Of a DNA stretch of 28,790 nucleotides, positions 1 through 28,790 are shown in pieces (the stretch's first letter is position 1; each line of letters starts with the position of its first letter). Source of the DNA: a virus; the IMG/VR virus record IMGVR_UViG_3300032286_000619, positions 1 to 28,790 of that record, one strand, 5' to 3'. The translations under genes were made by a program, and so were the position numbers. The notes beneath the pieces were generated by a model, which saw nothing but the letters and a program-made list of their open reading frames with translations, had not been told where the DNA came from and searched no databases.

Positions 1-2
1 AG

Positions 3-719
3 GGGCCAGTTGGACCTCAAGGCCCTCAAGGTATTCAAGGTGAGCCAGGTATTCAAGGTGAGCCAGGTATTCAAGGTGAGCCAGGTATTCAAGGTGAGCC
101 AGGTATTCAAGGTGAGCCAGGACCAGCCGGCGCTGATGCTTTGTGGAATTACACAGGAGCATATAATAGCGGCGCACCTTATGCAATAGGCGACTTAGCG
201 ACATACAGCGGCCAACTTTGGTACAGAACCGACTCTCATGGCGGAAACGTAGGCGATACTCCGTATGAAGGAAGCCCTTTTTGGGATTTACTTGCTGCAA
301 AAGGAGACACAGGTTCTCAAGGCATTCAAGGTGAGCAAGGCATTCAAGGTGAGCAAGGCATTCAAGGTGAGCAAGGCATTCAAGGTGAGCAAGGCATTCA
401 AGGCGATACCGGAGATACTGGTCCACAAGGGCCTCCCGGAGCTGACTTTGCCCACACCACAACTTTAATAACAACCGCAACATATACCGTATTGCCAACT
501 GATTACTATATCGGAGTAAATAGAAATGGCCCAGTAGCTATTACTCTAAATACTGCGAGCGACGGCAAAGAAATAATCATTAAGGACGAATCTGGCAACT
601 GTTCTGTTAATAAAATAACATTAACTGGAACCGTCGATAATGATATTGGTGGAGCAATTTTGGCAATAAACAACGGAGCACTACATTTAGTGTATCGGTC
701 TGGTTGGAGAATTGTATGA
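3..719 (+). CDS. Collagen-like phage fibre with internal carbohydrate-binding-like module (5' partial)
   Basis: The frame is open from the window edge, so the true start lies upstream; 238 residues are visible. In order: a Gly-X-Y stretch with five GIQGEP units, a Trp/Tyr-rich segment of about 50 residues (WNYTGAYNSG, YSGQLWYR, SPFWDLL) resembling CBM5/12 chitin-binding modules, a second collagen block with four GIQGEQ units, then a C-terminal beta domain of about 85 residues ending in a W-R-I-V strand. Collagen triplets in phage proteins form trimeric rods, so this is probably a tail or capsid fibre whose aromatic module could bind a surface glycan. The final domain resembles the C-termini of the fibre genes at 16689 and 27873. 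Its stop overlaps the start of the next gene. The fibre role is well supported; the sugar-binding role is inferred. Confidence 0.85.
   Translation, partial: GPVGPQGPQGIQGEPGIQGEPGIQGEPGIQGEPGIQGEPGPAGADALWNYTGAYNSGAPYAIGDLATYSGQLWYRTDSHGGNVGDTPYEGSPFWDLLAAKGDTGSQGIQGEQGIQGEQGIQGEQGIQGEQGIQGDTGDTGPQGPPGADFAHTTTLITTATYTVLPTDYYIGVNRNGPVAITLNTASDGKEIIIKDESGNCSVNKITLTGTVDNDIGGAILAINNGALHLVYRSGWRIV
30..119 (+). repeat. Five tandem 18-bp repeats encoding GIQGEP
   Basis: Five back-to-back 18-bp units (unit GGTATTCAAGGTGAGCCA) that look identical. They encode collagen triplets and could expand or contract by slippage or recombination. Confidence 0.95.
321..392 (+). repeat. Four tandem 18-bp repeats encoding GIQGEQ
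   Basis: Four 18-bp units (unit GGCATTCAAGGTGAGCAA) followed by a diverged fifth (GIQGDT). The unit differs from the first array at two positions (GGC for GGT, CAA for CCA), so the arrays are related but homogenised separately. Confidence 0.95.
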
Positions 720-1936
720 CGTATCTATTTAATAAAGAACTTGTTGTTTCTAATTTAAACACAGACGCTTTTGGCCGCCAAAGGGTTTCCAATCCTTTGA
801 CGTTGTTTGATAGTTCCCATAGATATAAAGATAATAATCTTTGGAATACGGCAACTACAGGGACAGCGTCAGCAACTTTTAACGCAAGTCAAGGTTTAAT
901 TGATTTAACAGTAAACGGCACTATCAACGCCGAAGTTGTAAGAGAAACTACGAAAGTATTTTCTTATCAACCGGGCAAGTCCTTATTAGTATTAAATACT
1001 TTTGTAATGGAACCAGCAAAGGCAGGTCTTCGTCAAAGAATCGGATACTACGGCGCTAGCAACGGAATGTACGTAGAGCTTGATGGCTCAACTTTAAATT
1101 TAGTAGAAAGAACTTCCGTTAGCGGCGCTTTGGTGGAAAACAAAGTGACGCAGTCATCTTGGAATGGCGATAAATTAGATGGAACAGGTGCTTCTGGCTT
1201 AACTTTAGACATTTCTAAAGCGCAAATTTTTTGGATGGATATTGAGTGGTTAGGTGTTGGGTCTGTCAGACTGGGATTTATTATTAATGGTCAGTATATT
1301 ACTTGCCACACATTTCATCATGCAAACATAATTACTTCAACTTATATTACAACAGCATCCCTCCCTGTTCGTTATGAAATTAAAAACACTGCAGGAACTT
1401 CCGGCAGTAGTACACTTAAACAAATCTGTTCTACCGTAATTTCTGAAGGCGGCTATGAACTTCGCGGATTGCAACAGGCGGTCAATATTCCAATAAACAC
1501 ACCAAGAACTTTAGGAACTATCGGAACATACTATCCTGTAGTTGGATTGCGTTTAAAAACAACTACTTTAGATGCTATCGTAATCCTTACGGCAATTTCC
1601 ATGATGCCGATTTCCACCGGCGCTTATGCCTGGCAAGTAAGAGCAAGCGGAACTGTAAGCGGCGGCGCTTGGACAAGTGCAGGCGTTGATAGTGGAGTTG
1701 AATACAACATTACAGGAACTTCTGTCACAGGTGGAAGAATACTTGCAAGCGGGTACTTTAATGCTTCAAATCAAGGTGTAACTCAGGTTGATATTTTAAA
1801 AGAAGCTCTATTTAAGTTTCAATTGGAACGAAATGGACTGACCGGAACTCCCTATGAACTTGCACTTATGATTGCTTCAAGTAGTTCCAATGATACCGTT
1901 GTTGCGTCTGTAGACTGGGAAGAAGTTAGTCGATAA
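716..1936 (+). CDS. Conserved phage structural protein (DAFGRQRVS-type), probable virion surface or fibre protein
   Basis: 406 residues. The ATG at 716 overlaps the previous stop (ATGA), with GGAG upstream at 706-709. The N-terminal NTDAFGRQRVSNP motif, followed by FDSSHRY, and the central IEWLGVGSVRLGF and YEI strands belong to a structural protein type I recognise as widespread in environmental tailed phages; I know no biochemical function for it. The sequence is Thr/Ser/Gly-rich and all-beta in character, with no membrane segment. Its position between a collagen fibre and a beta-helix fibre suggests a shared fibre or adsorption assembly. The virion role is inferred from family resemblance and context. 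Confidence 0.75.
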   Translation: MTYLFNKELVVSNLNTDAFGRQRVSNPLTLFDSSHRYKDNNLWNTATTGTASATFNASQGLIDLTVNGTINAEVVRETTKVFSYQPGKSLLVLNTFVMEPAKAGLRQRIGYYGASNGMYVELDGSTLNLVERTSVSGALVENKVTQSSWNGDKLDGTGASGLTLDISKAQIFWMDIEWLGVGSVRLGFIINGQYITCHTFHHANIITSTYITTASLPVRYEIKNTAGTSGSSTLKQICSTVISEGGYELRGLQQAVNIPINTPRTLGTIGTYYPVVGLRLKTTTLDAIVILTAISMMPISTGAYAWQVRASGTVSGGAWTSAGVDSGVEYNITGTSVTGGRILASGYFNASNQGVTQVDILKEALFKFQLERNGLTGTPYELALMIASSSSNDTVVASVDWEEVSR

Positions 1937-1950
1937 TAAAGGAAATAGTA

Positions 1951-2973
1951 ATGTCTTTGTCAGAAAAAACAAAATCTTATCTTAAGTACGCTCTTGCTAG
2001 TCAAGACGTGGCCGACGAAGTAATTCTCTATCTTGAAACAGACCCCGACTCCGACGTTGCTCTGGCTGCTCACGTAGCTGCGCCAGACGCACATCCTCAG
2101 TATCTTAAAAAAGGCTCGGTTATTTGGTGCCTACCCGGCGGTGAATATGCAACATTGCAGGCAGCCATCGACGCTGCTTCCGCTGGTCAGGTTATTTTGC
2201 TAGGAGAAGGCGCGTGGGGTAATGCGACTCTTAAGGCTGGCGTTAATATTGTTGGCTTAAATTCTCCAAGAAATGTCACCGTATCTGTTGGTCAGCTCAG
2301 CTTTGCCCCCACAACAGGGGGAGCCGTAGATAATCAAATCTTTTTATCAAATCTTTTTATTAACGGTTCCTCTACAGCTAGTGGCGTTTCTCTTGGCGGA
2401 ACAGCGCCAGTTCGTTTAAGCTTAAGTGGCTGCTATCTATTTAAGGGTTCGGGCACGTCTAGTCTTATTAGCCTAACCAATACAGACGCTACCGCAACCA
2501 CTGTCAGAATGGACGGTTGCATTGTAAATTCAAGTGGCTCAGACGGAACACTTGTTACAACTAATGCACGATATCTTAGAATCACCAACTCTGAGTTATT
2601 TGGCGCAGAGAAAGCTTTGGTGGCCAACGGCGGCTTAATTCAAATAGCTTTTTCAAGTATTGAGACCAATTCTGCTGCAGAAATCATTCAGGTTGCTGCC
2701 GGAACAGTAGAATCCACAAGTTCTTCCTTAATCCGCAACCTAACTGCAGGCGGCAGCGGAGTTTCTGTTGCTGCTGGCGGAGTTTTTTTTGTAACAACCT
2801 TAACTTTATTTGATGTTGCTGCGGGAGCGGGGTACTGTGTTAGGGGTGCTGGCTCTGTAATTTATGATGTTGTTTCTTTTAATCATATTCCGGTTTTACA
2901 GCCAAGAAATACTAAATTTCAAAACACTTTAACGGTAGTTCAACTACCAACAACTCCAACCTCTGCTCCATGA
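1951..2973 (+). CDS. Right-handed beta-helix (pectate-lyase-like) phage fibre or tailspike
   Basis: 340 residues, with AAAGGA ahead of the ATG. The N-terminal about 50 residues are helical and end in an HPQYL motif often seen near the start of phage fibres. The motif EYATLQAAIDAASAG then opens repeated short beta turns with regularly spaced S/N/G and hydrophobic residues (LFINGSS, LSLSGCYLF, VRMDGCIV, LRITNSELF), as in pectate-lyase-fold tailspikes. Such proteins bind or cut host polysaccharide. No catalytic pair can be assigned, so binding is as likely as hydrolysis. Its stop overlaps the start of the HNH gene (ATGA), so the endonuclease is co-transcribed. Confidence 0.75.
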   Translation: MSLSEKTKSYLKYALASQDVADEVILYLETDPDSDVALAAHVAAPDAHPQYLKKGSVIWCLPGGEYATLQAAIDAASAGQVILLGEGAWGNATLKAGVNIVGLNSPRNVTVSVGQLSFAPTTGGAVDNQIFLSNLFINGSSTASGVSLGGTAPVRLSLSGCYLFKGSGTSSLISLTNTDATATTVRMDGCIVNSSGSDGTLVTTNARYLRITNSELFGAEKALVANGGLIQIAFSSIETNSAAEIIQVAAGTVESTSSSLIRNLTAGGSGVSVAAGGVFFVTTLTLFDVAAGAGYCVRGAGSVIYDVVSFNHIPVLQPRNTKFQNTLTVVQLPTTPTSAP

Positions 2974-3305
2974 TTATTAGCCACGTAAAGGACGTAGTTA
3001 AGGGAAAAGCCAAGCTTTTTTCTAGGCGTTCGTCTAAGTGGCCGTCATTACGGAAGTCTTTTTTGGAAACTCACGGTTCTTGTGCAGCTTGCGGCTGCAC
3101 GGAACACCTCGAAGTTCACCATATAGAGCCATTCCACGAAAACCCTTCTTTAGAGCTAGACTCTAATAATCTCATAACGCTATGCGACAAGCCTGGTAAA
3201 GATAATTGTCACCTAGAGATTGGCCACCTTGGTAGCTTCAAGAAGAAGAACCCCAACGTCCGAGAAGAAGCATCTAAAGCTCTCATAGAAAAAACTAAAG
3301 AATAG
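2970..3305 (+). CDS. HNH endonuclease
   Basis: 111 residues. A compact HNH fold is visible: CAACG supplies the first zinc-binding Cys pair, LEVHHIEPF holds the catalytic His pair, and NLITLCD holds the asparagine with a further Cys, followed by NCH. The N-terminus is basic, as expected for DNA binding. HNH proteins of this size in phages are homing endonucleases or packaging-associated nucleases. This one starts inside the stop of a fibre gene and is far from any recognised terminase, so a free-standing homing-type nuclease is more likely, though a packaging role cannot be excluded. Confidence 0.88.
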   Translation: MIISHVKDVVKGKAKLFSRRSSKWPSLRKSFLETHGSCAACGCTEHLEVHHIEPFHENPSLELDSNNLITLCDKPGKDNCHLEIGHLGSFKKKNPNVREEASKALIEKTKE

Positions 3306-3341
3306 CTTCGACAGCCCGATAAGAAATTGTAGGGGGTAGCT

Positions 3342-3446
3342 ATGAACTTTGTTCTTGCGGCAATCGCTTTAGTGGCTAGTTATTACACCATTAAGTTTTT
3401 TATGTTTTGGGTTGGTCTGTTGGTATGGATTTCCAATTTACTGTAA
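3342..3446 (+). CDS. Small single-pass membrane protein (34 aa)
   Basis: A short ORF with a G-rich ribosome site (AGGGGG) just before the ATG. It is almost entirely hydrophobic (MNFVLAAIALVASYY, then FFMFWVGLLVWI), long enough for one or two closely packed membrane helices. It lies between the HNH gene and the next CDS. Its stop overlaps the TAAAAT at 3444-3449. Function unknown; a holin-like or host-membrane role is possible but nothing specific shows it. Confidence 0.5.
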   Translation: MNFVLAAIALVASYYTIKFFMFWVGLLVWISNLL

Positions 3447-3481
3447 AATTAAACTGGCTGTTCAACCAACGAGGATTGTTA

Positions 3482-3802
3482 ATGAAAAATATCTACGTTT
3501 GCGCTCCGTGGCGTGACCCTAACTCTATCTTGCAATTTAAACAAATATCCAATAAAATCATTCAGATTGGTCATAATCCAATCTGTTGGGCGGTAATGTA
3601 CTCGCCTATTCTTGACTTCTCTGATTATAAGAACAGAGATAAAGGTATTGCCATGGGGCTTATGCTCATGAGTGCTTGCTCAGAGCTGTGGGTCTTTGGA
3701 GCTAAAACGCAATCCATGGCGCAAGAGATTGAGTTGGCTCAAGAGAAGGGTCTTATAGTTGTCGAGCATTCTCTTCTTGACTTTCTCCATAGTTCGAGGT
3801 AA
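3482..3802 (+). CDS. DUF4406/DUF7768-like protein (nucleoside 2-deoxyribosyltransferase-like fold)
   Basis: 106 residues from the ATG at 3482; an in-frame start at 3407 exists, but the conserved MKNIYVCAPW opening argues for the shorter form. Visible: IYVCAPWRD at the N-terminus, GHNPICW at about 40, then CSELWVFG and SMAQEIELAQEKGL. This order (YVxxPxR, GxxP, LWVFG, S-M-x-x-E-I) is that of small phage proteins related to nucleoside 2-deoxyribosyltransferases, where the Glu of SxGMxxEI acts in nucleoside cleavage. The Glu is kept; the usual Gly before Met is Ala. A role in nucleotide salvage or base modification is inference. Confidence 0.65.
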   Translation: MKNIYVCAPWRDPNSILQFKQISNKIIQIGHNPICWAVMYSPILDFSDYKNRDKGIAMGLMLMSACSELWVFGAKTQSMAQEIELAQEKGLIVVEHSLLDFLHSSR

Positions 3803-3805
3803 AAT
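3777..3805 (+). promoter_or_regulatory. Sigma70-like promoter ahead of the structural/portal operon
   Basis: TTGACT (3777-3782), a 17-base spacer and TAAAAT (3800-3805) match the sigma70 consensus at 5/6 and 5/6. It lies 26 bases before the ATG at 3832 and inside the 3' end of the previous gene. Confidence 0.6.
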
Positions 3806-3831
3806 GGGCAGGACTATAGGAGTTTTTTGAC

Positions 3832-4815
3832 ATGTCCTATCTATCCTTGTCTTTAAATACAGCGGCTTCTTCCGTTGAAAATCCGCTTAAATCAACATCT
3901 GCAGCCTCTATGGCGTTTGATGTCTCTGGTCTAGCCCTAGACATTGCAGAGGGGTTTTCGGTTGTTCTTGACCCTAGAGAAGAAAGAGTCGTTGCGTCTA
4001 CGCGCAAGGCAATCTCTCTTGACTCAACAACAGAGATTCAGGCGACTCAGCCCTACAACAGTCTTAGTCAAGAAACAACTTGGCGTGTCCGTTGGACAGG
4101 AAATGGAACTAATCCCCATTTCCGCGTTCGTAGGTCACTAACAGTCAATAGCACGACGACTGTAAACATTACTCGCCTTAATGACACGGTAGCTCGTGTT
4201 CAGTTTTCTGGAGCAATTGGCTCTAACGCTAAAGTCAATGACGTTCTTCTTTTAGAGAAAGACAACGATATTGGTCTTCTTTCTCCCTTCAATGCTGGCA
4301 ACCAAGGCATCCCTGTTAGAATTGTGGGAGTAGGTTCAAACTTCCTAGACGTTGACGACTCTGGAGTTCTCGTTAACGAGACAGCAGTCCTACTTGGAGT
4401 TGACTACCTTGATATCCTTAAGGTATTTTCATCAACAGGTATTCAAGTTACGGACGTACTTAAGATTGGCTCTTCTGCTTTTAACTACGGCAACAGAGGA
4501 ACTTACAAGGTTATTTTTGTATCAGCAGATTATATTGATATCGAAGCTCCTTCCCTCGTGCCAGAGACAGTGTCTGGAATTACTGAAGGTTTTCAAGTAT
4601 TTTCAAACACTATCCATTACTTTGCACTTAAATCAAAGGGTTCTATTCAGCTTGTAGTTGATGAAAAAGTTCTTGACCTTTCTTTGTTAGGTGATACAGC
4701 TATATTTGCGGCTGCAATTAGCTGCTCAGAAGTTATTGTTAGAAACTTGTCCGATGGAAACTTGAGCGTCGAAGGGTTGTGGTGCGCAGCAGGATTGAAC
4801 GGAACTGCTTGTTAA
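3832..4815 (+). CDS. Beta-rich phage structural protein of unknown assignment
   Basis: 327 residues; start preceded by AGGAG. Opens with MSYLSLSLNTA and is Ser/Thr/Val-rich throughout with no membrane segment. Two internal units share the pattern N-x-G-x-x-V-x-x-V-x-x-x-(Y/F)-(I/L)-D-(I/V): NQGIPVRIVGVGSNFLDV and NRGTYKVIFVSADYIDI. The same unit appears in the long fibre at 16689 (NNGTFKVLTVDPAYIDV), linking the two proteins. Position directly before the portal gene with a 15-base gap suggests a virion component co-expressed with the head. The exact role (decoration, fibre or neck) cannot be read from the sequence. Confidence 0.6.
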   Translation: MSYLSLSLNTAASSVENPLKSTSAASMAFDVSGLALDIAEGFSVVLDPREERVVASTRKAISLDSTTEIQATQPYNSLSQETTWRVRWTGNGTNPHFRVRRSLTVNSTTTVNITRLNDTVARVQFSGAIGSNAKVNDVLLLEKDNDIGLLSPFNAGNQGIPVRIVGVGSNFLDVDDSGVLVNETAVLLGVDYLDILKVFSSTGIQVTDVLKIGSSAFNYGNRGTYKVIFVSADYIDIEAPSLVPETVSGITEGFQVFSNTIHYFALKSKGSIQLVVDEKVLDLSLLGDTAIFAAAISCSEVIVRNLSDGNLSVEGLWCAAGLNGTAC

Positions 4816-4830
4816 TAATAGGGATTTTCA

Positions 4831-6837
4831 ATGTCAGACGAAAAAAAAATTACTATCAAAATAGCTCAAGGAAACACTTCCGAAGATATTAATGTTAACT
4901 CTATTGATGACGTTGCTGGAATTATTAAACAACGCCTTGGTAGAACAATGCTTAGTAAGTCTGATGTGCAAAAGATTGCTGAAGAGGACTTTAAGAAACG
5001 CAAGTACAAACAATCTAAAGTTAAGTTTGGCTCTAGGTTTAATACTCGTATAGGAGTTGGCGACTCTCTTTCTAAAGAACCAAAACGCCTTTCTGATGCA
5101 GAACTTAAAGAGCTCTCGCTTATTGACCCTTACATTGGGGCCATCATCAATACTCGCGTTGCTCAGATTTCTAGCTTTGGTGCTCAGTCTGAATCTAAGT
5201 TTGATAAAGGCGTGCGCGTTCTTGATTTAGACGAAATTCGCCGCGAAGACTTTGAAAACGAAGATGCTTTTGAACGTGAACTTAAACTTCGAGAAGCTGA
5301 AAAGAAAGCTATTCTTGAGTGGGTATTGAATTGCGGCACAACGGACAAAAAAGTTTTAAATGAAATTTACGAAGCGTCCGACCCTACATTCAAGTTTTGT
5401 TCACTCAAAGACTACTTTCAGGCTCAGTCTCGCGCCTTACTGACTTTTGGCCGTAGCGCTCGCCAAAACTTATTAAACTCCGACGGAACTATTGTAGCCT
5501 TCAGGCCAACCCCTATTGAGACTATTAAGCAAGTCAAGTTTGGCTCTAGGGTTCATGTAACTGCAGTCTCAGACATTGCTCAGCAGTCAGAAGTAGACGC
5601 TGAAGAATACAACAAGACTCCAGTTAATAATAAGCCAATTGCCTACGTCCAAGAAGTCGATGGTGTTCAGACAGGATTCTTTACAGACGAAGACCTTAAG
5701 GTTGTCTATTATCAAGTTCAGTCATTCCTTGACCTCAATGGCTACCCAATGGGGCCAATTGAGTTTGCTTTATTCTTGGTCTATATCCATCAACATACAT
5801 TAAGCTACCTACGCAATCAGTTTGTAAAGGGCCAGCTTTCTAAGAGTATGATTGTTATTAGGCCAACTGACCCATCAGTCAAAATCTCTGATGAAGACAT
5901 CGAGTCTTTTAAGATGGAGATTCAAAACCTAGCAACAAGAACAGATAACTCCAGCGTCATCCCAGTGATTGGCGGCCCTGTAGAACTAGAGCTAATCAAG
6001 ACTACTGAGACTCCCAAAGACATGGAGTGGATGCAGGTCGAGCAGACAGTCATCCGTGCCCTCTGTTCAGCCTTTCAGATTTCTCCAATTGAGGCTGGTT
6101 TTGGTCAACTTGGCGATAACGCTGGAATGGGTCAAGGAAGTCGTGACTATGAACTAGTTCAAGGTGAGGAGCGCGGCCTAAGACTTCTAGTTGATATTAT
6201 GGTGGAGGACATCAATGATGCCGTCTATCAAAACTTCCCAGAAGCTCGCAAGCGTTATAAGGTATCTGCTTTCGGGATTGGTAACGAAACTCGTGAGGGT
6301 GTTATTCAGCGCCAGGCTCAAGAGCTACAAACGACAGCAACACTTAACTCTTTGTTTAGTGACTCTGATAAGAATAGACAATTTGAATTTGGTGGAGATG
6401 TTCCCCTGTCTCCACTGTTCCACCAGAATGTAGCTCGTTATATGACTTATGGTAAGTTTATGGAAAGCTACTTTGGAATGGAAGAGGCAAGTAAACGTCC
6501 AGAATTAGACTTCATTATTGACCCTAGCCTTAACCAATCTTATCAGCAGTTAAAAATGGGTATGCAACAAATGCAGGCTCAGCAGCAGGCGTTAGGATTA
6601 CAAAGTCAAAAAATGCAAATTGAGATGCAACAAGCTCAGATGCAGCAGGCGGAACAACAGCCACAACAAGGTCAACCACAACAAGGGCAAGGTCAGCCTC
6701 AACAGCAGCCAGAAGAACAACAGAAGTCTGAAGATGTAGAGCTAGAGAAAGCTTGGGAAGAATCTATGAAGACTAACCACGAAAGCCTGTTGAAATCATG
6801 GCTTAGGATTCATGACTTAAAGACTGACGAAGAATAA
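4831..6837 (+). CDS. Phage portal protein
   Basis: 668 residues. Portals form the dodecameric ring through which DNA enters the capsid. Family-like features: an N-terminal charged region, LIDPYIGAIINTRV at about 95 (residues entering the core), SRALLTFGRSARQ at about 195, a long central helix region (LDLNGYPMGPIEFALFLVYI), and the late core MEWMQVEQTVIRALCSAFQISPIEAGF, where portals carry the helix and loop lining the channel. The C-terminal about 65 residues before the end are very Gln-rich (MQQ/QPQQGQ repeats, about 570-637) and presumably disordered, followed by a charged amphipathic tail. It is long for a portal because of that tail. It heads the run of head genes to 11177. Confidence 0.85.
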   Translation: MSDEKKITIKIAQGNTSEDINVNSIDDVAGIIKQRLGRTMLSKSDVQKIAEEDFKKRKYKQSKVKFGSRFNTRIGVGDSLSKEPKRLSDAELKELSLIDPYIGAIINTRVAQISSFGAQSESKFDKGVRVLDLDEIRREDFENEDAFERELKLREAEKKAILEWVLNCGTTDKKVLNEIYEASDPTFKFCSLKDYFQAQSRALLTFGRSARQNLLNSDGTIVAFRPTPIETIKQVKFGSRVHVTAVSDIAQQSEVDAEEYNKTPVNNKPIAYVQEVDGVQTGFFTDEDLKVVYYQVQSFLDLNGYPMGPIEFALFLVYIHQHTLSYLRNQFVKGQLSKSMIVIRPTDPSVKISDEDIESFKMEIQNLATRTDNSSVIPVIGGPVELELIKTTETPKDMEWMQVEQTVIRALCSAFQISPIEAGFGQLGDNAGMGQGSRDYELVQGEERGLRLLVDIMVEDINDAVYQNFPEARKRYKVSAFGIGNETREGVIQRQAQELQTTATLNSLFSDSDKNRQFEFGGDVPLSPLFHQNVARYMTYGKFMESYFGMEEASKRPELDFIIDPSLNQSYQQLKMGMQQMQAQQQALGLQSQKMQIEMQQAQMQQAEQQPQQGQPQQGQGQPQQQPEEQQKSEDVELEKAWEESMKTNHESLLKSWLRIHDLKTDEE

Positions 6838-6888
6838 TTAAAGTTTTGTTGCGTGTGTCCGATAATTAACGTGGAGGTTCCAAAAATT

Positions 6889-7188
6889 ATGAGTAAAGCG
6901 CAAGAGGCTCGTGAGATGGCAGACGGTTTTAATCAACCAGAGCAAAAAGATAAACGTATGGCTGATTTAGTTGGTCGTATTGTAGACATTCTGATTGAGG
7001 ATGCCTTGGTAGCAGCCAAACGTGGTCTTTATGATATGTCTTACAAGATGGAAGATATGGAAAAAGAGCGTGTCCGTCTTGCCAATCTTCAAGAGGAAGA
7101 AGTTCTAAAGGGCGCTATTGAGAAGATGAACGAGCTTGGCTTTCAGGCAGGCTTCAGTCGTCCCTACATTAACGTCTCATGGAAATAA
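6889..7188 (+). CDS. Small hypothetical head-region protein
   Basis: 99 residues; GGAGG at 6873-6877 selects the ATG at 6889 over an upstream GTG at 6853. Predominantly helical and charged (AQEAREMADGF, KMEDMEKERVRLANLQEEEV). No catalytic or metal motif. It sits directly after the portal gene and overlaps the next gene by 10 bases, so it is translationally coupled. Not recognised; a head-assembly accessory is suggested only by position. Confidence 0.6.
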   Translation: MSKAQEAREMADGFNQPEQKDKRMADLVGRIVDILIEDALVAAKRGLYDMSYKMEDMEKERVRLANLQEEEVLKGAIEKMNELGFQAGFSRPYINVSWK

Positions 7189-7415
7189 ACGAGACGCTCG
7201 ACCAGCTCGTTGAGTTGGTCAAAACAATTTTGTCTAAAAATAAAACAAAAGTAATTGGAATTGATGATTTAGGTAGAGCCACAAGGAAAGCTGGCTTTAA
7301 TATTTCTCTTGACGAAGATAATGTTGCTGAGTTATGTTTTAGGTTACGCGAAGAAAATATTATTTGTAGGCCGCAAGGGTGCGGAATATTTAAACATATT
7401 AGGATTATTGAATGA
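7179..7415 (+). CDS. Small winged-helix-like hypothetical protein
   Basis: 78 residues. The order helix - IDDLGRATRKAGFNISLDEDNVAEL - helix - EENIICRPQGCGIFKHIRI (two-stranded wing-like end) resembles a minimal winged-helix domain, but I cannot assign a family. It begins within the 3' end of the previous gene and its stop overlaps the next start (ATGA). A DNA-binding role is a guess from the fold pattern. Confidence 0.5.
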   Translation: MEINETLDQLVELVKTILSKNKTKVIGIDDLGRATRKAGFNISLDEDNVAELCFRLREENIICRPQGCGIFKHIRIIE

Positions 7416-8023
7416 AACCCAACCTTCCTACAGTTACACTAATTGTTGCCGACAGTGTTGATTACGACAGAGCCAAGTTGTCATTCGAGCACTGCAGAGC
7501 ATCATGCAACTTTGGGGAGGCCAAGCTTCTGACTCACTTTGACACTCAAGATGCTCATGTAGTCAAAATCCCCCAAATCAAGTCTATTGAAGAATACTCT
7601 CACTTTATGATTAAGGACTTGGCCAACTATTTTGACACTCAGCACGTCTTAGTGGCCCAGTGGGATGGGTTTGTTTGGAAGCCAGAGTTGTGGGACAATA
7701 AGTTTCTCCAATATGATTACATTGGAGCGCCCTGGCCTGAGAGTGTTCTCTTTAAGGGGGTTCCCAAGCACTTTAATGTCGGCAACGGCGGGTTTTCTTT
7801 AAGAAGCAAAAGACTTCAAGATTTTTTACGAGATGACGATAAGATTACTATGCACAGAGCAGAAGATGTAGCCATCTGTCAGCTCAATAGGGCATACTTA
7901 GAGGCCAAGGGGTTTACGTTTGCCCCGTTTGAGTTAGCCAAGAAGTTTAGTTGGGAATGTTTAGAAATGAGTCCAGCGTTTGGAGTTCATGCTAGGTTAA
8001 GGCTTATTAAAAAAGAAGAATGA
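7412..8023 (+). CDS. DUF5672 glycosyltransferase-like protein
   Basis: 203 residues. Motifs match the DUF5672 domain found in many GT-A-like glycosyltransferases: TVTLIVADSVDY at the N-terminus, EYSHFMIKDLANYF at about 60, VLVAQWDGFVWKPELWD (D-G pair as likely metal/sugar-nucleotide site), YDYIGAPWP, then NVGNGGFSLRSKRL and EDVAICQ (acidic acceptor-side motif), closing with ECLEMSPAFGVHA. Likely transfers a sugar to a virion protein or surface glycan. It sits inside the head operon with ATGA overlaps on both sides, so it is expressed with the portal and minor head genes. Substrate unknown. Confidence 0.78.
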   Translation: MKPNLPTVTLIVADSVDYDRAKLSFEHCRASCNFGEAKLLTHFDTQDAHVVKIPQIKSIEEYSHFMIKDLANYFDTQHVLVAQWDGFVWKPELWDNKFLQYDYIGAPWPESVLFKGVPKHFNVGNGGFSLRSKRLQDFLRDDDKITMHRAEDVAICQLNRAYLEAKGFTFAPFELAKKFSWECLEMSPAFGVHARLRLIKKEE

Positions 8024-8304
8024 TTATGACTATTGAGAAAGCACAATTTGACGTAAGAGAAACATTAACAGAAGCTGAGCACCGTAAGGTTATTTCTAAA
8101 AGAATGGAAGATGCTACACAGCTTTTATATGAAGCTCATATCGGCTTAGATGGCAATAAGTTCAGAGAAAATCCAGTTTTAATTAGCTACCAAGAAGCCA
8201 GAGTAAAAACAGAAGAGGCAATGCGCTTTTTGGCACCCATCGTTAAGACTTTGGAAGAAGGAGAAAAGGCTTTTGATGCCACCATAGCTGGCAACAAGAG
8301 ATAA
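8020..8304 (+). CDS. Small helical hypothetical protein
   Basis: 94 residues, starting ATGATTATG, so either the ATG at 8020 (ATGA overlap) or at 8026 is possible. Long amphipathic helices (VRETLTEAEHRKVISKRMEDATQLLYEAH; ARVKTEEAMRFLAPIVKTLEEGEKAF) suggest a helical hairpin or coiled coil. No recognised family. It ends the first cluster of the head operon; a probable promoter follows. Confidence 0.55.
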   Translation: MIMTIEKAQFDVRETLTEAEHRKVISKRMEDATQLLYEAHIGLDGNKFRENPVLISYQEARVKTEEAMRFLAPIVKTLEEGEKAFDATIAGNKR

Positions 8305-8329
8305 TTAACCAATTTTAACCCACCTCAAA

Positions 8330-8358
8330 TTGACAAAACATTAGACATTGTTTACCTT
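8330..8358 (+). promoter_or_regulatory. Possible internal promoter
   Basis: A perfect -35 (TTGACA, 8330-8335) lies in a 76-base gap; 17 bases on is TACCTT, a poor -10 (3/6). It would drive the genes from 8381. Plausible because this is one of the few real gaps in the operon. Confidence 0.35.
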
Positions 8359-8380
8359 TACCCTAAAGGAGAGGCAAACA

Positions 8381-8683
8381 ATGTCTGATTTACTTAGTAA
8401 TCTAGATTCAGTCGAACAAGACCAAGAAAAACAACAAGAGTTTTTTAAGATGCTAGACGAGATGGTTGGCTCTTACGGCCACCTTGTTATGGAAGTCCAG
8501 TCCATGGGGCAAAAGCTACATGAGTTGGCTGGTTTGGCTCATTGGTCAAAAGAACATATCGAATATCTTCTGGCTAAAGACGAGGAGTATATGGCTGCCG
8601 TCAAATCTTACATGGAATCTAAGGAGAACGGCAATGGCGGCGAAACCGACGCGGTTTCAGCAGACCTGTCCGAGAAAGCTTGA
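8381..8683 (+). CDS. Small acidic helical hypothetical protein
   Basis: 100 residues; AAAGGAG before the ATG at 8381 fixes the start (an in-frame ATG at 8348 lacks a site). Acidic and helical, with an N-terminal SNLDSVEQDQEKQQEFFKML and repeated amphipathic stretches, ending in a Gly/Asn-rich linker. No family recognised. The 3' end overlaps the next gene by 50 bases in another frame, an unusually deep overlap supported by a clear AAGGAG before the downstream start. Confidence 0.6.
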   Translation: MSDLLSNLDSVEQDQEKQQEFFKMLDEMVGSYGHLVMEVQSMGQKLHELAGLAHWSKEHIEYLLAKDEEYMAAVKSYMESKENGNGGETDAVSADLSEKA

Positions 8684-9287
8684 TAAGCTTCCGGCAACTG
8701 CTTGTCCTCTTGCAGTAGAGTCAATTGAGGCCATTAAGGCTGGGCAGCCTGAAAAAGTCACCTGCCCATTCTTTGTTAACGACCTCCACTCAAACTACTG
8801 TTTTTGGAAATTCATGGATGAAGACGGAGAGGCTATTGACTCTGCTCGCCGACTTGCTCAACTTAATGTCATGCAAGAGGCAGAAGTTAAAGATATTGTC
8901 AACAGAACAGGAGAGATACTCTCTAATGCAGTTGACGCAGAAAATCTACAACTCTTCAAAGAAGCTGTTTACGAAGCCATGCCAGAAGTCACTGCCGACA
9001 TCTACACCCAAGAATCATGGGTAGAAGAAGTTATTGGTGCCGAAGGTATCCCCCAAGAGCCAGGCAAACCTGGGCGCAAGAAGAAGGTTAAAATTCAAGC
9101 TCCTAAAGGGTTTTCAGGTGGTCATGCTTTACATAAGTCTGGAAAGAGAACTCAGTTGACAGGACTAAGCTCTAAGTGGCACGAACATGTTAAAGAGTTT
9201 CAGAAAGGTGAGACGCCTATTCGCATGAGTTCAAATACTATGGCGAAGAAAAAGAAAGAGAAAGACGAAAAAGATGAAGACGCATGA
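8634..9287 (+). CDS. Hypothetical Cys-containing protein with HTH-like segment
   Basis: 217 residues from the ATG at 8634, chosen because AAGGAG lies at 8621-8626. The first 60 residues carry four Cys (C12, C24, C44, C56), three followed by Pro or aromatics (TCP, ACPLA, TCPFF, YCFWKF), suggestive of a metal site. A helix-turn-helix-like stretch follows (SARRLAQLNVMQEAEVKDIV, about 70-89). The C-terminus is basic then Lys/Glu-rich and disordered. The Cys-Pro/aromatic plus HTH arrangement could fit a DNA-binding packaging factor such as a small terminase or a sigma-like regulator, but I cannot assign either. Confidence 0.6.
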   Translation: MAAKPTRFQQTCPRKLDKLPATACPLAVESIEAIKAGQPEKVTCPFFVNDLHSNYCFWKFMDEDGEAIDSARRLAQLNVMQEAEVKDIVNRTGEILSNAVDAENLQLFKEAVYEAMPEVTADIYTQESWVEEVIGAEGIPQEPGKPGRKKKVKIQAPKGFSGGHALHKSGKRTQLTGLSSKWHEHVKEFQKGETPIRMSSNTMAKKKKEKDEKDEDA

Positions 9288-9480
9288 AGCAATTCAAAAA
9301 CTTAAGTCAGAATTGCCAGATGTTCGTGAAGACGGCATCTGGGCGCTATACATTAATGCCATGCACTGCTATAAAACACTAGAGCACCACGCTAAGATTG
9401 AACCTGACTGGAAACTAAAAGACTTATTAAACAAAATGCTAAATGATTTTAGGATTTTACATGACAAAGAAAATAGTTAA
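9274..9480 (+). CDS. Small hypothetical protein
   Basis: 68 residues, overlapping the previous gene by 14 bases and the next by 20. Helical and charged (THEAIQKLKSEL, KLKDLLNKMLNDF), with one Cys and several His. No clear ribosome site; translation is probably coupled to the upstream gene. Not recognised. Confidence 0.45.
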   Translation: MKTHEAIQKLKSELPDVREDGIWALYINAMHCYKTLEHHAKIEPDWKLKDLLNKMLNDFRILHDKENS

Positions 9481-10606
9481 AAATACAAAACCAGTTTTAA
9501 AAGTCATTCAGCATCTTAAGTTTATTAAACAACTTGAGAAAAACGCTAACTTGTCTTACGAAATCGTTGTAGACAGGATGATTGACGATATTGTCAAACA
9601 CCTCAAAACAGAAAAACTAGCCAAGTCTGAAGACCCCCTAGACCCAATTAACCTTCCGTCTAGTTGGCAAAAACAAGTCCCAAGAATTACAGTCAACTTT
9701 AATAAGACTATTGGCCCTATTATTGAAAAGTACATGTTGGCTTTAAAGTATGCTCTACTAGGTAAGGCCGCTGGCCAAGAAGCTGAAGATGCTGTTGAAG
9801 AGTTGGGGCTAAAGACTTACTTACCTAAAGGCATCTTGTTTCAGGGTTTCTTTGATGCAGTAGACACTCACGATGACTACTTTTCCAAAGCCCTTAAGAT
9901 GCCAAAGCCACGAATCAAAGCCAAAAAAGACCCCTTCTTAGAATACACATTTAAGTTTATTCAAGAAAAAACAGCTAGATATATAGACAAGAGTCTAGTT
10001 GAAATGAAAGCAAAGGCTTTAACAGCTCTTGAGAATATGGTGACAGACCACAATCACGAGAACATGTCAAATGTTCATAGAGTTGCTCACAACTTGGCCG
10101 AGGGCCTTAAAGAGACTCAAAAAAAGAAAGAAGCTGTTAAGGATGCTGTCAAGGCAGTGGCTGAACACAGACTTAGTCTTACTAAAGTCAAACAAAACCT
10201 TAAAGACACATTTAAGGACTACAGTACAAACTGGGACTTGGTTGTAAAGACTGAAGTTGGCATGGCGTCTGCTGTGGCAACAAGTCAGACAATCCTTCAT
10301 CACGCTGGCTCGTCTAATAAAGATGTTATTGTGACTATCGTATCAATTGAAGACGATAGAGTATCTAAAGAGTGTAAAGACTGGAGCCGTAATGATGACG
10401 GTTCTTTAAAATACTTTAGGCTGACTGCATTAAGGCCCCCTGGGTATAACTTAGGCAGGAAAAAAGCCGAATGGCAAAATTGTCAACCATTAAGGCATTT
10501 TAGATGTCGATGCACCCTCGTGTACGTCCCTAAAGGCTACAAAGTAGATAACTTTGGCTCCTTAGTAAAATTGAGTGAGGGCGAAGAAATTAAGATTGAG
10601 AATTAA
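9461..10606 (+). CDS. Phage head morphogenesis / minor head protein (Mu gpF/SPP1 gp7-like)
   Basis: 381 residues from the ATG at 9461 (AGGA at 9451); an ATG six codons upstream has no better site. The N-terminal two-thirds are helical. The C-terminal about 100 residues show the Mu F-like fold: TEVGMASAVATSQTIL, VTIVSIEDDRVSKECKDW, and the terminal HFRCRCTLVYVPKGY, equivalent to the conserved HPNCRC motif of minor head proteins. These bind the portal region inside the procapsid and are usually encoded just after the portal gene, as here. Cys and His at the C-terminus may bind metal. Confidence 0.78.
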   Translation: MTKKIVKNTKPVLKVIQHLKFIKQLEKNANLSYEIVVDRMIDDIVKHLKTEKLAKSEDPLDPINLPSSWQKQVPRITVNFNKTIGPIIEKYMLALKYALLGKAAGQEAEDAVEELGLKTYLPKGILFQGFFDAVDTHDDYFSKALKMPKPRIKAKKDPFLEYTFKFIQEKTARYIDKSLVEMKAKALTALENMVTDHNHENMSNVHRVAHNLAEGLKETQKKKEAVKDAVKAVAEHRLSLTKVKQNLKDTFKDYSTNWDLVVKTEVGMASAVATSQTILHHAGSSNKDVIVTIVSIEDDRVSKECKDWSRNDDGSLKYFRLTALRPPGYNLGRKKAEWQNCQPLRHFRCRCTLVYVPKGYKVDNFGSLVKLSEGEEIKIEN

Positions 10607-10607
10607 A

Positions 10608-11177
10608 ATGAGTATTGTCACAGTTATAACTCCATCAATTGGCAGAACGACTCTTAAAGAGGCTCTAGAGTCACTCCAAAACCAATCTAATCCTAAGTGG
10701 CTTTCACTCGTTGGGTTTGACGGAGTCAATCCCCCTCAGCCTGTCCAAGATAACAGAATCACCTACGTCTATCTTACTAAAGCAGGCGGCGGTTTTAACC
10801 ATGGCGGCAGAGTGAGAAATAAACTTATTCCATTAGTTGTGACCGACTGGCTGTGCTTCTTAGACGACGATGATAGTTTTAGGCCCCATTATGTAGACGC
10901 TTTGGCGGCAGAGCTAACCGCTAATCCAGACGCAGACTGTATTATTTTTAGGATGAGTTACGACGACAAAGACTCTAAAGTATTGCCACCTAGTCACCTA
11001 AAGAATATCCAAGCTTGTTTAGTTGGAATTTCGTGCGCAGTCAGAAAAGAGTTCCTAGTGAAGAACGGGATTGAGTTTAAGAATGGACCTATGGAAGATT
11101 ATTATTTTTTAAAAAAAATTGAAGACAACCGAGGAAAGATTGTCTTCTCTAAAGAAATCACCTACAACGTCAGATAA
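10608..11177 (+). CDS. Family 2 glycosyltransferase (GT-A fold)
   Basis: 189 residues from the ATG at 10608, one base after the minor head gene's stop codon; an in-frame start at 10575 is less likely because the family opens at MSIVTVITPSIGR. Visible: VTVITPSIGRTTLKEALESLQNQ (nucleotide-sugar site), CFLDDDDSF at about 85-93 (the DxD metal motif), GISCAVRKEFL and GPMEDYYFL (the ED acceptor-side base). Shorter than most GT2 enzymes but carrying all core motifs. The sugar and acceptor are unknown. It closes the + strand head block; the stop abuts the next, convergent gene with no gap. Confidence 0.85.
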   Translation: MSIVTVITPSIGRTTLKEALESLQNQSNPKWLSLVGFDGVNPPQPVQDNRITYVYLTKAGGGFNHGGRVRNKLIPLVVTDWLCFLDDDDSFRPHYVDALAAELTANPDADCIIFRMSYDDKDSKVLPPSHLKNIQACLVGISCAVRKEFLVKNGIEFKNGPMEDYYFLKKIEDNRGKIVFSKEITYNVR

Positions 11178-11441
11178 TCAGGCGTCATCTTCCCTGCTTT
11201 TGATGACCAAAATCTTTTCTTGTTTCAGATAAGTTGTAAAAATCTTAGCTAGATGTTTATTGACAGCGTCTTTCCAAACCTGACTAAGAGGCTCTAGACC
11301 TTTGGGATTACCCTGCTGAGCGTTATAAGCAACCGCTTGAGACAGTTTGACGAGGTCTTGAGAGTGAATGACAAGGTGATAGTTACCCGTTTCTTCGTGG
11401 TCAGCAAGGTTATTGATTTCTTCTTTAGAGTAAACTTTCAT
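11178..11441 (-). CDS. Small hypothetical protein
   Basis: 87 residues. Its ATG overlaps the stop of the upstream - strand gene (ATGA). The C-terminus is basic/helical (KDAVNKHLAKIFTTYLKQEKILVI). No recognised domain. Its stop codon abuts that of the convergent glycosyltransferase, and no terminator separates them, so opposing transcripts may overlap here. Confidence 0.55.
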   Translation of the reverse strand: MKVYSKEEINNLADHEETGNYHLVIHSQDLVKLSQAVAYNAQQGNPKGLEPLSQVWKDAVNKHLAKIFTTYLKQEKILVIKSREDDA

Positions 11442-11761
11442 GTTTTGCCTTTCTTCTTGTCGGCTTTTGTCTTAATTCTGTTCTTTACTTCAGTCCACTT
11501 ATCTCTCGTAATGCGCATTTCTTTTTCAGATAAACCCACCATGTCCCATTTGCCGTCAACGCTAGACAGAGATACTCTTCCAAACTTAAGGATTTCATTT
11601 CCTTCTGTCAATACAAATATAGCCATCTTTGTCAAAGAGACAATTAAGCCAATTTGTGCCTTGTCATTTTCATTCGCCATCTCAATGGTGTCACCTAGCT
11701 CAGCCCCTATAAGCTGTAGCTCGTCATGCGCCCATGGCGTTGTTGATGTATCTAAGTTCAT
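11438..11761 (-). CDS. Small hypothetical protein
   Basis: 107 residues from the ATG at 11761, chosen for the AAGGAG just upstream; the frame continues to 11851, but that part lies inside the previous gene. N-terminus acidic (STTPWAHDELQLIGAEL), a beta-like middle (GLIVSLTKMAIFVLTEGNEIL), C-terminus strongly basic (KNRIKTKADKKKGKT). Not recognised. Confidence 0.55.
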   Translation of the reverse strand: MNLDTSTTPWAHDELQLIGAELGDTIEMANENDKAQIGLIVSLTKMAIFVLTEGNEILKFGRVSLSSVDGKWDMVGLSEKEMRITRDKWTEVKNRIKTKADKKKGKT

Positions 11762-11771
11762 AAATCGCTCC

Positions 11772-12047
11772 TTACGGCGCTGGTTCAAATTTCCACTCAG
11801 GTTTTGGGCTAGAGCTATTGTAAATAAGAATTTTTTTATAGTACCAACCATCAGGGCGCTCTACTCTAAGACTATTAATATAGTCTGCAGAATAGCCGCT
11901 TAGCTCATCTGCTTTCCTAAGAGCATCAATTACCTCATCTCTTGATGGCATAGAAGACATCATAACGTCTGTTCTGTAGTCATCCTGACCGTCTGCCCAG
12001 TATGTAGGAATCATTAGCTTATAGCGATGAGGCTGCGAAAAACTCAT
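11772..12047 (-). CDS. Small hypothetical protein
   Basis: 91 residues; GAGGGA before the ATG. Contains MIPTYWADGQDDYRTD, a predicted helix (SRDEVIDALRKADELSGYSADYINSL) and a Trp/Tyr-rich end (RPDGWYYKKILIY). No assignable domain. It follows the GT9 gene by 7 bases in the - strand operon. Confidence 0.55.
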   Translation of the reverse strand: MSFSQPHRYKLMIPTYWADGQDDYRTDVMMSSMPSRDEVIDALRKADELSGYSADYINSLRVERPDGWYYKKILIYNSSSPKPEWKFEPAP

Positions 12048-12054
12048 ATTTCCC

Positions 12055-12978
12055 TCACCAAATCTTTAATTGATTTAACGCATCTATAAACTTTTTGCTA
12101 GTCATTTTTGTAACACACTCGGCAAGTTCCATCTTGCGAGGACAGTTAGCAAAATTCCAATAGTTTAATGACCAATCAGACTCACAGAAGTTACATGCAA
12201 TGTTAGGCACTACGGAAATAGTGGGAATACGACCTCTGTAGGGAATACGGAGTTCTGGTTTAATGGTTGTAAAGCCACAGACAACGGGGGTTCTTGTAGT
12301 CCAGGCAATATGCATAGGCCCGCCGTCCATGCCCACAATAGCCTTAGCTTGGCTCATAATGGTGGACAGCTCTCTAAACGATGTATCGTCTCTAAGGTCT
12401 ACTCCAAACCCAGGGTACTCAAAGTCACTCATAGCAAGACTGCTCTTCCAAATACTGATAGCGCCTCTCTTGCCTACATAAACAGGAGTCAAACCTTTAG
12501 AGTGAACATACTCGGCAATCTTAGTAATTTCGTCTGGCAAGATTGTACGTTGCTTGTCTCTGTAGGTAGTAATAATGATTACTGATTTACTAAAATCAAC
12601 ACCATAGCGACTTACATCTACTGGCAAAAGTGGAATATACTGAGACTCAACGTCATCAAGAACACGGGCCAATAGCCCAATAGATGCATAGTGAGTCAAC
12701 TTCATGCGAGATGGAGTTAGCTTGCAAACATGGTTTCCAACCCCAAGCATATTCAAGTGTCTAATTGAGTAACCTGCTGGATATTGAGATGTTACCTCTA
12801 CGATTTTGTTTTCAGGAACAAAGTGGAAGAAGTCTTTAAAGTCTGGGTAAATGCCAACTAAATAGTCGTCAGTCCTTCTGTGGAAGTTCTCAATAGCATA
12901 CTTCAATGAAGGAGCTGCCGCTATTAAGTCACCTACTGCAGCAGAGTTCAAACAATACACGACTTTATCTGCAATCAT
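12055..12978 (-). CDS. Family 9 glycosyltransferase (ADP-heptose:LPS heptosyltransferase-like)
   Basis: 307 residues from the ATG at 12978 (AAGGAA upstream; a TTG two codons earlier is possible). GT9 features: an N-terminal Rossmann start with SAAVGDLIAAAPSLKYA (the GD-x-hydrophobic acceptor motif), a linker, VIIITTYRDKQRTILPDEI, TPVYVGKRG, and the nucleotide-sugar site AIVGMDGGPMHIAW with the D-x-G-P-x-H core. The C-terminus has six Cys in about 40 residues (ACNFCESDW, NCPRKMELAEC), which may bind metal. It follows the helicase by two bases. In bacteria such enzymes build LPS inner core; in a phage it may modify host LPS or glycosylate phage products. The sugar cannot be inferred. Confidence 0.85.
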   Translation of the reverse strand: MIADKVVYCLNSAAVGDLIAAAPSLKYAIENFHRRTDDYLVGIYPDFKDFFHFVPENKIVEVTSQYPAGYSIRHLNMLGVGNHVCKLTPSRMKLTHYASIGLLARVLDDVESQYIPLLPVDVSRYGVDFSKSVIIITTYRDKQRTILPDEITKIAEYVHSKGLTPVYVGKRGAISIWKSSLAMSDFEYPGFGVDLRDDTSFRELSTIMSQAKAIVGMDGGPMHIAWTTRTPVVCGFTTIKPELRIPYRGRIPTISVVPNIACNFCESDWSLNYWNFANCPRKMELAECVTKMTSKKFIDALNQLKIW

Positions 12979-12980
12979 GC

Positions 12981-14432
12981 TCAAAATTCCTTATAAACAA
13001 TGTCGTCTGTTATTGTTTCATAAACACTATGTCTTGATTTAGCATACTGTTTAAAAATATCAAAGAACTTTTCACTGTCACTATTCCAAACTCCATACCC
13101 AGCCGTTGTAATGTCGATAAAGATTAGTTTTTTTCCATTCTTGTATCGAAGTCCACGGCCAATAACCTGCCGAGTCAATGCCTCTGCAGAGTTCTGGACA
13201 ACAGAAATCATAAAGTCAACATCGGGCAAGTCTATGCCTTCTCCTAATAGACTGCTATTGGAGACTAATAGGTTTTTCTTGCCGTCCTTAAATAGATAAA
13301 AAGGATTACGATAACCACTATGAGCAGGCTCACACGCAATTCCCATTTCAGACGCATACTCACAAAACTCCGCTGAAGGTTCTACAGTTTTAAACAGCAC
13401 CAAGACCTTAAGGCCCTTGTTTAGTCCACTTTTTACCAAGTTAAGCACCGTATGGAGTGTTTTTTCGTGAGTAGAAAGCATCTTATAGGCTGTCTGTTGA
13501 TGAGTCATTTCTCTGATTCTGCCTAGTCCGGCAATCGTTAGGCAGGTAATAGCCACAGGGCAAAGAAACTTATTATCAATAGCCCACTTACTATCTTTCT
13601 GAAAGACAATAGGCCCGACAATCCCATGGAAACCTAACTCCAGGTTGTCGGCTCTGACTGGAGTCGCAGTAAAGCCGTAGATATTTCTAGCTCGACTTCC
13701 AAAGATAGCCAGCTCTTTGTACATATTAGAAGAAGAGTGGTGAGCCTCGTCAATGATGATGGCGTCAAAGATGTCTGAGTAGTTTCTGCCGCTATTAACA
13801 GTGGCTATGGCAATGTCAACGCCTTCTTTAAACTTGTGCTTGCCGCCGATGCCGCAACTCTTGGGAGCAATCTGTCTAATGTCTTTAAGCATCTGAGAGA
13901 TAAGTTCAATAGTAGGGACAACAATCAAGACCCTGAGGCCACGCTCAATAAGAGCGCGACTCAGTAGACTGATACACATCGACTTACCTGTTCCTGTAGG
14001 AAGGACAATACAGCCCCTCTTGTAGCGTAAAGCGGTCTTGACGGCCTCGGCTTGGTAATCTCTTGGGACTTTAGGGCCTACAGGAGACAGATTAAGTTCT
14101 TTTTCTTTTTCTTTATGGCCTTCCATATTAGGGACTAGCCACCAGAACCCAGGAGGCACACTGAGAGTCCCATCTTCGTTTTCGCCGTAATACTCTACTT
14201 TAGTCTCTAGTTCTAACTGGGCAAGCTCTAGCTTAATCTTGATAGCATGCTTTTCGTTGTAAGGCTTTTGGCGCTTAAGTAGCTTAATCTTTGAAATTAC
14301 ACCCTTATTCTCAATTGTTAGGAGTTTTCTGACAGTTGCAAGTACATCTGGCGTACCCGACAGAGTGATTTCGTTGTTCTTATATTCGCCTATAAGGCCG
14401 CATATAGGTTCAAAAGTATTATCTTTAGTCAT
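12981..14432 (-). CDS. SF2 DEAH-box helicase (UvsW-like)
   Basis: 483 residues. ATP-dependent nucleic acid helicase. Motifs: Q-like RDYQ at 124-127, Walker A PTGTGKS at 145-151, motif Ia VVPTIEL, Walker B DEAH at 228-231, motif III FTATPVR at 254-260, motif V LLGEGIDLPDV at about 395-405 and motif VI RQVIGRGLRY at 421-430. The core is complete. The N-terminal about 115 residues are a small charged domain like that of T4 UvsW, which remodels recombination and replication forks; the match to UvsW by size and layout is inference. First gene of a - strand operon that also carries GT9. GGAG precedes its ATG. Confidence 0.9.
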   Translation of the reverse strand: MTKDNTFEPICGLIGEYKNNEITLSGTPDVLATVRKLLTIENKGVISKIKLLKRQKPYNEKHAIKIKLELAQLELETKVEYYGENEDGTLSVPPGFWWLVPNMEGHKEKEKELNLSPVGPKVPRDYQAEAVKTALRYKRGCIVLPTGTGKSMCISLLSRALIERGLRVLIVVPTIELISQMLKDIRQIAPKSCGIGGKHKFKEGVDIAIATVNSGRNYSDIFDAIIIDEAHHSSSNMYKELAIFGSRARNIYGFTATPVRADNLELGFHGIVGPIVFQKDSKWAIDNKFLCPVAITCLTIAGLGRIREMTHQQTAYKMLSTHEKTLHTVLNLVKSGLNKGLKVLVLFKTVEPSAEFCEYASEMGIACEPAHSGYRNPFYLFKDGKKNLLVSNSSLLGEGIDLPDVDFMISVVQNSAEALTRQVIGRGLRYKNGKKLIFIDITTAGYGVWNSDSEKFFDIFKQYAKSRHSVYETITDDIVYKEF

Positions 14433-14459
14433 AACTTCTCCGTTTTATTATCTATAACA

Positions 14460-14488
14460 AAGACAAATGTGCTAGTCAATGTTAAAAT
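14460..14488 (+). promoter_or_regulatory. Sigma70-like promoter ahead of the protease-like gene
   Basis: AAGACA (14460-14465, 4/6), 17 bases, TAAAAT (14483-14488) preceded by TGT, giving an extended -10 (TGTTAAAAT). It lies 28 bases before the ATG at 14517 in the divergent gap with the helicase gene. Confidence 0.5.
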
Positions 14489-14516
14489 ACAACGAGTATT
14501 TCATAGGGGTTAACAA

Positions 14517-15299
14517 ATGGGTTTGAAGGTATTCGGATTAGGCGCAGTACAGTCAGTCGATAAACAAGGCGAACTGATTGAAATTGCTAATATTGATACA
14601 TCCAATCTACGCATGATTACAGACGAACACAACTCCGACCAAAAAGGGGCTTGGTGTATTGTTGGCGGAATTACTGCCCACAAAAAGATTATGTCTGAAA
14701 AAGACTGTGAAACCCCTCGCCAAAAGAAATGTTGGGACTTGGTAAAAGTTCCCTACCTTTATGTCGAAGGAGAGCTTGCTGATGGACACCCAAACGCTGA
14801 CGCTGCTGCCGCTCTTATTCGGTATACTGCTGCTAATCCTGATTTACCCCTAAGAATTGGTATGTCTATTGAAGGTCTTATTATGAAACGCGGAGGGCCA
14901 GAAGGCTCGGCAGAACATAAAATTATCAAACAATCTTCAGCAGATGCAATTGCTATTACAGCCAAGCCCTGTAACCCACAAGCTCAAATGTTTCCCATGA
15001 ACGACCTTATGAAATCATCTGCAGAGCCACCCCCTGCTGAATACCTACAGAAGTTCATGAAGTCTGAAAACGCAACTCAGTCTTTTAAACACCGCCCAGA
15101 GATTCGCCTCAAACAGAAGCTCGAAGAGTTGAAAAAGTCTTTAGAAGATGTTTTAAAGGGTGGAGTGTGTTCTGTTAAGTGTTGGAATTGTGGCGACAAT
15201 GAACGTATGTTTAAGGCGTCGCGTGAATGGAGCAACCGCTGCAAGAAGTGCGGAGATGCTCGCAGTATGCAAGATATCTGGAAAGCTTTAAATCAATAA
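14517..15299 (+). CDS. Prohead-protease-like protein with C-terminal zinc ribbon
   Basis: 260 residues, AGGGG before the ATG. The N-terminal about 160 residues match the layout of prohead proteases that cut scaffold and capsid proteins: beta strands around DEHNSDQKG, the KKCWDLVKVPYLYVEGELAD strand, a candidate catalytic His in DGHPNADAAAALI (about H91), a candidate Ser in IGMSIEG (about S117), then AIAITAKPCNP. After a linker and a helical stretch come two Cys pairs (KCWNC, KCGDA region: CxxC about 221-224 and CxxC about 241-244), a zinc ribbon not usual for these proteases. A scaffold fused downstream is absent or very short. Protease identity is inferred from motif order. Confidence 0.65.
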   Translation: MGLKVFGLGAVQSVDKQGELIEIANIDTSNLRMITDEHNSDQKGAWCIVGGITAHKKIMSEKDCETPRQKKCWDLVKVPYLYVEGELADGHPNADAAAALIRYTAANPDLPLRIGMSIEGLIMKRGGPEGSAEHKIIKQSSADAIAITAKPCNPQAQMFPMNDLMKSSAEPPPAEYLQKFMKSENATQSFKHRPEIRLKQKLEELKKSLEDVLKGGVCSVKCWNCGDNERMFKASREWSNRCKKCGDARSMQDIWKALNQ

Positions 15300-15308
15300 G
15301 GAGCTGAA

Positions 15309-15686
15309 ATGCCAAACATTTTTTCTGACAACGGACTTGCTGGCTTAAAGTTAGACTACGGTGAGGCAACCGTAGCTCAGATGACGGCAGCAACAAGTGG
15401 CGCTCCTTTTGTTATTATGAACTTGTCAGACCAAGCTCACAACTTGCGCTTCCATAATGATTCAGACCTAGAAGTCGCTGTAATGATTCGTCACCCAGAC
15501 TCAGCTTCGGGTGCATGGCAGCCTTTATTCAGTTTGGCTCCAGGACAGGACTTGCCTATTAATAACTACGCAGGCCCTATGTGCTTGGTTCCGCCTCGCA
15601 GCCAGATTGCTGTTTACAGGATTGCTACTTATGCAGGATACGGAAACCCTGCTGGAAAATGCAGAATTTACTGCTGGTTAGCTTAA
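15309..15686 (+). CDS. Small beta-rich virion-like protein (possible head decoration)
   Basis: 125 residues; AAGGAG before the ATG, 9 bases after the protease-like gene. All-beta character with a Pro/Gly-rich middle (RHPDSASGAWQPLF, SLAPGQDLPINNYAGP) and a C-terminal YAGYGNPAGKCRIYCW holding two Cys. No membrane segment or catalytic motif. Coupling to the protease-like gene and a strong terminator directly after suggests an abundant virion component such as a decoration protein, but I do not recognise the family. Confidence 0.55.
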   Translation: MPNIFSDNGLAGLKLDYGEATVAQMTAATSGAPFVIMNLSDQAHNLRFHNDSDLEVAVMIRHPDSASGAWQPLFSLAPGQDLPINNYAGPMCLVPPRSQIAVYRIATYAGYGNPAGKCRIYCWLA

Positions 15687-15692
15687 ATGATT

Positions 15693-15721
15693 AAGGGGGG
15701 TTTTAAACCCCCCTTTTTTAT
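15693..15721 (+). terminator. Rho-independent terminator
   Basis: AAGGGGGG (15693-15700), a TTTTAAA loop region and CCCCCCTT (15708-15715), then a T-rich run (TTTTATTTCTT). The stem may extend into the AAA/TTT of the loop. It serves the + strand protease operon and lies at the 3' end of the convergent AP2 gene. Confidence 0.9.
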
Positions 15722-16236
15722 TTCTTACTAAGTCTTGTCACTTCTTGGACAATCACATCAAAGATAGATGTCTTCCTTTCGTCAGCCAATTCAAGTAGGT
15801 GATTAAGAATTAACTCAAACGCTTGGGCGCTTGCATTTTTGCGCAAATCAAATCCAGTTATTTGCAGCCCTTTGTCAGAATCTATTATAGCTGGTTTGCG
15901 CGGCTCTTTAGATACTTTTGATTTCGACTTGCTGCCCGTTGTTACATGTGACTTCTTATTAAGAACAAATACATTGGGCTTTGGGGTAGGTTTAGCTACT
16001 GCTACTTTATTTTTATTGGACTTTTTGGCAGGAGCAAACTGTGCTCTAAGTGAATTAAGGATAGGTGTATTTGAGTTTTGTTGTTCCTCTCCTCCTTCAT
16101 GCGCCCTTAAAGCAGCCTGAGCTTCCTCCAAGGAACTAAACCGTCCCAGATAGACTCTTTTAGACTCTTTATGTATTCTAACAAGATACTTACGTTCGGT
16201 TGCGCTATAGGAAATACCTTTAATGCCAATTTTCAT
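15718..16236 (-). CDS. AP2-domain DNA-binding protein
   Basis: 172 residues from the ATG at 16236, which has AAGGAG at good spacing; an ATG two codons earlier overlaps the previous stop. Residues about 3-47 (GIKGISYSATERKYLVRIHK, then RVYLGRFSSLEEAQAALRAHE) match the AP2/ERF fold: three beta strands with W/Y-x-V-R, Y-L-G-x-F and a helix with EEA. In phages this domain occurs mainly in AP2-HNH homing endonucleases. Here no HNH follows; instead there is a Lys/Pro/Ser-rich disordered middle (about 55-115) and a helical C-terminus (QAFELILNHLLELADER). Probably a free-standing regulator or an AP2 module that has lost its nuclease. Confidence 0.65.
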   Translation of the reverse strand: MKIGIKGISYSATERKYLVRIHKESKRVYLGRFSSLEEAQAALRAHEGGEEQQNSNTPILNSLRAQFAPAKKSNKNKVAVAKPTPKPNVFVLNKKSHVTTGSKSKSKVSKEPRKPAIIDSDKGLQITGFDLRKNASAQAFELILNHLLELADERKTSIFDVIVQEVTRLSKK

Positions 16237-16238
16237 AA

Positions 16239-16502
16239 TCATTGCTCCTTTTTAACAAAATTTTTTAACTCAGGATTCCATTCCCCAAACATTCCATCTT
16301 CTGCAAAACGTCTATTTTGAAATGCAGTGTCGCCTACGTGTAGATGAGACAATCCTAGCCTGTCCAGCTCATGAACTGCCATATTAAACATATGGGGAGC
16401 GTAAGTAGACCGTCCGTCTACATAACGAAACGCCATCCACATGACATCTTGAAGAATTTGCTTTAAGGCTTCATTTTCCTCTTTAAGTTTTTTCATTGTC
16501 AT
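16239..16502 (-). CDS. Small hypothetical protein
   Basis: 87 residues from the ATG at 16502, with GGAG six bases upstream; an ATG at 16514 is also in frame. N-terminal coiled-coil-like KKLKEENEALKQILQDVMW, then a His/aromatic-rich part (YAPHMFNMAVHELDRLGLSHLHVGD). Its stop overlaps the AP2 gene. Not recognised. The coiled-coil opening (LKxENEALK) resembles that of the small protein at 19362 (LKVENEALKD), so the two may be related. Confidence 0.55.
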   Translation of the reverse strand: MTMKKLKEENEALKQILQDVMWMAFRYVDGRSTYAPHMFNMAVHELDRLGLSHLHVGDTAFQNRRFAEDGMFGEWNPELKNFVKKEQ

Positions 16503-16618
16503 TAGACGCTCCATTTAAATTTAACGGTAGCAACGGCGACACTAACACAAGAACAACAAACAACACAAGAGCAAAAATAAACAATGCTTGCTCCCATGTT
16601 ATTCTATTCGGCTAATAA

Positions 16619-16647
16619 TGGAAAAACCTTTAATACTATTGTAAAAT
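16619..16647 (+). promoter_or_regulatory. Sigma70-like promoter ahead of the long fibre gene
   Basis: TGGAAA (16619-16624, 4/6), a 17-base spacer, TAAAAT (16642-16647) preceded by TTG. It lies 41 bases before the ATG at 16689. The rest of the 186-base gap (16503-16688) shows no other gene. Confidence 0.45.
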
Positions 16648-16688
16648 AGCTCTATATCTTTGCACCTAAACTCCTCTAAGGGGCTAAA

Positions 16689-19313
16689 ATGGCTGAAATA
16701 CTTCATAAAGACCTCCTTGGTGACGATATTCATGAGCTGCGTGTCACCATAGGCTCGTCAGCCCCTACGTCTGTGCCATTATTTGTCGGTCAAGGGTATT
16801 ACGATATTGTTAACAAAAGGTTTTACGTCGCCCAAGGAACGTCTCTGTTAACTGACTGGGCAACAACGCCTATTCCTCCGTTCCTTATTTTTGCCAATAC
16901 TCGAACAATTACGTGGACTTCTAACCAAGTAGGCGACGAAGTCACTTACCAAGCCAATGTTGATGAAGCCGAGCTTATCCTTACTTCGGCCAATATTACG
17001 GATTTTGGTACTGCCGTTTTGACGCTTCCCGAAGTAATCTCTTTGTTGGCAGACCAGCACACTCGTCTTATTATGAGAACAGGAGCGGAACCTGGAGGCT
17101 GGGCACCTGTTGTTCAGGGCGGTCTGGAGCTAGACCCTGCTGCTCAAAAGATTCGTCTTTCTCAAGACTTGTCAGAATTTGGTAACCCTCAGTTTGACGA
17201 AGTTACCCTCATTACTCGCGCTAGAACTCCTCTATTGACATTGACTGCAGGCGGAACAGCAACTGCTGCATCTGCCTTTTTAGATTCAGCTAAGGGTGTA
17301 GTCGTTCGCGGCGACGCAGGCTCCGTTGCTAGTTTTACTCTGCAGAACGAGTCGGGAGTTGACGTTATTGTCAATCCAGTAAGCTCTGATGACCTTATTA
17401 TTCCTTCGTTAGCCGCAGGAGCAGGTGCTCCTGGTGTCGTTCATGCAGACGCTGTTGGTCTATTGACAACATCAAAACTTGTTGATGCAGATGTGGATGC
17501 TGCCGCTGCTATTGCGGGCACTAAAGTTGTTCCAGATTTTGGTAACCAAAACATTACAACAACTGGCAGTGTATTGGTTGATGATATTGAGTCTAATAAT
17601 GACACCTTGGCTATATTAACCGGAAGCGCAAACAAAGTTGTCAGCATTGCCACAGGCTCAGGTTTTAATACAGTTAACATTGGAGGTATCAACTCCACGG
17701 TTAATATCAGTGGAGCTGTTTATACAACTCCCGTTGAGTATGTGACTGAAGATAAGAACATTATTGTTAACTTTAATTCTTCGGGTCAAGATTCACAAGA
17801 CTCAGGTATTTACGTACAAGAGCAATATGCAGGGGCATTGATTGGCTTACTAGATGCTACTTGGCAGTCGGGTAACACAGTTAGATATTCTGTAGACCCT
17901 TTAGGTAGCGGCGTTGATGGTTTGACTGCTGGCGAGTTTGCTAGAGTAGCTAACTTTGTAAATAGTCAAAATAACGGAACATTCAAAGTATTAACTGTGG
18001 ACCCAGCGTACATTGACGTTGTCAACCCCCAAAGAACTAACGCCACTTTTGATGAAACGGGCGTCGTGACTGCTACGGGCGCTCGTTTGTTGGTGAATGG
18101 CTATATCCACGTAGGCGGCAGTCGTGATAGTTGGGAGATTAAAACTCCTGCACATGCTGGTATTATTGAACTTAAGCCACAGCTTCTTAATAAGGTTCTA
18201 CTTATTACAAGTGAGTCAGTCAACGACGTGACGGTTAAGTTTAATGCAGACTTGACTATTGACCAAGACCTCCAAAAAACAGCTTCCGTTGAATTTAATG
18301 CCATAAAGATTTCATCCTTAAGTACAGGTATTGCTCACTTAGACTCAGACGGAGACATAAACTCCTCTTTGATTGTTGACGCTGATGTTGACGGCGCTGC
18401 TGCTATTGCTGGTAGTAAAATAGACCCAGACTTTGGAAGTCAAGACATTACGACAACTGGCCATTTAGACGCAGCCTCCCTCAAAGTAACTGGCGCTGAA
18501 GCGGGCGGCGGAAGCAATTTCTATAAAGACGCCGTTAATGGTTTAATCATTCGCGGTATTGCTGGCACTGGCTCTGAAGTTAGAATTTTAAGTGAGCTGG
18601 GAACCAACTTAGTTACTATTGAAGACAACGGACAAACCACGCTACACCACTTAGCCACGAGCGGAGTTGTAAAGTCAACTGTAGGCGTATTGTCATCTGG
18701 ACTATTGGTAGATGCCGATGTAGACGCTGCTGCTGCTATTGCCGGTAGTAAAATAGACCCAGACTTTGGAAGTCAAGATATTGAAACTTCGGGAAGTTTA
18801 ACTCTATCTGCCTTTGCAACCGTTGGCCTTGTTCATAACGATGCTACAGGACTGTTCTCAACTTCATTGCTGGTAGATGCAGACGTAGACGCTGCTGCTG
18901 CTATTGCAGGCAGCAAAATTGACCCAGACTTTGGTAGCCAAGATGTTGATACTACAGGAACTGTAACTGCAGGTACTTTGAGTGTTACTAATCAGGCTAT
19001 TTTAAATGGCGGCCAAAAAGTTAAACTCAGTGCATTAATTATTGCAAACTACGTTGCAACAGCGGCTGACTTCATTATTCAAGTGGACACAAGTGCAGGC
19101 ACATTCAGCGTGACGCTACCTTCTGCGGTTACAGTAGAGGCTGGCGTCATGATGGTTATTAAGGATGCTCGCAGTAACGCTGAAGTAAATAATATTACAG
19201 TCTTACCTAACGGAGCAGACACTATTGACGGAGAGGCGAGCTACACGATTCAAGACGTTAACGCTTCGGTCAAGTTTGTTAGTGACGGTATTTCTCGCTG
19301 GCTGCTAATTTAA
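16689..19313 (+). CDS. Long phage fibre/virion protein with four internal repeats
   Basis: 874 residues; AGGGG before the ATG. N-terminus MAEILHKDLLGDDIHE with a beta-rich region typical of a fibre attachment domain. Four repeats carry the motif VDADVDAAAAIAGSKIDPDF (start residues about 265, 563, 674, 729), each preceded by an H-x-D-x-x-G-x-x-S/T-S-x-L lead. A unit shared with the protein at 3832 (NNGTFKVLTVDPAYIDV) lies at about 425. The last about 95 residues (from ANYVATAADFIIQVD to DGISRWLLI) match the C-terminal beta module of the gene at 27873 and of other fibres here. No enzymatic motif. Role inferred: trimeric tail or head fibre. Confidence 0.8.
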   Translation: MAEILHKDLLGDDIHELRVTIGSSAPTSVPLFVGQGYYDIVNKRFYVAQGTSLLTDWATTPIPPFLIFANTRTITWTSNQVGDEVTYQANVDEAELILTSANITDFGTAVLTLPEVISLLADQHTRLIMRTGAEPGGWAPVVQGGLELDPAAQKIRLSQDLSEFGNPQFDEVTLITRARTPLLTLTAGGTATAASAFLDSAKGVVVRGDAGSVASFTLQNESGVDVIVNPVSSDDLIIPSLAAGAGAPGVVHADAVGLLTTSKLVDADVDAAAAIAGTKVVPDFGNQNITTTGSVLVDDIESNNDTLAILTGSANKVVSIATGSGFNTVNIGGINSTVNISGAVYTTPVEYVTEDKNIIVNFNSSGQDSQDSGIYVQEQYAGALIGLLDATWQSGNTVRYSVDPLGSGVDGLTAGEFARVANFVNSQNNGTFKVLTVDPAYIDVVNPQRTNATFDETGVVTATGARLLVNGYIHVGGSRDSWEIKTPAHAGIIELKPQLLNKVLLITSESVNDVTVKFNADLTIDQDLQKTASVEFNAIKISSLSTGIAHLDSDGDINSSLIVDADVDGAAAIAGSKIDPDFGSQDITTTGHLDAASLKVTGAEAGGGSNFYKDAVNGLIIRGIAGTGSEVRILSELGTNLVTIEDNGQTTLHHLATSGVVKSTVGVLSSGLLVDADVDAAAAIAGSKIDPDFGSQDIETSGSLTLSAFATVGLVHNDATGLFSTSLLVDADVDAAAAIAGSKIDPDFGSQDVDTTGTVTAGTLSVTNQAILNGGQKVKLSALIIANYVATAADFIIQVDTSAGTFSVTLPSAVTVEAGVMMVIKDARSNAEVNNITVLPNGADTIDGEASYTIQDVNASVKFVSDGISRWLLI
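17481..17567 (+). repeat. Fibre repeat unit 1
   Basis: In-frame unit encoding VDADVDAAAAIAGTKVVPDF; the most diverged of the four. Confidence 0.85.
18375..18461 (+). repeat. Fibre repeat unit 2
   Basis: Encodes VDADVDGAAAIAGSKIDPDF. Very close to unit 3 at DNA level over the GSKIDPDFGSQD part, including the same codons for SKIDPD. Confidence 0.9.
18708..18794 (+). repeat. Fibre repeat unit 3
   Basis: Encodes VDADVDAAAAIAGSKIDPDF, 55 codons before unit 4. Confidence 0.9.
18873..18958 (+). repeat. Fibre repeat unit 4
   Basis: Encodes the same peptide as unit 3 but with several synonymous changes, so it is an older copy held at protein level. Confidence 0.9.
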
Positions 19314-19327
19314 TCTAAAGTTTTTTC

Positions 19328-19358
19328 CACCTCCTCCGATAAGAATGGTATGGAGGTG
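19328..19358 (+). promoter_or_regulatory. Hairpin that can sequester the ribosome site of the 19362 gene
   Basis: CACCTCC (19328-19334) is the exact reverse complement of GGAGGTG (19352-19358), which is the ribosome-binding site for the ATG at 19362. The loop is 17 bases. The left arm also resembles the 16S rRNA 3' tail. It could damp translation of the small-gene cassette. Confidence 0.5.
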
Positions 19359-19361
19359 ATT

Positions 19362-19556
19362 ATGAAACTCAATGAACAAGTCAAATCTCTCAAGGTAGAA
19401 AACGAAGCTCTGAAAGACGGGCTTCATCTTCTTCAGGTCTACTTGCAATCTTCTAAATTTGACATGGACACAACGGTGCAGGCAAAAGATGTCTTGCATC
19501 GCTTGAGTGAAATTGTTAGTGTGGCCTTGGAGGCCAAGGAAAATCATGCTGATTAG
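19362..19556 (+). CDS. Small coiled-coil protein
   Basis: 64 residues from the ATG at 19362, preceded by GGAGGTGAT, an excellent ribosome site; the ATG at 19350 lies within that site. Heptad-like opening (KLNEQVKSLKVENEALKDGLHLLQVYL) predicts a coiled coil, then another helix (AKDVLHRLSEIVSVALEAKE). First gene of the cassette leading to the deoxyhypusine-synthase-like gene. Function unknown. Confidence 0.65.
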   Translation: MKLNEQVKSLKVENEALKDGLHLLQVYLQSSKFDMDTTVQAKDVLHRLSEIVSVALEAKENHAD

Positions 19557-19605
19557 TCTTTTGTTAGCTATTTTAGTTGCTTACGTCATAGCAAGAACTA
19601 CTTAA
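19546..19605 (+). CDS. Micro membrane protein (19 aa)
   Basis: MLISLLLAILVAYVIARTT, a single hydrophobic helix with a positive end, preceded by AAGGA and overlapping the previous gene by 11 bases. Real translation is uncertain at this length, but the ribosome site, overlap and neighbouring membrane proteins support it. Confidence 0.4.
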   Translation: MLISLLLAILVAYVIARTT

Positions 19606-19615
19606 GGGGGTTATT

Positions 19616-19804
19616 ATGAAAATGATTGACATGTTGATGGCTTACGAAGACGGTGAGTTAGACTCTGAGCAAACTGTAGAATTGTTTCAAAACCTTATTG
19701 ACAGCGGTTTGATTTTTAATCTACAAGGTCATTACATGAGAGTAGCTAAAGAGTTGGTTGATGCTGGTTTGATTGACTTGACTACTGCTGACATCGAGGA
19801 GTGA
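19616..19804 (+). CDS. Small conserved phage protein (DUF7417-like)
   Basis: 62 residues, with AAGGGGG before the ATG. The pattern M-x-Y-E-D-G-E-L-D/S-E-Q-x-x-E-x-F-Q-x-L-I-D-S-G-L then LQGHYMRVAKELVDAGL matches a short helical protein common in environmental phages (YExGEL..LIDxG...LQGxYxRxAxxLI). Its function is not known. It sits in the same cassette as the membrane proteins. Confidence 0.7.
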   Translation: MKMIDMLMAYEDGELDSEQTVELFQNLIDSGLIFNLQGHYMRVAKELVDAGLIDLTTADIEE

Positions 19805-19808
19805 GATT

Positions 19809-19958
19809 ATGACTATGGAAATGTTTGTTAATAGAATCTTGATGTTGATGTCGATCAAGCTGACAAGTCATTCACGTTATGAGCTTCTTGAAATAGAAGC
19901 AAATTCTAAAACAGCAATTCAAACATATGAGGCTGTTGTTATGGGAAATATTCTATGA
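19809..19958 (+). CDS. Small hypothetical protein (49 aa)
   Basis: Starts 4 bases after the previous stop (MTMEMFVNRILMLMSIKL...) and overlaps the next start (ATGA). N-terminal amphipathic helix rich in Met, then an acidic helical C-terminus (YELLEIEANSKTAIQTYEAV). No family. It contains the only GATC I found in the window (19853-19856). Confidence 0.45.
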   Translation: MTMEMFVNRILMLMSIKLTSHSRYELLEIEANSKTAIQTYEAVVMGNIL

Positions 19959-20116
19959 CTAATAAACATGATGAAGAAGAAAAGCGACCGCCAGAGACAC
20001 TGAATGAAGCTTTGATTGTAATTGCTTATCACACGGGAATGTTTGCATTTAAGGTGGCGGCAATAATTGTTGCCTGGGTTGTAGCTGTAGAGCTTCTTAA
20101 AAGCTGGATTATGTAA
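19955..20116 (+). CDS. Small single-pass membrane protein (53 aa)
   Basis: Charged N-terminus (NKHDEEEKRPPE) then a hydrophobic helix (GMFAFKVAAIIVAWVVAVELL) near the C-terminus. ATGA overlap with the previous gene. Size and layout would fit a pinholin-like or regulatory membrane peptide, but nothing specific shows a lysis role. Confidence 0.5.
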   Translation: MTNKHDEEEKRPPETLNEALIVIAYHTGMFAFKVAAIIVAWVVAVELLKSWIM

Positions 20117-20125
20117 GGTGTTATT

Positions 20126-20470
20126 ATGATTAACATTATTATTATAGCAAGTATTGTTTTGGGCGGCATGTCGCTTTCGGCAGCAGCTAAAAAACCATTG
20201 CCAGTAGACAGTTGCATTGCAAATAGCCTTCTTTGCAATGCTAACGACCCTAATATCGACCCCTGGGAGGTCCGATGTTATTCTGGAGCTGTTTTAAAGA
20301 TTGAACAGGTCGGCAAGCGTTCTTACAAAACAAACTGTATTGACGAAACTGTTCAGTGTAAATCTTTTGTTAGTTTTGAAGACGTTAAGGCGACTTATTT
20401 TCCTATTGAATGTCCCGTAATAAAGAAAGTTTTACGCCTCCATAACTCTATTCCATTGCCAAGAGAGTAA
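20126..20470 (+). CDS. Exported Cys-rich protein
   Basis: 114 residues, with AAGGTG before the ATG. Residues 1-21 form a signal peptide (hydrophobic INIIIIASIVLGGM, then SLSAAA cleavage-like end). The mature part has six Cys (30, 37, 51, 71, 78, 96), an even number consistent with three disulfides in the periplasm, and a basic Pro-ended C-terminus. No recognised family. An exported disulfide-bonded phage protein suggests action in the host envelope, for example superinfection exclusion or lysis control; this is inference. Confidence 0.6.
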   Translation: MINIIIIASIVLGGMSLSAAAKKPLPVDSCIANSLLCNANDPNIDPWEVRCYSGAVLKIEQVGKRSYKTNCIDETVQCKSFVSFEDVKATYFPIECPVIKKVLRLHNSIPLPRE

Positions 20471-20473
20471 TTT

Positions 20474-20659
20474 ATGAAACAAAACCTTATGTTACTTTTT
20501 TGTGTTGCCATTCTGTTGGTGACACTTTCTTACGTTACTAGAACTTTGCTTGACTTTCAGAAGATAACCACTCAAGTTCATTGCGAGCAGAGCACCGACT
20601 TTGTTAAATGTTCTCAAGAGTTTAAAGAAAAAACATCTAAACTAATGAAGGAACTCTGA
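20474..20659 (+). CDS. Small signal-anchored protein
   Basis: 61 residues: short positive N-terminus, one membrane helix (LMLLFCVAILLVTLSYV), then a soluble tail with two Cys (HCEQSTDFVKCSQEF) and basic helix, probably periplasmic. Lies 3 bases after the exported Cys-rich gene and overlaps the start of the deoxyhypusine-synthase-like gene. The layout resembles Rz1/spanin-like subunits only superficially; no evidence for that identity. Confidence 0.55.
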   Translation: MKQNLMLLFCVAILLVTLSYVTRTLLDFQKITTQVHCEQSTDFVKCSQEFKEKTSKLMKEL

Positions 20660-21618
20660 TGCAACTATCTGAATTTCTTGAAAAACACTTTAAGCATTTT
20701 AATGCAAGAGAAACACTGGCTGCTGCTAAAGCATATAAAGCACACGTTGAGTCTGGCAATTTAATGATGGTTACCTTGGCAGGAGCTATGTCTACTGCAG
20801 AATTAGGCATTATCTTGGCTGAAATGATTCGTCAAGACAAAGTCCATGCCATCACTTGCACAGGAGCCAACCTCGAAGAGAGTCTCTATAACTTAGTTGC
20901 TTACGACCACTACAAAGTTATTCCCAACTATAGAGACTTGACTCCTAAAGAAGAAGAAGAGCTTTTAAACCAACACCTCAATAGAGTTACAGATACTTGT
21001 ATCCCAGAAGACGAAGCCATTAGGCTTATTGAGGTTCACTTGTTTGAAGAATGGAAGAAGCTTAATGACGCAGGCAGTTCAGCTTTTCCCCACCAGATTA
21101 CATACAACGTAATCCGCAGCGGTAAACTCAAACCACAGTCAGACCCTAAAGACTCGTGGCTTGTAGCTGCCTGTGAAAAAAACTTGCCCATTTATGTTCC
21201 TGGATGGGAAGACTCTACCTGTGGCAATATCTTCGCGTCTTACTGCATGACGGGCGAACTGTCTCCTAAGTGCGTTAAGGGTGGGATTGAGTATATGATG
21301 GATTTAGCTAGTTGGTATCAAAAAGTTACCAAAGACAAGACCGTAGGTTTCTTTCAGGTAGGCGGTGGTATTGCTGGAGACTTTCCTATTTGCGTAGTAC
21401 CAATGCTTCATCAAGATATGGGCATGAGCGGAGTTCCATTGTGGGGCTACTTCTGCCAGATAGGTGACTCGACGACTTCTTATGGAAGTTACTCAGGAGC
21501 TGTTCCTAACGAGAAGATTACTTGGGGTAAGTTGTCAAGAGAAACGCCCAAGTTCATGATTGAGTCGGACGCTACTATTGTTGCACCTTTAATTTGGGGA
21601 TACACTCTTGGATATTAA
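20659..21618 (+). CDS. Deoxyhypusine synthase family protein (possible homospermidine synthase-like)
   Basis: 319 residues, typical family length. Deoxyhypusine synthases use NAD+ to cleave spermidine and move its aminobutyl group, via a lysine imine, to eIF5A; bacterial relatives have been linked to homospermidine formation. Motifs in order: LAGAMSTAELG at 40-50, CTGANLEES at 67-75 (as TTAGGVEED in eukaryotes), SWLVAACEKNLPIYVPGWED at 166-185 (as the P-x-x-T-D-G region), VGGGIAGDFP at 234-243 (the NAD-binding GGG), IGDSTTSYGSYSGA at 268-281 (as DGSDSGA), ITWGKL at 287-292 with K291 as the expected catalytic lysine, and ESDATIVAPL at 302-311. All key regions are intact, so it is probably active. 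No eIF5A or other polyamine gene is seen nearby. It ends a cassette of small envelope genes. Substrate uncertain. Confidence 0.88.
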   Translation: MQLSEFLEKHFKHFNARETLAAAKAYKAHVESGNLMMVTLAGAMSTAELGIILAEMIRQDKVHAITCTGANLEESLYNLVAYDHYKVIPNYRDLTPKEEEELLNQHLNRVTDTCIPEDEAIRLIEVHLFEEWKKLNDAGSSAFPHQITYNVIRSGKLKPQSDPKDSWLVAACEKNLPIYVPGWEDSTCGNIFASYCMTGELSPKCVKGGIEYMMDLASWYQKVTKDKTVGFFQVGGGIAGDFPICVVPMLHQDMGMSGVPLWGYFCQIGDSTTSYGSYSGAVPNEKITWGKLSRETPKFMIESDATIVAPLIWGYTLGY

Positions 21619-21784
21619 AACTCTGCGAGAACAATTAGTTATAACAAAAGAAGGCGACGACTATGTCGCCACCCATCCATCTCATCCTACACTTTCTGTC
21701 TGTGCATCTACATTAGAAGAAGTTGAACACGAAATCTTACTTTATGTTGCCTACTTGTGTCTATTAAATAATGTAAAGAGCTAA
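21608..21784 (+). CDS. Small hypothetical protein with TTG start
   Basis: 58 residues if begun at the TTG overlapping the end of the deoxyhypusine-synthase-like gene (LDIKTLREQLVITKEGDDYV...). GGGG lies 7 bases upstream. Middle is His/Pro-containing (ATHPSHPTLSVCAS), the rest helical (EEVEHEILLYVAYLCLL). Its stop codon lies in the loop of a 14-bp hairpin. No ATG exists in this frame, so it is less certain than its neighbours. Confidence 0.45.
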   Translation: MDIKTLREQLVITKEGDDYVATHPSHPTLSVCASTLEEVEHEILLYVAYLCLLNNVKS

Positions 21785-21799
21785 TCTCTTTACATTATT
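21767..21799. terminator. Bidirectional terminator between convergent genes
   Basis: A perfect 14-bp inverted repeat (AATAATGTAAAGAG / CTCTTTACATTATT) with loop CTAAT. The + strand stop (21782-21784) is in the loop and the - strand stop (21790-21792) is in the right arm, so one element ends both operons. It lacks a long T-run on either strand. Confidence 0.7.
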
Positions 21800-22212
21800 G
21801 CACTTCCTGTATAAACTTCGTACTCTTCTCCTAACATCTGACAATTATTCTTGCTTTTACTAAGAGCACTTCTTGTTTCTTTTGCTACAGGGCTGTCATC
21901 TTTTGTTTGAATAAAAGTCTTAATATACAAAGACACTTTTCCGCCTCCTGCAGGACTTATACCAGCAGCAATTGTAGTCAAAGCTTCTTGCTGAAGGACA
22001 TTGTCTGGCAGATTAAGCTTAAGGCTATTCGTAATGTTTGCAGGGGCAAGCAGCATAGTCTGAGTAAAATTAATATTATTAGTGACTTCTAGAATTTCAA
22101 CTGCACAGCCAGGAAGCTCCTGAGAGCTTAAAGTCTTTCCAATAGTCAAAGCACTAACAACAATAACAGCCAAACCGCCTAGACTAAAAACAACGTCTTT
22201 ATTAATTTTCAT
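21790..22212 (-). CDS. Signal-anchored hypothetical protein
   Basis: 140 residues from the ATG at 22212 (GAGGAG upstream); five more codons are open upstream. N-terminal KINKDVVFSLGGLAVIVVSALTIGK is a membrane anchor; the rest is soluble and probably periplasmic, with a Gly-rich loop (GISPAGGGKVSLYI) and two Cys. A beta/helix mix with no known domain. Last gene of the - strand operon. Confidence 0.6.
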   Translation of the reverse strand: MKINKDVVFSLGGLAVIVVSALTIGKTLSSQELPGCAVEILEVTNNINFTQTMLLAPANITNSLKLNLPDNVLQQEALTTIAAGISPAGGGKVSLYIKTFIQTKDDSPVAKETRSALSKSKNNCQMLGEEYEVYTGSAIM

Positions 22213-22471
22213 CTTCGTTCTCCTCAATGTTTTCTTTATCGTCGCCGTTCCACTCTTTTTTTACATGCTCATCGAGCTTGGGTCTGTGCTTCATTGGGTA
22301 ATAATGGCTTGTTATTGCGTTCAACACCAATGCTACGTGCCCCGCTTTAAATCCCTCTGGCAATTGACTGGCTAATTCTTCAGTTAAATGTTCAAAACAA
22401 AACTTCTTAGAGAACATAGGGGCAACCATCGCGTCGCATTTCTTGCATTTTCGCCACCGTTCACCTTCCAT
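22202..22471 (-). CDS. Small hypothetical protein with Cys motif
   Basis: 89 residues. N-terminus RWRKCKKCDAM then KKFCFEHL offers CxxC...CxxH, a likely zinc site. The C-terminus is highly acidic (GDDKENIEENEDEN). Overlaps the next gene by 11 bases. Not recognised; possibly a small nucleic-acid- or protein-binding zinc protein. Confidence 0.55.
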   Translation of the reverse strand: MEGERWRKCKKCDAMVAPMFSKKFCFEHLTEELASQLPEGFKAGHVALVLNAITSHYYPMKHRPKLDEHVKKEWNGDDKENIEENEDEN

Positions 22472-22483
22472 ACCCCACCATAA

Positions 22484-23032
22484 TTAAAAGAAAATTTCTT
22501 CATACTCTTGATAATCTGCCTCAAAAACTTGCATAGCTTTGCTTTTGTCATAAAAAGAACGCAATACAGGCTGCCGCGTCATACTGTCAATTTCTGTAAA
22601 AATCCATTTAGTGCGAGACTCTTTATGAAACAAGGCACAACCTGCTTTAAACGGAAACGAAGGCTTTAAGCTTTTAGGTTTTTTCTCTTCGTCTTTTGTT
22701 GACCAGCCCCAATTCTGCTGAGACTGGTGTGTATTAGACTGAGAAGCCACCTGAGCAACTCCAGACCTAGAAGAAGTCATTCCTGAACTTAAGTCTATCT
22801 GAATAGTCATACACACGCCAGGGTCGTAATAATCTACTACGTTATTCCAATGGTCATACGTAGCCACCATTAGTCTCTTAAGAACAGAGTCGTGCATATC
22901 TAATGCTGTATAGCTAGGCCACAACATAGTGAACTGATGGTTATTGTTAGAGTCCATCACGCCGTCAGCTTGCAAGACGGCATTTAGAACTGGGTCATAG
23001 AAAATTTCATTTTTATTAAGTGCTTGCGCCAT
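22484..23032 (-). CDS. Hypothetical protein
   Basis: 182 residues from the ATG at 23032 (GGAG upstream at good spacing). Contains a helical N-terminal half (FYDPVLNAVLQADGVM, WPSYTALDMHDSVLKRLMVATYDHW), a Ser/Gln-rich linker at about 88-115, and a beta-like C-terminal half (AGCALFHKESRTKWIFTEI) ending in acidic and aromatic residues. No recognised domain. The 5' end overlaps the previous gene by 17 bases. Confidence 0.6.
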   Translation of the reverse strand: MAQALNKNEIFYDPVLNAVLQADGVMDSNNNHQFTMLWPSYTALDMHDSVLKRLMVATYDHWNNVVDYYDPGVCMTIQIDLSSGMTSSRSGVAQVASQSNTHQSQQNWGWSTKDEEKKPKSLKPSFPFKAGCALFHKESRTKWIFTEIDSMTRQPVLRSFYDKSKAMQVFEADYQEYEEIFF

Positions 23033-23264
23033 CGTCTTCTCCAAGAAAACTAATTTCGTTGTCTAGTGGGTTATAGTCACACTCAACAAAGTTGTCATCT
23101 AGAAATTTCTCAGTAGCTTCCATAAGTTGCGTTGTATAAGCTTCGTTGCCAGAATACTTAACGTGCATAATATGGCCAATCTCGCCCTTGGCTCCTAAAG
23201 ACACCAACAACACATCTAGCTCTTCAGAATAAAAATGCTTATCTAGTTGGTCATACTTACTCAT
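23016..23264 (-). CDS. Small acidic hypothetical protein
   Basis: 82 residues; AAGGAGG directly before the ATG, one of the best ribosome sites here. Acidic throughout (FLDDNFVECDYNPLDNEISFLGEDDGAST). Alternating strands and a helix; no known family. Highly acidic small phage proteins often act as inhibitors of host nucleic-acid-binding proteins, but nothing specific supports that here. Confidence 0.6.
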   Translation of the reverse strand: MSKYDQLDKHFYSEELDVLLVSLGAKGEIGHIMHVKYSGNEAYTTQLMEATEKFLDDNFVECDYNPLDNEISFLGEDDGAST

Positions 23265-23303
23265 GGTGGCCTCCTTTATAGACTACTTATCGACAACTCA
23301 AAA

Positions 23304-23375
23304 TTATTCTTTAGTAAATTCTTTGATAGCAATACAAACAAAAATCAAAAGTCCAATAATTATAATATCTTGCAT
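23304..23375 (-). CDS. Micro membrane protein (23 aa)
   Basis: A short ORF with GAGGAGG six bases before the ATG. One hydrophobic helix (DIIIIGLLIFVCIAI) then a charged end (KEFTKE). The strong ribosome site and lead position in the - strand operon support translation. Confidence 0.45.
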   Translation of the reverse strand: MQDIIIIGLLIFVCIAIKEFTKE

Positions 23376-23403
23376 AAAACCTCCTCACCGTAAACTCACT
23401 TGC

Positions 23404-23433
23404 AATATAATCTTAAATCAAGTAATCTGTCGA
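23404..23433 (-). promoter_or_regulatory. Sigma70-like promoter for the - strand operon
   Basis: Reading the - strand: TCGACA (23433-23428, 5/6), 18 bases, TATATT (23409-23404, 5/6). It lies about 30 bases before the micro membrane protein start. Confidence 0.45.
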
Positions 23434-23456
23434 CGCAAGCAGTTTTGGTCACTGTT

Positions 23457-23465
23457 TGCTAAAAT
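23457..23465 (+). promoter_or_regulatory. Extended -10 promoter motif ahead of the fibre block
   Basis: TGCTAAAAT ends 40 bases before the ATG at 23506. No good -35 at 16-18 bases; recognition would rest on the TG extension. Confidence 0.4.
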
Positions 23466-23505
23466 GCCATAGCGCTCTCAACATATAACAGAAAGGATTT
23501 GCGCA

Positions 23506-25428
23506 ATGTCTTACATCGGTAAAAAACCCTCGTTTAGTCAAGTACGTACAGCCGAATTGGTTGTGCAACGTGGGACCGACATTACTACAGCAGGAACCGT
23601 TGCGGCTCTTGATGTCAGTAACATAAGTCTTGTACGTCTTACGGCAGCTACGGTTCTTCAGGGACTTGTTGCCCCATCAGCACCTGCAAACAACGGTAAA
23701 AGAGTTACACTCGTTAACGCTAACTCTGTCAGCCTAGCCGTGGCCAACGAGTCTGGTTCTGCAACTGCAGCTAACCGCATTTCTACAGGCATCAGCCGTG
23801 ACCTCGTTATCACTGCTGGCGCATCTGTAACTCTTTTTTACAACACAGCTTCTTCACGTTGGTCTGTTGAGTCTTCTTCAAGCGAAATCAACATCGACCG
23901 CCTCCAAGTTGCTACAGAAGCAATCGTTCTTAACTCAGTAGACTTGGCTCCTACATCTTCTCCTAAGTCTGGCTTGATTGAGTTGACCGCTGGTTCACAG
24001 ACATCTATCCGCTCTATTTCTACTGGAGCTAACGGCCAATTCTTGGCAATTATCAATAAAACTGGCTCTTTGCTGCAGATTGCTAACGAAGACTCAGGAG
24101 CTACTCCTGCTGACCGTGTCGTAACTGGTACTGGCGGCCCTATCTCATTGCAAAGTAACGCTTCGTTGTTCTTGGCTTATTTGGGTTCTGCTTCAAGATG
24201 GCAAGTCGTTGGCGGAACAGGCAGCGGCGGTGGAGCAACTGAACAAGTCACTCAGACTGGCATTGGTAGCTTGGCTGTCGGTACTCCTTTGTATGTAGAC
24301 GCTTCTACAGGATGGACAGCAGCAAACGCTTCAGCAGCTAATACTGCAGAAGTAGCTGGTATGCTTGGAAGAAGTTTGAGTGCAAACTTGGCTGAAGTCG
24401 TTATGGCTGGTGAAGTCAGCGGTGTTGCTGCTGCTATATTTACTGAAGCTGTATTGCCTGCACGCGGCGAAGTTGTGTTCTTGTCAGCAACTTCTGGTAA
24501 GTTGACTATTACTGAACCAAGTGTAGTTGGCCAAGTCAGCAAGCCTTTGGGCGTAGTTCACAATGTTAACGGAAGTACATCCGTTGATATTATGTTCTTT
24601 AACTGGCGCGGTAGTGTAGTTGGTGGTGCAAATGCTCGCACGACTATTTCTTTGGCTAACAGCGCAACAACTTCTGTTCAGAGCGTAAGTGCTTATGACG
24701 CAGGCGAGTTGGCTGGATGGGTCTTTATTGACGCAACAACTGACCGTCGCTTTTATATTCAGGCACAGTTTGCTAAGAATGGCGCAGGAACAGATTTCAA
24801 TATCTCGTATCAAACAACTGGTGATACGCCCCCTGCCGGATTTAGCATGACCGTTACTAGCGCTGGTATGATTCAGGTAACATTACCAAGTGTTGCAGGG
24901 TTTAGCTCTGCTACTATTAACTACGCCCTGAATGCCCCGGCTGTCGGCGCGTCATTACCGTTGCAGATTAACGGTTCAAGCGTAACTGGGCCGATTCTCG
25001 CAGCAGCAACAGGTACGGCTATTAGTGCGGGATATGTTGGCGAAGTTATTTCGGCAGAATCTAATTCATTTACCACAACTGGATTAGTAAATAATAGTAC
25101 GACCGGATTCCTTTCTATAACGCTGACACCAGGAACATGGTTGATAAGCGCAGGTCAATCATTCTTACAGAATTCATCTACCGGAACAGCGGCCGGTTCT
25201 GTATTATCAGATGTTTCTGCTTCTGGAAACACAGTCACTGGGATTGGCGCTAGCGTAGTAGATATAGGAACGTGGCCCTCAAACAACGTTAGTCAGTTTA
25301 CTGTTACGCATCCATCATTTGTTTACTCAACGGCAACTTCTAAAACAATTTATCTTAATAACTATATGCTTTTTTCTGCCGGCACACCTTCTAGAAGAGG
25401 CTCAATCCGCGCAGTACGAATAAACTAA
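23506..25428 (+). CDS. Phage fibre/tail-associated protein with repeated beta modules
   Basis: 640 residues; AAAGGA before the ATG. N-terminus MSYIGKKPSF is a common phage fibre opening (attachment to the virion). Residues about 28-123 and about 140-237 are two copies of one beta module (LxxPSAPANNGKRVTLVN... / ...GANGQFLAIINKTG...), each ending in SRW-x-V. A central beta region (about 245-370) resembles surface-stalk domains, and the last about 130 residues form a receptor-binding-like beta sandwich (TGFLSITLTPGTWLISAG, TATSKTIYLNNYMLF). No enzyme motif. A small hairpin follows, then the next fibre gene. Confidence 0.75.
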   Translation: MSYIGKKPSFSQVRTAELVVQRGTDITTAGTVAALDVSNISLVRLTAATVLQGLVAPSAPANNGKRVTLVNANSVSLAVANESGSATAANRISTGISRDLVITAGASVTLFYNTASSRWSVESSSSEINIDRLQVATEAIVLNSVDLAPTSSPKSGLIELTAGSQTSIRSISTGANGQFLAIINKTGSLLQIANEDSGATPADRVVTGTGGPISLQSNASLFLAYLGSASRWQVVGGTGSGGGATEQVTQTGIGSLAVGTPLYVDASTGWTAANASAANTAEVAGMLGRSLSANLAEVVMAGEVSGVAAAIFTEAVLPARGEVVFLSATSGKLTITEPSVVGQVSKPLGVVHNVNGSTSVDIMFFNWRGSVVGGANARTTISLANSATTSVQSVSAYDAGELAGWVFIDATTDRRFYIQAQFAKNGAGTDFNISYQTTGDTPPAGFSMTVTSAGMIQVTLPSVAGFSSATINYALNAPAVGASLPLQINGSSVTGPILAAATGTAISAGYVGEVISAESNSFTTTGLVNNSTTGFLSITLTPGTWLISAGQSFLQNSSTGTAAGSVLSDVSASGNTVTGIGASVVDIGTWPSNNVSQFTVTHPSFVYSTATSKTIYLNNYMLFSAGTPSRRGSIRAVRIN

Positions 25429-25434
25429 AAACCC

Positions 25435-25453
25435 CCCGCCTTCATCCGGCGGG
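25435..25453. terminator. GC-rich hairpin between fibre genes
   Basis: CCCGCC (25435-25440), loop TTCATCC, GGCGGG (25448-25453). On the + strand it is preceded by A's and lacks a T-run; on the - strand it is followed by GGGTTTTT, the better terminator form. It could attenuate transcription into the second fibre gene or be a 5' leader structure. Confidence 0.4.
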
Positions 25454-25474
25454 TACATGAAAGGAATATAAACA

Positions 25475-26566
25475 ATGGCAAAGCAAGCGAAGAGACACAT
25501 GGACCTGGACGTCCAAGGCGACTTGGTGACGAGCAACTCGTTGATGTTCAGGAACCGGATTATCAACGGTGACATGCGGATTGACCAGAGAAACAGTGGC
25601 GCGAGTGTTACTCCTGTAGATGGACAGTACACACTTGATAGATGGTTCTTTGCTATGACTCAGGCTAGCAAATTCACGTCTCAGCAAAATCAAGGTAGCG
25701 TAACACCTCCAAGCGGCTATACAAAGTATTTGGGAGTAACGTCATCTTCAGCATACTCAGTTGCTGCTGGAGATATTTTTCGGTTAACTCACGCTATTGA
25801 AGGATTTAACGTAGCGGACCTTGGATGGGGTACAGCCGATGCAAAGGCTGTTACTATTTCATTCTGGATTCGTAGCTCTTTGACCGGAACTTTTGGTGGG
25901 TCTCTTATTAACAGCGCCGCTAATAGGTCATATCCTTTTACTTATATTATATCTTCTGCAAATACATGGGAACAAAAAACCATCACCGTCGCGGGAGATA
26001 CTACTGGTACTTGGTTAAGTAATAATGGTGTAGGCATTCGTATTAACTTTGGCCTTGGAGTTGGTTCGACCTTTAGCGGAACAGCTGGTGCATGGGCTGC
26101 GGGTAACTTTACCTCAGCAACTGGTAGCCAGTCCGTAGTCGGCACAAACGGCGCGACCTTCTACCTCACAGGCGTACAACTCGAAGTCGGCTCCAAGGCC
26201 AGCGCGTTCGAGAGAAGGCCGTATGGGATGGAGCTGGACCTGTGTGAGTACTATTACCAGGTTGTTGATTGTAATGGCGGCGCAGTTAATCTCTATCCAA
26301 ACACATCAATTGGGTATTTTCAACTTCCATATAAAACCATGAGAGCAATCCCTTCAGGGGCTGGAGGGGTAGTTTTTGATGCATCAATTACTAATGGTGG
26401 GTCTATTTATTGGAACGCAGTTAATGGAGTTTGTACTTATAATATAAATGCTCCGGCATCTCGTAATTCAATATCTGCATCACTTACCAGAACTGCAGGA
26501 ACGTTTGGTGCCGGAGAAGTATGTGGACATACATATGTTCGCTTGAGGTTGTCCGCAGAACTCTAA
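25475..26566 (+). CDS. Phage tail fibre / receptor-binding protein with mosaic composition
   Basis: 363 residues. Starts MAKQAKRHMDLDVQGD, then FRNRIINGDMRIDQRNSG and YTLDRWF, a widespread phage fibre opening. A jelly-roll-like carbohydrate-binding core follows (about 60-245, TISFWIRSSLTGTFGG, WEQKTITVAGDTTGTW), then the conserved VQLEVGSKASAFERRPYGME and LCEYYYQ, then a variable C-terminal tip (about 260-363). The first about 100 bases and 26140-26245 are GC-rich (about 60%), while the core and tip are AT-rich. This suggests that conserved blocks flank exchangeable receptor-binding parts. The role is a family-based inference. Confidence 0.8.
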   Translation: MAKQAKRHMDLDVQGDLVTSNSLMFRNRIINGDMRIDQRNSGASVTPVDGQYTLDRWFFAMTQASKFTSQQNQGSVTPPSGYTKYLGVTSSSAYSVAAGDIFRLTHAIEGFNVADLGWGTADAKAVTISFWIRSSLTGTFGGSLINSAANRSYPFTYIISSANTWEQKTITVAGDTTGTWLSNNGVGIRINFGLGVGSTFSGTAGAWAAGNFTSATGSQSVVGTNGATFYLTGVQLEVGSKASAFERRPYGMELDLCEYYYQVVDCNGGAVNLYPNTSIGYFQLPYKTMRAIPSGAGGVVFDASITNGGSIYWNAVNGVCTYNINAPASRNSISASLTRTAGTFGAGEVCGHTYVRLRLSAEL

Positions 26567-26570
26567 TCAA

Positions 26571-26866
26571 GTCCTGCCCGGGCCTAGCCGGGAATCTGGC
26601 GGGGGGTCTTCGGACTGAGAGTCCTTGACCCAGCGGTCTCGGCAGGAAGCCTCGACCGGGGACTGCTGGGGATTGCACGACAGGCCGAGTGCTGCTAGGA
26701 TGGTACGACTGAGAGATAGTATAACACGCGACGACCGAAGGGAAGTCGCCTTGAATGGATGAACGACTAAAAGGAGTGAAGGAATGAAACAAGCAAAAAG
26801 ACAACTGGCGGGAAGTGGAGAGGCGCTGCCGGCAGTTTGACTTTTGCTTGTTAACCTACTCCCTTT
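26571..26866 (+). ncRNA. GC-rich putative structured RNA
   Basis: No convincing protein fits. 26581-26700 is 67% GC by direct count, far above its surroundings. Helices: TCCTGCC/GGCAGGA (26572-26578 with 26641-26647) enclosing GGGTC/GACCC (26604-26608 with 26627-26631) and GGACT/AGTCC (26612-26616 with 26620-26624); GCAC/GTGC (26675-26678 with 26689-26692); GCGAC/GTCGC (26728-26732 with 26745-26749); and CAAGCAAAA/TTTTGCTTG plus AACTG/CAGTT (26790-26807 with 26833-26850). AAAGGAGT (26770-26777) could pair with ACTCCCTTT (26858-26866) if one C bulges. A terminator follows at 26881. It matches no RNA family I recognise. It may be a fibre-operon 3' RNA, a regulatory RNA or a decayed gene. Confidence 0.45.
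26784..26840 (+). pseudogene. Remnant or duplicate fibre-gene start (18 codons)
   Basis: ATG after AAGGA, encoding MKQAKRQLAGSGEALPAV then a stop. The first eight residues match MAKQAKRHM at the start of the fibre gene at 25475, and the DNA is also similar (both have AAGGAAT just before). It looks like a truncated copy of that N-terminus; it could instead be a translated leader peptide lying within the large hairpin. Confidence 0.45.
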
Positions 26867-26880
26867 AATTCTCAACACTA

Positions 26881-26910
26881 AGCCAGTAGACAAAACTACT
26901 GGCTTTTTGT
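26881..26910 (+). terminator. Rho-independent terminator
   Basis: AGCCAGTAG (26881-26889), loop ACAAAA, CTACTGGCT (26896-26904), then TTTTGTT: a perfect 9-bp stem with a U-rich tail. It ends the fibre/structured-RNA transcript. Confidence 0.9.
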
Positions 26911-26916
26911 TATAAT
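26887..26916 (+). promoter_or_regulatory. Promoter embedded in the terminator, giving a near-leaderless mRNA
   Basis: TAGACA (26887-26892), 18 bases, and a perfect TATAAT (26911-26916) with TGT before it. The ATG of the endonuclease begins 6 bases after the -10, so transcription would start at or beside the start codon. No ribosome-binding site is present. Confidence 0.6.
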
Positions 26917-26922
26917 AAAAGT

Positions 26923-27780
26923 ATGGAAAACTATTACGGAATAATCTACTGCGCAATTAATCTTATAAACAAAAAAGTTTATATTGGTCAAACTACTAAA
27001 TCGCTTGGTTATAGAAAATCTACTCACATTAGAGACTCAAGGAACAAAAAACCACAATGTAGAAAGTTTCATTTTGCTATACAAAAGTATGGCCATGAAA
27101 ACTTTGAATGGACAGTCATAGCTACTTGCTCTTCCCAAGAAGAATTAAACACTAAAGAAATTGAGTTTATTTCTATCTATAAAGCAACTGAGGATAAATT
27201 TGGCTATAACTTAGCTCAAGGCGGAAAGTCTGGCGGAAGACTTTCAGAAGAAACTAAAAAAATCCTCTCCGAAAAAAGCCGCGGAGAAAAATCTGTTTGG
27301 TTTGGAAGAAAACACACAGAAGAAACAAAAGCAAAAATCTCCCTAGCTCAAAAGGGCAAAGCAGGCAAGCCACACACAGAAGCATCTAAAGAAAAACTTA
27401 GACAAAGAATGATGGGCAACTCAATCTCTGAAGAAGCTAGAGCAAAGATTTCGGCCAAAAAAACAGGCTTTAAGCACAGCCAGTCCAGTAAAGAGAAGAT
27501 GTCAATAGAAAGAAAGAAGAGCTATCTTAATCCAGAATATCAGCAAAAGATGAAAGAGTTAGCAGTTAAGCGCGGACAAGATATTGAAATGAGAAAGAAA
27601 ATAGCAGAAGCAAAGGGAGCAAAGCCTTTTGCCGTTTATAAAGATGGTGTGTTGATTAAAGAGTTTTTTAGCATCCATGGAGCTGCGACTGAACTGAGCT
27701 TAAGCTGCGCAGGCATTCGTAAAGTTCTAAAGCAAAAAGCCAAAGCATGTCGTGGTTATGTTTTTGCCTACATAAGTTAA
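26923..27780 (+). CDS. GIY-YIG homing endonuclease with NUMOD3 and NUMOD1 repeats
   Basis: 285 residues. The N-terminal GIY-YIG nuclease domain shows GIIYCAINLINKKVYIGQT (residues 6-24, the GIY/YIG pair), a conserved basic helix with RKSTHIRD, and a later NTKEIEFISIY holding the catalytic Glu. Then come about four NUMOD3 DNA-binding repeats (SEETKKILSEKSRGE, FGRKHTEETKAKIS, GKPHTEASKEKLRQ, ISEEARAKIS) and a C-terminal NUMOD1 (KPFAVYKDGVLIKEF, ELSLSCAGIRKVLK, GYVFAY). This is the layout of SegA-like and I-TevI-like mobile nucleases. It is free-standing between fibre genes with its own promoter; no intron boundaries are visible. It probably moved itself and linked fibre DNA between phages. Confidence 0.93.
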   Translation: MENYYGIIYCAINLINKKVYIGQTTKSLGYRKSTHIRDSRNKKPQCRKFHFAIQKYGHENFEWTVIATCSSQEELNTKEIEFISIYKATEDKFGYNLAQGGKSGGRLSEETKKILSEKSRGEKSVWFGRKHTEETKAKISLAQKGKAGKPHTEASKEKLRQRMMGNSISEEARAKISAKKTGFKHSQSSKEKMSIERKKSYLNPEYQQKMKELAVKRGQDIEMRKKIAEAKGAKPFAVYKDGVLIKEFFSIHGAATELSLSCAGIRKVLKQKAKACRGYVFAYIS

Positions 27781-27824
27781 TCTCTTACTGGTTTTTTTTA
27801 TTACAAACACTTCCCCCCAAACAA

Positions 27825-27833
27825 TGTTAAAAT
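27825..27833 (+). promoter_or_regulatory. Extended -10 promoter motif ahead of the last fibre block
   Basis: TGTTAAAAT, the same nine bases as at 14480-14488, ends 39 bases before the ATG at 27873. A clear -35 is absent. The rest of the 92-base gap after the endonuclease gene has a T-rich run (27791-27799) but no clear hairpin. Confidence 0.4.
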
Positions 27834-27872
27834 CCACAAAGCCATCCATCTCGGAAAATGAAAGGATAATCA

Positions 27873-28322
27873 ATGGCAGCGAATTTCTTTAAAGTAAAAA
27901 ACGGCCTATCTCTCCCTGTTTATGCCAACTTAGCAGCTCTTCAAGCAGTCTCTTCTCCTGCAAATGGAGATATTGCTTGTGTTGGAGGAACTGTCTACTC
28001 TTATAACGGCTCAGCTTCAACATGGAGCCAACTAGGTGCAACGACAGTACCTTTTAAGGCAGTCACTGAAAACTATACTCTAGCTAGTCAAGACTACTTC
28101 ATTAGTGCAAGCGGAGCATCTGCATTGACAATGACTTTGCCTTCTGCTGTTACTGCAGGAGCTGGTCGCGTTTATGCTGTAAAAAGCATGATGAACAGTA
28201 ACGTCAATTTAACTGTTGCTGCTGCTAGCGGCCAAACTATTGACGGTAGTGCAAGTATTGTGCTAGAGCAATATCAGTTAATGCAGTTTGTGAGTGATGG
28301 TACTCAGTGGCTTGTTGGATAA
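27873..28322 (+). CDS. Short phage fibre protein
   Basis: 149 residues; AAAGGA before the ATG. N-terminus MAANFFKVKNGLSLP is a recurrent fibre/adaptor opening in environmental phages. A short beta unit (ANGDIACVGGTVYSYNG, STWSQLG) follows, and the last about 90 residues (ENYTLASQDYFISASGASAL to DGTQWLVG) are the same beta module that ends the 874-residue fibre at 16689, including TLPSAVT and TIDG. It therefore shares a tip or trimerisation module with that fibre. No enzyme motif. Confidence 0.75.
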   Translation: MAANFFKVKNGLSLPVYANLAALQAVSSPANGDIACVGGTVYSYNGSASTWSQLGATTVPFKAVTENYTLASQDYFISASGASALTMTLPSAVTAGAGRVYAVKSMMNSNVNLTVAAASGQTIDGSASIVLEQYQLMQFVSDGTQWLVG

Positions 28323-28344
28323 TAATATAAAAGGAGTATGAGAT

Positions 28345-28790
28345 ATGAGTAACAGTGCATTGGCAGGTCAAGCTATTATTGATTTTCCTTCGGGCATGAT
28401 AATGCCTTACGCAGGAGCGGCTATTCCATCTGGATGGCTTGAGTGTAATGGTGCAGAAATAGACATCTCTGCTTATCCTAAATTGTCGGCAGCTCTTGGT
28501 TCTACCTGGAATACAGCAAAGAATCCTCTTACCGGAGCAACTTATGCAGCTCCTGCTGCTGGTAAATTTAGATTGCCAGACATGCGCGGTGCATTTCTTC
28601 GTGGCTCGTCGGGCGGCGCAAACAATGCTCAGGGCGTAGCTACTGGTTTAGCGGAGTTTCAAGCACATAAGACAGCTAAGAATGGGTTGGAGAATGCTGC
28701 GAGTAGTTTGAGCGGAAATACCGCAGGAATAAACAATAACCATGCTCACACAGCTATGCGAGCTGGTATTAACAATGGAGGCTGGATTGG
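28345..28790 (+). CDS. Phage tail collar domain protein (3' partial)
   Basis: 148 residues before the window edge; AAGGAG ten bases before the ATG. It shows the tail collar pattern: PSGMIMPYAGAAIPSGWLEC, NGAEIDISAYPKLSAALG, FRLPDMRGAFLRGSSGG and a His-containing region (NNNHAHTAM). This domain occurs in T4 short fibre-like and other phage fibre proteins. It probably forms part of the same distal tail assembly as the upstream short fibre. The end is cut by the window. Confidence 0.85.
   Translation, partial: MSNSALAGQAIIDFPSGMIMPYAGAAIPSGWLECNGAEIDISAYPKLSAALGSTWNTAKNPLTGATYAAPAAGKFRLPDMRGAFLRGSSGGANNAQGVATGLAEFQAHKTAKNGLENAASSLSGNTAGINNNHAHTAMRAGINNGGWI

Follow-up and report, generated by a model that had tools for sequence, protein, structure and literature searches.

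The locus considered here raises the question of what a GC-rich segment without an evident gene is doing in the structural region of an AT-rich phage, and in particular whether it represents a new structured RNA or untranslated DNA brought in with a fibre gene. The window, i.e., the whole stretch of DNA that was analysed, comprises the 28,790 nucleotides of the IMG/VR record IMGVR_UViG_3300032286_000619, and the segment occupies the region around 26571-26866 (Table 1).

Composition of the segment and its place in the fibre locus

The GC-rich core described in the initial annotation was recovered in the present analysis: the GC content amounts to 67.7 % at 26571-26700 versus 42.4 % for the whole contig and to 61.0 % at 26567-26766. 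With window sizes of 100 and 130 bases the GC maximum of the contig falls in the 26571-26700 region, and with a size of 200 bases it starts at 26551; the next most GC-rich 200 bases, from 26052, lie inside fibre gene 2. The reported placement of the segment between a fibre gene (stop codon at 26564-26566) and a homing endonuclease gene was borne out as well, as was the absence of a sensible open reading frame: stops interrupt the sense frames, and for the antisense ORFs, of 129 and 106 aa, no match was obtained.

The family of fibre gene 2 is widespread, with related sequence in 310 IMG/VR contigs. Full-length relatives of the gene stop at the same ...(S)AE(L/F)*, after which the next gene begins at once. 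A degenerate fibre C-terminus could thus be ruled out and, since the relatives end at the same place, the segment is no lost part of the fibre gene. A search with the portal protein yielded ten IMG/VR records with portals that are 87-98 % identical. One near relative, G006 (162.7 kb; portal 90 % identical), carries a paralogue of fibre 1 (80 % identical in the first 243 residues) followed by a homologue of fibre 3, with a listed gap of 49 bases between the two and 64 bases before the homologous ATG; fibre 2, the segment, and the endonuclease are missing. As G006 joins fibres 1 and 3 directly, these three elements are extra DNA in the window. The extra DNA amounts to 2.4 kb, the exact ends of which are not fixable because the fibre region differs strongly among relatives. 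Fibre 2, the endonuclease, and the segment were absent from all ten portal-sharing records, several of which are fragments and may miss the locus, and no counterpart GC-rich non-coding island was present in related phage loci. Fibre gene 2 is a recent acquisition and part of the cassette.

Fibre genes at 23506-25428 of the window, at L116:3872, and at L116:13330 have the N-terminus MS(Y/D)(I/V)GKKPSF.QVRT in common and differ in their C-terminal parts; the paralogues with this N-terminus are modular, and two copies are present in G006. The contig opens with a fibre-type ORF (3-719) that contains collagen-like G-X-X repeats (GIQGEPGIQGEPG...). The window also encodes, at 20659-21618, a full-length deoxyhypusine-synthase-like protein (Pfam DS, E=2.7e-41) without a PHROG match, which is 94 % identical in G006 and was found at 22 IMG/VR loci, on contigs of up to 464 kb and with 49-94 % identity. 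PMC9992855 reports virus-encoded polyamine enzymes, homospermidine producers among them, and the protein of the window may be one of these.

Table 1. Features in and around the GC-rich segment (positions in the window)
Feature	Position	Strand	Basis
Fibre gene 2, 363 aa, intact, C-terminus ...SAEL*	25475..26566	+	PHROG 4492 tail fiber, E=2.7e-47
GC-rich core, non-coding, orphan sequence	26567..26767	+	Composition, shuffle-level fold, no homologues
Local hairpin in core	26629..26670 (26627-26672 at widest)	+	About 18 pairs, -27.3 kcal/mol, z -3.3 (chosen after inspection)
Local hairpin GCGAC-GA-CC-GAAG-GG-AA-GUCGC	26728..26749 (26726-26751 at widest)	+	z -3.4 (chosen after inspection)
Imperfect inverted repeat / long hairpin, 101 bases	26768..26868	+	-38.1 kcal/mol, z -5.1, 0 of 200 shuffles
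18-codon stub ORF MKQAKRQLAGSGEALPAV	26784..26840	+	Ribosome-binding site at 26771-26776; start like that of fibre gene 2
Intrinsic-terminator-like hairpin, 10 pairs, then TTTGTT	26880..26912	+	z -7.4
Promoter-like site TAGACA-18-TATAAT, TG before second hexamer	26887..26916	+	11 of 12 consensus positions; a consensus match only, such sites in the region being no commoner than in shuffles
GIY-YIG homing endonuclease with NUMOD3 motifs, T4 Seg-like free-standing type	26923..27780	+	Pfam, PHROG

Folding of the core and signals downstream

The significance of folding was assessed by comparing folding energies with those of dinucleotide shuffles and was expressed as z-scores. The claim of at least six complementary helices survived in part: helices can be drawn and two local hairpins exceed chance, but taken in its entirety the core folds about as well as its shuffles. 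The energy of 26567-26768 is -75.6 kcal/mol, against -72.7 +/- 4.5 for the shuffles (z -0.65), 25 out of 100 of which were as good, and the fold of 26603-26751 has a z-score of -1.1. The value of -3.35 obtained for the whole stretch of 26560-26870, in which the inverted repeat is included, splits into -0.65 for the core and -5.1 for the inverted repeat. Moreover, the stem GGGUC/GACCC (26604-26608 with 26627-26631) and the hairpin at 26629-26670 are mutually exclusive because they share bases. The two core hairpins were chosen after inspection of the segment, by which their z-scores (about -3.3) are flattered; when the shuffles were given the same choice, one in 100 contained a 60-base window as good as the best one in the core. 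The hairpins are therefore suggestive of structure beyond chance, short of proof. Taken individually, they and the flanking inverted repeat do exceed chance; the tests that do not depend on homologues (the shuffle-level fold of the core and the lack of an Rfam match) weigh somewhat against the GC core being an organised RNA.

The inverted repeat is exceptional and the strongest structural feature of the region; with a GC content of 47 %, it lies outside the GC core. The alignment score of its arms (41) was reached by none of 1000 shuffles, it is listed as I1 in the repeat search, and the other strand of 26768-26868 folds with a z-score of -6.6, as expected for an inverted repeat. Its left arm is the same stretch as the gene start of the 18-codon ORF. 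In the predicted long hairpin, both the ribosome-binding site and the ATG of this ORF are buried, AAAGGAG pairing with CUCCCUUU at 26860-26867. The stub starts with MKQAKRQL and fibre gene 2 with MAKQAKRHMDL; the score of the DNA alignment of the two starts was reached by 3 of 1000 shuffles, and the differences are mostly in third codon positions. The N-terminus of the stub was absent from all related loci that were fetched. Judged from these similarities, the ORF may be what is left of a former fibre gene, or else a gene start that was duplicated.

A terminator had been placed at the very end of the element (26866), which could not be upheld. No U-run follows the inverted repeat ending at 26868, and a GC-containing hairpin (26880-26905) with a U-run behind it, as in intrinsic terminators, is located further on. 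The promoter-like site overlaps this terminator-like hairpin ahead of the endonuclease gene, and no such site was seen immediately upstream of the GC-rich segment. The terminator and the promoter-like site separate the segment from the endonuclease gene, which is therefore probably a transcription unit of its own.

The endonuclease has matches to GIY-YIG (E=2.4e-6) and NUMOD3 (9e-14) in Pfam and to homing endonuclease in PHROG (E=1.7e-38), and its closest annotated relatives carry the name Seg-like homing endonuclease; by its GIY-YIG domain, NUMOD motifs, and Seg-type relatives, it belongs to the Seg-type GIY-YIG enzymes. It is of the same type as the free-standing Seg-type endonucleases that are inserted between genes of T4-like phages, and the near relative is without the endonuclease and its neighbours. 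The GC-rich segment, by contrast, has no counterpart as a leader upstream of the three other GIY-YIG endonuclease genes examined (L082, L083, and L047). At L047:3447-4789, this fibre family is again paired with a homing endonuclease: a relative of fibre gene 2 is immediately preceded there by a GIY-YIG endonuclease (29 % identical). A small HNH endonuclease ORF (Pfam HNH, E=1.9e-5) at 2970-3305 of the window, among structural genes, is a second probable homing endonuclease of the contig.

Searches for relatives of the segment

The earlier statement that the segment belongs to no known family agrees with the complete lack of Rfam 15 matches at gathering score across the whole window. At permissive thresholds (E up to 10) only chance matches appeared (snoR16, MicC, SMCR2, and S15-Halobacteria). 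A search for DNA similarity in distant mode among 50,697 phage records gave nothing at E<=1, and one among 72,556 plasmids gave nothing at E<=1 and, at E<=10, no more than short pieces at chance level. Exact patterns taken from two parts of the core had no match in IMG/VR, and no homologue of the segment was found with nhmmer and blastn in 139 fetched loci, by pattern searches of GTDB genomes, or at the same locus in near-relative phages. The pattern searches of IMG/VR and GTDB detect close relatives only, and distant ones may exist. A covariance model of the core hairpins, applied to 41 sources and 28 virus records, recovered the window itself only, with the next match at E=2.3.

Origin and possible function of the segment

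Untranslated spacer DNA of foreign origin is the most probable identity of the segment, ahead of a new RNA. The fuller reading, by which the segment is a foreign untranslated spacer as well as the 3' untranslated tail of the fibre-2 transcript, with a gene-start stub and within a mosaic fibre locus, has about an even chance of being correct. A spacer of foreign composition would have been carried in the 2.4 kb of extra DNA together with fibre gene 2 and the free-standing GIY-YIG homing endonuclease. Ribosomes would stop at 26566 and the RNA would continue first across the GC-rich core and then across the long inverted repeat; the fibre-2 transcript would end at the terminator, after which the endonuclease gene would start from its own promoter. 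A 3' untranslated tail is the commonest mechanism for an arrangement of this kind; if the segment has a function, it would be that of such a tail of the fibre-gene-2 transcript. When paired in the RNA, the inverted repeat would keep the stub, with its ribosome-binding site, ATG, and KQAKR, silent, and the long hairpin may serve either to protect the 3' end or to silence the stub. The stub itself would be the remnant of an earlier fibre gene, and the core was presumably imported together with the fibre cassette. That the core is foreign is suggested by its composition and its absence from relatives only; no donor sequence was found.

The arrangement resembles the 3' untranslated hairpins with intrinsic terminators that follow late structural genes of phages, in that it is located directly behind a fibre gene and contains a long hairpin and a canonical terminator. 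It differs from them in the approximately 200 GC-rich bases that separate the stop codon from the hairpin and in the gene-start stub held by the hairpin. The two core hairpins, each stronger than its shuffles, speak against a plain spacer, of which they are not required.

These hairpins, the even stronger one downstream, and the combination of a GC island without an ORF with a terminator behind it would also fit a new structured non-coding RNA of approximately 300 bases, in which the long 3' hairpin would be joined to those of the core. This RNA would be either the terminal 3' part of the fibre transcript or a product processed from it, and would end at the terminator. Such an RNA is unlikely, as neither the core nor 26603-26751 folds clearly better than shuffled sequence, relatives are lacking both in Rfam and in the sequence and structure-model searches, and no promoter-like site directly precedes the segment. 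The more specific proposal that the hairpins of the core, together with the long one on their 3' side, are one discrete, undescribed phage RNA in a mobile fibre cassette, acting in trans or stabilising the fibre transcript, is decidedly doubtful, more so than either the general one or the mobile-element origin considered below.

The foreign composition, the lack of this DNA in the near relative, and the adjoining homing endonuclease could alternatively point to the decayed remnant of a mobile element, for instance part of a group I or group II intron or another insertion, of which one end was left beside the endonuclease that formerly moved it. Structured-looking DNA next to a homing endonuclease is indeed what such introns have in common with this locus, but no intron model was matched here. 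Intron_gpI of Rfam, with its conserved core of P3-P8 and P7, stayed unmatched both at gathering score and with E relaxed to 10, as did the models for group II domains I-IV at E up to 10; group II domain V (RF00029) was absent from the contig at E<=1, whereas control genomes did match. An apparent 12-base likeness to domain I of the Lactococcus group II intron Ll.LtrB was regarded as chance, no supporting match having followed. HEARO, the omega-RNA of IscB-type nucleases, had no Rfam match either, and the neighbouring ORF is of the GIY-YIG and not of the IscB/TnpB type. No gene is interrupted, fibre 2 ending at its natural C-terminus and no coding being resumed before the endonuclease; no reverse transcriptase or transposase was found alongside the segment, and the plasmid collection contained no similar DNA. 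A mobile-element remnant is thus somewhat less likely still than a structured RNA.

It is improbable that the segment is a regulatory leader in which the core and the arm complementary to the ribosome-binding site control translation of the small peptide of the 18-codon ORF. This ORF does have a good ribosome-binding site and ATG (26771-26786), which are much like the collar-gene leader at 28330, and pairing with the 3' arm is predicted; yet the masking arm is located after the ORF, the residues at the end of the peptide have no relative, the start looks copied from the fibre gene, and no homologue shows conservation. A decayed or undetected protein-coding gene, e.g., in the 129-codon open frame of the minus strand, is very improbable, since that frame runs antisense through the terminator and the inverted repeat, the open antisense frames have no family in Pfam or PHROG, and translated six-pattern searches of IMG/VR and GTDB, which can detect near relatives only, returned none for the antisense frame or for the sense frame with TGA read through as W (a search device that implies no claim on the genetic code).

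An untranslated spacer that would form the tail of the fibre-2 transcript remains the preferred reading. The locus calls for caution, as a GC island in an AT-rich phage offers many plausible helices from composition alone, and a real RNA can be told apart from these only by shuffling and by homologues. Were it a genuine RNA, the segment would represent a new structured RNA linked to a swapping fibre cassette; with a homing endonuclease as its neighbour, one would then have to ask whether host-range modules take regulators of their own along when they move.
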